NCBI GenBank assembly: GCA_944322865.1
Contig: CALUQJ010000005.1
Coordinates: forward strand, 1-48,394
Origin: Candidatus Gastranaerophilales bacterium
GTDB taxonomy: Bacteria > Cyanobacteriota > Vampirovibrionia > Gastranaerophilales > Gastranaerophilaceae
Reading direction: 5' to 3'
Length of the DNA stretch: 48,394 nucleotides
Shown one piece after another: positions 1 through 48,394 of the stretch (position 1 is its first letter; each line of letters begins with the position of its first letter). A program made the translations under genes and the position numbers. Below the pieces are notes generated by a model. That model made no database searches. It was not told where the DNA came from and saw only the letters and a list, made by a program, of their open reading frames with translations.

Positions 1-694
1 TCCACTCTTACATTCTTAGAAACCGCTAAAGAATGACGAAAACCGTCAACAAACTGTACCCCGACTATTTCTGTTCCAAAATCAAGACCAAAGCTTTCTG
101 CTATTGATATGTTCTTATCCATTTGAACAGGTTCTTCACCATCGTTCCAAATTACTTCTTTTGCAAAGCACTTGGTTATCTCGCTGTTATCGCATACTCT
201 TGTTATTTTGATATACTTTTAAAGTTCGTTTACAAAGTCCATTGTACTTTCGTACCCAGCAAGTTTTTCTTCGGTATTCATCTGACGTGTTGCGACTTCC
301 AATCGTTTTGTAAATACATCCTGCGCCGTTGACCATGCCTTCTCATTGTGGTTTTTGATCAGCGGCGGGATTGTCAAGGCTGCCACAACACCGATGATCG
401 CCAGAGTGATGAGTACTTCAGCCAAAGTGAATGCGACTTTAGCGGGCACCTGAGTGGTGGTGCTGGCTAGCCTGCCTTCCGCCAATGTAAACGCTGTGCG
501 TTTACAAGGGAATAAGGAAATAAGTTCGTTACATGAGTTAGTCCCGCATTCTGTTTCTCTAGTCCCGTTTTTTTTATTAGCTGGTTTGTTTCGCGTTCGC
601 TGTCTTGGATTTGTCCACCTTTAGCGGTTACCCGAGTGTAAGAGCGCACTTGTGTGCCTAGCCTGCCTTCTGCTAACATAAAACCTTTATTCAT
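1..694 (-). pseudogene. prepilin-like protein gene, broken by a frame change and an in-frame TAA; runs off the left edge
   Basis: The gene reads leftward. A GGAGGA site at 701-706 lies 6 nt before the ATG at 692-694, which fixes the start. The first frame (MNKGFMLAEGRL...) stays open to 467. The conserved part lies in the -1 frame, open from 620 to 222: a first AFTLAEGRL, then VAFTLAEVLITLAIIGVVAAL, the prepilin peptidase site and hydrophobic helix of type IV pilin-like proteins. An in-frame TAA at 219-221 interrupts it, but the same frame stays open from there to base 1 (KYIKITRVCDNSEITKCF... FGLDFGTEIVG), as expected for the C-terminal part of this family. The product would be a secreted or surface minor pseudopilin. 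The two lesions suggest decay. Recoding is possible because the A8 run at 568-575 is a -1 slippery site that joins the two frames. The family call is firm; function is unknown. Confidence 0.75.
417..491 (-). repeat. downstream copy of the LAEGRL cassette between two FTLAE motifs
   Basis: On the minus strand a first FTLAE (477-491) is followed by GRLASTTTQVPAKVA and then a second FTLAE (417-431). The segment is in frame. It resembles the start of the same gene, where FMLAE (668-682) is followed by GRLGTQVRSYTRVTAKGG. The 25-base stretches at 467-491 and 658-682 differ at only three positions. I read this as two diverged copies of a short cassette carried at the prepilin cleavage motif. Confidence 0.55.
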
Positions 695-730
695 AAATAT
701 TCCTCCATAATGTCAACCACACTGATTTTT

Positions 731-752
731 TATAATGTCAGTATAGCTGATA
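731..752 (+). promoter_or_regulatory. -10 box and overlapping dyad before the XRE regulator gene
   Basis: A perfect TATAAT at 731-736 precedes the regulator. It overlaps an inverted repeat TGTCAG (736-741), 5-nt spacer, CTGATA (747-752). Another CTGA/TCAG pair lies at 722-725 and 738-741. A dyad over the -10 box and start site is a typical place for an autorepressor to bind, but binding is inferred. Confidence 0.4.
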
Positions 753-760
753 ATGTAGAA

Positions 761-976
761 ATGGACAGGATATTTTTAGAAAAATTCGCAACAAATCTTA
801 AAAAACTTCGTAAAATAAAGAATATTAAGCAAGATGATTTCCTCGCGGTTGATGGTATTTCACGCTCAACAATCGCAATGGTTGAAACCGCTAAGACTGA
901 CATTACCCTTTCCAAACTTAAAATCATTGCTGATGTACTGGGGGTTGACCCTAAAGATTTACTCGATTTTAAATAA
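761..976 (+). CDS. small XRE/Cro-family helix-turn-helix regulator
   Basis: This 71-residue protein is almost entirely one HTH_3/XRE domain. Helix 1 is FATNLKKLRKIKNIKQ, the DNA-contact helices lie around DDFLAVDGISRSTIAMVE, and the end DVLGVDPKDLLDF matches the usual last helix. It is expected to act as a cytoplasmic dimer binding a palindrome. The frame is open back to an ATG at 710. I prefer 761 because a TATAAT box at 731-736 would start the transcript near 743 and the domain fits 71 residues. Neither start has a clear ribosome binding site. It lies back to back with the broken prepilin gene and may regulate it, itself or both. The family is clear; the target is not. Confidence 0.8.
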   Translation: MDRIFLEKFATNLKKLRKIKNIKQDDFLAVDGISRSTIAMVETAKTDITLSKLKIIADVLGVDPKDLLDFK

Positions 977-1232
977 CATAAGAAAAAGCCCCCCAATAAA
1001 TTGAGAGGCAAAACTGAGCAATCAGAAGAGTTGAGGATTTACATGAATATACTAAACTTTTTTTCTGCTTGTTTCATTACAGTAAATACCAATCTTTTTA
1101 CACACAAAAATACCACCTTTAGGTAATAGGTTGTTTTATAGTATAAAATAAGATTTATATAATTAATTATTTATAGAAAAATCTCCCGCTACATACGTAT
1201 GGGAGATTTTTTATAACTTATTCCTATCACTA
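977..1232. other. intergenic region between the XRE gene and secY
   Basis: These 256 bases are AT-rich and hold no supported gene. The only feature I can support is the terminator hairpin at 1177-1212. The AT-rich stretch 1139-1175 could hold promoters, but nothing specific stands out. Confidence 0.5.
1177..1212 (-). terminator. intrinsic terminator after secY
   Basis: AAAAATCTCCC (1177-1187) pairs with GGGAGATTTTT (1201-1211) across a 13-base loop. It lies 21 bases past the secY stop, and T-runs on both flanks would let it work in both directions. Confidence 0.8.
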
Positions 1233-2570
1233 TTAATGTTTAAGGAAAGTTTCATAATTTCTTGCCAGCAAATGCGTTTTTACCTGATTAATCAAATCAA
1301 GTGCAACACCAACCATGATTATAAGTGATGTAGCGCCGATACCTTGCAGAGTTTTGATATTGGTTATATAACTTGCAAAAGACGGCAGCAACGCAACAAT
1401 ACCTAACCCTAATGCTCCGATAAAGGTTGTTTTTGTCAAAATTTTATCAAGAGCTTCGGCAGTCGGTTTGCCTGGTTTTATACCAGGAATTGATGACCCG
1501 TATTTTTTCAGGTTGTTTGCAATATCTTTTGGCTGCATATTCGGCATAATTGATGCATAGAAGAATGTCAACGCAACAATTAACAAGAAATACAAAACGT
1601 AATAAATTATTCCGTCAGGGCTAAGCCACTGATTCAATGTTATTACGAGATGTTTTACAGTAGCTGAACGGAAGTTTGCCTGCCCGACAAGGCTTAAAAC
1701 AGTTGACGGGAACAGCAAAATTGCAACCGCAAAGATAATAGGCATTACGCCGCCCGGATTAAGTTTGAACGGGATGAATGAGTTCATGCCGCCGTAAACT
1801 TTATTACCAACCTGACGACGTGGATTAACTATAATAACTTTTCTGATAGCTTCCTGCATAATTACAATGAAAATCATTGTTGCAAAGAATATAGCAAGTA
1901 ACACAGCTAATCCCATTTGCAGCATAGAATTATGAGCGACCATTTGCGCTGTCCTGGAGGCGTAAACCGGAATTCCAGATAAGATACCGACAAAGATGAT
2001 TAATGAACCGCCGTTCCCGATACCTTTTTCAGTAATAAGCTCAGACAGCCACATAACAAGTATTGAACCTGCCGTGAGGACTGCTATTGAACTTAAAAAG
2101 AACATGCCATGGTTTACACCGGGAACTATAGAACCCGGCAAATGTCTTAAATAAAGCATAAATACTAAAGACTGAAATACTGCCAATACTACAGTAAACA
2201 ATCTGGTATATTGTGAAAGCTTTCTTCTGCCTGCTTCACCTTCCTCCTGCTGTAATTTTTGCATAGAAGGGATTACAACAGAAATAAGCTGAATAATGAT
2301 TGATGAAGTGATGTAAGGTCCAATACCTAACGCAAAGATAGATACTTTACCAAGTGCACCGCCTGAGAACAAATCCAAAAATCCAATGATATTGTTACTC
2401 TGTGCAATATTACTGAATATTTGGTTATTTATCCCGAATAACGGCAACTGTACACCGAGTCTGAATGCGGCTATCATCAGGAATGTGAAAATAATTTTCT
2501 GTTTCAATCCTGATGCCTGCCACATAGACATCAAATCATCAGTTGTAGGCATTTTTATTCCCTGTGCCAT
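1233..2570 (-). CDS. secY: protein translocase subunit SecY
   Basis: SecY forms the channel of the Sec translocon in the inner membrane. The 445-residue length and the alternation of about ten hydrophobic helices match the family. Typical segments include FRLGVQLPLFGI in helix 1, GIGPYITSSIIIQL in helix 2, and GKPTAEALDKILTKTTFIGA near helix 9. The ATG overlaps the rplO stop by one base (TAATG), so translation is probably coupled. It is the last gene of the rpsE-rpmD-rplO-secY unit. In most bacteria adk, map and infA follow; here a terminator does. No defect is visible. Confidence 0.97.
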   Translation of the reverse strand: MAQGIKMPTTDDLMSMWQASGLKQKIIFTFLMIAAFRLGVQLPLFGINNQIFSNIAQSNNIIGFLDLFSGGALGKVSIFALGIGPYITSSIIIQLISVVIPSMQKLQQEEGEAGRRKLSQYTRLFTVVLAVFQSLVFMLYLRHLPGSIVPGVNHGMFFLSSIAVLTAGSILVMWLSELITEKGIGNGGSLIIFVGILSGIPVYASRTAQMVAHNSMLQMGLAVLLAIFFATMIFIVIMQEAIRKVIIVNPRRQVGNKVYGGMNSFIPFKLNPGGVMPIIFAVAILLFPSTVLSLVGQANFRSATVKHLVITLNQWLSPDGIIYYVLYFLLIVALTFFYASIMPNMQPKDIANNLKKYGSSIPGIKPGKPTAEALDKILTKTTFIGALGLGIVALLPSFASYITNIKTLQGIGATSLIIMVGVALDLINQVKTHLLARNYETFLKH

Positions 2571-3022
2571 TATACTAACTCAACCTTTCCGCCTGCTTTT
2601 TCTATTTTTTCTTTTGCTGAAGGAGTTACATAGCTTGCTTTAACTGTAACTGCTTTTTTAATTTCCCCATTACCGAGGATTCTCAGACCGTCAGCTGACG
2701 GGTGAACTTTTTTAGCAGATTTTAAAGCTGCAAGAGTAATTTCTTCCATACCTAACTGTTCAAGTCTGCCGACATTAATTTCTGCATAGTTCAATTTGTT
2801 GATGATTTTGAACCCTTTTAATTTAGGCATTTGTCTGTAACCAGGCATCTGACCGCCTTCAAAACCTCTTTTTGAACTCTGACCTGAACGTTGACCTTCA
2901 CCGTTGTTACCGCGGCAAGATGTTTTGCCATGTCCTGATGAACGACCTCTGCCTACTCTTTTTGTTTTGTGAGTTGAACCTTCAGCAGGTCTTAAATCTT
3001 CTAATGTTATTGTATTTGTCAT
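2570..3022 (-). CDS. rplO: 50S ribosomal protein L15
   Basis: L15 is a large-subunit protein that helps assemble 23S rRNA. At 150 residues it has normal family length. The glycine- and arginine-rich N-terminus (GRGRSSGHGKTSCRG, then RSGQSSKRGFEGGQMP) is the L15 rRNA-binding extension, and the C-terminal globular part ends AGGKVELV. An AAAAAGG site precedes the ATG. The stop overlaps the secY start by one base. The order rpmD-rplO-secY is the conserved spc operon order. Confidence 0.97.
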   Translation of the reverse strand: MTNTITLEDLRPAEGSTHKTKRVGRGRSSGHGKTSCRGNNGEGQRSGQSSKRGFEGGQMPGYRQMPKLKGFKIINKLNYAEINVGRLEQLGMEEITLAALKSAKKVHPSADGLRILGNGEIKKAVTVKASYVTPSAKEKIEKAGGKVELV

Positions 3023-3088
3023 AATTATTTTTCCTTTTTCTATTTGTATGACTGCTCGCTACTAACTTACGCAGTCAGCTACACATTA

Positions 3089-3271
3089 TTATTCAACAAT
3101 TGCCAGCAGGTGAGAAACCTTGTTGTACATACCCATAATAGTCGGGCTGTCAGAATGTTCTACTACCTGATCTTTTTTTGTTAAGCCAAGAGCCGCTACA
3201 ACTTTGCGTTGAGCCTCTGATGCTCCGATAAGGCTTTTTACCAGTTTAATTTTTATTTGTTTATTTGCCAT
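3089..3271 (-). CDS. rpmD: 50S ribosomal protein L30
   Basis: L30 is a small large-subunit protein. The 60 residues match the family: IKIKLVKSLIGASEAQRKVV at the N-terminus, then a short beta-alpha-beta fold ending VSHLLAIVE. An AAAGG site precedes the ATG. The gene lies between rpsE and rplO, the classical position. Confidence 0.95.
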   Translation of the reverse strand: MANKQIKIKLVKSLIGASEAQRKVVAALGLTKKDQVVEHSDSPTIMGMYNKVSHLLAIVE

Positions 3272-3334
3272 TTTTTTATTCCTTTACATTATTTTCTTCA
3301 TTAAACTTTCAAACACAATTAGCACAGTGATTAA

Positions 3335-4039
3335 TTAGTTTAAAAGTTGAGCCATTGTAAGACCGCGTTTTTTAGCAACTTCTGAGAACGGAGTCAATTT
3401 TTGAAGTGCATCTAAAGTTGCATTAGCTGCGTTTAGCGGGGATTTTGAACCTAAAGATTTTGAAAGAATATTTTCAATACCTGCAAGTTCAAGCACTAAA
3501 CGAACTGCACCGCCTGCAATAATACCTGTACCTTGAGAAGCAGGTCTGAGCATAACTTCACCGGCACCGGAACGTCCTACGATAGGGTGTGGAATAGTTG
3601 TTTTGAAAATCGGCACGGTGATAAGATTTTTTCTGCCGTCTGCAATAGCTTTTTGGATAGCTATAATAACTTCAGCAGCTTTAGCACATCCGACACCTAC
3701 CTGTCCTTTTCTGTTACCAACGATAACAACTGCTCTAAAGCTTAATTTTTTACCGCCTTTTACAACTTTGGTTACACGACGGATTTGAACAACGCGTTCA
3801 GTCCATTCACTTTGCGGTTTTTCTTCTGTTGTTTCTATTTTTTGTTTTTTACCGCGTCCGCGTCTTTGGCGAGCCGGTTTTTCTTCTTTAGCTTCTACCG
3901 CAGCTTCTGCTGTTTCTGCTGCCGGAGTTGCTTCTACTGCTACAACTTCTGTAGATTGGGCAACTGCCGGAACCTGTTTTTCTTCAGCTGTTTCTGCTGA
4001 TGTTTCTACGTTCATTTCTTCTTTGTTTTCTAAATCCAT
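3335..4039 (-). CDS. rpsE: 30S ribosomal protein S5 with a long acidic N-terminal extension
   Basis: S5 takes part in decoding accuracy and small-subunit assembly. The conserved core begins near residue 77 ([20 protein letters not shown]) and runs to the end, including [17 protein letters not shown] of the S5 dsRNA-binding-like domain and the [14 protein letters not shown] segment. Before the core lie about 75 residues rich in Glu, Ala, Val and Thr, ending in a basic patch ([14 protein letters not shown]). Bacterial S5 is usually near 165 residues, so 234 is long. An AAAGG site precedes the ATG at 4039 and supports the long form. It is the first gene of this unit; rplR, its usual upstream partner, is absent. 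Confidence 0.95.
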
Positions 4040-4079
4040 TGAATTTACCTTTCATATTTTGTTTGTGATAATAGGGTTT

Positions 4080-4107
4080 AGTATAATTTACGAATACACC
4101 AAAACAA
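4080..4107 (-). promoter_or_regulatory. likely promoter of the rpsE-rpmD-rplO-secY unit
   Basis: On the minus strand TTGTTT (4107-4102) and TATACT (4085-4080) are separated by 16 bases. The predicted start lies about 35 bases before the rpsE ATG. The -35 box is weak, so the call rests mainly on position and on the -10 box. Confidence 0.45.
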
Positions 4108-4260
4108 AGCTTTTTTAAGCTATATGGTAAAAATATTCGTGAGTAACTTTTCTGACACTCTTATGTTAGCACAGACACAATTAAAAAGCAAGATGTTCTC
4201 TATTGTTCTAATAAGATTTATTAAATTAATATAAAGGATAATATTAATCGAAAAAAAACG

Positions 4261-4275
4261 TGATAAAATCTAATT
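4261..4275 (+). promoter_or_regulatory. extended -10 promoter, leaderless arrangement for the panE-like gene
   Basis: TGA-TAAAAT (TAAAAT at 4264-4269) is followed by exactly 6 bases (ctaatt) and then the ATG at 4276. The predicted transcript would start at or next to the ATG. There is no ribosome binding site. Confidence 0.55.
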
Positions 4276-5220
4276 ATGAACAGAGAGATTAAAAAAATAA
4301 TATTATGCGGACTCGGGGCTGTAGGATGTATTTATGCCGAAAAAATAAGAAAATTTTGCCCTGATAACCTTAAAATCCTTGTAGATAAAGAACGGTTTGA
4401 CAGATATACTAAAAATCCGATTATATTTAACGGGCATGAGTTAAATTTCAACTATATTTTACCGTCTGAGAATGATTTTAAGGCTGATTTAATAATTATC
4501 GCAACTAAATTTGACGGCTTAAAAGAGGCTGTTAATAATATAAAAAATTTTGTCGGGGAAAATACAATTATTATGTCCCTGCTAAATGGTGTGACAAGTG
4601 AAGAAGTTATTGCAAAAACTTACGGAAAAGACAAGGTTTTATATTCATACTTTATCGGACACAGTGCTGTCAGAACTGGACGAAGTGTTGTTCATGATGA
4701 CTTTAATATACTTGTATTTGGCTCTGAAAACGGTCTTGATGAAAAAGTTGTGGCTGTTAAAGAATTTTTAGACAAAGCAAAAATCAGATATGAAATCCCG
4801 TCGGATATAAAATATTCACTCTGGCGAAAATTTGTTTTGAATGTAAGCACAAACCAGCCGTCAGCAATTTTAAAAATGACTTTTGGTGAGATGCAGGGAA
4901 ACAGGGTGTTTGTAAAATTCGCAACAAACATAATGCAGGAAGTCGCAAATATTGCAAAAGCAGAAGGGGTAAATAATGCCGATAATCTTGTAAAAGACGG
5001 ACTGGACGCACTTGCCATGATGTGTCCTGAGGGCAAAACCTCAATGCTGCAAGATATTGAAGCCGGACGTCCGACAGAAGTTGATATGTTTGCAGGAACA
5101 ATGATTAGACTGGGTAAAAAACATAACATTCCAACACCTTACAACCATGTTCTTTATGAAATGCTTCAGGTTATCCAGGAAAATCAAAAATTGCACTCTA
5201 AAGAATTTTGTATGAATTAG
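4276..5220 (+). CDS. panE: 2-dehydropantoate 2-reductase family protein (ApbA/PanE)
   Basis: PanE reduces ketopantoate to pantoate with NADPH in the pantothenate and CoA pathway. The 314 residues match the family. The Rossmann motif GLGAVG lies near residues 12-17, the N-terminal domain runs to about 170, and the ApbA_C helical domain begins around LWRKFVLNVSTNQPSAI, which holds the expected catalytic Lys and Asn. ApbA-family proteins also include reductases of other 2-keto acids, so the substrate is inferred. The gene has no ribosome binding site and a TAAAAT box 6 bases before the ATG. Its stop codon shares bases with the stop of the convergent gene at 5217. Confidence 0.8.
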   Translation: MNREIKKIILCGLGAVGCIYAEKIRKFCPDNLKILVDKERFDRYTKNPIIFNGHELNFNYILPSENDFKADLIIIATKFDGLKEAVNNIKNFVGENTIIMSLLNGVTSEEVIAKTYGKDKVLYSYFIGHSAVRTGRSVVHDDFNILVFGSENGLDEKVVAVKEFLDKAKIRYEIPSDIKYSLWRKFVLNVSTNQPSAILKMTFGEMQGNRVFVKFATNIMQEVANIAKAEGVNNADNLVKDGLDALAMMCPEGKTSMLQDIEAGRPTEVDMFAGTMIRLGKKHNIPTPYNHVLYEMLQVIQENQKLHSKEFCMN

Positions 5221-5447
5221 TAATTCATTTGTTCTAAGATTTTGCGGTTTTGTTCTTCTGCTTGCTGGCGGAGTTTGTTTACGTCATGTATTTGCTGATC
5301 AACCTGTTCCTCAACAGACGGAGTATTGTTATCTATCGGGCGTCGGCTGTAACTCTTTAATGAAGGCAGAAAATACATAAACAATGCAAATATAACAACA
5401 GCACCAAGCAGTAAGTCTATAACTGAAAATGCATTTTTTCTATTCAT
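5217..5447 (-). CDS. small single-pass membrane protein, function unknown
   Basis: The protein has 76 residues. A short basic start (MNRKNAFSVIDLL) leads into one hydrophobic helix (about residues 8-29), then a charged, Gln-rich tail (EEQVDQQIHDVNKLRQQAEE) likely to form a coiled coil. The start vaguely recalls a prepilin N-terminus, but Asp stands where Glu5 would be, so I do not call it a pilin. An AGGAGGGG-like site precedes the ATG. It is the last gene of the leftward operon after rne and the two-helix protein. I do not recognise a family. Confidence 0.7.
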   Translation of the reverse strand: MNRKNAFSVIDLLLGAVVIFALFMYFLPSLKSYSRRPIDNNTPSVEEQVDQQIHDVNKLRQQAEEQNRKILEQMNY

Positions 5448-5465
5448 AACCCCTCCTTATCTTTT

Positions 5466-5807
5466 TTATTTTATTTTATTCTTTTTTATAAAAAATGTCA
5501 AAGCCTCATCGGTTGAATGCGGAGTTTTTAACACATCTTCTTCTGAATTTCCGTCAAGCGGCGGTTTCACAAAATATTTATTATAAATTGTCAGTCCAGC
5601 ATAAATTATAAAAGAAGATAATGCAACTCCGCCCATTGCTTTCAGAAACTTAATAACAGCAGCATGAAAAGTAATTGAGTTTTGCGGCAATGCCTGACCG
5701 GTCTGTTGTACAGCATCAGCTGCACAAAAACCTGTACCGGCAGACACTATTAGGACAAGTGCCGCTAAACTCAATATAATACTTGTTTTTGATAAATTAT
5801 GCTTCAA
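5466..5807 (-). CDS. small membrane protein with two hydrophobic helices, TTG start
   Basis: The frame is open much further upstream, inside rne. The TTG at 5805-5807, preceded by AAGAGG, gives a compact 113-residue protein overlapping the last bases of rne. Helix 1 (IILSLAALVLIVSAGTGFCA) looks like a signal peptide or anchor; helix 2 (GGVALSSFIIYAGLTIYN) is near residues 65-85. The tail is charged and ends in lysines. Translation is probably coupled to rne. Together with the next gene it may form a small membrane module downstream of the RNase, perhaps anchoring it, but that is a guess from position only. Confidence 0.65.
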   Translation of the reverse strand: MKHNLSKTSIILSLAALVLIVSAGTGFCAADAVQQTGQALPQNSITFHAAVIKFLKAMGGVALSSFIIYAGLTIYNKYFVKPPLDGNSEEDVLKTPHSTDEALTFFIKKNKIK

Positions 5808-7569
5808 CTTTTGCCTCTTCAGTTTCTGCTGACTTTTTAGAACGGGTTCTTTTTCCGGATTTTGAGGAACCGCGGTTTGGACGTCTTGTTTTTTTCGGTT
5901 TTTCTTCCTTTTCTGTATTTTCCACACCCGCTTCTGCTTCTTGTGTTTTTTCTACTGCCGGAGTTTCCTGCTGAATGGTTTCTTCAATAACCGGCTTTAT
6001 TTCTTCGTTTGGTTTAAGAATGGTTTCAGCTGTCGGAAGAGTTTCCTCTACAGTAACTTTTTTATCACGTTTGTTGTTACGGCGTCCGCGTTTTTTACTG
6101 CTTTCCCGTTTTTCGGTTTCCTGAACAGCCGTTTCAGACGGATTTTCAACTTCTATTGCAACCGGCTGTTTTACCTCTTGAGGAATTTGCTCTGCTGTTT
6201 GAGCTTCCTGCTGGCGGTTGTTTTTATTATTTTTCTTAAATCCGCTATTAATTGGTAATTTTAATTTTGCAGCTTTAGCGCGGTATTCACCTTCTGCTGT
6301 CGGGGTGGCAAAGTTAAAATCAATCATAGAGTAACCGCTTCCCTGACAGTGCGGGCATTTTTTTGTAAATATTTCTGATAAACTCTGTCCCTGACGGTGT
6401 CTTGTTAATTCGACAAGTCCAAGATCAGAAAGCTGACCTACCTGTGGTTTTGCCTTATCCGGTTCAAGTGCTATTTCCAATTCTTCCATCATTGCTAATT
6501 TATCAGCGCGGGAGATCATATCTATAAAATCAATAATAATCATACCGCCTATATTACGCAAGCGTAATTGGCGTGCAATTTCGTGAACGGCTTCAATATT
6601 TGTTTTAAGTATGGTTTCATCCTGAGTTGATGAACTTGTAAATTTACCGCTGTTAACATCAATAACCGTAAGCGCTTCTGTTGTCTGGATAAACAGATAT
6701 CCACCTGACGGCATATTAACTTTTGTCTGTAAAGCAGCTTTTATTTCTTTATGAACATCTGTTGCTATCAATAGCGGTTCTGTACCTTTATATAATGTTA
6801 CCTGAACATTTTTGTTGATATGCCAGTTTTGCAAAATACTTTGTAATCTGTTCATTGCAAAAGCTGTATCAACCACAATTTCTTTTACATCATCCGTGCA
6901 GGCTTCACGGATAACTCTATAGAGCAAATCCTGATCTCTGTAAAGAAGATTAGGCGGAGTAAGTGTTTCGGCAGATGTAATAATATTATTCCATTTTTCA
7001 AGAAGAATTTCCAAATCTTCCTGAATATCAGCTTCTGACTGCCCTTCTGCTTCTGTGCGGATAATAACCCCGACCCCTACAGGTTTAATCAGGTTAACTA
7101 TAGATTTTAATCTTGCTCTTTCTTTGGAGTTTTCTATTTTTTTACTGATGCTGACGCCGGGTTCGTTAGGCATCAGTACAAGAAATCTTCCAGGCAGACT
7201 GAGTTCAGTTGTAACTCTAGGTCCTTTATGACCTGTCGGTTCTTTAACTACCTGAACAATTAATTTTTGTTTAGGGGAAAGTTTTTCTTTTAATGTCCCT
7301 TTGCCCATAACGTCTTCTGCGTGTAGAAATCCCATTTTGTCTGATCCTACATCCACAAATGCAGCATCAATACTAGGAAGTATGTTGTCAACGGTTGCCA
7401 AATAAACATCTCCTAACAATACGTCCCCTCTGTGGATAAAGAAATCTGTTACTTTGCCGTTTTCCATAACAGCAGCGATGTTATCGCGTTCTGCAATAAT
7501 AATTCTTTTGTCAGGAACATTATTATTTAAATTCTGGTTGTTCCCGTTTTTACGTTTGTCATTAGCCAT
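5797..7569 (-). CDS. rne: ribonuclease E/G family endoribonuclease with a charged C-terminal tail
   Basis: The enzyme cuts single-stranded AU-rich RNA and matures rRNA. The S1 RNA-binding domain lies near residues 46-125 (GDVLLGDVYLATVDNILPSIDAA). The metal-binding aspartates are D304 (VIDVNSGKF) and D347 (IIIDFIDM). The Zn-link CPHCQGSG is at 405-412. After residue 430 comes a roughly 155-residue low-complexity tail rich in Glu, Lys, Thr and Pro with basic clusters such as KKRGRRNNKRDKK. It resembles the unstructured tail of RNase E but is short. It lies 17 bases after the radical SAM gene, a pairing I recall from Clostridia and Cyanobacteria. Whether it behaves as E or G cannot be told from sequence. 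Confidence 0.93.
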   Translation of the reverse strand: MANDKRKNGNNQNLNNNVPDKRIIIAERDNIAAVMENGKVTDFFIHRGDVLLGDVYLATVDNILPSIDAAFVDVGSDKMGFLHAEDVMGKGTLKEKLSPKQKLIVQVVKEPTGHKGPRVTTELSLPGRFLVLMPNEPGVSISKKIENSKERARLKSIVNLIKPVGVGVIIRTEAEGQSEADIQEDLEILLEKWNNIITSAETLTPPNLLYRDQDLLYRVIREACTDDVKEIVVDTAFAMNRLQSILQNWHINKNVQVTLYKGTEPLLIATDVHKEIKAALQTKVNMPSGGYLFIQTTEALTVIDVNSGKFTSSSTQDETILKTNIEAVHEIARQLRLRNIGGMIIIDFIDMISRADKLAMMEELEIALEPDKAKPQVGQLSDLGLVELTRHRQGQSLSEIFTKKCPHCQGSGYSMIDFNFATPTAEGEYRAKAAKLKLPINSGFKKNNKNNRQQEAQTAEQIPQEVKQPVAIEVENPSETAVQETEKRESSKKRGRRNNKRDKKVTVEETLPTAETILKPNEEIKPVIEETIQQETPAVEKTQEAEAGVENTEKEEKPKKTRRPNRGSSKSGKRTRSKKSAETEEAKVEA

Positions 7570-7586
7570 AAAAAAATCCTTTATAA

Positions 7587-10112
7587 TTAAATCTCTTCTA
7601 AATTTTCGTCAAAGAATCTTGTACGTCTTATTTCAAACGGTACATCCGGCGCAATAATGTTCATCAAAACATCTGCACGTAATGCCGGTATTTCAGTTCC
7701 CTGACCGGTTTTTAACACTATGAACAGATTTTCGTCCTCAAATCTATATGATTTTATTGACTGTTTTATATCTGTTTTTTTAATTAAACCTTTTTTGTTT
7801 TTCTTCTCGATAAAAATTTCTTCGGAAGATAAAACCCTGTCTGTATTATAGCGTAAATTGTCAAAATCGTAAAGTGAATTATTAAAAATGTTAATTTTAT
7901 ATTCCGCCCAAAACACAGTAGTATCAATTGATTTGGAGGATTTTGGTATTTTATTTACGCTTAATATTTGTGATTGTTCTGGTAAAACATTCTCCAACTT
8001 TTGTTTGAGAACACTTTCTTGAATATCATCATACAATTCGATATCAACAAGTTCACACAAACTTTCAGCAAACAGAGGGAGTGCAACTCCCATTGAAATT
8101 TTCATTGTAGGATTAAATCCAAGAGAAAATGCTACTTTTAAATCAGTTCTTGCAATTGCTTTAAAGAAAGTATTCTGCCAGTCTAGATGTGAAAAATATT
8201 TTAAAATCCCTGTTTTTGTAAGTTTTATCCGGTATTTAAAAGTTTCTCTAATCTCAGCCGGACAGGTTTTAGGATCGTGGTGAACAATTTTATGATTTTG
8301 TGCTTTTTCACTTGCATGATAAGGTTTTGCCATTATTTTATGCGTATTCAGATTTTTGCAAACACCGCAGTTAACGCATTGAGTCTGACAGGTCGGAACA
8401 AAAGAAGACGCAAAAGAGTCTATTTCTATTGCCCTGTTATATTCTTTCTTAAACCACTCTTTATCAACTCCGATATTGATAAAATCCCATGGTAAATTTT
8501 CATTTATATCATACTCCTTTTCTGCAAGTTCAGATAATGAAACCCCGCATTCTTCCGCGGTTTCCTGCCATGCTTTTTTATCAAAATATTCGCCCCACGC
8601 ATCCAGATAGCAGCCTTTTTTATAAAGTTCTTCTATGTAATTGCATAAACTTGCATCTCCGCGGGTTAAAACAGCTTCAATTTGCGAAACAAATTTTTCG
8701 TGGTAATTAATTTTTACCCCTTTAATTTTATCTGTTTTTTCTTTTAGATAATGTAAGTGCTCGGTGACTTCATCAAGGCTCATTTGCGGACACCACTGGA
8801 ACGGTGTGAAAGGTTTGGGCACAAATATAGAAAGCGTGCAAGTTATATCCATTCCGTGAGTAAGCCCTTTTTCTTTTTTTAACAATTTACAGCGATAGCG
8901 GATTTTGTTCAATAATTCAGCCATTTCATCCATATCCGCAAGGGTTTCTGTCGGAAGTCCGCAGATAAAATAGAATTTAATCCTTGACCAGCCATTTTCA
9001 TAAAGCGTTAAAACCGCGTTCAGAATTTGTTCTTCTGTTATATTTTTTTTGATAACATTGCGCAAACGCTGGCTGCCGGCTTCAGGTGCAAGAGTCATCG
9101 TTGATTTTCTGACACTCTGTACAAGATTTGCGAGTTCAAGATTAAACCCGTCAATGCGCTGGCTGGGAAGTGATACCGAAACTTTTTTTTCGTCAAAATC
9201 AACGGCTAATTCTTTAATGACTTCATTTATACTCGCATAATCATTTGACGATAGTGAGAGCAGTGAATATTCATCATAGCCGGTATTTTTGACAAGTTCT
9301 TTTGCTATTTTTATAATATCTTCCGCACTTCTTTCGCGTATCGGAAGAGTTACGTGCCCAGGCTGACAAAATCTGCACATACGCCCGCAGCCGCGTCGTA
9401 TTTCAACAACGGCTCTGTCATGAACTGATGATGAAAAAGGTATAGGGTAGGATGTTAATGCGCTTTCGTAATCAAGTTGCGCAATTCTTTTTGTAACACA
9501 TCCTCCGACTGACGCTGACCAGCGACCGCTGTTTTCACCTTCAACGAGTGCTTTTATGCGGTCTTTTCGCGGCAAGCCTTTTGTCTTTTCAAGAATCTCG
9601 CAAACCTCAACAATGCTATCTTCGCCATCGCCTATCATAAAGACATCAATAAAATCCTGAACAGGCAGCGGATTAAATGCGCATGGACCGCCGGCAATAA
9701 TTATCGGGTCATCTTCTGTTCTTTCATTGTTTTTATAAGGAATTTCTGCCATTTCCAACATTTTTAAAACAGTAGGATAAGCCATTTCATACTGCAAAGA
9801 AAAACCGACAGCATCAAATTCATTTAGAGGTCTTTTACTTTCCAGTGCATAGAGCGGTTTCGGAGAAAAATCCGGTTCAGGCGCATATACACGGTCAGCC
9901 ATATAATTCGAACATTTATTAACCTGATTATACAAAACACGTAACCCCAGATTACTTATGCCAATTTCGTATTTATCAGGAAACGCAAAAGCAAAGCGGA
10001 CTTTTGCACTCTCAAAATCTTTATTCGCGGATAAAAATTCTCCGCCTACATACTGATAAGGCTTGTTACATTTATATAAATCATCATGATATTTTCTAAA
10101 AAAGCAGTTCAT
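7587..10112 (-). CDS. fused radical SAM protein (TIGR03960-type) with a C-terminal DUF2344 domain
   Basis: This 841-residue protein joins two modules. The first holds a B12-binding-like N-terminus (PIIIAGGPCAFNPLP near 136-150) and a radical SAM core with CGRMCRFC at 242-249, giving the CxxxCxxC iron-sulfur cluster site. The second, from about residue 640, is the DUF2344 / radical-SAM-linked domain (YRIKLTKTGILKYFSHLDWQ). A cysteine cluster near 610-620 (CQTQCVNCGVC) could bind another cluster. In many Firmicutes the two modules are separate genes beside rng; here they are one. The reaction is unknown, probably an RNA or protein modification linked to the ribosome or RNase E/G. Confidence 0.9.
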   Translation of the reverse strand: MNCFFRKYHDDLYKCNKPYQYVGGEFLSANKDFESAKVRFAFAFPDKYEIGISNLGLRVLYNQVNKCSNYMADRVYAPEPDFSPKPLYALESKRPLNEFDAVGFSLQYEMAYPTVLKMLEMAEIPYKNNERTEDDPIIIAGGPCAFNPLPVQDFIDVFMIGDGEDSIVEVCEILEKTKGLPRKDRIKALVEGENSGRWSASVGGCVTKRIAQLDYESALTSYPIPFSSSVHDRAVVEIRRGCGRMCRFCQPGHVTLPIRERSAEDIIKIAKELVKNTGYDEYSLLSLSSNDYASINEVIKELAVDFDEKKVSVSLPSQRIDGFNLELANLVQSVRKSTMTLAPEAGSQRLRNVIKKNITEEQILNAVLTLYENGWSRIKFYFICGLPTETLADMDEMAELLNKIRYRCKLLKKEKGLTHGMDITCTLSIFVPKPFTPFQWCPQMSLDEVTEHLHYLKEKTDKIKGVKINYHEKFVSQIEAVLTRGDASLCNYIEELYKKGCYLDAWGEYFDKKAWQETAEECGVSLSELAEKEYDINENLPWDFINIGVDKEWFKKEYNRAIEIDSFASSFVPTCQTQCVNCGVCKNLNTHKIMAKPYHASEKAQNHKIVHHDPKTCPAEIRETFKYRIKLTKTGILKYFSHLDWQNTFFKAIARTDLKVAFSLGFNPTMKISMGVALPLFAESLCELVDIELYDDIQESVLKQKLENVLPEQSQILSVNKIPKSSKSIDTTVFWAEYKINIFNNSLYDFDNLRYNTDRVLSSEEIFIEKKNKKGLIKKTDIKQSIKSYRFEDENLFIVLKTGQGTEIPALRADVLMNIIAPDVPFEIRRTRFFDENLEEI

Positions 10113-10120
10113 AATTTTTT

Positions 10121-10465
10121 CTAGGCTAAATCATCCGGAAAATATTTATCTATTTCTATTATTGTACCGTCAAGTGTATTTTCTTGAAAGGATTTTATAA
10201 ATTTAAACAAATCTGCATTCGGAACATCATAGTTGTACAAAACAGTTTCGTTTTTGTATTCTCTCATAACGCGCACGATATAGTGACATTTTTGTGCGTA
10301 TTTAAGAAGATGTTCGGGAGAAAACTTATTTCCGTTGTTATCTTTGTCAATTCTGACATAGTTAAATCCGGCATAATATTTTACTTTTTCCGGTGTTTCT
10401 GCCGGAAGTTCCTTATTATGTCTTGAAAATATATCTATCACTTTACGGTTGATTTCATTTTCCAT
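10121..10465 (-). CDS. hypothetical protein, 114 residues
   Basis: I do not recognise a family. The protein is soluble, mixed alpha/beta, with aromatic-rich segments (VKYYAGFNYVRIDKD, YIVRVMREYKNETVLYNYD) and an acidic end (IIEIDKYFPDDLA). There is no signal peptide or membrane helix. It starts 6 bases after the preceding stop, has no ribosome binding site of its own, and ends 8 bases before the radical SAM gene. It therefore sits inside the operon and is probably translated by coupling. Confidence 0.65.
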   Translation of the reverse strand: MENEINRKVIDIFSRHNKELPAETPEKVKYYAGFNYVRIDKDNNGNKFSPEHLLKYAQKCHYIVRVMREYKNETVLYNYDVPNADLFKFIKSFQENTLDGTIIEIDKYFPDDLA

Positions 10466-10471
10466 AGTATT

Positions 10472-10765
10472 TTATTTTTTTGTATTTTTTTCTATGTGTT
10501 CTATTATATCAAGTGCGAGTTCACGGCGGAGTTCTTCAGGAGCATGCTTTAGATATTCCATTGCATGAGAAACCTTAATATTTTTGTCATACCAGCGCCG
10601 CATAATATAGTTAAACTGATCATCCAGTGACATCTCAAAATCATAATCTTTGAGTCTATCAATAACATATTCCGCACAAACAATCTGCAATTCTTCATCT
10701 GATTTTTCAAGCATTTCAGTTGCCCGGCTAACTACAGGATCTATGTCATACCAGCGTTTTTTCAT
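10472..10765 (-). CDS. hypothetical protein of two tandem helical repeats
   Basis: An AAGGAGG site lies 7 bases before the ATG at 10763-10765, so I choose this start over the in-frame ATG at 10813. The 97 residues are two copies of a roughly 45-residue unit. The first is RWYDIDPVVSRATEMLEKSDEELQ...; the second is RWYDKNIKVSHAMEYLKHAPEELR.... Both share RWYD, VS-x-A-x-E-x-L and a PEEL/DEEL turn followed by a helix. It looks like a small all-helical adaptor. It is the first gene of the leftward operon leading to rne. Family unknown. Confidence 0.7.
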   Translation of the reverse strand: MKKRWYDIDPVVSRATEMLEKSDEELQIVCAEYVIDRLKDYDFEMSLDDQFNYIMRRWYDKNIKVSHAMEYLKHAPEELRRELALDIIEHIEKNTKK

Positions 10766-10886
10766 CAGTTTAACCTCCTTTTTTAGGATACCTGATAAAT
10801 ACAGGCATGGCAAGCATGTTACAAAACATTATTTATATTATGTAAATTCTATTAAATGCGTCTGTTCTACCTATTTCAATATATTT

Positions 10887-11513
10887 TTATAATACAGAGC
10901 CATGTAAATCTGTTCCGCCGGTTTTGATAAGTCCGTATTTGTCCGCAATTTTTTCAACGGTTTCGCGTGAATGGAATTTAATTATACCGCGGTGACGTTC
11001 ATACGGGTAATAAACTTCCAGTCCGTCAAGTCCGTATTTTATCAAATCCTTAACAAATCTGTCCATACTCAGACACCAGCAGCATGCCGGATGTGCGAGA
11101 ACAGCTATTCCGCCTGCATTATGAATTGCTTTTATAAGTGCAGGAGCGCGGCGGGAGGTGAAAAATCTTATTACATCCAGTTCGGTTTCTTTTTTTGATT
11201 GCGCAAGATATTTTTTCAGATCTGCATTATTTATATCTATACCATACCCCAGCATATGCAAAAATACGCTTCCATGCCAGCAGTCAAATTCAACTGCCGG
11301 TATTACATAATCCGGTATGCTGTTTTCAACGTAACCGGTTACAGTATTATGATCGGCTATCGATATATATTTGTATTCTTTGGCTTTTGCCTGTTTTATT
11401 ATATCGTTAAAATCCGCTTTTCCATCCGAATAATTTGTGTGTATATGCAAATTTATCCGGTGCTCGTCAAAATCTTTTGCGGTAAATGTTCTTATTAAGT
11501 CTTTGTAATCCAT
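10887..11513 (-). CDS. PHP-domain phosphoesterase
   Basis: The protein is a stand-alone PHP domain (208 residues). Its metal ligands are visible: HIHTNYSDG near residue 24, IADHNTVTGY, an acidic AVEFDCWHGS, LAHPACC, and GGTDLHG at the C-terminus. PHP enzymes of this size act on phosphoesters such as nucleoside 3',5'-bisphosphate, RNA 5' ends or histidinol phosphate; this type most resembles the YciV / nucleotide group. It ends soon after the last motif, slightly shorter than usual. It is divergent from the 326-residue membrane protein across 55 bases. No ribosome binding site is obvious. Confidence 0.8.
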   Translation of the reverse strand: MDYKDLIRTFTAKDFDEHRINLHIHTNYSDGKADFNDIIKQAKAKEYKYISIADHNTVTGYVENSIPDYVIPAVEFDCWHGSVFLHMLGYGIDINNADLKKYLAQSKKETELDVIRFFTSRRAPALIKAIHNAGGIAVLAHPACCWCLSMDRFVKDLIKYGLDGLEVYYPYERHRGIIKFHSRETVEKIADKYGLIKTGGTDLHGSVL

Positions 11514-11568
11514 AGTTGTTTTTTTTAGTTTATTTGTAATAAAATTATTATATATAACAGGAGGTAAA

Positions 11569-12549
11569 ATGGCAAGAACTAAAACTGATAAAAGTATATG
11601 GGTTATATTTTTTGAATCACTGAAAATTTATGCATTAAATCTTCACAAATTTCTTTTGTATATGGCATTTCCGGTACTCGGCACACTTTTGGGATTGGGA
11701 TTAATCTTCGGATTAACATACTGGTTCAGTTCTAATATAAGTCATTTTATCGTAAAATATCCGGCACTTGAAAATATATCAACATTTATGCTTGTAATAA
11801 CTTTACTTGTATTGCCGGGCTTGTTGATACTTTTAAAGGCATTCTGGGATTATCTGGTTGCATACGGAGCGCTTAATTCTATGGCAGAAGGGGCTTTGAC
11901 TACAGGAAGGGTTTACGACTTTCCTGCACACAATGCAGTTGTAAAATCAAGAACACTCACTTATGTAATGTTGTGGATTTTGTTCGGAATTTTTACGGTT
12001 TTTGCAACATTTCCGCTTTTCTGGGTATTAGGCGGTATTTTCTTTGTATACTTTATTCTGATTTTTCAGGTGTTTACATTTGATGAAAACATTTCCGCAA
12101 TAAGCTGTTTTAGGGAAAGTTTGAATTTAATAAAAGGGAAATTTGCAAGAACTGCGGTTCTTCTTATTATACAAGGCTTGATTTTATTTCTTGTATATCA
12201 AGGCTTAACTGTTTTGTTTGAAGTCTTAAGACTTAATGAACTAATGAACGGGATGTTTTCAATCTGGGCAATGGGACTTCCGCTCGATGAGATAAATACA
12301 GTTTATCAAAAATTTAACATGCTCATTACGCCTGATATGATATCCCAATACATAATAGCAAATATAACAGGATTTATTGCACTTGGTTTTACACTGCCTT
12401 TGAGAAGTATTTCCTGGACTTTGTGGTACAAAAATATTCAAAACAAAAGTTCAGCCGAAGCCTCCGTTAAAAAGCCGCGTAAAACCGCACAGAAAAAATT
12501 AGATAAAAATATTCTCAAACGCGCAATGCAGGATGATGAGGAATACTAA
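11569..12549 (+). CDS. polytopic membrane protein, function unknown
   Basis: An AGGAGG site precedes the ATG. The 326-residue protein has about six hydrophobic segments (near residues 28-52, 75-95, 125-145, 150-170, 205-230 and 265-290) and a cytoplasmic Lys-rich tail (KKPRKTAQKKLDKN). The layout, with a DENISAISCFRESLNLIKG segment before a helix, recalls the broad DUF975 / glycerophosphodiesterase-membrane-domain group, but I would not assign a family. It leads a four-gene unit with a zinc-ribbon protein, rph and a coiled-coil secreted protein. Confidence 0.75.
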   Translation: MARTKTDKSIWVIFFESLKIYALNLHKFLLYMAFPVLGTLLGLGLIFGLTYWFSSNISHFIVKYPALENISTFMLVITLLVLPGLLILLKAFWDYLVAYGALNSMAEGALTTGRVYDFPAHNAVVKSRTLTYVMLWILFGIFTVFATFPLFWVLGGIFFVYFILIFQVFTFDENISAISCFRESLNLIKGKFARTAVLLIIQGLILFLVYQGLTVLFEVLRLNELMNGMFSIWAMGLPLDEINTVYQKFNMLITPDMISQYIIANITGFIALGFTLPLRSISWTLWYKNIQNKSSAEASVKKPRKTAQKKLDKNILKRAMQDDEEY

Positions 12550-12557
12550 AATATAAA

Positions 12558-12773
12558 ATGTTTATCTGTAAAAATTGTAAATCAGTGGATAAATTTGAAT
12601 TGATGTTTTCTCCCTCATATAGAGGCGAAAGACATTTTGAACAGCGGTATAACGACAAAAACGAAATAGAAATAACCGTTGACGGATTTAAATTTGTGCC
12701 GGATTTACAGTTTATGAATCAGCATGCGGTTTGCAGATATTGCGGACAGATTTATATGTGGGATTACGAATAA
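12558..12773 (+). CDS. small zinc-ribbon-like protein
   Basis: The 71 residues hold two CxxC pairs, C4-C7 (CKNC) and C59-C62 (CRYC), spaced as in a zinc ribbon. Between them is a charged beta-type segment. It lies 8 bases after the membrane protein gene and 14 bases before rph, so it is co-transcribed. It could bind nucleic acid or a partner protein. I do not recognise a named family. Confidence 0.7.
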   Translation: MFICKNCKSVDKFELMFSPSYRGERHFEQRYNDKNEIEITVDGFKFVPDLQFMNQHAVCRYCGQIYMWDYE

Positions 12774-12787
12774 AAGAGAGGTCAATT

Positions 12788-13486
12788 ATGAGAACAAGAA
12801 AAAATGACGAATTAAGAGAAATAAAATTTACGAATAATTTTACAAAACATGCCCTAGGCTCAGTGTTAGTTGAATTTGGTGATACCAGAGTAATAACAAC
12901 AGCATCAGTCGAAGAAGGTAAGCCCAAATGGATGGAAAAAGACGATAAACGAGGCTGGATTACAGCAGAATATTCACTTCTTCCTTCTGCCCCTAACACA
13001 AGATGTCAGCGCGAAAGAACAAAAATCTCAGGGCGCACGCAGGAAATTCAACGACTTATTGGCAGAAGCCTGAGAGCATGCGTGGATTTGACTAAAATGC
13101 CGGATTTAACAATAACAATTGACGCTGATGTAATCCAAGCTGACGGCGGCACAAGAACAGCAAGTATTTGCGGTGGATTTATTGCTCTTAGAGAAGCGGT
13201 CAATAAACTTCTTGCAAACGGAACTCTTGCTGAAAATCCTATTCAGGAACCAATTGCTGCAATTTCTGCCGGAATTGTTGACGGTGAAGTTAAACTTGAT
13301 TTGGATTATGAAGAAGATTCATCGGCTCAGGTTGACGCTAATGTCGTTTTAACCCAAAGCGGTAAAATTATCGAGTTTCAGACAACTGCTGAAGGTGAAC
13401 CTTATGAGCAGGAACAATTGATACAAATTTTTAACATTGCAAAAAAAGGTATTGACGAAATTATTGAAAAATATAATAATGTGTAG
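12788..13486 (+). CDS. rph: ribonuclease PH
   Basis: RNase PH trims tRNA 3' ends by phosphorolysis and forms hexameric rings. The 232-residue length is slightly short of the usual 240. Typical motifs are MRTRKNDELREIKFTNNFTK, GDTRVITTASVEE, LPSAPNTRCQRE, and the phosphate-binding DVIQADGGTRTASICGG. A GAGAGG site precedes the ATG at 12788. The frame is open further upstream, but that part overlaps the zinc-ribbon gene and has no family similarity. The rdgB-type nucleotide hydrolase often next to rph is absent. Confidence 0.95.
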   Translation: MRTRKNDELREIKFTNNFTKHALGSVLVEFGDTRVITTASVEEGKPKWMEKDDKRGWITAEYSLLPSAPNTRCQRERTKISGRTQEIQRLIGRSLRACVDLTKMPDLTITIDADVIQADGGTRTASICGGFIALREAVNKLLANGTLAENPIQEPIAAISAGIVDGEVKLDLDYEEDSSAQVDANVVLTQSGKIIEFQTTAEGEPYEQEQLIQIFNIAKKGIDEIIEKYNNV

Positions 13487-13520
13487 TACAATCCTATTGA
13501 GGTAAAAAGGAGAAAATTTT

Positions 13521-13841
13521 ATGAAAAAATTGTTAGCATCTTTATTAGTTTTGTCAGTTATTGGCGGAACTTCTCTGGTATCAGCAGAACCAACTACTTA
13601 TACTGAAAAATTTATTCAAAAACACACGCAAAAAATTGTTGACAAAGAAAAAGAGTTGCAGCAACAGCAAAAAGCAAGAGAAGAAGCTCAGGCAAAACGT
13701 CAGAGAGAATTAGAAAAGAAACAAAAAGAACGCCAGAAAGCACTGGAAAAACAAAAGAAAGAACGCGAAAAAGCACGCGCTGAACAACAAAAGAAAATTG
13801 AAAAGAAAAAACAATTGTTACATCAATTAATTAACGAATAA
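13521..13841 (+). CDS. secreted charged coiled-coil protein, function unknown
   Basis: An AAGGAG site precedes the ATG. Residues 1-22 form a clear signal peptide ending VSA before EPTTYTE. The rest (about 84 residues) is a nearly uninterrupted run of Lys, Glu, Gln, Arg and Ala predicted to be one long helix, with repeating KKQKERQKALEKQKKERE. There is no lipobox. It may be a periplasmic spacer or chaperone-like rod. It is the last gene of the rph unit, and a perfect terminator begins at its stop codon. Confidence 0.75.
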   Translation: MKKLLASLLVLSVIGGTSLVSAEPTTYTEKFIQKHTQKIVDKEKELQQQQKAREEAQAKRQRELEKKQKERQKALEKQKKEREKARAEQQKKIEKKKQLLHQLINE

Positions 13842-13876
13842 AAACAAAGCCCTCTATAATAGAGGGCTTTGTTTTA
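13841..13876 (+). terminator. intrinsic terminator after the rph unit
   Basis: A perfect 15-bp stem (13841-13855 with 13861-13875) has the loop ataat and A- and T-rich ends. It can serve both this unit and the convergent gene that ends at 13884. Confidence 0.92.
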
Positions 13877-13883
13877 TAAATAG

Positions 13884-15200
13884 TTATACCTTTTTGGGTG
13901 TTGCTTTTTCTGCATTTTGCACATCCGGCGCAAGCCCCGGTTCCAGATCTGAGCCTGTGACGAGTTTACGGAAGGCAAATGTTGCTTTGGGCAGCGCATA
14001 TGCAAGTAAAAAGCTGCTTATCCCGACATTCAGTAAAATATTTACTGATCTTAAAATTTTTGACTTTAAAAGATATTTTTCAAAGTTCTTATTTTTAGGT
14101 GCTTTTTCAATAAAATTCGCTATAGAATTTCTGAATTTACCCAGTGCCTCAAAATCAACATAAGCTCGAGGATCGCGTATATTATTATCCTGCATTGTCA
14201 CTTTTTTAAATTGATTTGCCAGTTTTACAAACATGCTGTCCGGATTTGCATCAACAAATTTCAAAAGCGTTTCAGGCTTGTCATCTGCCGGCAATACAAT
14301 CCCGCCGGATTTGACTTTTGAGGTGAAATTTTTATCGGCAAGCATTATCGGGTCTAAATCAAGCCCGCTGATTTTATTCAAAGCTTTTTCAATCCACTTA
14401 GGCGCAACAAAATTCAAAAACATCATCCCGCTAAGTCTAAATCCGACATCAAGCGCTTCTTTTTTCTTTCTTGCGGTTACTACACGTCCCACAGTGTAGC
14501 CGCCGTCGGTTATCATCATTTTATCCTGTGTGGATACTGTTGCCAGTTTTGCCAGCGAAAGCCCTGTAAAGGCAACCTGTTTATTCGAGGTAAGCGAAAA
14601 ATCTTCCCATATACCCTTCTTTGGGGCTTTGAAATTCGGACGCATAACAGGTTCCAGCATGGTTTTGTTTTGAGCTGCACGCTTTTGTCTTAATTTTTCT
14701 ATCCTTCTTGCTGATGATGCAAAAATCATCTTTGGCAAAATAAATCCCATAAATGCAATAGGAATAATAGTTGATGCAAGGAATTTCCCTGCTAAAAGTT
14801 TTTTATAATATTTTTGAGTATTTATATCCGTCAGTTTTTCTAAATCTTTTATGGCATCAGGTGCTTTGGCTTTGAATTTTTCGATATTATATTGCAGTCC
14901 CTGAAACTTTTCTTCATTAAACATTTTCGGATTAATGAGGGGATTAAAGCCTTTTTTCTTTATAATATAATTTGAAATTTTATCCAGAAGCGGAATGCCG
15001 CCAAGCCAAACCGCAGAAGTTGCATATTCATCCAAAAATCTTTCGCGGGTGGCGAGTTTTGCGACTTCTTCATCATCTTTGTTCTGTTGGTAAGTAAGAA
15101 AAACTTTTGTCGGAACTTCTATACCGCAGTCGCGGACTAAAAGCGGGTAAACGCTGCTATTGTTGCCTATTGCTGATATTATTGCTGATATTGTTGTCAT
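13884..15200 (-). CDS. large membrane-associated protein, lineage-specific family, paralogue of 36675-38357
   Basis: A GGAG site lies 9 bases before the ATG at 15200, which I choose over a TTG five codons upstream. The 438-residue protein has hydrophobic helices near residues 135-160 (FLASTIIPIAFMGFILPKMI), about 260 and about 400. A central core reads VAFTGLSLAKLATVS, then DGGYTVGRVVTARKKKEALDVGFR. The same order of motifs occurs in the 560-residue protein at 36675-38357: VSFTGISPATLLSV, DVGIAGGRAVSARNNHERTEVLFR, and a similar tail LPKATFAFRKLVTG / IPKIQYWITKVTTG. I know no function. Confidence 0.75.
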   Translation of the reverse strand: MTTISAIISAIGNNSSVYPLLVRDCGIEVPTKVFLTYQQNKDDEEVAKLATRERFLDEYATSAVWLGGIPLLDKISNYIIKKKGFNPLINPKMFNEEKFQGLQYNIEKFKAKAPDAIKDLEKLTDINTQKYYKKLLAGKFLASTIIPIAFMGFILPKMIFASSARRIEKLRQKRAAQNKTMLEPVMRPNFKAPKKGIWEDFSLTSNKQVAFTGLSLAKLATVSTQDKMMITDGGYTVGRVVTARKKKEALDVGFRLSGMMFLNFVAPKWIEKALNKISGLDLDPIMLADKNFTSKVKSGGIVLPADDKPETLLKFVDANPDSMFVKLANQFKKVTMQDNNIRDPRAYVDFEALGKFRNSIANFIEKAPKNKNFEKYLLKSKILRSVNILLNVGISSFLLAYALPKATFAFRKLVTGSDLEPGLAPDVQNAEKATPKKV

Positions 15201-15248
15201 TATATTTTTCTCCAATTCTTAAAATCTGCCAAGCTGTCTGAGGCATAA

Positions 15249-15276
15249 AATAACCTCTTAGTTTTCCCTAAGAGGT
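15249..15276 (-). promoter_or_regulatory. hairpin in the leader of the 438-residue protein gene (possible attenuator)
   Basis: A perfect 11-bp stem (TAACCTCTTAG with CTAAGAGGTTA) is followed on the minus strand by a short TTTTA. It lies between the predicted promoter and the gene start. Part of its 5' arm and loop (CTTAGGG) can instead pair with CCCTAAG at about 15325-15331 upstream in the leader, so two structures compete. It could also be a weak terminator. Confidence 0.4.
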
Positions 15277-15387
15277 TAAAGAATTGAATTTATAACAAAA
15301 TACACATCATCAATTCTACAGCCCCTTAGGGTTGCTATGTTGATGATTGTAATGAATTTGTTTTGAATAAATATTTCCCATACGACC

Positions 15388-15415
15388 AGTGTAACAGAAA
15401 ATTTTTAAATTGCAA
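15388..15415 (-). promoter_or_regulatory. likely promoter of the 438-residue membrane protein gene
   Basis: On the minus strand TTGCAA (15415-15410), 16 bases, and TACACT (15393-15388) preceded by TGT form an extended -10 promoter. The leader to the start codon would be about 180 bases. Confidence 0.5.
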
Positions 15416-15421
15416 GCAGCG

Positions 15422-15703
15422 CTAAAAGATCTTTTTTAGTATTTCTATTTTTCCATTATCCGTGGTTTTAAAAAGAATGGTTTTGTCTTTGGAAGTTTCA
15501 CCGCGCAAAATTTCTATTGAAGTTTTAGAAATTTTAAATTCTTTGGATAAAAATTCAATCAAAGCTTTGTTAGCTTTACCGTCAACAGGCGGAGCTGTTA
15601 TTTTAATCTTTACGCCGTCATCAGTTTTTATTATTTCATTTTTAGAAGCATTTGGAGAAATTTTTAGAGTTATCAGAATACCGTCCGCGGTTTGTTTTAG
15701 CAT
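15422..15703 (-). CDS. DUF167 / YggU family protein (UPF0235)
   Basis: The 93 residues fit this family throughout: LKISPNASKNEI near the N-terminus, the signature KIKITAPPVDGKANKALIEFL in the middle, and ILRGETSKDKTILF at the end. The fold is known but the biochemical role is not; it often sits near cell-division or amino-acid genes. A GAAGGA site precedes the ATG. It lies back to back with relA/spoT across about 75 bases. Confidence 0.88.
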   Translation of the reverse strand: MLKQTADGILITLKISPNASKNEIIKTDDGVKIKITAPPVDGKANKALIEFLSKEFKISKTSIEILRGETSKDKTILFKTTDNGKIEILKKIF

Positions 15704-15731
15704 TTTTGTAATCCTTCTGTATGAATTTCTT

Positions 15732-15772
15732 TTGTTTTGCTTGCAAATAACCTTTATAATCTGTATGATAAT
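15732..15772 (+). promoter_or_regulatory. promoter region of the relA/spoT gene
   Basis: TTGTTT (15732-15737), 17 bases, TATAAT (15755-15760) form a good sigma-70-type promoter that would start 12 bases before the ATG. A second box, GATAAT (15767-15772), lies exactly 6 bases before the ATG and fits the leaderless spacing seen elsewhere in the window. There is no ribosome binding site. Confidence 0.6.
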
Positions 15773-15778
15773 TATATC

Positions 15779-17983
15779 ATGAGTACAGATCCGTTATTTC
15801 AAGATATAAAACAAAAATTAATAGAACAAAACCGTGAAGAAAACGAAATTGATTTAATAGAAAAATCATTTCAGTTTGCCAAACGTCTGCACGAGGGACA
15901 GTACAGAATATCAGAAGAACCTTATATAATCCATCCTGTCGAAGTTGCCAAAATACTTCTTGATTTAAAAGTGGATTCTCATACTCTAATGGCGGCTTTT
16001 TTGCATGATATTCTTGAGGATACAGATACCAAACCCGAGGAAATAGAAGAACTCTTTGGCAAAGATGTACTGACACTTGTTCAAGGGGTTACTAAACTCG
16101 GAAAATTACAGTTCAAATCAAAAGAAGAACGTCAGGCAGAAAACTTCCGACGCCTGTTTATTGCAATGGCAAGTGATATAAGAATTGTCTTTCTTAAACT
16201 TGCAGACCGGCTTCATAACATGCGAACACTCAATTTTATGGCAGTAAACAAGCAGCAAAAAATAGCACGCGAAACACTTGATATTTTTGCCCCGCTGGCA
16301 AACCGTTTAGGTATAGGGAAGGTTAAAGCTGAATTAGAAGATCTTTCTTTAAGATATTTAGAACCTGATAAATATTTTGAAATAGCACAGCTTGTTTCCC
16401 AAACCAAAGCTGAACGCGAAGAAACAGTTAATCTTTTAATAGATAAAATCTCACAGGATGTGAAAAAAAGCGGTATTAACGCGCAAATTACCGGACGTGC
16501 AAAACATTATTATTCAATTTACAGTAAAATGAAACGCTTAAACATAGCGTTTCATGATCTTTATGATATAACCGCAGTACGCGTAATTGTGGATACCGAA
16601 AAAGAATGTTATGAAGTTTTAGGCTTAATCCATTCACAGTTTAAACCTATTCCGGGACGCTTTAAAGACTATATTGCAATGCCCAAAGGCAATATGTACC
16701 AGTCCTTGCACACATCAGTTATCGGACCTCGTTCAAAACCACTTGAAGTACAAATTCGAACCTGGAAAATGCATGAAGTTGCGGAATACGGTGTCGCGGC
16801 ACACTGGCGTTACAAAGAAAAAGGATCACAAAAAGCCGACAATCCGACTGATATGCAGTTTTCTTGGATGCGAAAACTCGTTGAATATGATCAGGATATG
16901 AAAAGTGCGGAGGATTATGTTAATTCCGTAAAACTTGATATATTTTCTAATCAGGTTTTTGCCTTTACTCCAAATGGAGATGTACTGGATTTGCCGGCAA
17001 ACGCAACACCGGTGGATTTTGCATATCGTATTCACTCTGATGTCGGAAACAGAACGGTCGGAGCGCTTATCAACGGTCGTATTGCACAACTGGATACAAA
17101 GTTAAACAACGGTGATATTGTAGAAATATTAACCTCAAAAACTCCTGCTCCGCGCCTGGATTGGTTGAATTTCGTTGTAACAAAACAGGCATCATCAAAA
17201 ATTAAACAATGGTTTAAAAAGAATAACCGTGAAGATCATATAGAAGTCGGTCGTGCTAATTTGGAACACGAATTGACAAAAGCTGTATTTGATGAATATG
17301 TTAAGAATGGCGAATTTGAAAAAGTTGCCAAGCAAATGAATTATCAGTCTACTGAAGATCTGTTTGCAGCATTGGGTTACGGAGAAACTACACTTAATAA
17401 AATAATTAATAAACTTAAAAAGCCTCAACCGCAAAAAACACTTGAAACAAGCGGATTTTATTCTAACCATAAGAAGAAATCAGAAAAAGATATTATCGGG
17501 CTAGAAGGTCTAATGTATTCATTTGCCAAATGTTGTTCCCCTATTCCGGGCGAACCTATAGTCGGTGTTGTTACCCGCTCAAAAGGGGTATCTGTCCACA
17601 GAATTGACTGTAAAACACTTGAACATGTAGAACCGGAAAGATTAATGGATATACGCTGGGCAGGCAATAATACAAATAAAATCTATGCAACAACAATCCG
17701 CGTTGAAACCGCTGAAAAAATGGGGATATTGAAAGACATCATAGCAGCCGTTTCAGATAATAACACTAATATTAATTATGCAAATGTTAAATCCAAAAGC
17801 GGTAAAATCGGGATTATTGAATTAGGAATAGAATTAGATAATATAGAAACCTTAAAACGTGTAATTTACGCAATACAGGCAATCCCTGAGGTTTACAGCG
17901 TAAAACGTATACAGACCTCATACACCCCGACTCATAATAAAAAAACACAGACAAATAAAAATAAAACGCATAAAAAGAAGTGA
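15779..17983 (+). CDS. spoT: bifunctional (p)ppGpp synthetase/hydrolase, RelA/SpoT family
   Basis: The enzyme makes and degrades (p)ppGpp in the stringent response. From the ATG at 15779 the protein has 734 residues, normal for the long RSH type. Domains in order: HD hydrolase with FLHDILEDT near 75-83, synthetase around 235-345 (GRAKHYYSIYSKM, GRFKDYIAMPKGNMYQSLHT), TGS from about 395 (VFAFTPNGDVLDLPANATPV), the zinc-finger/CC segment with KCCSPIPGEPIVG, and a C-terminal ACT domain ending in a Lys-rich tail. Both catalytic domains keep their key motifs, so both activities are expected. It appears to be monocistronic with no ribosome binding site. Confidence 0.95.
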   Translation: MSTDPLFQDIKQKLIEQNREENEIDLIEKSFQFAKRLHEGQYRISEEPYIIHPVEVAKILLDLKVDSHTLMAAFLHDILEDTDTKPEEIEELFGKDVLTLVQGVTKLGKLQFKSKEERQAENFRRLFIAMASDIRIVFLKLADRLHNMRTLNFMAVNKQQKIARETLDIFAPLANRLGIGKVKAELEDLSLRYLEPDKYFEIAQLVSQTKAEREETVNLLIDKISQDVKKSGINAQITGRAKHYYSIYSKMKRLNIAFHDLYDITAVRVIVDTEKECYEVLGLIHSQFKPIPGRFKDYIAMPKGNMYQSLHTSVIGPRSKPLEVQIRTWKMHEVAEYGVAAHWRYKEKGSQKADNPTDMQFSWMRKLVEYDQDMKSAEDYVNSVKLDIFSNQVFAFTPNGDVLDLPANATPVDFAYRIHSDVGNRTVGALINGRIAQLDTKLNNGDIVEILTSKTPAPRLDWLNFVVTKQASSKIKQWFKKNNREDHIEVGRANLEHELTKAVFDEYVKNGEFEKVAKQMNYQSTEDLFAALGYGETTLNKIINKLKKPQPQKTLETSGFYSNHKKKSEKDIIGLEGLMYSFAKCCSPIPGEPIVGVVTRSKGVSVHRIDCKTLEHVEPERLMDIRWAGNNTNKIYATTIRVETAEKMGILKDIIAAVSDNNTNINYANVKSKSGKIGIIELGIELDNIETLKRVIYAIQAIPEVYSVKRIQTSYTPTHNKKTQTNKNKTHKKK

Positions 17984-18017
17984 ATGGTTTTATTTTTCTG
18001 AAACATCTTATTCCATA

Positions 18018-18145
18018 AAAAAAGAGCCCTTTTTAGGGGCCCTGGAATGCAAACTTTAATTCATTCCTCGTAAATAGTGTGAAGTGTAGTGTGCTTAAAA
18101 TCTCGTTGATTCCTCAATTTCAAGCATTTCCTCGTGTTCATATAT
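18018..18145 (-). ncRNA. candidate small structured RNA ending in an intrinsic terminator
   Basis: On the minus strand three hairpins follow one another. The first is a 9-bp stem GCUUGAAAU/AUUUUAAGC (18125-18093) whose loop contains GAGGAA. The second is GGAAUG/CAUUCC (18067-18044). The third is GGGCCC/GGGCUC (18042-18024), followed by seven T. The T-run makes the last one a terminator only in this direction, yet no minus-strand protein gene precedes it for over 900 bases. AT-rich TATATATA lies just upstream. The 5' end is approximate. It could instead be an unusual relA/spoT 3' end. Confidence 0.4.
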
Positions 18146-18235
18146 ATAAAGTATTTTTTTATTATATAATTGCCATATACACTTAATATTTTATCAATTC
18201 TTTACAAAACTACATAATACTTTTAGATACTGGAA

Positions 18236-18249
18236 TTTTAACGTTAAAA
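18236..18249. promoter_or_regulatory. 14-bp perfect palindrome before surE
   Basis: TTTTAACGTTAAAA lies immediately before a TATTAT box (18254-18259). It is a possible operator. The AT content makes chance palindromes common, so confidence is low. Confidence 0.3.
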
Positions 18250-18297
18250 AGTGTATTATATTAAAAGAAATACCAGTGTTTTTAGAAAGGGAGAATT

Positions 18298-19095
18298 ATG
18301 AAAATATTGATATCAAACGATGACGGTATAGCTGCAAACGGTATAAAAGCGCTATCAGAGGCGCTGTCGCAGAAACATGATGTATATATTATAGCGCCAG
18401 ATCGAGAAAGAAGTGCGGCGGGTCATTCGCTGACGCTGCATACACCGCTGCGTGTTGAAGAGTTGGACGAGCCTGTTTACGGGGCTAAACGCGCCTGGGT
18501 TACAACAGGAACTCCGGGGGATTGTGTTAAAATAGGTATAAATGCAATTTTGTCGCCGGAGGAACAGCCTGATCTTGTTATCTCCGGAATTAACCACGGT
18601 CCGAATTTAGGCTCAGATATTTTGTATTCTGGCACAGTGAGTTGCGCTATGGAAGGTGCAATGCTTGGTGTGCCGAGTATTGCTGTTTCGCTTGCAAGTA
18701 TGCATTATGAACCTGAAAATTTCAGGTTTTCGGCGCATTTTGTCTGTGCTCTACTTGAAAAACTAAAGGATTTTGAGTTTCCTAAAAAATGTATACTCAA
18801 TATAAATGTTCCGCCGCTTGATGCTGAAGATGTTGCAGGCATAGCTATAGCAGAATTGGGAAATAAAATGTTTACCGATAACTATGAAAAACGTGTTGAT
18901 CCGCGCGGCAAAGTATATTACTGGATGGCTGGTGAATTGATTACTGAACCGGAAGATGCAAGAACTGATCTTGCGGCTGTACGTAACAACAAAATTTCAA
19001 TAACTCCGGTTACATTTGAAATGACCAGAACGGAAACTATGCTTGATTTGGACAAAATTCTATGCCGCGACAAAGGTTATTGTAACTGGTTTTAA
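18298..19095 (+). CDS. surE: 5'/3'-nucleotidase SurE
   Basis: SurE is a metal-dependent survival phosphatase acting on nucleoside monophosphates. The 265 residues match the family. Visible motifs are the metal site NDDG at residues 7-10, IAPDRERSAAGHSLTLH, the acceptor-binding VTTGTPGDCVKIG, and LVISGINHGPNLGSDILYSGTVSCAMEG. An AAAGGGAG site precedes the ATG. The gene stands alone, convergent with yjbQ. Confidence 0.95.
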   Translation: MKILISNDDGIAANGIKALSEALSQKHDVYIIAPDRERSAAGHSLTLHTPLRVEELDEPVYGAKRAWVTTGTPGDCVKIGINAILSPEEQPDLVISGINHGPNLGSDILYSGTVSCAMEGAMLGVPSIAVSLASMHYEPENFRFSAHFVCALLEKLKDFEFPKKCILNINVPPLDAEDVAGIAIAELGNKMFTDNYEKRVDPRGKVYYWMAGELITEPEDARTDLAAVRNNKISITPVTFEMTRTETMLDLDKILCRDKGYCNWF

Positions 19096-19114
19096 ATCAA
19101 CTTAAATGCAAAGA

Positions 19115-19531
19115 TTAATAAACTATTTGCACATAAACAGTTCTTGTACGTGCTTTGTTGTCAAAATCAATTAATACAATTTGCTGCCACTGTCCAAGCT
19201 GCAATGCGCCGTCAATTAAAGGAACCATCGTATTATTTCCTATAATAGAGGCTCTGATATGAGCATATCCGTTGCCGTCATGCCAGGTGTTGTCGTGATG
19301 ATAGACACCATTTAGAGGGGCAAATTTTTCCAGCGCCTCCGGCAAATCAACAAGCAAGCCCGGTTCAAATTCTATATTGGTTACAGAAACCGTACTACCT
19401 GCAACATATATATGTACAACGGCATTTTGTAAGGAATGACGATATACTGCATTTTGCACTTTTTGTGTAATATCAATAATATCTGTAAACCCTTGAGTAT
19501 TTACCGAAAAATGTTCTGTAATTACCGTCAT
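19115..19531 (-). CDS. yjbQ: YjbQ / UPF0047 family protein
   Basis: The 138 residues match UPF0047. The His-containing HHDNTWHDGNGYAHI segment and the end LGQWQQIVLIDFDNKARTR are signatures of the family. Members show weak thiamine-phosphate synthase activity in vitro; the true role is unclear. An AGGAG site precedes the ATG. It is followed after 14 bases by the end of the next tagged-protein gene upstream, suggesting co-transcription with obg. Confidence 0.9.
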   Translation of the reverse strand: MTVITEHFSVNTQGFTDIIDITQKVQNAVYRHSLQNAVVHIYVAGSTVSVTNIEFEPGLLVDLPEALEKFAPLNGVYHHDNTWHDGNGYAHIRASIIGNNTMVPLIDGALQLGQWQQIVLIDFDNKARTRTVYVQIVY

Positions 19532-19545
19532 ATTAAAACTCCTGA

Positions 19546-20292
19546 TTATTTTTGAGTAACCCGCGGGTCAAATGCAGGTTCAGCCTCAAACAGGCTCCAC
19601 ACATCGTTAGCTTTAACTTCTTTACCGTCAAACATTTTGACTGTCATCGGTTCTACATTACGTTTTAAACCCTGATGCGTATGTTCTTTGGCATAACCTA
19701 TCGCTTTTCCTTCCTGATTATAGGCATAATTATATCTAAAAATATCGTTACCTTTAACTGTCATGCGTTCGTAAACCTTTTTGTCAGGTGTTAAAAGGTC
19801 TTCTGTTGTAGCAGTGGAACCGTCAGCCCATTTTGTATAAATCTGACGCACCAATCCGTCTTTTACCAGTAAATCTTCACTTTTTTCGTACCCTTCAGTT
19901 TCAATACTTTTAACAAATTTATCGCCATTCATTACACGGATATGGAAGGCACCTGTTTCTTTGTCTTTAGGTTTTATAAATTCAATAACATTTTTTGCGG
20001 CAGTTTTGATTTGTTCAACGGCTTCATCGACTACTTCAGCGCCTTTTTTTAATTCTGACGGCACAACATCATCAGCTTTGTCAAAAGCATCACCATTAAG
20101 CGGCTTTTTACCTCTTATAAAATAATATGCAGCTCCTCCAGCAACGGCAATTCCTGCTGCTGCAATACAAACGCCGCGCGCAATTTTTTTGCTTGTTTTC
20201 GGGGTAGTGTTTTCTTTGTTTTCCTGATTTTGTTCAGGTCTATTTGAATACATAAAATTAATATCATAATTGTTTGTAACTGGTTTAATCAT
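19546..20292 (-). CDS. membrane-anchored protein with a tag-like N-terminus, function unknown
   Basis: The 248 residues start MIKPVTNNYDINFMYSN, a looser form of the N-terminal motif shared by several proteins in this window. One hydrophobic helix follows at about residues 38-58 (GVCIAAAGIAVAGGAAYYFI), then a charged linker and a soluble domain with short beta-type repeats (VKDGLVRQIYTKWADGS, KVYERMTVKGNDIFRYN) that resemble MORN-like strands. An AAGGAG site lies 12 bases before the ATG. It lies between obg and yjbQ on the same strand. No known family. Confidence 0.65.
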   Translation of the reverse strand: MIKPVTNNYDINFMYSNRPEQNQENKENTTPKTSKKIARGVCIAAAGIAVAGGAAYYFIRGKKPLNGDAFDKADDVVPSELKKGAEVVDEAVEQIKTAAKNVIEFIKPKDKETGAFHIRVMNGDKFVKSIETEGYEKSEDLLVKDGLVRQIYTKWADGSTATTEDLLTPDKKVYERMTVKGNDIFRYNYAYNQEGKAIGYAKEHTHQGLKRNVEPMTVKMFDGKEVKANDVWSLFEAEPAFDPRVTQK

Positions 20293-20309
20293 TTTGGGTT
20301 TTATACTCC

Positions 20310-21593
20310 TTAACCATACATTTCGTCTTCATAATACACAAATTCAAGATGTCCGACAAGTATTGTATCACCATCTTTAATTCCTTGCAACCTTAATTCA
20401 TCAAAAACCCCCATACCTTTAAGGATATTTTGAAATCTTATTACCTGCTCGGAATTGCGTTCATCAGTAACGCCTGCAATACGGCTTACTTTGCCGCCAT
20501 TTATGATGAAAGTATCTTTTGCAACTTTTATAACTTCAAAATCACTGTCATCATTGTTGTAAGCGCCTGTATCTTCTTCCACAACAATTTCAGTTTCTGT
20601 GTGTGGAATTTCGTCAACTTTTTGTCCCATAAAGTCTGTTAATTTATCAATATTTTCACCTGTAACGGCCGATATCATAAAAACATCATCTGAAACCTTT
20701 TTAAATTGGTCAATCAGTTGTGTCCGTCTTTCTTCATCTATGGCATCCATTTTGTTAAGAGCAATAATCTGGTAAAGATTAGCCAGTTTTTCGGAATGCT
20801 TTTCTAATTCTTTGTTGATAATTAAATAGTTATTGAAGGGATCTTCTTCGGTTGTATCAATCAAATGAACAAGGAAGCGGCAGCGTTCAACGTGGCGTAA
20901 AAAGTCATGTCCGAGGCCGACACCTTCACTTGCACCTTCTATGAGTCCCGGAATATCCGCAACCACGTACCCGTCACCCGAGCGTTTTTTTACAACACCT
21001 AAATTCGGAATGAGAGTTGTAAAAGGATAATCAGCAATTTTAGGTTTTGCAGAACTTATACGGCTTATAAGTGTTGATTTACCGGCATTCGGCATCCCTA
21101 AAAGTCCGACATCTGCAATAAGTTTTAATTCAAGAAACAGTTCGCGCTCAATCCCCGACTCTCCGGGTTCACAGAATTGCGGGGCGCGTTTTTGCGCTGT
21201 TGCAAAACGTGCATTACCTCTGCCGCCGCGACCGCCTTTTGCCACAAGAACTTTTTGTTCATGCCGGGTTAAGTCGGCAATTATATTACCTGTTTTAATA
21301 TCTTTTACAACTGTTCCCACTGGAACTTTAATGTATAAATCTTTTGCACAGGCGCCGTGCATGTTTTTTATTCCGCCATTTTCACCTGATGCTGCCTTAA
21401 ATACTGATTTATGTTTGAAATCCATTAATGTAGACATATTTTCATCAGCCACAAGATAAACATCTCCGCCGCGACCTCCGTCACCGCCTGCTGGTCCGCC
21501 TTTATCTACATATTTTTCCCGCCGCCAGGCTACCATTCCGTTGCCTCCGCGGCCGGAAACTACTCTTATTTTGCTTTTGTCGATAAATTGCAT
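20310..21593 (-). CDS. obg: Obg family GTPase (ObgE/CgtA)
   Basis: Obg binds the 50S subunit and links ribosome assembly to (p)ppGpp. The 427 residues show the full architecture. First comes the glycine-rich Obg fold (GRGGNGMVAWRREKYVDKGG, residues 14-33). Then the G domain has GMPNAGKST, DIPGLIEGASEG and NKMD. Last is the C-terminal OCT domain (FEVIKVAKDTFIINGGKVSR). Nothing is missing. An AGGGAC site lies 9 bases before the ATG. It is divergent from tsaD with only 41 bases between the ATG codons. Confidence 0.96.
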   Translation of the reverse strand: MQFIDKSKIRVVSGRGGNGMVAWRREKYVDKGGPAGGDGGRGGDVYLVADENMSTLMDFKHKSVFKAASGENGGIKNMHGACAKDLYIKVPVGTVVKDIKTGNIIADLTRHEQKVLVAKGGRGGRGNARFATAQKRAPQFCEPGESGIERELFLELKLIADVGLLGMPNAGKSTLISRISSAKPKIADYPFTTLIPNLGVVKKRSGDGYVVADIPGLIEGASEGVGLGHDFLRHVERCRFLVHLIDTTEEDPFNNYLIINKELEKHSEKLANLYQIIALNKMDAIDEERRTQLIDQFKKVSDDVFMISAVTGENIDKLTDFMGQKVDEIPHTETEIVVEEDTGAYNNDDSDFEVIKVAKDTFIINGGKVSRIAGVTDERNSEQVIRFQNILKGMGVFDELRLQGIKDGDTILVGHLEFVYYEDEMYG

Positions 21594-21600
21594 ATTGAAT

Positions 21601-21628
21601 TTGTCCCTGAGTCTGTTTGTGTTATTAT
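21601..21628 (+). promoter_or_regulatory. promoter of tsaD, leaderless arrangement
   Basis: TTGTCC (21601-21606), 16 bases, then TGT-TATTAT (TATTAT at 21623-21628) form an extended -10 promoter. The ATG at 21635 follows after exactly 6 bases. It sits within the 41 bases between divergent tsaD and obg. Confidence 0.6.
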
Positions 21629-21634
21629 GCTAGC

Positions 21635-22690
21635 ATGAAAATGTTAAAAGAAAAACTAAAAAAAAAAAAAAAAATTGAAATAGGTCCAGAAAGCGGATAT
21701 GACAATTATATAATGGCTATCGAATCAAGTTGTGACGAAACTGCCTGCGCAATAGTTAAAAACGGGCGCGAAGTTGTTGCAAATGTTGTTGCCTCGCAAA
21801 TTAAAACCCACGAAAAATACGGAGGTGTAATCCCTGAAATTGCAGCACGGGAACATCTTGAATCCATAAATGTGGTTATAGATGAAGCATTTAAACAGGC
21901 AAAAGCAAATGCAGGGATCACACCTGAAGACATCACGGCTTTTGCCGGAACTGTAGGACCGGGGCTTGTCGGATGTTTGTTAGTCGGGTTAAATGCCGCA
22001 AAAACTCTTGCACTTGTTTATGACAAACCGTTCATCGGTGTAAACCACTTAAATGCGCACCTTTGCGGCAACTATATTGATACTGATTTAAAACCGCCTT
22101 TTATGGCTCTTCTTGTAAGCGGCGGACATACCCAGATTATTGATGTAAAATCATATTCAGAACAAACAATTCTCGGTGAAACAATAGATGATGCGGTTGG
22201 CGAAGCTTACGACAAAGTCGCACGTCTTATCGGGCTCCCGTATCCTGGCGGACCGCGGCTTGACAAGCTTGCGCAAGAAGGTAATCCTTTTGCATTTAAA
22301 CTTCCGGAGGCAAAAGTTGACGGATATAATTTCAGTTTCAGCGGATTAAAAACAGCTGTTTTAAGACTTGTTAAATCATTTAAACAGGACGAAATGCCGG
22401 TGGCTGATATCTGTGCAAGTTTTCAGGAAACAGTATCCTCAACTCTTTTACATAAACTGAAAAAAGCATTGGAAGAAAGCGGCTACAATCAGGTTGTAAT
22501 AGCAGGCGGAGTGGCTGCAAATTCTGAAATTCGCAAAAAAATCTTCGCACTGTCAGATGAAGGCTATAAGGTTTTTGCCCCGCCTATGAAATACTGTACA
22601 GATAACGCGGCAATGGTTGCGTCTTGCGCTTATTTTAACACCAATACTTTTGATGATGTAAATGTTGAAGTGTTTTCGCGGGTAAAATAG
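21635..22690 (+). CDS. tsaD: tRNA N6-adenosine threonylcarbamoyltransferase TsaD
   Basis: TsaD transfers threonylcarbamoyl to A37 of ANN-decoding tRNAs. The core starts MAIESSCDETACAIVKNG and contains the metal ligands HLNAHLCG, plus LLVSGGHTQI, the FSFSGLKTA segment and the closing CTDNAAMVA. From the ATG at 21635 it has 351 residues, about 26 more than needed. The extra part is lysine-rich (MKMLKEKLKKKKK) and is encoded by an A17 run at 21658-21674. An internal ATG at 21713 would give the usual 325-residue form. I chose 21635 because a promoter box lies 6 bases before it. Neither start has a ribosome binding site. Confidence 0.92.
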   Translation: MKMLKEKLKKKKKIEIGPESGYDNYIMAIESSCDETACAIVKNGREVVANVVASQIKTHEKYGGVIPEIAAREHLESINVVIDEAFKQAKANAGITPEDITAFAGTVGPGLVGCLLVGLNAAKTLALVYDKPFIGVNHLNAHLCGNYIDTDLKPPFMALLVSGGHTQIIDVKSYSEQTILGETIDDAVGEAYDKVARLIGLPYPGGPRLDKLAQEGNPFAFKLPEAKVDGYNFSFSGLKTAVLRLVKSFKQDEMPVADICASFQETVSSTLLHKLKKALEESGYNQVVIAGGVAANSEIRKKIFALSDEGYKVFAPPMKYCTDNAAMVASCAYFNTNTFDDVNVEVFSRVK

Positions 22691-22723
22691 GCAAATTTTT
22701 ATCTTTATCTGTTTTACAAAGAT

Positions 22724-23623
22724 ATGCAAATTCAAAGTGTAGATAAAAATTACCGGCCGCAATTTTCGGGTTTGACAAGAACATTGTCAAAAAACTATTT
22801 TGCGACTTTTGAAGAAATCAAAGATGTATTTGAAAAACACCCCAAAGCAGAGGGTATTGCGGGCTCTTTACCTTATTCATGGATAAAAAATATTCAGCAC
22901 AAACCTAAAGCCTTTCGCGACAGCGCAATAAAAGAAGTCTATCAAACTTTTCGTGATATATTTACAGAACCTGAAATAAAAAGTCTCAAAGAAAAATCTA
23001 AAATCCTGACAAAAGCTTTACACAAAGCTGAAATTTTACCCGAAAGCAATATCGTAATTATTAAAAGCAGAAAGCTTGACGGGCGAACTATATCAGGAGT
23101 ATTTACAATACACGAAAAAGGTAAAAATCCTGCACTTGAACCTGTATTTATAAAAAAGTTTAAAGACAAAGAGCAAAGAGCCTTTAGAAAAGATTATGAC
23201 GGATTATACCCCGAAACAGCACTAGGCCTGCATTTTAACAAACTTATGGCTGACAGGCATATCTGGAAATTTTTCTGGTCCGACGTAAAAGCCGGCTATA
23301 TAGCCTCCCACTATGATGCGCAGCCCCAAAATGTAAAAATTCCGCGGCATTTGATGCTATCAAGTGACGAAATTGACAAAGAAAATTATTTTAAAAAATT
23401 GATGAAAATTACCGGTGATTATACCGATATCCGAAAAATCTTAGCAAAATACGGATTTATACATAAGGATTATCATGACGAAAATATCGTAATTACCCGT
23501 GACAAAAAAGGCAATTTAATCACCCGCCTTATTGATTTAGGCCGGATTATGCGGCTTAATGAACGCAATTCTTATTATCTTAAATTCATCAACTACAATC
23601 ACGCAACCAAAAGTTTTGAATAA
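22724..23623 (+). CDS. tagged protein with a kinase-like catalytic loop, function unknown
   Basis: The 299-residue protein starts MQIQSVDKNYRPQFSG, a clear example of the recurring N-terminal motif. The C-terminal third reads FIHKDYHDENIVI ... LIDLGRI. This resembles the catalytic loop HxDxxxxN and metal-binding DxG of protein and aminoglycoside kinases, and a lysine in VFIKKFKDKE could be the ATP-binding Lys. The N-terminal 100 residues are helical. There is no signal peptide. It follows tsaD by 33 bases and overlaps the convergent gshB by 25 bases. A small-molecule or protein kinase is a reasonable guess, not a firm call. Confidence 0.65.
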   Translation: MQIQSVDKNYRPQFSGLTRTLSKNYFATFEEIKDVFEKHPKAEGIAGSLPYSWIKNIQHKPKAFRDSAIKEVYQTFRDIFTEPEIKSLKEKSKILTKALHKAEILPESNIVIIKSRKLDGRTISGVFTIHEKGKNPALEPVFIKKFKDKEQRAFRKDYDGLYPETALGLHFNKLMADRHIWKFFWSDVKAGYIASHYDAQPQNVKIPRHLMLSSDEIDKENYFKKLMKITGDYTDIRKILAKYGFIHKDYHDENIVITRDKKGNLITRLIDLGRIMRLNERNSYYLKFINYNHATKSFE

Positions 23624-24564
23624 ACCCTTGAGAGAATGAATTTTGTAATAGTTTTTTCAAGTTCAACACCGTGATGATGGTTAATTTCTTTAATAAAATA
23701 ACAAGGACTGGTAACATTAATTTCAATAATTTTACCGTCGATAACATCCAGCCCCACAAGCGGTAAGCCCATTTTGTTTAATTCTTTTGCAACAGGTGTA
23801 AATTTTTCTTTTTCTTCCGGCAAAAGCTCTGCTTTTATAATATTAGCATCACAATGGTCATTAAATTTAAAATCATTATTGCTCGGAAGTTTTTGAATAC
23901 AAACATCCAATATATCATCCCCGAGAAAAAGAACTCGTTTATCGCCGTATTTAGCCAGCGGAATATATTTTTGCACCATTATCAGCTGTGACTGCTTTTT
24001 CGTCATTAAATCAATAATAACCGCCGTATTTTTATCACCTTTTTTAAGCGTCATCACGCCTGTGCCAAAACAAGCATTCAGTGGTTTCAGAACAATTTCT
24101 GCATGTTCATCTAAAAATTTTATTATATCTGATTTTGAAGCTGTAACTATATTTTCCGGCATGAGGTCGAGAAATTTAACAGTATGAAGTTTTTCGTTAA
24201 AATCGCGGATAGCTCGCGGTTCATTCATTACATACGTTTTTTTCCTGTCTACAAAATCAAAAATATAAGTGGCATTTATGTAATCCAGATCAACCGGCGG
24301 ATCCTGACGAAACATGACCAGTTGAAAATTTTCGATTTTACGGTCAAGCATTTTTTTGTCATAAACAATATTACCGTTAACTTCTGAAGTCGAATAACAA
24401 TGTGTATGAGCAACACCTGAAACCAGACTTAGGTTATCAATCGTTGTTATATAAACATCATTATTGTTACGCAAAAACTCTCTGATAAGCCAGAAATTCG
24501 TAACAAGATTGTTAAATTCGAAATATTTAAGTTCAATTCTGTCAATAATAAATAAAATATTCAT
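23599..24564 (-). CDS. gshB: glutathione synthetase-like ATP-grasp ligase (GshB)
   Basis: GshB joins gamma-glutamylcysteine and glycine. The 321 residues follow the prokaryotic GshB pattern: MNILFIIDRIE at the start, FRQDPPVDLDYINATYI, a glycine-containing ATP-grasp loop LKPLNACFGTGVM, QKYIP, and the C-terminal metal/ATP motif DVIDGKIIEINVTSPCYF. Canonical GshB has NVTSPT, so Cys replaces Thr. An AAGAGG site precedes the ATG. No gshA is in the window. The glyoxalase at 47569-47955 would use the product. Confidence 0.82.
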   Translation of the reverse strand: MNILFIIDRIELKYFEFNNLVTNFWLIREFLRNNNDVYITTIDNLSLVSGVAHTHCYSTSEVNGNIVYDKKMLDRKIENFQLVMFRQDPPVDLDYINATYIFDFVDRKKTYVMNEPRAIRDFNEKLHTVKFLDLMPENIVTASKSDIIKFLDEHAEIVLKPLNACFGTGVMTLKKGDKNTAVIIDLMTKKQSQLIMVQKYIPLAKYGDKRVLFLGDDILDVCIQKLPSNNDFKFNDHCDANIIKAELLPEEKEKFTPVAKELNKMGLPLVGLDVIDGKIIEINVTSPCYFIKEINHHHGVELEKTITKFILSRVYSKLLVA

Positions 24565-24590
24565 AAATGCCTCTTTTCAGTCTGTAAAAA

Positions 24591-24618
24591 ATGCAAGTCT
24601 GATATATCAGACTTGCAT
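24591..24618 (-). terminator. intrinsic terminator after the UPF0173 hydrolase gene
   Basis: ATGCAAGTCTGA and TCAGACTTGCAT form a perfect 12-bp stem with the loop TATA. It is followed on the minus strand by TTTTTT. It lies 45 bases past the stop of the hydrolase gene and just upstream of gshB. Confidence 0.9.
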
Positions 24619-24663
24619 AAAAATCTTAACATCCTATCTGATATAATACATTGTCAAAGCGTA

Positions 24664-25323
24664 CTATATTTCTTTCGGATTAAGAACAAGCGGGTTGTTG
24701 TTGCCAGCTTGTAGTAATCTGATGAATTTCTGAACATCTGTTTCAATAGACGGGAATGTGTTGTAATGTATCGGAATAACCGTTTGAGCCCCGATCCATT
24801 GAGCCGCAATTGCAGCATGTTCTGCATCCATTGTATAAGTACCGCCAATTGGCAGCATTGCAATATTCGGTCTGTATAATTCTTTAACCAGCTTCATTTC
24901 TGAATGCAGGCAAGTATCACCGGCATGGTAAATTCTTACATTTTCAATATTCAAGAAAATACTAGCCGCACAGCCGCCGTAACTTCCGTCAGGAAGTGAA
25001 CTTGAATGGAATGCTGGTAAAAATATTATATTACCCCAGTCATAATGTATCCAGCCGCCAAGGTTTACATCACGTGTTTTGCAGCCCTGACCTGAACAGT
25101 ATCTTGCAAGTTCTGCAACAGCGGTGATTGTCGCATCTTTTTCTTTTGCTATTTCAATAGCCTGTCCGAGGTGATCTGAATGAGCATGGGTTAACAAAAT
25201 ATCTGTGATATTTCTTTCATGCCAGTTGTACTTTTCATTACCCGCAACATTAGGGTCGATTAATATTGATTTTTCGCCTACTGTAAATTCAAAAGCGCTA
25301 TGACCAATATATTTTAAATCCAT
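24664..25323 (-). CDS. UPF0173-type metal-dependent hydrolase (beta-lactamase fold)
   Basis: The start at 25323 has an AAAGGAG site and gives MDLKYIGHSAFEF, the usual N-terminus of this family; the frame is open 20 codons further without support. The 219-residue protein carries LLTHAHSDHLGQA (the HxHxDH metal motif), IYHAGDTCLHSEM, LPIGGTYTMDAEHAA and PIHYNTFP, all typical. Members resemble the ribonuclease Z / lactonase superfamily; the substrate is unknown. It is divergent from ribD across 62 bases. Confidence 0.9.
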   Translation of the reverse strand: MDLKYIGHSAFEFTVGEKSILIDPNVAGNEKYNWHERNITDILLTHAHSDHLGQAIEIAKEKDATITAVAELARYCSGQGCKTRDVNLGGWIHYDWGNIIFLPAFHSSSLPDGSYGGCAASIFLNIENVRIYHAGDTCLHSEMKLVKELYRPNIAMLPIGGTYTMDAEHAAIAAQWIGAQTVIPIHYNTFPSIETDVQKFIRLLQAGNNNPLVLNPKEI

Positions 25324-25373
25324 AACTACTCTCCTTTTGTACATTGCCGGTTTTAATATAACATTATTTGAGT

Positions 25374-25379
25374 TAAAAT
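25374..25379 (+). promoter_or_regulatory. -10 box of ribD, leaderless arrangement
   Basis: TAAAAT lies exactly 6 bases (acaact) before the ribD ATG at 25386. There is no ribosome binding site and no convincing -35 box. Confidence 0.5.
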
Positions 25380-25385
25380 ACAACT

Positions 25386-26423
25386 ATGCAATATGAAATT
25401 TACATGAAACGATGTATACAACTTGCAAAACAGGGTGAAGGATTAACATCACCCAACCCGCTTGTTGGTTGCGTGATACTTGATAAAGAAGGCAACGAAA
25501 TATCTACAGGTTATCATGCAAGATACGGCAGCAATCACGCCGAACGTGACGCTCTTCTTAAAATAAAAGCCGGAGAAGGGGCTACTTTAATCGTTAATCT
25601 TGAACCATGTTCTCATTATGGCAAAACACCGCCCTGCGCTGATTTTATTATAGAAAAAAGAATTAAACGTGTTGTAATCGGCATGACTGATCCTAATCCG
25701 GTAGTATCAGGACGCGGAATAGAAAAACTAAAAAAAGCAGGTATAGAAGTTATAACCGGTGTTTTGGAAGATGAATGCAAAAAGCTTAATGAAGTTTTTG
25801 TAAAAAACATGACTCAAAACAAAACTTTTATAGCACTCAAAACAGCAGCAACTCTGGACGGTAAAATCGCTGCCTCTAACGGCTCATCAAAATGGATTAC
25901 CTCGGATGCGGCACGGTTGGAAGTAAAAAAAATCCGCAACCGCTATGATGCTATAATGACATCTTCTGCGACAATTCTTGCCGATAATCCGACAATGGCG
26001 CACAGAAAAAAAATTATTCTGGACAGAGAACTTAAAACCGATCTTGAAGCACCCATATATAAAGACGGCGAAATTTATTTGTTTAATGCGACGCTTGATA
26101 TGTTTGAAGGCGGAGTAAATTTTATCAAAACACCTGTTACAAACGGAAAACTAGACCTGAATTTCGTTTTTGAAAAAGCATTTGAACTCGGAATAAAAAG
26201 TATACTTGTCGAAAGCGGCGGACTCTTAAACGGTTCTGTGCTGCCTTTTACGGATAAAATATATCATTTTATAGCACCGAAAATCACAGGTGATAATTCT
26301 TCTTTATCCTGTTTTGATTTTCAACATATTTCGGATATTGCCCAGTGCAAGAATTTCGAATTTTGTGAGGTTAAAATGTTTCCGCCCGATATATTGCTCA
26401 CCTACAGCCCTAAAAGGGAATAA
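25386..26423 (+). CDS. ribD: bifunctional riboflavin biosynthesis protein RibD
   Basis: RibD deaminates and then reduces the pyrimidine intermediate of riboflavin synthesis. The N-terminal deaminase shows the zinc motifs NHAERDAL and EPCSHYGKTPPC, plus SPNPLVGCVI. The reductase domain starts near residue 150 (FIALKTAATLDGKIA, then SKWITSDAAR) and ends with VESGGLLNGSVL. The 345 residues are slightly short of the usual 360-370, mostly in the reductase. ribE/ribA/ribH are not adjacent. No ribosome binding site is present; see the promoter entry. Confidence 0.95.
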   Translation: MQYEIYMKRCIQLAKQGEGLTSPNPLVGCVILDKEGNEISTGYHARYGSNHAERDALLKIKAGEGATLIVNLEPCSHYGKTPPCADFIIEKRIKRVVIGMTDPNPVVSGRGIEKLKKAGIEVITGVLEDECKKLNEVFVKNMTQNKTFIALKTAATLDGKIAASNGSSKWITSDAARLEVKKIRNRYDAIMTSSATILADNPTMAHRKKIILDRELKTDLEAPIYKDGEIYLFNATLDMFEGGVNFIKTPVTNGKLDLNFVFEKAFELGIKSILVESGGLLNGSVLPFTDKIYHFIAPKITGDNSSLSCFDFQHISDIAQCKNFEFCEVKMFPPDILLTYSPKRE

Positions 26424-26426
26424 GCG

Positions 26427-26441
26427 GCACACGAAGTGTGC
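26427..26441 (+). terminator. short hairpin after ribD
   Basis: GCACAC and GTGTGC pair across GAA and are followed by TCTTATATA. It lies just past the ribD stop. The stem is short and the T-run weak, so termination is only possible. Confidence 0.35.
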
Positions 26442-26510
26442 TCTTATATATTGGAACGATATTGATATTACAGCTCGCTTGTCCACTTTTTGGGGACCAC
26501 TTCACTTTCT

Positions 26511-26726
26511 CTATTCATTGAATACCGTTTTCTTTTTCAAATCTTTTCTATGGACAACAAGTCCGCACAGAGTGCAAGCCAGTATTTCGCCTGTGCTGTC
26601 AATAGGCATAAATATATGTTCACAGTTCTCATATTCACTATCCGAATTTGTGTCTGCAAGCGGATTGTAGCCTTCTTGTTTTTCCCTTTTTAAAAACTTT
26701 TTTACAAGCAATTCTATAAAATACAT
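26511..26726 (-). CDS. small Cys/His protein, possible zinc ribbon, downstream of cdd
   Basis: The ATG follows the cdd stop directly (TAG-ATG), so translation is coupled. The 71 residues have a basic helical start (MYFIELLVKKFLKREKQ), an acidic linker, and then CEHIFMPIDSTGEILACTLCG. That arrangement of Cys, His and a CxxC suggests a small zinc site. I do not know a named family; the tight coupling and compact motif argue that it is real. Confidence 0.65.
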   Translation of the reverse strand: MYFIELLVKKFLKREKQEGYNPLADTNSDSEYENCEHIFMPIDSTGEILACTLCGLVVHRKDLKKKTVFNE

Positions 26727-27110
26727 CTATAAAATAAAACCTTCCGGTAAAAGTTCATTGATTTTATATATTTTAAGTTCGTTTTCAAATTTTGTAATTA
26801 CATCAACGCCTTCATCTGTTTGGAATTCTTTTATTACCTGACGGCATGCTCCGCAAGGCATGCAATTTTTCATGTTCGGGGAATATATTGCAATGGCTTT
26901 AATCTTACGTTCACCGTCAGTTATCATTGATCCTATAGCGTTACGTTCCGCACAAATCGTCAGTCCGTAGCTGGAATTTTCAAAATTACAACCAGTATAA
27001 ATTTTACCATTTTCACAGAGTACGCAGGCTCCTACCGGAAATTTCGAGTATGGACTATAGGCGTTTTTTGATGCTTCTATTGCTTTTTCCATTAATTTTT
27101 CATATTCCAT
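26727..27110 (-). CDS. cdd: cytidine deaminase
   Basis: Cdd converts cytidine and deoxycytidine to uridines in pyrimidine salvage. The 127 residues are typical of the small tetrameric type. Seen are YSPYSKFPVGACVLC, GCNFENSSYGLTICAERNAI with the zinc ligand Cys and catalytic Glu, and MPCGACRQVIKEF with two zinc cysteines. An AAGGAG site precedes the ATG. Its product is a substrate of the uridine phosphorylase encoded at 43421-44191. Confidence 0.95.
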   Translation of the reverse strand: MEYEKLMEKAIEASKNAYSPYSKFPVGACVLCENGKIYTGCNFENSSYGLTICAERNAIGSMITDGERKIKAIAIYSPNMKNCMPCGACRQVIKEFQTDEGVDVITKFENELKIYKINELLPEGFIL

Positions 27111-27167
27111 TCTTGCGTCTCCTTTTTATTTTTAAATTTTATAATATTTTTTTTTATTTATAATCCA

Positions 27168-27194
27168 TTGATTGTATGAAAACTGTGGTATAAT
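27168..27194 (+). promoter_or_regulatory. promoter of the secreted 271-residue protein gene, leaderless arrangement
   Basis: TTGATT (27168-27173), 15 bases, then TATAAT (27189-27194) preceded by TGG, an extended -10. The ATG at 27201 follows exactly 6 bases later. No ribosome binding site. Confidence 0.65.
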
Positions 27195-27200
27195 AAAATT

Positions 27201-28016
27201 ATGAAAATAGTAATAAAAATTTTAATAGCAATATTTTGTCTGCTGCCTTTAGAGGCAAATGCAATAACGTTTAATGTTTTAACGCTGCCGGCGGATCTTT
27301 TTAATACACGCGAGAATTATTTCGGGTTTGTGGAGCCTTCTGAGATTTTTGCTGAGGATATAATCAACAATCTCAATGCATCCAAAGGCAAAGTTGTTTC
27401 TCCTGATTTATACAGAGTGAGATTTGTTCTTGATTATGATACTACACTGAAAAGCTCTTTGAATGCTGCATTGCAAAAATTTCATTATTCAAAATATATT
27501 GATTACAGGACATACAAAAAAGCGGCAGACAAGTTTAATGCGAAATCTGTCATAATTATAAGAAGTTATGTTACAAGCAAAGATAATGCACTTAAACGAA
27601 GTATATGGGATGTACTGGATATAACTTCATACTTTAACATATCGCATGATTTTTATCTTAATACAAATGTTATTTTACTTGATACTGTAAATGATCTTCC
27701 AATGTGGCAGAATACTTATGTCAAAAAAATAAGCAATAAAGAAGGTTATTTTATTGCGAATAACTATGCGCAGGCTCGAACCCAGTTTGAAAAACTGAAA
27801 AAATATTCACAACACATAGTTTCTGCTGATGCAGCGCAAAATATTGTATTGCGATTTTTTCCGCAAGTTGTATCCCCTATACAATCAAAACCTGTTAAAA
27901 TTGAAGAAACAAACGGTGGAATTTTAAGATTTGACAGCAATGTTCCTGCTGTTCCTTCATCACGTGAAAAACAAGAGGAACCTATGGATTATGGCGAAAT
28001 GCTACTTGATTACTAA
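27201..28016 (+). CDS. secreted protein, function unknown
   Basis: A signal peptide (MKIVIKILIAIFCLLPLEANA) covers residues 1-21 with a plausible cleavage after ANA. The 250-residue mature part is soluble and mixed alpha/beta, with segments such as FGFVEPSEIFAEDIINNL, FNAKSVIIIRSYVTS and MWQNTYVKKISNKEGYF. The order of a helix, a strand with VIIIRSY and later LPMWQN recalls periplasmic ABC-type or LptE-like small domains, but nothing is firm. It is probably periplasmic. It is convergent with the next gene, 7 bases apart. Confidence 0.7.
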   Translation: MKIVIKILIAIFCLLPLEANAITFNVLTLPADLFNTRENYFGFVEPSEIFAEDIINNLNASKGKVVSPDLYRVRFVLDYDTTLKSSLNAALQKFHYSKYIDYRTYKKAADKFNAKSVIIIRSYVTSKDNALKRSIWDVLDITSYFNISHDFYLNTNVILLDTVNDLPMWQNTYVKKISNKEGYFIANNYAQARTQFEKLKKYSQHIVSADAAQNIVLRFFPQVVSPIQSKPVKIEETNGGILRFDSNVPAVPSSREKQEEPMDYGEMLLDY

Positions 28017-28023
28017 GATGTCT

Positions 28024-28323
28024 TTATTTAAACAGATCATTGTTTCGTTTTTGTTGTGCATCTTTGAGATTTTGGTCATTTTGTTGATTGTTTTTATTAA
28101 TTGTTTCAAACTGATTCGGGGCAGATTGCTGTTTGGGTTTTGACATTTCATTTTGGGTTTCAAACTCCTGATTAGGTAAATTGTTGTTGAATACCGGTTT
28201 CATCTCAACCTGTGCCGGTGTATTAGCCGCAACTTCATCAAGTTCCCTAAATCGGTCACGCGCATCAGCGTACGCCATTATGCAAACCACTAATATTGAA
28301 AATATGATTAGATGTTTATTCAT
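28024..28323 (-). CDS. small secreted Asn/Gln-rich protein
   Basis: A GAGGG site precedes the ATG. Residues 1-20 (MNKHLIIFSILVVCIMAYA) form a signal peptide. The remaining 78 residues are hydrophilic and rich in Asn, Gln and Lys (NKNNQQNDQNLKDAQQKRNN), with no apparent domain. It is probably a periplasmic or surface disordered protein. It could be co-expressed with nothing else; it stands alone between two rightward genes. Confidence 0.6.
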   Translation of the reverse strand: MNKHLIIFSILVVCIMAYADARDRFRELDEVAANTPAQVEMKPVFNNNLPNQEFETQNEMSKPKQQSAPNQFETINKNNQQNDQNLKDAQQKRNNDLFK

Positions 28324-28419
28324 TTTTCCCTCATTATTATGTAGTGATTATAAACTATTTTATGAAATATTATATTAATCAGTCGTCTATTGTGTTTTGT
28401 TTATATTTAAATCTTTTTA

Positions 28420-28428
28420 TGGTATAAT
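28420..28428 (+). promoter_or_regulatory. extended -10 promoter of the M16-like gene, leaderless arrangement
   Basis: TGG-TATAAT (TATAAT at 28423-28428) is followed by exactly 6 bases and the ATG at 28435. There is no ribosome binding site. A good -35 box is not visible, as is usual for extended -10 promoters. Confidence 0.65.
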
Positions 28429-28434
28429 AGTTTT

Positions 28435-29646
28435 ATGAAAAGAGAAGAGAGATTAAATAATAATATAGATTTATTTTATAAAAGGAATGAGAACACACCG
28501 CGCGCAGCGTTTTGTATGAATTTTTCACTTAATCAGGTAGAAAAATTTCCGGGGCTTTATGCAGTAATGACAAGACTTTTTATGCAGGGGACAAAAAATC
28601 GTACGGCGGAACAACTTGCTGAAGAATTTGACAGATACGCAATAGAATTTATCTGCGAATTAAAACAGGATTATTTGCGGTTTAAATTTGTTTGTCTGAA
28701 TGAGGATTTTGACAAAGCAATGGAGCTTATGGAAGATGTTCTTAAAAACACAACTTTTGAGGATTTTGACCGCGAACTTATAAAATTACAGGGTGAGATT
28801 ACAGCGGAATTAGATGCTCCTCGCGCCCGTGCTTTGGAAAATTATTATAAAAATCTCTTTGACGGTCATAATTACGGTCATACCTACACAAGAATTTTGG
28901 ATAATATTCAAAATCTTACCAAGGAAGATGTTATTGCAGCATATCAGACAATTTTAAATAACAGCAGAAAAGTTATTTCTTTTGTAGGCGATTTAGATTT
29001 TGAAGATATTTATAAAAAATCTAACGAAAAATTTGGCGATTTGCCGGTTTCTTGCGATGAAAAACCTGATATGGCAAGAGCTGAACTAAAAGAGGCAAAA
29101 GATGTTGAGATAATCAGACAAGATTTAAATCAGGCACATATTGTCAAGGGGTGGATTGTTCCGACACTTGCAACAGATGACTACCCTGCTTTGCTATTGT
29201 TGAATATAATTTTAGGCGCATCAGGACTTTCATCACGTCTGTTTCTAGAGTTGCGTGACAAAAAGGGGCTTGCATATGTGGTAAGAAGTTCTTATGAAGC
29301 TTTTGCACTCGGAGCAAATTTTGCAATTTATATAGCGACAGAGCCTAAGAATATAGGGGTTTCACTGAATGGATTTAAGGAAGAGATTGATAAAATCAAA
29401 ACTATTCCGGTTAGTGAGGAAGAGCTTGAAAACGCTAAAAACAACTTGTTTGGCAAATGGGCATTTACACAGGAAACAAATAATCAGCAGGCATGTTTGT
29501 ATGCACACTACGGGGTTTTGGGATTAGGATTTGATTATCTGAATAAAGTCAAAAATGCAGTTAAACAAGTAACATCAGAACAGATTAAGGCATGTGCTGA
29601 AAAATATTTTAATGAGTTGGCAGTTCTTTCCATTATAAAACCGTAA
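28435..29646 (+). CDS. M16-family peptidase homologue lacking the zinc motif
   Basis: The 403-residue protein has the two-lobe architecture of M16B peptidases. Recognisable parts are LFMQGTKNRTAEQLAEEFD early, a middle lobe ending before DVEIIRQDLNQAHIVKGW, and the C-terminal lobe LNIILGASGLSSRLFLELRDKKGLAYVV with the conserved Arg/Tyr-type region. The catalytic HxxEH that should stand before LFMQGT is replaced by YAVMT, so it is probably not a protease by itself. In other bacteria an inactive subunit pairs with an active one encoded next door; no partner lies here. The location, cytoplasm or periplasm, is unclear because there is no signal peptide. Confidence 0.82.
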   Translation: MKREERLNNNIDLFYKRNENTPRAAFCMNFSLNQVEKFPGLYAVMTRLFMQGTKNRTAEQLAEEFDRYAIEFICELKQDYLRFKFVCLNEDFDKAMELMEDVLKNTTFEDFDRELIKLQGEITAELDAPRARALENYYKNLFDGHNYGHTYTRILDNIQNLTKEDVIAAYQTILNNSRKVISFVGDLDFEDIYKKSNEKFGDLPVSCDEKPDMARAELKEAKDVEIIRQDLNQAHIVKGWIVPTLATDDYPALLLLNIILGASGLSSRLFLELRDKKGLAYVVRSSYEAFALGANFAIYIATEPKNIGVSLNGFKEEIDKIKTIPVSEEELENAKNNLFGKWAFTQETNNQQACLYAHYGVLGLGFDYLNKVKNAVKQVTSEQIKACAEKYFNELAVLSIIKP

Positions 29647-29734
29647 TTTGCAGCCTGACACATCATTCTGTCTTTCAAATCCAGCGGAGAACTACCCTTT
29701 AACTAAGGTATATCCACCTTTTCCTCTACACCGC

Positions 29735-29838
29735 CAGCCCCTCTCTACCCCACTTCTTTTCAGCCCCTCTCTACCCCGCCTCTTTTCAGCCCCTCTCTAT
29801 GCCGTCTATTTTCAGCCCCTCTCTATGCCGTCTATTTT
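29735..29838. repeat. four tandem copies of a 26-bp CT-rich repeat
   Basis: Units start at 29735, 29761, 29787 and 29813. All begin CAGCCCCTCTCTA and end in TTTT. Units 1 and 2 share CCCC after that; units 3 and 4 are identical. The block is far richer in C and in strand asymmetry than its surroundings. It lies between the M16-like gene and its terminator. Confidence 0.9.
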
Positions 29839-29853
29839 CTCGCCCCCCTTGGA

Positions 29854-29884
29854 GCCTTGACCCTCAATGGGTCAACAGGCTTTT
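29854..29884 (+). terminator. intrinsic terminator after the M16-like gene
   Basis: TTGACCC (29857-29863) and GGGTCAA (29869-29875) pair across TCAAT, extended by GCC/GGC. A TTTT follows. It lies past the tandem repeats. Confidence 0.65.
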
Positions 29885-29894
29885 GCTCTCACTC

Positions 29895-30248
29895 TTACTT
29901 TGCAAATTCATCAGCAAATGCTTTTGCAACATTTAAAGCTTTAAGATGCGCATCTTCTACGCCGTCAGCTTTGTAAATTTCCTCGGCTTTCTCTCCGATA
30001 ACAAGAGATTTCTTGACTAATTCAGGATTGTCCAACAGTGTTTTTAAATCATTTTCCAATGAATCCACAGCTTTAACCTGAATTTGTGATTGCCCGATAG
30101 CCGCTGCCGGAACATTACCCAGATCTTTCTGAGTCATTTCCTTGACAGGTTCTGCTGGTACTGCTTTTGCGGCTTCTGCCGGTTTTGTTTCTTTCGGGGA
30201 TACGCCCGGTTGTATCGGTAACCCTGCGTTTGCGTTGATTTCTGTCAT
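29895..30248 (-). CDS. hypothetical Ala/Pro-rich protein, 117 residues
   Basis: A GAGGATAAGG site precedes the ATG. The first half is low complexity (KPAEAAKAVPAEPVKE); the second is helical (LENDLKTLLDNPELVKKSLVIGEKAEEIY ... ALNVAKAFADEF shortened here). There is no signal peptide or membrane helix. It looks like a small soluble protein with a disordered N-terminus. I do not recognise it. Confidence 0.6.
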   Translation of the reverse strand: MTEINANAGLPIQPGVSPKETKPAEAAKAVPAEPVKEMTQKDLGNVPAAAIGQSQIQVKAVDSLENDLKTLLDNPELVKKSLVIGEKAEEIYKADGVEDAHLKALNVAKAFADEFAK

Positions 30249-30337
30249 AGCCTTATCCTCACTTTTTTATCTCTATTACAGAATTTTTTGTTTTCGTGTT
30301 TTATGCTTTAAAACCCAAAGATTATTTTTTTTGCTAG

Positions 30338-30386
30338 TTTGTCAGTAAAAAATTACAAAAATTAATAATAAAATTTTGCTGACAAA
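30338..30386. repeat. inverted repeat TTTGTCAG ... CTGACAAA
   Basis: TTTGTCAG at 30338-30345 is repeated inverted at 30379-30386; similarity extends to 14 of 16 bases on each arm. It lies upstream of the histidine-kinase-like gene. Either a regulator site or divergent -35 boxes (CTGACA) could explain it. Confidence 0.45.
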
Positions 30387-30433
30387 TTTTATGTTATTAT
30401 TTAGTATATACTAATTATGAAAGTAATGCAACT

Positions 30434-31549
30434 ATGAACTTGACTAAATTATTAAATGCAATAAGCCACAAAGAAGTTTTGAATAACCTTCCTGATGCCG
30501 TTCTTGTCTTAGAACCGGACGGAAAGATATGCTGGGCAAATAAAAAAGCCGCTACCCTCTTTGAAGTAGAAAAATCAATATTACAAAATTGTAATATTGA
30601 TGACCTCGTAACAGAAGGAATGAAAGTTGTTTCAAAATCAGCGAATAAACGAACAACCGTTATGTCAGCAGCAGTAAGCGCATGCGCTAAAGAATTTTTC
30701 ATTGAATTGAGCGCAAGATTTTATCATGATCAATATTACGTAACATTAAGAGATGTAACAGCAATGACCGCTGTCTTTGATAATGCAGAAGAAACTAACA
30801 GGCTTACAAAAGATAAGAATCTCATGCTGGAAAAATTGTCTACTGACCTTAAATCGCCACTGCAATCCATGCTCGGATTTTCTCAGGCTCTGTTAGACGG
30901 TTTGGGCGGAAATATTACAGAAAAACAGGAAAAATATATTAAAATTATCAATAAAAACGCAAATGACATGCTGATTTTTATGGATAAGTTGTTGGATTAT
31001 TCTCAGTCTGAGGCTAATTATTTCAGACCTGAATACCAGACTTTTGATATTATAAATTCAATCCAGAGTGTTATAAGAGCAAATGAAGTTGCTTTGACTC
31101 TTAAAAATTTAACGCTGAATTTTGACAGCGAAGAGTTTGACAAAAAAACAGTCTGTTCTGATGAAAGTTTTGTTAAAGCAATACTTCAAAATATTCTTGA
31201 AACTTGTATAAAATTGACGGAAATAGGTTCTATTTCAATTAAAATATCAATGGCAGATCCGGAGATTGTTCAGGCATTGGATTTGGATATAAAAAATGAT
31301 AAAAAATATATGGTAATTACCATTACAGATACCGGTATAGGGTTAACAGAAACAGAAAAAGAAGATTTGTTTAATCCGTATCTTCATCTGGATAAAGTTA
31401 ACAAAAAGAACATAGTGCGTGCTTTCAGCCTTGGTATTGCATTGAATCTTGCTCAAAAACTGGATGGTACAGTTACGGTTAATTCAGAAGTTATGAAAGG
31501 CTCAAAATTCAGCATTGTTTTACCTATAGATAAGGAAGAAGATGAGTAA
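30434..31549 (+). CDS. PAS-linked histidine kinase homologue with degenerate catalytic motifs
   Basis: Domains in order: PAS (about 13-110; LPDAVLVLEPDGKICWANK), a DHp-like segment (about 125-195) and a HATPase_c-like domain (about 225-366). The H-box reads LSTDLKSPLQSM, so Thr137 stands where the phosphorylated His should be. The N-box reads LQNILETCIKLT, with Thr in place of the key Asn. The G1 box DTGIGL is intact, but the G2 box is FSLGIAL rather than GLGL. It is probably cytoplasmic, a pseudokinase sensor. Its end overlaps the next gene's start by 8 bases, so the PAS protein and the ABC ATPase are made together. No response regulator is near. Confidence 0.8.
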   Translation: MNLTKLLNAISHKEVLNNLPDAVLVLEPDGKICWANKKAATLFEVEKSILQNCNIDDLVTEGMKVVSKSANKRTTVMSAAVSACAKEFFIELSARFYHDQYYVTLRDVTAMTAVFDNAEETNRLTKDKNLMLEKLSTDLKSPLQSMLGFSQALLDGLGGNITEKQEKYIKIINKNANDMLIFMDKLLDYSQSEANYFRPEYQTFDIINSIQSVIRANEVALTLKNLTLNFDSEEFDKKTVCSDESFVKAILQNILETCIKLTEIGSISIKISMADPEIVQALDLDIKNDKKYMVITITDTGIGLTETEKEDLFNPYLHLDKVNKKNIVRAFSLGIALNLAQKLDGTVTVNSEVMKGSKFSIVLPIDKEEDE

Positions 31550-32582
31550 AGTTGTTTTAAAAAATGTCACAAAAATCTATGACAAAAAAAAAGTTATTGA
31601 TAACGTTGATTTGACAATTAATGACAAAGAATTTGTCGTGCTTGTCGGTGCTTCCGGCTGCGGCAAATCAACTATTCTGCGTATGATAGCGGGATTGGAA
31701 GAGATTACCTCAGGTGAAATATTTATAGGCGACAAAAAAGTAAATGATATTCAGCCAAAAGACAGAGATATTGCTTTTGTATTCCAGAGTTATGCACTTT
31801 ACCCGCATATGACAGTCAGAGAAAACATTGCGTTCGGACTGAAAATGCGCAAAGTTGACAAAGCAACAATAGAAAAAAAAGTACAGGAAGCCGCTGAGAT
31901 TTTGGACTTAACCGAGTATTTAGACCGTAAACCAAAACAACTCTCAGGCGGGCAGCGTCAGCGTGTAGCATTAGGACGCGCTATTGTTCGTAATCCAAAA
32001 GTATTTTTAATGGATGAACCTCTATCTAACCTTGATGCTAAATTAAGGGTACAAATGCGTTCAGAAATAAAAAAATTACACGAAAAATTGCAGACAACAT
32101 TTATTTATGTAACCCATGACCAGACAGAAGCGCTTACAATGGGTGATAGGATTGTTGTTCTTGATAAAGGAGTTATCCAGCAGTTTGACAGACCGGAAGT
32201 TATCTATGACAATCCTGCAAATACCTTTGTAGCTGGGTTTATCGGCTCCCCGCAGATGAACTTTATAAATGCTGATGTTAACGGCAATTCAATAGAATTT
32301 GACGGCTGTAGTTTTACAAATCCTAAAGATTTGGGCGAGAGGCAAAAAGTTATTCTGGGTATAAGACCTGAAAAAATGATTTGCGAAGGAGTGGTTAAAT
32401 TTTCAAAAGCCGTTGAAATGGTTGAACTTTTAGGTAGTGAAAAAATAGTATACTTTAATGTCGGCAACCAAAAATGTTCAGCAAAACTGCCTGCTGAAAA
32501 TAACATTGGCAAGACAATAGAACTTAGCATAAATCCGTCAGATATTTATCTGTTTGACCACGAAACCGGTATGCGGCTATAA
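31542..32582 (+). CDS. ABC transporter ATPase, MalK/UgpC/MsmX type, without permease genes
   Basis: The 346 residues have a complete ATPase: Walker A GASGCGKST (about 37-45), Q-loop VFQSYALYPHMTV, signature LSGGQRQR, Walker B VFLMDEPLSNLD and H-loop YVTHDQ. A C-terminal TOBE-type domain follows (ILGIRPEKM). This is the family that powers sugar or glycerol-phosphate importers, where one ATPase often serves several permeases. No permease or binding protein lies nearby. An AAGGAAG site inside the kinase gene precedes the ATG. Its coupling to a PAS pseudokinase suggests controlled uptake, an inference. Confidence 0.92.
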   Translation: MSKVVLKNVTKIYDKKKVIDNVDLTINDKEFVVLVGASGCGKSTILRMIAGLEEITSGEIFIGDKKVNDIQPKDRDIAFVFQSYALYPHMTVRENIAFGLKMRKVDKATIEKKVQEAAEILDLTEYLDRKPKQLSGGQRQRVALGRAIVRNPKVFLMDEPLSNLDAKLRVQMRSEIKKLHEKLQTTFIYVTHDQTEALTMGDRIVVLDKGVIQQFDRPEVIYDNPANTFVAGFIGSPQMNFINADVNGNSIEFDGCSFTNPKDLGERQKVILGIRPEKMICEGVVKFSKAVEMVELLGSEKIVYFNVGNQKCSAKLPAENNIGKTIELSINPSDIYLFDHETGMRL

Positions 32583-32583
32583 T

Positions 32584-33225
32584 TTATCTATGGTGATGGT
32601 GACGCGGCGGCGGTAATGGTCTATGATGATGCATCGGCGGATGATAAGGATGCGGATGATAGAAATACGGATTTGCAAATATTTGCAGCAAATTCATAAA
32701 GTTTGCAATGTTTTTGGACTGCATATAATCTTCCATTATGTTTTTATATTCGCCGTAATTAATTGTATTAGGGTTTGAGCCGTTATTATTGTACCGTCTT
32801 GAAAGATTTTTAACGAGATTTGCTGTATTTACTTTCTGCGCTCTTGTCATAGGGTAAGTATGTGTCATATTCCAGTTGTACTCTTCAAGACCGACAACTT
32901 CATTTACGGAAATTTGTCCGTTTTGTTTTATTGCGCTGTCAATTTCGTTGAACACATCCGGCATGGTCTTTTCGTAATCTTCATTAGTTACATCGCCGTA
33001 CACAAAGCAATTCGGGATATTCATAACAGGTGCTGTTGGTACATAATACTGAACAGGCGGGTAATACGGCACATAATATTGTGCATTAGCTTCCTGTGTC
33101 GGCACTGCTGTTGCAAGTGCTATCATTGCGGCTCCTGCTGCTGTTTTTACTCCGTTTGCTTTTTTAGAATTTTCACCAGTAAAATTTGTACGGTGCGGTG
33201 TTGAATTGATTGCAGAAATTTTCAT
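32584..33225 (-). CDS. tagged protein with a His/Pro-rich C-terminus, function unknown
   Basis: The 213-residue protein starts MKISAINSTPHRTNFTGENS, the clearest example of the shared N-terminal motif. A hydrophobic stretch follows (AAGAAMIALATAVPTQEANA) that looks like a signal or anchor helix placed after the tag. The middle is helical (DVFNEIDSAIKQNGQISVNEV). The last 25 residues alternate His and Pro (HPHPYHPPMHHH, then PPPRHHHHR), a likely metal-binding tail. An AGGGG site precedes the ATG. It ends one base from the ABC ATPase gene stop, convergent. Confidence 0.68.
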   Translation of the reverse strand: MKISAINSTPHRTNFTGENSKKANGVKTAAGAAMIALATAVPTQEANAQYYVPYYPPVQYYVPTAPVMNIPNCFVYGDVTNEDYEKTMPDVFNEIDSAIKQNGQISVNEVVGLEEYNWNMTHTYPMTRAQKVNTANLVKNLSRRYNNNGSNPNTINYGEYKNIMEDYMQSKNIANFMNLLQIFANPYFYHPHPYHPPMHHHRPLPPPRHHHHR

Positions 33226-33307
33226 ACTGATACCCCTAATTTATTACATATGATTATAATAACCGTAAAAAAATATTTTTGTCAGTTTTGTAAATAAAAC
33301 TTTACGT

Positions 33308-33336
33308 AAAAAGCCTCCTATTCAAGGAGGCTTTTT
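33308..33336 (-). terminator. intrinsic terminator after the acetyl-CoA synthetase gene
   Basis: A perfect 12-bp stem, AAAAAGCCTCCT with AGGAGGCTTTTT, has the loop ATTCA. It lies 25 bases past the gene's stop. Confidence 0.92.
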
Positions 33337-33361
33337 AAATTTATACGGTTTTTAAGTAAGA

Positions 33362-35515
33362 TTAGCAAGAGCAGCTTGCGCATGTGCAGCCAAGAGCTTC
33401 TTTAGCTTCTTCAAGTCTTACTTTGATACGACCGTCAACAGCGATGCCTTCGCCGGTTGTTTCAGAGATTAACAGCGGGTTGATATCTAATTCGTCGATG
33501 AATTTGAAATCATTAACCAGTTGTGACAATCTCAGAAGAGTTTCTTGAATTTGGTCGATTTGAGCCGGTTTTGTACCTCTAGCGCCTTCAAGAAGTTTGT
33601 ATGCTTTAACTGATTTAATCATATCAAGAGCATCTACATCTGTTAAAGGTGCAATTCTGAATGTTACGTCTTTCATAACTTCAACGAATACACCGCCTAA
33701 ACCGAACATCATCATAGGACCGTATTGAGGATCTGTTGCAATACCGCAAACCATTTCGCGGTTACCTTTAACCATTTCCTGAATAATAACGCCTTCAAGA
33801 CCTTCCAGCAAGCCTTTTGCTTCAAGTCTTTCCAGCAAGCCTTTGTACTCACGTCTTAATTGGTCTTCTGATTTGATGTTAACAACAACACCGCCAACAT
33901 CGGTTTTGTGAGAAGTTGTTTTTGAAGTCATCTTCATAACAACCGGATAGCCGATTGAATTCCCGAGTTCTACAACTTCTTCTTCGTTAGTTGCTAAACC
34001 GTATTTGCAAGCTCTGATACCATAAGCCTGCAATACATCGATTGATTCAAGAGTTGTAAGCTGAGCACGTCCTTCTTTTAATGAATTTTTGATGATTTGT
34101 TCAACTTTTGCTCTGTCAACATCGTAGCAAGGGATTTTACCTTCTTCTCTTTCCATCCATAATCTCTGTTGATTTAATCTGTTCAAACCATCAGCAGCCT
34201 GTTCTGCGTACATAAAGAACGGCATATTAACATTCATATCAGAAAGTTTTGAGAAGAATTCGTTCTTAGTCATGAACACACCGATAACAGGTTTTTGAGG
34301 GTTTTTAGCCTTAATTTCCATAAGCGCTTCTGCTACATCAATATCTTTCAAGCCTAAGAATGGAAGATAGATTGTAATAATCATATCAACATTTTCATCA
34401 GCAATAACTGTTTCAAGAGTTTGTTTATAGTGTTCAATAGGTGCTGATGCGATCATATCAATAGGGTTTTTAACAGATGCGGCAGAAGGTAAGAAACTTC
34501 TCAATTTTTCTTTAGTTGCATCGGAAATTTTAGCCATCTGCATACCGTATTCACAAACCGCGTCAGTTGCCATAATACCAGGACCGCCTGAGTTTGTGAT
34601 AATAGCTACTCTGTCACCTTTCGGGATAGGGCAGTTAGCAAATACTTTTGCTGTTTCAAACAGGTTTTGCAGTGAAAATTCTCGGATAACACCTGATTGG
34701 TGTAATAAAGCAGCAGCGGCTTTGTCAGCACCTGCAAGTGAACCTGTGTGAGAAGAAGCTGCTGATGCACCTGCTGCTGATCTGCCTGCTTTCAGTGCAA
34801 GAATTGGTTTCTTTTTAGAAATTCTTGATGCTAATTTTCTGAAGTTTGCAGGATTTTGGATTGATTCCATGTATAAAAGGATTTGTTGAACATCGTCATC
34901 ATTTTCCCAGTATTCAAGAGCTGTTTCAGCGTTAACATCAGCCTGATTACCGATTGAAATGAATTGTGCAAAACCTAAATTTAAGTCTTTTAGGATGTTC
35001 AAAATACCGCCGCCCAGAGCGCCTGATTGAGAAACAAAACCGATGTTTCCGCGTTCCGGCAGGCTTTCTGCGAAACAGCCGTCCATTCTGATGTCTGGGT
35101 GAGTGTTTACAACACCTAAACAGTTAGGACCTACACATCTCATGCCGTATTCTTTTAATTTTTCAACAAGTTGTTTTTCTAATTCTGCACCTTCTTTACC
35201 TGTTTCTTTGAAGCCGGCAGTGATTATACACAGACCTTTAATGCCTTTTTCATGGCACTGGTCTATTGTTGAAAGTACAAATTTAGCGTTAACAACAATA
35301 ATTGCAAGATCCACATCTCCCGGAACTTCATTAATGGTCGTGTAAGCTTGTAAGCCTTCTATAATTCCGCCTTTCGGGTTTACAGGATAGATTTTACCGT
35401 TGAATTTGTATTCCTGTAAGCGTTTCATAATATCTGAACCGATAGTGTGTTCTTTTGTTGATGCACCGATAACCGCTATTGATTTCGGTTTCATAATTTT
35501 GTCTAAAACATTCAT
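33362..35515 (-). CDS. acdA: acetate--CoA ligase (ADP-forming), fused alpha and beta subunits
   Basis: The enzyme turns acetyl-CoA, ADP and phosphate into acetate and ATP, a fermentative energy step. I take the ATG at 35515 (MNVLDKIMKPKSIAVIGAS), preceded by AAAGGA. The 717 residues hold the CoA-binding domain, the succinyl-CoA-synthetase-like flavodoxin domain, the phospho-histidine loop SSHTGSLAGAD, and a C-terminal ATP-grasp domain (MVKGNREMVCGIATDPQYGPMM, abbreviated here). Order and length match fused Acd enzymes. The last residues are CTCASCSC, an odd cysteine-rich tail. Substrate range (acetate, propionate or others) is not visible. Confidence 0.9.
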   Translation of the reverse strand: MNVLDKIMKPKSIAVIGASTKEHTIGSDIMKRLQEYKFNGKIYPVNPKGGIIEGLQAYTTINEVPGDVDLAIIVVNAKFVLSTIDQCHEKGIKGLCIITAGFKETGKEGAELEKQLVEKLKEYGMRCVGPNCLGVVNTHPDIRMDGCFAESLPERGNIGFVSQSGALGGGILNILKDLNLGFAQFISIGNQADVNAETALEYWENDDDVQQILLYMESIQNPANFRKLASRISKKKPILALKAGRSAAGASAASSHTGSLAGADKAAAALLHQSGVIREFSLQNLFETAKVFANCPIPKGDRVAIITNSGGPGIMATDAVCEYGMQMAKISDATKEKLRSFLPSAASVKNPIDMIASAPIEHYKQTLETVIADENVDMIITIYLPFLGLKDIDVAEALMEIKAKNPQKPVIGVFMTKNEFFSKLSDMNVNMPFFMYAEQAADGLNRLNQQRLWMEREEGKIPCYDVDRAKVEQIIKNSLKEGRAQLTTLESIDVLQAYGIRACKYGLATNEEEVVELGNSIGYPVVMKMTSKTTSHKTDVGGVVVNIKSEDQLRREYKGLLERLEAKGLLEGLEGVIIQEMVKGNREMVCGIATDPQYGPMMMFGLGGVFVEVMKDVTFRIAPLTDVDALDMIKSVKAYKLLEGARGTKPAQIDQIQETLLRLSQLVNDFKFIDELDINPLLISETTGEGIAVDGRIKVRLEEAKEALGCTCASCSC

Positions 35516-35582
35516 TTTAACGTGTCCTTTCATTTCTTCTTATTTATTGACATGTAACATATAAATTACAATTATATTTTTG

Positions 35583-35987
35583 TTATACTTCGTCTTCATC
35601 CTGCATTATATCCATAAATTTTGTACCGAGTTTATTGAAAAAGTTTTTGATTTTTTGACCGGTTGTCTGGTTGTATTTCAACTTCAAATCCTGCTCTTTT
35701 ACAACATAGTTGGCGCAGTGTTCATAAAAATCTTCATTGTCTTTCATCATTACAACCGATTTCAAACCTTTGTTATTAATATAGTCTTTTTCGCGCTGGG
35801 CGGAAACTGTCACAATACCTCTTGCGTGATTTTGCTCCAAAAATAGATCATAAGGTTTTTTATCAATTATTTTTGCCAATTTAGAAGCTGATTTTTTTAT
35901 TAATTTAGTCGGAACAGCACTAAATTCTCCCACGAGGATAACATTACCTTTAAAATTTGGTTGATTAGAGATGTTTTGTACTTGCAT
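35583..35987 (-). CDS. tagged small protein, function unknown
   Basis: An AAAGGA site precedes the ATG at 35987; the frame is open 13 codons further into the radical SAM gene without support. The protein has 134 residues and starts MQVQNISNQPNFKGNVI, again the shared N-terminal motif. The rest is soluble, with strands and helices (GIVTVSAQREKDYINNKGL, KIKNFFNKLGTKFMDIM) and an acidic end. It follows the radical SAM gene on the same strand with overlap-like spacing and precedes the acetyl-CoA synthetase gene. No family recognised. Confidence 0.65.
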   Translation of the reverse strand: MQVQNISNQPNFKGNVILVGEFSAVPTKLIKKSASKLAKIIDKKPYDLFLEQNHARGIVTVSAQREKDYINNKGLKSVVMMKDNEDFYEHCANYVVKEQDLKLKYNQTTGQKIKNFFNKLGTKFMDIMQDEDEV

Positions 35988-36004
35988 AATTTTTCCTTTC
36001 AAAA

Positions 36005-36628
36005 TTAGTATCCGTTTACAATCCACTCTCTCACACGGAATTTAGCGCCGAGTTCTCCGGCAATTTTTTTACAAGAGTCAAGGTCAAGATGCTGCCCCTT
36101 GTAACCTTCAACAACAGTTGCCACAACAGAAATACCTTCATTTGAACAGCATCTAATAAAACTTTTTACTTCATCGTAGGCGTTTTCTATTTTAGGCTGT
36201 GAATATTCGTTATATTCTTCTTTAGTTGCGCCGTTCAGACTTACTGAAAATTCATCTACAAGACCTTTTATTTCCGGAACTACATTTTTTTTATAAACAA
36301 AATTTGCATGTCCGTTTGTGTTTACACGGATTTTTGTGTCCGGAAATTTTGATTTAATATATTCAGCCAAAGCTTTAAGCTGTTCCAGTTTTAGCATTGG
36401 TTCGCCGTAACCGCAAAAAACAACTTCTTTTGACGGAGTTTGTGCATAAATTTTTTCAAACTGCTCAATTAAATCCTGAATATCGTAATTTTCATTATCC
36501 AGCCATAACTCTTGTCCACAGACGTCATTTTTGTCGTTTCTCAGGCAAAATATACAGTTATTTGTACATCTGTTTGTCAGGTTTACATATATTTTATTTT
36601 CTAATGTATAAACTAAAATATTTGTCAC
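36005..36628 (-). CDS. TatD-linked radical SAM protein
   Basis: The start is a GTG preceded by GAGGTAG. The 207 residues begin with the radical SAM motif CTNNCIFC (C21, C25, C28). FCGYGEPML and VDEFSVSLNGATKEEYNEY follow, as in the short radical SAM proteins linked to tatD (TIGR04038-type). The protein lacks an extra iron-sulfur domain. Its role is unknown, and tatD itself is not in this window. It is followed by a tagged protein gene on the same strand. Confidence 0.85.
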   Translation of the reverse strand: MTNILVYTLENKIYVNLTNRCTNNCIFCLRNDKNDVCGQELWLDNENYDIQDLIEQFEKIYAQTPSKEVVFCGYGEPMLKLEQLKALAEYIKSKFPDTKIRVNTNGHANFVYKKNVVPEIKGLVDEFSVSLNGATKEEYNEYSQPKIENAYDEVKSFIRCCSNEGISVVATVVEGYKGQHLDLDSCKKIAGELGAKFRVREWIVNGY

Positions 36629-36674
36629 GGCTACCTCATCTATATTATCTCACAAGGAAATATTTAATCAATAG

Positions 36675-38357
36675 TTATTTGGATTTTTTCTCAGCGGAAT
36701 AATCAGCAGTACCCGGAAAGGCGTTTTGACCTGTTGTGACTTTTGTAATCCAGTATTGAATTTTAGGAATAAGAGTTGACAGGAAGGTTGCAGATATTGC
36801 AAAACCAATACCCCAGTTAATTGCGTTTTTAGCAAAGTTAATGCGTCTTGCTTTTTCTATTAATTCAGGTGTAATATTTTGCCCAGCTTTTCTTGCTTTT
36901 TTTACAATCTCATTTACATAGTGATACATATCATCTTTCATGCTGTCAAGGTCGGATTGAGAAACATATTTGTATGGATTTTTGTGTTTTCCGCCCGTTG
37001 CAACACCGTATATGCTGTCTAAAAATTCCGGCATGTTCAAATAACCTTCTCTGAACACATCTTTTACCTGAGTTTTGGTTAAAATTCTTGTTTTACGCTC
37101 TATTGCAGGTTGTAATTTAGACATACGTTTTGCAAGATCAGAGTAAGTTTCTATCTCTTCAGCCGTCAATGTAGGCTCTTTACTGATATGTTCAAGGAAT
37201 GTCTCAAGGTTGATTACGCCGTTTTTGAATTTAGCATTCAAATCCGGTGTAATTTTATATACATTGTTATTGTTACCCAGAACTTTCAGACTAAAGTCCT
37301 CAACTGACATGTTGTTACCGTTTTCTTTTAATACATCAAGCATAAGCTCAGAAACTTCTTTTGCTCCAACCGGATCAAGTCGGGTTTTACGTCCGTCCTC
37401 AAGTAAATTCAGCCATCTGTTGATATTAGGCATGTTAAACATATAGAAATAAATGGATGTTAAATCCCTGAATAAAACTTCTGTACGCTCGTGATTATTT
37501 CTTGCGCTGACAGCACGACCTCCTGCAATACCCACATCGGTTGAAAGCAGCTGATAAACAGTATCGTTTTCAAAGTGGTTTGCCACACTCAACAAGGTTG
37601 CAGGAGAAATCCCGGTGAATGAAACTTTATCTTTTCCGTCATCCGCTGCATCCGAGATGAAAGTATCCATATTAACCGGTTTAAAGGCTTTTTCCTCTTT
37701 GGCAATATGTTTATCCTCCCGTTTATCGTGCAGTATTCTTGTTATTTTTTGATTAATACGCGGAACAACGAGCCCGACAAGCGCGTTTGCAAGAACTATA
37801 CTTGAACCTATTTTTAAGGACTTGAATATAGCTGCATGTTTTGGCGTAAGTTCTTGTATGTATTTTCCTGCACGTTTTTGGATAATTTCAGCAGCTTTAG
37901 CAGGATCATTAATTTTACCAATACGTTTTTTTATCTTATTCAGCCGCTTAAGCATTGCCTCATCAAAATTTGCTGCTATTTCTTCTTCAGACAATTCACC
38001 CCTTGCGGCTGCCCTGATTAATTTTTCGTCATGAAGATAATTTGTTACCGGTTTTCTTATATCATCTTCCTTACCGTCAAAATTAGGAGTGAAAAGGCGT
38101 AAAATCCATTTACCGATAAAGTCATTCATCTTATTAAATGCTTTTACACCGCAAAACCAGAAAAATGCCCCTACACTTTCTTCTGTCAATCTTTCTCTTG
38201 CTTCATCAAACCCGCCGCGTTTTGCTGCCTGAAGAGTTCTTCCGCCTGTTACAAAGCACTCTAAAAGTACAAGCGGAGCTGTGCCGCCGATTTGCAATCC
38301 GCGTACAAACCGCTGGGGATAACTGAAATTAGAAATTGTCCGGGGTCTTATTTCCAT
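36675..38357 (-). CDS. large membrane-associated protein, lineage-specific family, paralogue of 13884-15200
   Basis: The 560-residue protein starts MEIRPRTISNFSYPQRFVRG. Hydrophobic helices lie near residues 20-35, 185-205 and 515-540. Its core has VSFTGISPATLLSV and DVGIAGGRAVSARNNHERTEVLFR, matching the motif order in the 438-residue paralogue. A 100-residue segment rich in Glu and Lys lies after the core and is absent from the paralogue. The tail IPKIQYWITKVTTGQNAFPG matches as well. A weak TTAGG site precedes the ATG. It is divergent from the tagged membrane protein at 38565. Function unknown. Confidence 0.75.
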   Translation of the reverse strand: MEIRPRTISNFSYPQRFVRGLQIGGTAPLVLLECFVTGGRTLQAAKRGGFDEARERLTEESVGAFFWFCGVKAFNKMNDFIGKWILRLFTPNFDGKEDDIRKPVTNYLHDEKLIRAAARGELSEEEIAANFDEAMLKRLNKIKKRIGKINDPAKAAEIIQKRAGKYIQELTPKHAAIFKSLKIGSSIVLANALVGLVVPRINQKITRILHDKREDKHIAKEEKAFKPVNMDTFISDAADDGKDKVSFTGISPATLLSVANHFENDTVYQLLSTDVGIAGGRAVSARNNHERTEVLFRDLTSIYFYMFNMPNINRWLNLLEDGRKTRLDPVGAKEVSELMLDVLKENGNNMSVEDFSLKVLGNNNNVYKITPDLNAKFKNGVINLETFLEHISKEPTLTAEEIETYSDLAKRMSKLQPAIERKTRILTKTQVKDVFREGYLNMPEFLDSIYGVATGGKHKNPYKYVSQSDLDSMKDDMYHYVNEIVKKARKAGQNITPELIEKARRINFAKNAINWGIGFAISATFLSTLIPKIQYWITKVTTGQNAFPGTADYSAEKKSK

Positions 38358-38564
38358 ATACCTAATCTTTTACATCTGCTCGAACATTGCATTTAATAAC
38401 CGTAAATTATTTTTTTTGCTTTTTTGAACATTTTATATTAATAATTCGTTACAACTATAGTGTACTACAAACACTAATTAAGAAATGTAAAAATCAATTT
38501 GATACAAGTCAAAAAATATTTTGTTTTGTTTTTGCTATAATATGTGTGAAAGGTTAAGACGAAA
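38358..38564. other. divergent intergenic region between two unknown membrane-protein genes
   Basis: These 207 bases hold an extended -10 promoter for the rightward gene (TGC-TATAAT, 38533-38541) and an AGTGT-N7-ACACT dyad (38459-38475). Otherwise the region is AT-rich with no supported gene. Confidence 0.5.
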
Positions 38565-39461
38565 ATGACAGTGAGTGCAATAAATATAAATAACAATCCA
38601 AGAAGAAAGTTCACAGAGTTTAAAACCTCCCCGCATACCCCTCCGGTATTCAAACGGGAAACAGGAACACCTGAAAAAAAATGTTCAACTGCTGGTGTAT
38701 TTTTGACAACTCTTATGGGAGTAGGTACTGCTCTTGCCATGATCTCTAAAAAACAAGGATTTTCTCTCAACCCGCAAAAAATCTTGAATACAAAAGTAAA
38801 AGATTGGGCGCTCGTCAGAATTTTCAATAAAAACCATCCTGAGGCAAAAGTTCTCGAATTTGAAGAACCGGAAATTCTTACAATGGCAGCAGGCTCTGTT
38901 GCCGGCGGATTAGTTGGCGGCGCTATATTTGATGACAAAAAGTATTTTAAAGCAAAAGCCAGAGAAGCGGTAAATCAGATGCTGGGAAACGTGATTATTC
39001 CGGTTGCATTTGTCGGAGGCACCTCAAGAATTTACGATAAATATAAGACAAAAATCTTGTCTTTTGTCCCGCAAATTAACTATTCAAAAAACAATGCTCT
39101 TCTTAAAAAACTTTCAAATATATTAACACCGAACTCACTTGATAAAACGGATAAAGCTCTTGCTGCAACAGTCAAATACACAAACAAATTTCTTAAAGTT
39201 ATTCCGCCAAGTGCTCTGACCATTGTTGCTCTCGGAGCCGGTATTTTTACAGGAAACAAAGTTTCTAACTTTATTAACGAAAAAGTTTTCCACAAAAAAG
39301 TTGAACGTAAAATTCACGGAACAGACTTTGCTCCGCATGTTGATGATTTAAGCATGGCAATATCACTTATGGCAGACAAATCAGCTGTATCAAGTGTTAT
39401 TTCAAGAACAATTCCAGCATTCTTGTGTGTTCCGGGTATGGAAACTGGAACGCACAGATAA
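38565..39461 (+). CDS. tagged membrane protein, function unknown
   Basis: The 298-residue protein starts MTVSAININNNPRRKFTEF, a variant of the shared N-terminus (Phe-Thr-Glu in place of Phe-Thr-Gly). Hydrophobic segments lie near residues 45-60 (STAGVFLTTLMGVGTALAMI), 105-120 (TMAAGSVAGGLVGGAI), 137-152 and 215-235 (SALTIVALGAGIFTG). An AAAGG site lies 11 bases before the ATG. It is convergent with the TM2 pseudogene, three bases apart, and divergent from the 560-residue protein. I know no family. Confidence 0.7.
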   Translation: MTVSAININNNPRRKFTEFKTSPHTPPVFKRETGTPEKKCSTAGVFLTTLMGVGTALAMISKKQGFSLNPQKILNTKVKDWALVRIFNKNHPEAKVLEFEEPEILTMAAGSVAGGLVGGAIFDDKKYFKAKAREAVNQMLGNVIIPVAFVGGTSRIYDKYKTKILSFVPQINYSKNNALLKKLSNILTPNSLDKTDKALAATVKYTNKFLKVIPPSALTIVALGAGIFTGNKVSNFINEKVFHKKVERKIHGTDFAPHVDDLSMAISLMADKSAVSSVISRTIPAFLCVPGMETGTHR

Positions 39462-39464
39462 AAA

Positions 39465-39878
39465 TTAAACCAGGATATTACCGTTTTTATCGACCGGCTG
39501 GCATAATGCAATAATGAACTCAATAAATGCAATTAGCATCGGAATGCATGTCCAGCAGAACAACAAATACAAAACTCCTGTCACAATCTTATTTGCGTAA
39601 AACTTATGTATTCCTAAACCACCTAACAAAAAGGCAAGCAGGCAGTAATTAAGTTTATTAACAACTTGTTTGCCTGTAGTAGATGTATATTCAAAGCCTA
39701 CAGGATTATATGCTCCCGTGGCTCTTGATATAATCATTGTTGCCCCATTCCGGTAAATTTCTACCAAATCATTTAGGTTTGGGGAATAATTAAAATCTGT
39801 TTTTTTAGCTTCTAATATAGACCCGTCATCAAGTCCTATATAGATATTTTCACCTTATATTTTTATCACTTTATTCAT
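39465..39878 (-). pseudogene. TM2-domain protein gene interrupted by one in-frame TAA
   Basis: An AAGGAG site precedes the ATG at 39876-39878. The frame reads MNKVIKI, then TAA (39855-39857), then GENIYIGLDDGSILEAKKTDF and on without a break. The rest is a typical TM2 protein: a soluble part, then KLNYCLLAFLLGGLGIHKFY and a second helix (GVLYLLFCWTCIPMLIAFIE). Only one base separates the stop from a Lys or Glu codon. If translated past the stop it would have 137 residues. A TTG at 39767 could give a shorter protein of 100 residues, but without a ribosome binding site. TM2 proteins are small inner-membrane proteins of unknown role. Confidence 0.75.
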
Positions 39879-39947
39879 ACTTTCTCCTTTTTGATAACAA
39901 CATATTAACATGCCGGTAGCGCATATTCAAAAAGTATATGTTGAATA

Positions 39948-41909
39948 TTATGCAACAAGATCAAGTTGTTCGGTCGGTTCAGGCTTTTTCAAAAATGCAG
40001 CAAGTTCATTCAAATGAGATATCAAAGGTTGAGCCTCTCTATTAAGTCGTTCTCTGAGTTCTGCTGCTTCCTGAGGATTTTTATCGTTCTTCTTCGCAAC
40101 AGACATATCTACTTTTGACTGTACTGCCTGAGCCAATAATTCCGGTATATTTGGCGCTGTAGGATTTTCTGAGGACAGGTTTTTGTAGTAAGTATCAATG
40201 TAGTTGTTATTCATACGTAATTTCCAGTTGGAATTGTTCATCTGCCCAGGAATATTATACCGCTGATCTATTGCAAAAAAGTCTGCAAATGACATCTGGA
40301 TATTCTTACTGCTTCTGAATAAATCTACGAATTTTGCCTTAATTAATTCTAAAGGATTTGTACTAATAGCCTGTCTGAATTGTGCCTGTTCATCGCGTTT
40401 AGCAGGATCAGGCTTCAAATATCCGACAAGGTATTCTTTATCCCAGGTGTTTAAATTCATCATTCTTGTCGGCGGGGAATCATGTGAACTTATCAACGAT
40501 GTATCATTGTAATCTGCGGATTCGCCTTTATCCCATTCTAACTGTTTTATGCTTGGCAAGTTGAATTTGCCATAATATATTTCATTAAATACATTCGTTC
40601 TGTCGCCTAAATCTTCCCAGACAACATCGTTTATACTAACACCTTTTTCTTCAAGTGTTGGTAATACTATTTTTTCCAGAATTTTTCTGTAATTACCGTC
40701 CGGATCAATTTCTTGCATGTTAGAGATATAGTTACCATGAACACTACGGACAACACCATTAGATGTATATACTGAATTTACATCATATATCCACGGATCA
40801 ACCAGTCCCATAGCATGATCTATACGAACTGTTTCACAGTATTCAAGAGCTGATAATAATTTGTTTTTAAGGAATTGACCAGCAACATCAAGCGAGCCGT
40901 CAGACTTGAACAAGCGTTTAGGATTAAGAACAGGTAAATCCCAAGCTTGCGGCGAATTGTCTTTGCCGCCGTATTTACAGCCGATGGCATATCCCGGCAA
41001 AAAAGCTTCTCGGTTTGCCCAGACATCTGATTTTGAACAGCCAACGAGTAAATCATTTATGTATGTAAAATGATTTGCATCACGAAATTCTTTGTTTTCA
41101 CGTATCTGTTTATCTATTAAAAACTGGGTAAAACTGTTTTTGTCTATCTTATCTTTTGAGCGATTTACAATTTGATTGTAGCGTTTCACTGCTATTCTGT
41201 CACCTTTATTCAGACGTAATATCAAGTCTGCATCAAGTTGATTTTCCCAAACCGTAAAATCATCAGTACCGTTCATTTTGGATAAAATTTTAAATATCCC
41301 GTCATTAACGAGCCAGTCTGCTGATTTTTCTTTAAATTCAACAAATTCCCTGTTCAGTGCAACAGCAGCAGGATCGCCTTCACGTAATTTCTGTTTGAAG
41401 GTAGTATAGGATTCTTCAAGCGCGATATCTATGTTTTCAAAAGCTTCTAGGAAATTTGCATAATTATAATTCTGACCTTTTATTTTATTTAAATCGGTTA
41501 TATTATCAAAAGTCTTTTCTGATAATATTTCAGCATATTCAGGTTTTGTCAGTTTTTTGGCATCAATAAACAACGGATTTTTTGCATAAATTTTAGAGGC
41601 ATACGGAGAAATATCAAAGCTTGAAATTTCTCCTGATGGTCCTAACTGCATTGCGTTAAAACCATACATCATAAATTCTTTAATCAGACCTTTAGCAGGA
41701 TCGGAGTATGGAGTACCAACCCCTATATCCGGACCTGAGGAAGGAAAGCATGATCCGTGTAATATTATTGCACGGTTTTCTATACCGAGATACTTAAATG
41801 CTTCATTGCAGGTGTCCTGCATTTCTTTTACCTTTTCGCCGCGAGGACGCTCTGTGAATGCAGGTTGACTGTTAAAAATATTGTAATTGTTTATCCCTAA
41901 AATTTTCAT
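39948..41909 (-). CDS. malQ: 4-alpha-glucanotransferase (GH77, MalQ-type) with a tag-like N-terminus
   Basis: The enzyme rearranges alpha-1,4-glucan chains during glycogen or maltodextrin turnover. The GH77 catalytic residues are visible: the nucleophile in TVRIDHAMGLVDPW, the acid/base in VVWEDLGDRT, and the third Asp in LISSHDSPPT. The GVGTPYSDPAKGLIKEF region matches the substrate loop. At 653 residues it is longer than the usual 500-ish enzyme, with an insertion near 150-260. It starts MKILGINNYNIFNSQPAFTERP, resembling the shared N-terminal motif, before the enzyme domain begins. A GGGG site lies upstream of the ATG. Confidence 0.88.
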   Translation of the reverse strand: MKILGINNYNIFNSQPAFTERPRGEKVKEMQDTCNEAFKYLGIENRAIILHGSCFPSSGPDIGVGTPYSDPAKGLIKEFMMYGFNAMQLGPSGEISSFDISPYASKIYAKNPLFIDAKKLTKPEYAEILSEKTFDNITDLNKIKGQNYNYANFLEAFENIDIALEESYTTFKQKLREGDPAAVALNREFVEFKEKSADWLVNDGIFKILSKMNGTDDFTVWENQLDADLILRLNKGDRIAVKRYNQIVNRSKDKIDKNSFTQFLIDKQIRENKEFRDANHFTYINDLLVGCSKSDVWANREAFLPGYAIGCKYGGKDNSPQAWDLPVLNPKRLFKSDGSLDVAGQFLKNKLLSALEYCETVRIDHAMGLVDPWIYDVNSVYTSNGVVRSVHGNYISNMQEIDPDGNYRKILEKIVLPTLEEKGVSINDVVWEDLGDRTNVFNEIYYGKFNLPSIKQLEWDKGESADYNDTSLISSHDSPPTRMMNLNTWDKEYLVGYLKPDPAKRDEQAQFRQAISTNPLELIKAKFVDLFRSSKNIQMSFADFFAIDQRYNIPGQMNNSNWKLRMNNNYIDTYYKNLSSENPTAPNIPELLAQAVQSKVDMSVAKKNDKNPQEAAELRERLNREAQPLISHLNELAAFLKKPEPTEQLDLVA

Positions 41910-41942
41910 ATTCTTTTTAAACCCCGAACAAAATTTTTTTTG

Positions 41943-43418
41943 CTATATTTGATCTAAAATTTCTAACTGACAATTACAGCTGACTTCTTCACGCGCAAGA
42001 ACAACTATATTGTTTAAATAATTGTTCAGTATTGTAAAGAGCAACTGCCTGTAATCTATTGGTACAATTAGTTTTATCAAATCCATATTTAATTCTTTAG
42101 CTCTTTCTTCTATCTCACCTGCAAGATTTTCAACAAAATCCGCATCGATTCTGACGACTTCGTCGCCGTCTGCAAATTCATCCACAGTCAGCAAATCCAG
42201 TGTATCATCAGAAATTTCTATTGCACTGATTACACCGTTTTCATCTGCAAAAGATTTACAGATTTGGCGCGAAAGCGCAAGACGTAATTTTTTAAGTATA
42301 TCTATTCTGGCATGGTCTTCTGCAAAATCATTCAGTTTTTCAAAAATATAGGTAATATCTTTGATAGATATTCTTTCAGTAATAAGACTTGTCAGGATAA
42401 ATCTCAAATCAGAAAGCGAAAGATAATCCGGTATAAGATTTTCTACCAGAAATGCATTTTTTCTGCTTACTATTTCAATATATTTGTCAAGTTCATTGTA
42501 ATCAAGAAGTTCATCAGCATATTTTATTGCAGAAAATTCAAGTGCGCGGGAGATGTACCTACAGCCTGAAATACCTTTTTCCCAGAAATCTTTTGCCTGT
42601 TCTTTTTCTATCCAGACAATATCCTTACCGGTTATAAAATCTACATCGTTAATTACATTTTTTATTTTTTTATCAATATGAATATCTTCGGCAAAATACA
42701 TGATATAATTCGGATATACCAGACCTTTATACACATCCAATCCGCGGATACGTATTGCAAATTCATACGGGTTAAGCCCCTCATCATCCTGAAAAATGAT
42801 TTTAGGAATTACAAACCCTAATTCTTCTGTCAGTTTTAATCTTGATTTAACGGTTTCTGCTACGAGTTCTTCTTCTCCGATATCCTGATCAGGATCGACA
42901 TACCCTAGAATTTCTTCACTCAAATATATTCCGAGCTTTTCTGTTTGAAGTTTTGAATACATTTCATCCGGAGAGGTGGCACGTGCAAGTTTTTCTTTCA
43001 AATCATCAAGCTCTTTTAGCCCTGCGGAAATTTTATCATTAAGCTTTTTACGTCCGACAGACGCCGGAGCTTCACCTTCAAGCTCCTGTTTAATTCTGGC
43101 TATTTTATTTTTTTGCTCTCTGATTTTACCCTGAATTTCTAAACACTGTTCATAAGGCGTAAGTTTTGGTGAAAGCATTTTTTCCATCTGGCTTTTAAAC
43201 GTTGAGATGTTAATTATATCAGAATTGGAATTTCTGTCATAATCAGGGGCTTCCATCATAAAAATGCAATTGTATTGAAAACCTTCTTCGGCTTCCACTT
43301 CGTGCATGCTGTATAATTCCCAGCCATTCATAGACATTTCGTTTAATAAATTTTGAAGTTCCTGAACATTTTCACTCGAACAGGTTTTTATCACATATTG
43401 CATTTTTTTGTTAAACAT
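41943..43418 (-). CDS. soluble protein with an FlhA C-terminal-like domain
   Basis: The 491 residues have three parts. Residues 6-55 (YVIKTCSSENVQELQNLL) look like a DUF4177-type small domain. A coiled coil covers about 95-155. From about 160 to 460 the sequence follows the FlhA cytoplasmic domain: LKLTEELGFVIPKIIFQDDE, NPYEFAIRIRGLDVYKG, SRALEFSAIKYADELLDYNE, and the strongest match ITERISIKDITYIFEKLNDF then RLALSRQI. FlhA is the export gate of the flagellar type III system; its eight-helix N-terminus is absent here and no other flagellar gene is nearby. An AAGGAG site precedes the ATG. It follows the phosphorylase gene by 2 bases. Confidence 0.75.
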   Translation of the reverse strand: MFNKKMQYVIKTCSSENVQELQNLLNEMSMNGWELYSMHEVEAEEGFQYNCIFMMEAPDYDRNSNSDIINISTFKSQMEKMLSPKLTPYEQCLEIQGKIREQKNKIARIKQELEGEAPASVGRKKLNDKISAGLKELDDLKEKLARATSPDEMYSKLQTEKLGIYLSEEILGYVDPDQDIGEEELVAETVKSRLKLTEELGFVIPKIIFQDDEGLNPYEFAIRIRGLDVYKGLVYPNYIMYFAEDIHIDKKIKNVINDVDFITGKDIVWIEKEQAKDFWEKGISGCRYISRALEFSAIKYADELLDYNELDKYIEIVSRKNAFLVENLIPDYLSLSDLRFILTSLITERISIKDITYIFEKLNDFAEDHARIDILKKLRLALSRQICKSFADENGVISAIEISDDTLDLLTVDEFADGDEVVRIDADFVENLAGEIEERAKELNMDLIKLIVPIDYRQLLFTILNNYLNNIVVLAREEVSCNCQLEILDQI

Positions 43419-43420
43419 AA

Positions 43421-44191
43421 TTACTCCTTGCTTTTGTTAATAAGGATTTTTATTGCTTCAATTGCAGTGCGTATTGCTTTATCTGTATCATGAACAACCG
43501 GATTTTCCAACCCTTCTTTTTCTCTTTCCTGATTTGCAACAGTCAAGAATACAGAGCCGATTTTGACTTTTCTGAAACTTGCAACGACAAAAAGCGCAGC
43601 AGATTCCATTTCTGAAGCCAGACACCCGAGTCTTTTCCACGCGTCCCATTTATCAACAAGTTCATAACTTACAGGCATTTTTTCAGGAGAATGCTGTCCA
43701 TAAAAAGAATCCTTACACTGGACAATGCCTCTGTGGAACTCCCCGCCGGCTGACTTTGCAGCGGTAGTCAAAGCATTAACAATATCAATATCAGCCACAG
43801 CCGGAAATTCTATCGGAGCATATTCTTTGCTGGTGCCTTCCATTCTGACAGCGCCCGTTGCAATTACTATATCGCCGCCTTTTACATTAATATCAATTCC
43901 GCCGCAGGTTCCGACCCTGATAAATGTTTCTGCGCCTACATTTACAAGTTCTTCCAACGCAATAGCAGCAGAAGGACCGCCTATTCCGGTTGAAGTTACA
44001 CTCACCTTTTCTCCGTTAAGATAACCTGTATAAGTTGTATATTCACGGTTGTCTGCAACGAGTTTGGCATCATCAAAATATTCCGCTATTTTTTTGCATC
44101 GTTTAGGATCTCCCGGCAAAATAACATATTTACCGACATCTCCTTCTCTTAAACCGATATGATACTGTTCTCCGTCATGAGAGTATTTCAT
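43421..44191 (-). CDS. udp: uridine phosphorylase
   Basis: The enzyme splits uridine with phosphate to uracil and ribose-1-phosphate. The 256 residues are of normal length for the trimer-of-dimers family. Seen are [16 protein letters not shown], the phosphate-binding [28 protein letters not shown], and the substrate site [13 protein letters not shown]. Related purine phosphorylases share this fold; the [10 protein letters not shown] segment and overall pattern favour uridine. A GGAG site precedes the ATG. It lies in one unit with the FlhA-C-like gene and works downstream of cytidine deaminase. Confidence 0.88.
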
Positions 44192-44220
44192 GGATGTCTC
44201 CTTTTTTAAACCTGTTAAAG

Positions 44221-44251
44221 CGGCAGGCTGCTGTTAACCGTTTGCCTGCCG
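44221..44251 (-). terminator. hairpin after the skp-like gene
   Basis: CGGCAGGC (44221-44228) pairs with GCCTGCCG (44244-44251). It lies 9 bases past the skp-like stop. The following minus-strand bases (CTTTAAC) are a weak T-run, so termination is likely but not certain. Confidence 0.5.
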
Positions 44252-44259
44252 TCGTAAAA

Positions 44260-44709
44260 CTAAATTTGACCGCTTTTTAATTTTTGAATAACTAAATCGC
44301 TTACATCAACGCCGCCGACAAAAATTGTTCTGTAATCAACAATTGCGTCAAGCTTTTGTTCTACAAGAACTTGTTTTGCTGCTGCCTGAATTTTGTTAAA
44401 AATCAATTCTTCTTTTTGAGTACGAAGTTTCATCAAAGCATCTTCTTTTGCTTTTAATTCACGGGAAGTCGCTTCTTCAAAATTCTGTTTTTGAACAGGA
44501 GTGCTCAAAGCTTTGTATTGTTTTTCTTTATCAATCATAAATTGTTGAATTTCAAGAGCTTTGGCATCAATTTCTTTAATAGCTGATTGCGCTAAAGGAT
44601 AACCATTCTGAACTTTTTGAGTGTTAATATAACCAACTCCGCCAGCTAATGCCTGACTGCCGAGTAAAATAACCCCTAAAGTAACTACTGCTAATTTTAA
44701 GTTTTTCAT
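44260..44709 (-). CDS. skp: OmpH/Skp-family periplasmic chaperone
   Basis: Skp-type chaperones carry unfolded outer-membrane proteins across the periplasm. Residues 1-22 are a signal peptide ending SQALA. GVGYINTQKVQNGYPLAQSA is the usual start of the mature OmpH domain. A long charged helical hairpin follows (about 40-115), and the end VDYRTIFVGGVDVSDLVIQKL closes the trimerisation strand region. The 149 residues fit. An AGGAGG site precedes the ATG. It is 19 bases downstream of bamA, the conserved partnership. Confidence 0.9.
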   Translation of the reverse strand: MKNLKLAVVTLGVILLGSQALAGGVGYINTQKVQNGYPLAQSAIKEIDAKALEIQQFMIDKEKQYKALSTPVQKQNFEEATSRELKAKEDALMKLRTQKEELIFNKIQAAAKQVLVEQKLDAIVDYRTIFVGGVDVSDLVIQKLKSGQI

Positions 44710-44728
44710 AAAACCTCCTAGTTTTTTA

Positions 44729-46645
44729 TTAGTACATCAAATCGCCGACACCAAAAGTGAAGTAACCGTTCGGGTTGCCGTTGTCACCAGGATTGGTAAG
44801 CGGAATACCATAATCAATTGAAAGCGGTCCCATGCCCGGTATATATAGTTTCAAACCGACACCGGCTGCGACGGCGTAACCGGGTCTGTCATATAATGTA
44901 TCACTAATTGTATTATTAAATATTTTACCTGCATCAATAAACATTGTAAATCTCAGGTTATTAAGGAATTTAATTTTTGTTCGGTCTAAGAACGGTATTG
45001 GAGTAGCAAATTCAGCAGACCCCATGACAAAAGCATCACCGGTACCAACACCACTCATCTTGAACCCTCTAATTGTATAAGGACCGCCTAAACGGTATGC
45101 CATTACATCAGGCATTTCATCACCGTGAATTTTTCCGCCTGCTTTAGCAGTGAAAGACAAAGATGACTTCTTACCGACAGGAATATATTGTTTAATCATA
45201 CCGGTTAATTTACCGTGAGTTTTGTCTAATCCGTTAAGTCCGATTTCTTCATCAAATCTTATACTTGCCATTGTACCTTTTCTTGTAACAGTGGCGTTGT
45301 CACGTGTATCAAATATCATTGCCGGACTTAAAGAAAGGAACAGTCCGCCGTCAAGCTGTTTTGCACGTTCAGTAATCGGTACGTTGTATCTGTTGTAAAG
45401 ACTTGAGATTTTACCGAAATCACCTTCTGAAACATGAACATTTTCAACCCCGAGTGAGAATGTTGAAGTTACATGCTTATTGAATTTCATGCGGTGCGCA
45501 ACAGTAACTTCTGCCCCCAGCCTGCGTTCAATAGCGAGAGGAACCTGATAGCTTCCGAAATCTCTATAGTAAATTTTATTTAACAAAGATGTATCTGCAT
45601 TAAAGAAATACGGCAGATAATAGCTCAATTCAGCCTGCAAATTCATACGACGCTGAATGGAGGCATCATTTAAGATTACACCGGTACCGGCTAAAACATT
45701 AAGAGCGAGTCTTTCGTTTCTGCCTTTAAAGTTGTTATCAGCAATACCGACAGATCCGAACAAACCTGTTACGGTATCAACACCACCGCCAACAGAAAGG
45801 TTTGCTGTTCTCTGTTCTTCAACCTTGATTGTAATATCATACATATCAGGGTCTTCAGTACTCGGCTCAATCTCTCTGGTTACATCTTTAAATGCCTGAG
45901 TTGCGTATAATCTTACAAGATCTTCTTTTATCTGGTTTTCGTTGTAAATCGTACCCGGCTCTGTCAAAATATTACGTTCTATAATATAATCTTTTGTTTT
46001 TTCATTGCCGGAGATCATGATTTTATCAATAGTACCTTCTTTAAGGCTGATGTTAACGGTTCCGTCAGGATCATCCGTTACAGAATCCACTCTTGCAAGA
46101 ATATAACCTTTTTCATTATATAAATTTTGTATTTTTACAATTGCACTGTTAATTTCTGTTATATTTTGAGGTTTGCCTTTTAACGGCAAAAGGAATTGCA
46201 GAATTTCTTCGGTTGAAACAACAGTGTTACCTTCAATTGTAAAGTCTGTAATCGGGGCATTTTCTTCAAGAATAATTTTAATTGTGACAGTCCCGTCAGA
46301 ATTTGTCACAGGAATTGCCTTCATTTTTTCTGAGAAAAATCCCATGTCATAAATGCTTTTCAAATTGCTTTGTAAAGTTTCTTTATTATACTCATCACCG
46401 GCATGGAGTGTGAGTTTTTGCATGACTAGATCCTGACTGATGACATTAAGCCCGTGAATCTCAATAGCTTTAATAGTTTTCGCCGTTTTTACGGAAGATT
46501 CATCAAATTCAACAGAAGCAGGTTCACCAGATGAATTTTCACCCCAAAAATCGTCAGCACCATAAGATTTTACAGGGAATGTAATTACGGTCAGCGTCAA
46601 AATTATAAGTATTTTTTTATATAACTTGTTTGATAATAACCTCAA
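44729..46645 (-). CDS. bamA: outer membrane protein assembly factor BamA (Omp85)
   Basis: BamA inserts beta-barrel proteins into the outer membrane. The start is a TTG at 46645 preceded by AAGGAC; no ATG lies before the signal peptide (KKILIILTLTVITFPVKSYG). POTRA repeats cover about residues 55-290 (IKAIEIHGLNVISQDLVM, ITDFTIEGNTVVSTEEI, IDKIMISGNEKTKDYI). The 16-strand barrel follows, with the VRGF-type motif as TIRGFKMSGVG near 540. The protein ends FTFGVGDLMY, an aromatic C-terminus as in barrels. The 638 residues suggest three to four POTRA domains, fewer than in proteobacteria. It proves a diderm envelope. Confidence 0.95.
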   Translation of the reverse strand: MRLLSNKLYKKILIILTLTVITFPVKSYGADDFWGENSSGEPASVEFDESSVKTAKTIKAIEIHGLNVISQDLVMQKLTLHAGDEYNKETLQSNLKSIYDMGFFSEKMKAIPVTNSDGTVTIKIILEENAPITDFTIEGNTVVSTEEILQFLLPLKGKPQNITEINSAIVKIQNLYNEKGYILARVDSVTDDPDGTVNISLKEGTIDKIMISGNEKTKDYIIERNILTEPGTIYNENQIKEDLVRLYATQAFKDVTREIEPSTEDPDMYDITIKVEEQRTANLSVGGGVDTVTGLFGSVGIADNNFKGRNERLALNVLAGTGVILNDASIQRRMNLQAELSYYLPYFFNADTSLLNKIYYRDFGSYQVPLAIERRLGAEVTVAHRMKFNKHVTSTFSLGVENVHVSEGDFGKISSLYNRYNVPITERAKQLDGGLFLSLSPAMIFDTRDNATVTRKGTMASIRFDEEIGLNGLDKTHGKLTGMIKQYIPVGKKSSLSFTAKAGGKIHGDEMPDVMAYRLGGPYTIRGFKMSGVGTGDAFVMGSAEFATPIPFLDRTKIKFLNNLRFTMFIDAGKIFNNTISDTLYDRPGYAVAAGVGLKLYIPGMGPLSIDYGIPLTNPGDNGNPNGYFTFGVGDLMY

Positions 46646-46740
46646 GAAAATCTTGTCCTTAAAACTTCAATTGTGTCAATTCCTAAAAACATTATATCAT
46701 TAAAATATAAAAAGTAAAAACACGTAAATTAAAATTAACA

Positions 46741-47553
46741 TTAATTTTTAATTATACTTTTATAAACTTCATTTTTATTTACTCCGTATAGTGCAGAAAG
46801 TATTGCGGCTATTTCTTTGGCTTTAAAATTTTTAGCTCTAAGCACATCAATTTTTTCATCAAGATTAATTTCTTCCTTGTCCGCTTTGTCACGAAACACA
46901 GCTGCAACGATTTCACCTTTGAGAGTGTTCTTACTAAAATATTCAATGACGTTATGGCATTCATCAACCACAACTTCTTCAAAAACTTTTGTCAATTCTC
47001 TCCCGACCGCCACAACTGGATTTTTGCGAATTTCAGAAACTATTTTAAGAGTATTCAAAAGCCTGTTTGGCGATTCATAAAAAACAATGTCAGTTGTACG
47101 GTAATTTCTCAGAATATCTTCTATCTGCTGCTTTGATTTAGGCAAAAAACCATTAAAGAAAAAATCTTCATCATCACGGGAAACTTGAGATAAAAAAGTT
47201 GCAGCCGCATTAGCTCCGGCAAGAGAAGTTACAGAAAACCCGTTTTTTCTCAATTCTTTAACAATAACAGCTCCCGGATCGCAAAATAAAGGGGTACCGG
47301 CATCAGATACCAGCGCTATTTTTTTGCCGTCGCGTAAAAAATAAAGCATTTTCTCAACGCGTTCTTTTTCATTAAATTTGTGATAAGAGATACATTTTGT
47401 TCTAATATTAAAATGATTAAGCAGTTTTTGTGTGACGCGCATATCTTCACAAGCAATAATATCAACTCTTTTAAGAATTTCTATTGCACGGAAAGTTATA
47501 TCATCAAGGTTTCCGATAGGTGTCGGAACAATATAAAAATCGTATTCTTTCAT
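46741..47553 (-). CDS. rsmI: 16S rRNA 2'-O-methyltransferase RsmI
   Basis: RsmI methylates the ribose of C1402 in 16S rRNA using SAM. The 270 residues match the YraL/RsmI family. Seen are VPTPIGNLDDITFRAIEIL, ACEDMRVTQKLLNHF, ALVSDAGTPLFCDPG and SLAGANAAATFLS, with FFFNGFLPK after. The C-terminal small domain is also present. It follows the glyoxalase gene on the same strand with 15 bases between, so the two are probably one unit. The ribosome binding site is weak. Confidence 0.93.
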   Translation of the reverse strand: MKEYDFYIVPTPIGNLDDITFRAIEILKRVDIIACEDMRVTQKLLNHFNIRTKCISYHKFNEKERVEKMLYFLRDGKKIALVSDAGTPLFCDPGAVIVKELRKNGFSVTSLAGANAAATFLSQVSRDDEDFFFNGFLPKSKQQIEDILRNYRTTDIVFYESPNRLLNTLKIVSEIRKNPVVAVGRELTKVFEEVVVDECHNVIEYFSKNTLKGEIVAAVFRDKADKEEINLDEKIDVLRAKNFKAKEIAAILSALYGVNKNEVYKSIIKN

Positions 47554-47568
47554 ATTTTTTAACTATAC

Positions 47569-47955
47569 CTACCAGATAACTTTTTCAATCATTTCAATTT
47601 CATTACCGTCAGGATCTTTGATAAACGCGATTTTCGTCCCTTTACCATTCAGATCAAACGGTTCATAAAGATACTCATAGCCCATTGAATGAAGTTTCTC
47701 TGTAAATTTATCCAAAGAATCTATCGAAAAAGCAAAATGTCCGAATGCATTGCCGCATTGATATCCTTCAGCAGGCGTTTCGTCATTATAAGTTAATTCA
47801 ATTTGAGCTCCGCTGTTTTCTTCATCATTAAGAAAATATAATTCGCAATCATCCAGACGCTTTTTCTTTTCGATTTTCATGTTTAATAACTCAGTGTAAA
47901 ATTTTAAAGAAGCATCAATATCTTTTACTCTAATCATTGAATGTAAAAATTTCAT
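47569..47955 (-). CDS. gloA: lactoylglutathione lyase (glyoxalase I)
   Basis: GloA converts the methylglyoxal-glutathione adduct to lactoylglutathione. The 128 residues show the four metal ligands of the vicinal oxygen chelate fold in place: FLHSMIRVKDID (His5), IELTYN (Glu), FGHFAFSID (His) and DPDGNEIEMIE (Glu). An AAGGAGGG site precedes the ATG. A TATAAT box lies 9-14 bases further up with a TTTACA box 18 bases beyond. The presence of gshB fits a glutathione user. Confidence 0.92.
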   Translation of the reverse strand: MKFLHSMIRVKDIDASLKFYTELLNMKIEKKKRLDDCELYFLNDEENSGAQIELTYNDETPAEGYQCGNAFGHFAFSIDSLDKFTEKLHSMGYEYLYEPFDLNGKGTKIAFIKDPDGNEIEMIEKVIW

Positions 47956-48010
47956 AAGCCCTCCTTATATTGTATATTATAACGCAAAATAAAAACATTT
48001 GTAAAAAGTC

Positions 48011-48039
48011 TTGAAAAATTTAGGAAGGTAGTGTATAAT
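48011..48039 (+). promoter_or_regulatory. strong promoter, leaderless arrangement, before the short ORF
   Basis: TTGAAA (48011-48016), 17 bases, TATAAT (48034-48039) is the best sigma-70-type promoter in the window. The ATG at 48046 follows exactly 6 bases later, without a ribosome binding site. Confidence 0.7.
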
Positions 48040-48045
48040 GGGAAT

Positions 48046-48285
48046 ATGAAAAACCAATTACCGAGGAAGTATAGAATAATCAGTAAGGTGCATCATTCTG
48101 ACGTACCGGAAAATCTTGTTTCTCTGCGCTATGTCGGTATGCATAATGGTGATGCTGGCATGGGAAAAATGGCTGAAACCCTTGTCCTGAGCGGCTTTTC
48201 GGGGGGGGGGGGGCTCCTATCTAAGCCCCGTGCGGCTTTCCACCCTATCGACTCAAAAACAATCTTTATCAACGACACAAGTTAA
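48046..48285 (+). CDS. short ORF containing a G13 tract, possibly a degenerate repeat-borne leader
   Basis: From the ATG at 48046 the frame gives 79 residues (MKNQLPRKYRIISKV ... KPRAAFHPIDSKTIF ... NDTS). No domain, signal peptide or membrane helix is visible. Its middle codes for four glycines from a run of 13 G at 48201-48213. The composition, with mixed GC content, differs from the neighbours, and the DNA looks like an intergenic repeat element. The KPRAAF near the end recalls the KRTAF that precedes TLAE in the prepilin gene at the left end. One G more or less would move translation into another frame: with 14 G a stop follows at once, with 12 G the frame continues to about 48318. The promoter is convincing; a functional protein is not. 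Confidence 0.35.
   Translation: MKNQLPRKYRIISKVHHSDVPENLVSLRYVGMHNGDAGMGKMAETLVLSGFSGGGGLLSKPRAAFHPIDSKTIFINDTS
48201..48213 (+). repeat. G13 homopolymer tract
   Basis: Thirteen consecutive G in a strongly AT-rich genome. Such tracts change length by slipped pairing during replication and are typical of phase-variable loci. It could also be a sequencing or assembly artefact. Confidence 0.95.
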
Positions 48286-48360
48286 GATTAACTTGTGTAT
48301 TTGTAATGCAAAAAAATAAAAGTAGTCATATAGAAATAAACAAGAAAGGAGAATAATCAT

Positions 48361-48394
48361 ATGACAACAGAAAAACTTAAAAAAGACATTACTT
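48361..48394 (+). CDS. start of a gene running off the right edge
   Basis: An AGAAAGGAG site lies 9 bases before the ATG at 48361. Only 11 codons (MTTEKLKKDIT) are inside the window, too few to identify the product. The strong ribosome binding site supports a real start. Confidence 0.6.
   Translation, partial: MTTEKLKKDIT

Follow-up and report, generated by a model that had tools for sequence, protein, structure and literature searches.

Introduction

FlhA and SctV are the cargo-receiving gates of type III machines and are described as membrane proteins with a nine-fold cytosolic ring. FlhX is a free homologue of the C-terminal domain of FlhB. It has been listed among the export-apparatus proteins (PMC10746217). 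In Salmonella, the residues E351, W354 and D356 of the FlhA linker bind to the domains D1 and D3 of the adjacent subunit; W354 is also able to fill the chaperone pocket of this neighbour, in competition with chaperones (PMC8166844). The FlhA linker also stabilises the nonamer (PMC8213127).

The DNA analysed here, called the window, is a stretch of 48,394 nucleotides from Candidatus Gastranaerophilales bacterium (contig CALUQJ010000005.1). The Gastranaerophilales are related to the cyanobacteria, are not photosynthetic, and live in the gut. For those genomes from the gut that have no filament genes, an incomplete or reduced flagellum has been described (PMC4040986, PMC3787301). The shared gene list in PMC3787301 contains two flhA entries, one of which is clustered with flgG, flgC, fliF, fliH, fliI, and flgE.

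The window encodes a soluble protein that resembles FlhA-C, the cytoplasmic domain of FlhA in flagellar type III export, in its fold, the order of the four domains, and their C-terminal position. In contrast to FlhA, it has no membrane domain, F459, T490 and the GYXLI motif are replaced, and it carries an N-terminal domain and a helical hairpin of its own. The fold is also that of SctV-C of injectisomes (MxiA, YscV, CdsV), which is a nonameric ring domain, but a membrane part is absent and the sequence is less similar to SctV-C than to FlhA. Like FlhX, the protein is a free-standing copy of a cytosolic export-gate domain; unlike it, the copied protein is FlhA and not FlhB. Buchnera is a symbiont that keeps the flagellar basal body and the export machinery, and the abstract of the respective study mentions no free FlhA-C protein (PMC8109811); in contrast to Buchnera, relatives of the organism studied here pair a separate flagellar FlhA with the class-B system described below.

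The gene and its neighbourhood

The open reading frame is located on the minus strand (41943-43418), starts with ATG, and encodes 491 amino acids. The coordinates are those of the preliminary description, which had named no strand. The start codon lies 2 nt past the stop codon of a nucleoside phosphorylase gene (43421-44191, minus strand), which is an apparent operon partner and is syntenic in relatives, and the gene has its own ribosome-binding site, AAGGAG, within the end of this upstream gene (43424-43429, minus strand). Further neighbours in the window are skp/ompH, bamA-like, and GH77 glucanotransferase genes. The stable neighbours in relatives are the bamA-like, skp, and phosphorylase genes. 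In a second clade the nucleoside phosphorylase gene is swapped for a gene of 435-448 codons upstream of the soluble gene; a FliI ATPase was suspected for it, but its sequence has the appearance of a thymidine phosphorylase-type enzyme.

None of the loci of the relatives was seen to hold the soluble gene in a T3SS operon. Proximity to fliI in four related loci, and to the hook (flgE) and fliK genes in one, is loose and clade-specific, and in a few genomes the gene is 15 kb away from the class-B flhA defined below. In one relative (locus L069), and only there, it adjoins a full-length flhA. This flhA belongs to class A, and the arrangement was not taken as a linkage to class B. FliG-like candidate matches of about 35% were seen near the soluble gene in five loci of relatives (L029-L033) and were left out of the argument.

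The GH77 4-alpha-glucanotransferase gene (39948-41909, minus strand) is directly downstream of the soluble gene and is present at this position in only part of the relatives. The N-terminal extension of its protein (MKILGINNYNIFNSQPAFTER) resembles a pattern of the approximate form M-[KQ]-x-x-x-I-(5 to 20)-x-F-[TSKQ]-G, which is shared by the proteins encoded at 22724-23623 (plus strand), 32584-33225 (minus strand), and 35583-36026 (minus strand) of the window. Roughly 20-30 more proteins of the same genome have the same N-terminal F-[TSKQ]-G pattern. Compared to internal positions, residues 4-28 show a 2.3-fold enrichment of this motif (p 6e-5), which could be a candidate export signal. The first of the three proteins has 299 amino acids and also contains a kinase-like H-K-D-Y-H-D-E-N segment; Pfam gave no match for it.

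Domain structure of the soluble protein

The preliminary description had predicted a C-terminal FlhA cytoplasmic domain without the membrane part, and both points were borne out by the profile search and by structure prediction. The Pfam family FHIPEP (PF00771) matched residues 141-482 with an E value of 1.8e-45 and 156 bits, well above the curated cut-off of 29.1. The match covered positions 312-655 of the 657 positions of the model, and thus only the membrane half, with its about eight helices, is missing. FlhA is also the closest NCBIfam family; TIGR01398 matched with an E value of 6e-42, but the match covered the C-terminal half only and its 143.8 bits are below the curated cut-off of 772. 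A phmmer comparison with the solved FlhA-C structure 3mix gave an E value of 7e-23. All structural statements refer to one AF2 monomer model, which was built on 41 relatives and has a pLDDT of 77.8, with poor values over the N-terminal 80 residues. Foldseek aligned this model with crystal and cryo-EM structures of FlhA-C and SctV-C (best E value 6.9e-22, TM scores of up to 0.82-0.84 on the target, 0.82 for 6ch2), in agreement with a D1-D4 FlhA-C fold.

The N-terminal region (residues 8-56, 43251-43397, minus strand) had been described as DUF4177-like. This holds in so far as the region is strongly conserved, with a mean pairwise identity of 67% within the soluble family and the first 60 residues among the best conserved parts, but the match to DUF4177 (PF13783; E 0.039, 14.6 bits) is below the curated cut-off of 25, and the confidence of the AF2 model is low here. 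The coiled coil that had been proposed to follow was recovered by AF2 in the form of a predicted two-helix hairpin (residues 88-114 and 121-147). The hairpin makes up most of a helical region (residues 71-147, 42978-43208, minus strand) that stands where FlhA has its membrane part and is 60% conserved in the family. A similar coil was also found in another protein (C44:13947), which has the appearance of a sigma factor; this was regarded as a chance coiled-coil match, and a further match (G116:C8) is probably of the same kind.

The borders of the remaining parts, all encoded on the minus strand, were taken from an alignment to E. coli FlhA numbering. A linker with the motif S-P-x-x-M-Y (residues 149-160, 42939-42974) lies at the place of E351/W354 of the FlhA linker. 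It is followed by the first part of D1 (residues 161-236, 42711-42938), by D2 with a family-specific D-F-W-x-x-G motif and with T263 at the position of F459 (residues 237-284, 42567-42710), and by the second part of D1, in which residue 291 corresponds to T490 (residues 285-304, 42507-42566). D3 (residues 305-383, 42270-42506) is the domain best conserved in comparison to class-B FlhA (38%), and D4 with the C-terminus (residues 384-491, 41946-42269) is strongly diverged.

Conservation and distribution

The alignment of the soluble protein with 73 relatives from Candidatus Gastranaerophilales extended over the full length, with identities of 41-92%. The dN/dS values versus the five nearest relatives were 0.04-0.08, with synonymous sites near saturation in several pairs, and the smallest values tended to fall in the N-terminal region and the coil. 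The genome of the window (1.80 Mb, 103 contigs, 99.6% complete) separately encodes a full-length FlhA of 697 amino acids. A decaying flhA fragment or an assembly artefact would explain the missing N-terminal half, but nothing more, and the low dN/dS values, the conserved architecture in the relatives, and the intact paralogue elsewhere in the same genome rule out this reading, to which we assign practically no weight.

Whole-model matches to the soluble form were found in 130 of the 131 sampled Gastranaerophilales genomes, i.e., in 113 of the 114 from the family of the window, with G129 as the only exception, and in all 17 from five other families of the order. The soluble form was absent from the remaining 79 sampled genomes of the class (22 of them listed match by match). 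Because it is found across the order and in none of these 79 genomes, the soluble protein is an innovation of the order Gastranaerophilales. Eleven listed genomes of three families (f8, f13, f14) have two full-length FlhA proteins each, without the soluble form. Class-B FlhA is present without it in these families, and apparently also in G129.

No sampled genome was seen that has the soluble form but not the export machine, and the two genomes that were tested and found without FliP (G145, G150) also do not have the soluble form. In two genomes (G116, G040) class-B FlhA was not detected, while FliP is present. They were considered as a sign that the soluble form is independent of class B, but with FliP in both an assembly gap is equally likely.

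Two classes of FlhA

Two classes of FlhA were distinguished by their FHIPEP scores. Class A, with at least 817 bits, was found in 48 of 145 genomes of the order, and class B, with roughly 685-736 bits, apparently occurs in nearly all genomes of the order, among the matches listed. At least 25 genomes of the order have both classes; in the genome of the window class B is the sole one, and flagellin (PF00669) gave no match in this 99.6% complete genome. The class-B operon of this genome has the order fliE-fliF-fliG-like-fliH-flhA. Matches to FliMN_C, FliP and FliQ are found on other contigs, together with FliO-like and FliR-like reading frames that were recognised by position and appearance only. 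FlhB is divided between two contig ends, and FliI is present. Rod proteins like FlgB, FlgC and FlgF/G were recognised by Flg_bb_rod matches, and reading frames resembling FliJ, FliK and hook proteins were named from appearance and gene order. Core export gate, ATPase, MS-ring, and rod are thus all represented (FliF, FliP, FlhB, FliI, FlhA, FliH, FliE, FliQ, FliMN_C, Flg_bb_rod). The genes of the set in this genome (G000) are distributed over the contigs C74, C45, C46, C35, C10, C14, and C1 (loci L089, L110, L157, L147, L101, L127, and L090).

In one relative (G011) the gene order flgF/G-flgF/G-flgB-flgC-fliE-fliF-fliG-like-fliH-flhA, with a class-B flhA, is located tail to tail with fliP-fliR-flhB-flhA, with a class-A flhA. 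The class-B gene set is probably not a decayed flagellum but a separate, unrecognised system for secretion, which is the simpler reading because class B is kept beside the true flagellar gate of class A. We infer that the flhA cluster with flgG and fliF in PMC3787301 is the class-B system. A published secretion role for it was not found in the open-access literature.

Origin of the soluble protein

A tree of the C-terminal domain was calculated with 41 soluble proteins, 18 class-B proteins, 15 class-A proteins, and E. coli FlhA. Soluble and class-B proteins formed one clade (UFBoot 100), and the AU test favoured this grouping (p 0.998) and rejected those with class A and with E. coli (p <= 0.0024). 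The support for the monophyly of the soluble clade itself was low (59), with long branches, and the soluble proteins evolve faster than class B (0.9 versus 0.14 substitutions per site). By these comparisons the soluble protein is a paralogue of class-B FlhA and not of ordinary flagellar FlhA. It originated in the ancestor of the Gastranaerophilales as a copy of the C-terminal half of class-B FlhA, with the DUF4177-like domain and the helical hairpin substituted for the membrane part.

Residues kept and lost in comparison to class-B FlhA

The linker residues P150 and M153 were found in all 41 soluble and all 18 class-B proteins and are absent from flagellar FlhA; together with Y154, which is also kept from class B, they form a P-x-x-M-Y motif. 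The chaperone pocket was changed. F459 is replaced by T in 38 of 41 soluble proteins (class B: Y in 17, F in one), and T490 by K or R, again in 38 of 41 (class B: T in 18 of 18). D456 is kept in all 41, and the hydrophobic D456/F459/T490 dimple is thus no longer complete. The GYXLI hinge motif is likewise lost, with G368 replaced by S and Y369 by E or D in 41 of 41 proteins. The identities between soluble and class-B proteins are 30% for D1, 16% for D2, 38% for D3, and 19% for D4, compared to 35%, 18%, 33%, and 37%, respectively, between class B and class A. D2 of the soluble family has acquired new invariant residues, among them D277-F278-W279 and G282. The soluble protein has thus retained the class-B linker and the ring-side domains D1 and D3, while the acceptor pocket was lost.

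Five genomes contain further small reading frames in which the matches to D1 and D3 share one frame and are separated by 2-21 residues where D2 would take up about 50, and one genome contains a small FlhA-C-like frame with D1, D3, and D4. These free FlhA-C-like proteins without D2, and mostly without D4, are encoded at G040:C7:90319-91002, G015:C24:102340-102948, G078:C17:92812-93396, G091:C10:34039-34599, G122:C2:94943-95491, and G036:C9:81044-82012. Because the mini-paralogues cover D1 and D3 without D2, the ring core has been kept repeatedly. A different, weakly related free FlhA-C-like frame of 563 amino acids was seen in another family of the class (G172:C103:5412-6488; also G148:C118, C1).

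Discussion

In the most likely reading, which we consider about 50% probable, the protein serves the filament-less class-B system as a soluble accessory subunit that forms a ring or a cap. The D1/D3 body and the P-x-x-M-Y linker would allow it to stack on or to enter the class-B FlhA ring, or to form a ring of its own. Because the chaperone pocket is missing, the usual reception of chaperone-cargo complexes would not be a task of this protein. Its function may be the capping, gating or counting of docking sites, or the recruitment of a new partner via the N-terminal domain and the remodelled domains D2 and D4. The order-wide FHIPEP matches and the conserved class-B operon, i.e., the presence of the machine in the genomes, argue for such a role, while the bamA-like, skp, and phosphorylase neighbours and the occurrence of class-B FlhA without the soluble form argue against it. 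That both occur together within the order carries no information, since each is found in nearly all of its genomes. A more far-reaching version, in which the gate of a dedicated, flagellum-derived and filament-less system has a second soluble ring, made of the soluble protein and the D1+D3 mini-paralogues, that gates access, is tentative and rather unlikely. To our knowledge, a two-layer or mixed export-gate ring has been described in no type III system.

A serious, though unlikely, alternative is exaptation, i.e., that the FlhA-C body has become a cytosolic scaffold unrelated to secretion, perhaps in envelope biogenesis or nucleoside metabolism. It keeps its weight because the genomic context is formed by bamA-like, skp, and phosphorylase genes and not by a secretion operon, and the lost pocket, the lost GYXLI motif, and the faster evolution are also in its favour. 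Against it, the soluble form was not seen apart from an export machine (FliP is present also in G116 and G040, and G145 and G150 have neither), and it is specifically the D3 domain and linker motif of class B that were kept. The preliminary description had likewise proposed a free ring domain with a new job, unrelated to flagella, for example as a scaffold or a chaperone dock. A changed job is supported, but the separation from flagella does not stand, as the protein is a paralogue of the machine's own FlhA in a genome with FliE, FliF, FliH, FliI, FliP, FliQ, an R-like protein, and FlhB, i.e., with a nearly full export machine. Of the two proposed jobs, that of a scaffold or ring is the best fit, since D1, D3 and the ring-stabilising linker motif were kept; the nonameric ring itself is a prediction, to which the conservation by domain lends indirect support. 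A soluble dock, which like ordinary FlhA-C would hold export chaperones or cargo, here as a decoy or a platform for sorting in the cytosol, could make use of the complete D1-D4 domain set. It is improbable, since almost every member has other residues in place of F459 and T490, which the full-length paralogue keeps, even though D456 persists. A role as a spare for class A, the FlhA of the true flagellum, in analogy to FlhX and FlhB, is very improbable: the soluble protein occurs also in flagellated relatives and adjoins a flagellar flhA in L069, but it groups with class B and is present in the genome of the window, where neither class-A FlhA nor flagellin was found.

Taken together, an order-wide soluble copy that is under selection, from which the pocket has been removed and in which the ring side is retained, represents a natural separation-of-function variant. 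It could be used to test directly the function of the ring apart from chaperone docking. The analysis also gave evidence that the "incomplete flagella" of gut Melainabacteria (PMC4040986, PMC3787301) are a conserved, separate, flagellum-like secretion system. Almost all genomes of the order apparently have this class-B system, and the members of the order are common bacteria of the animal gut.
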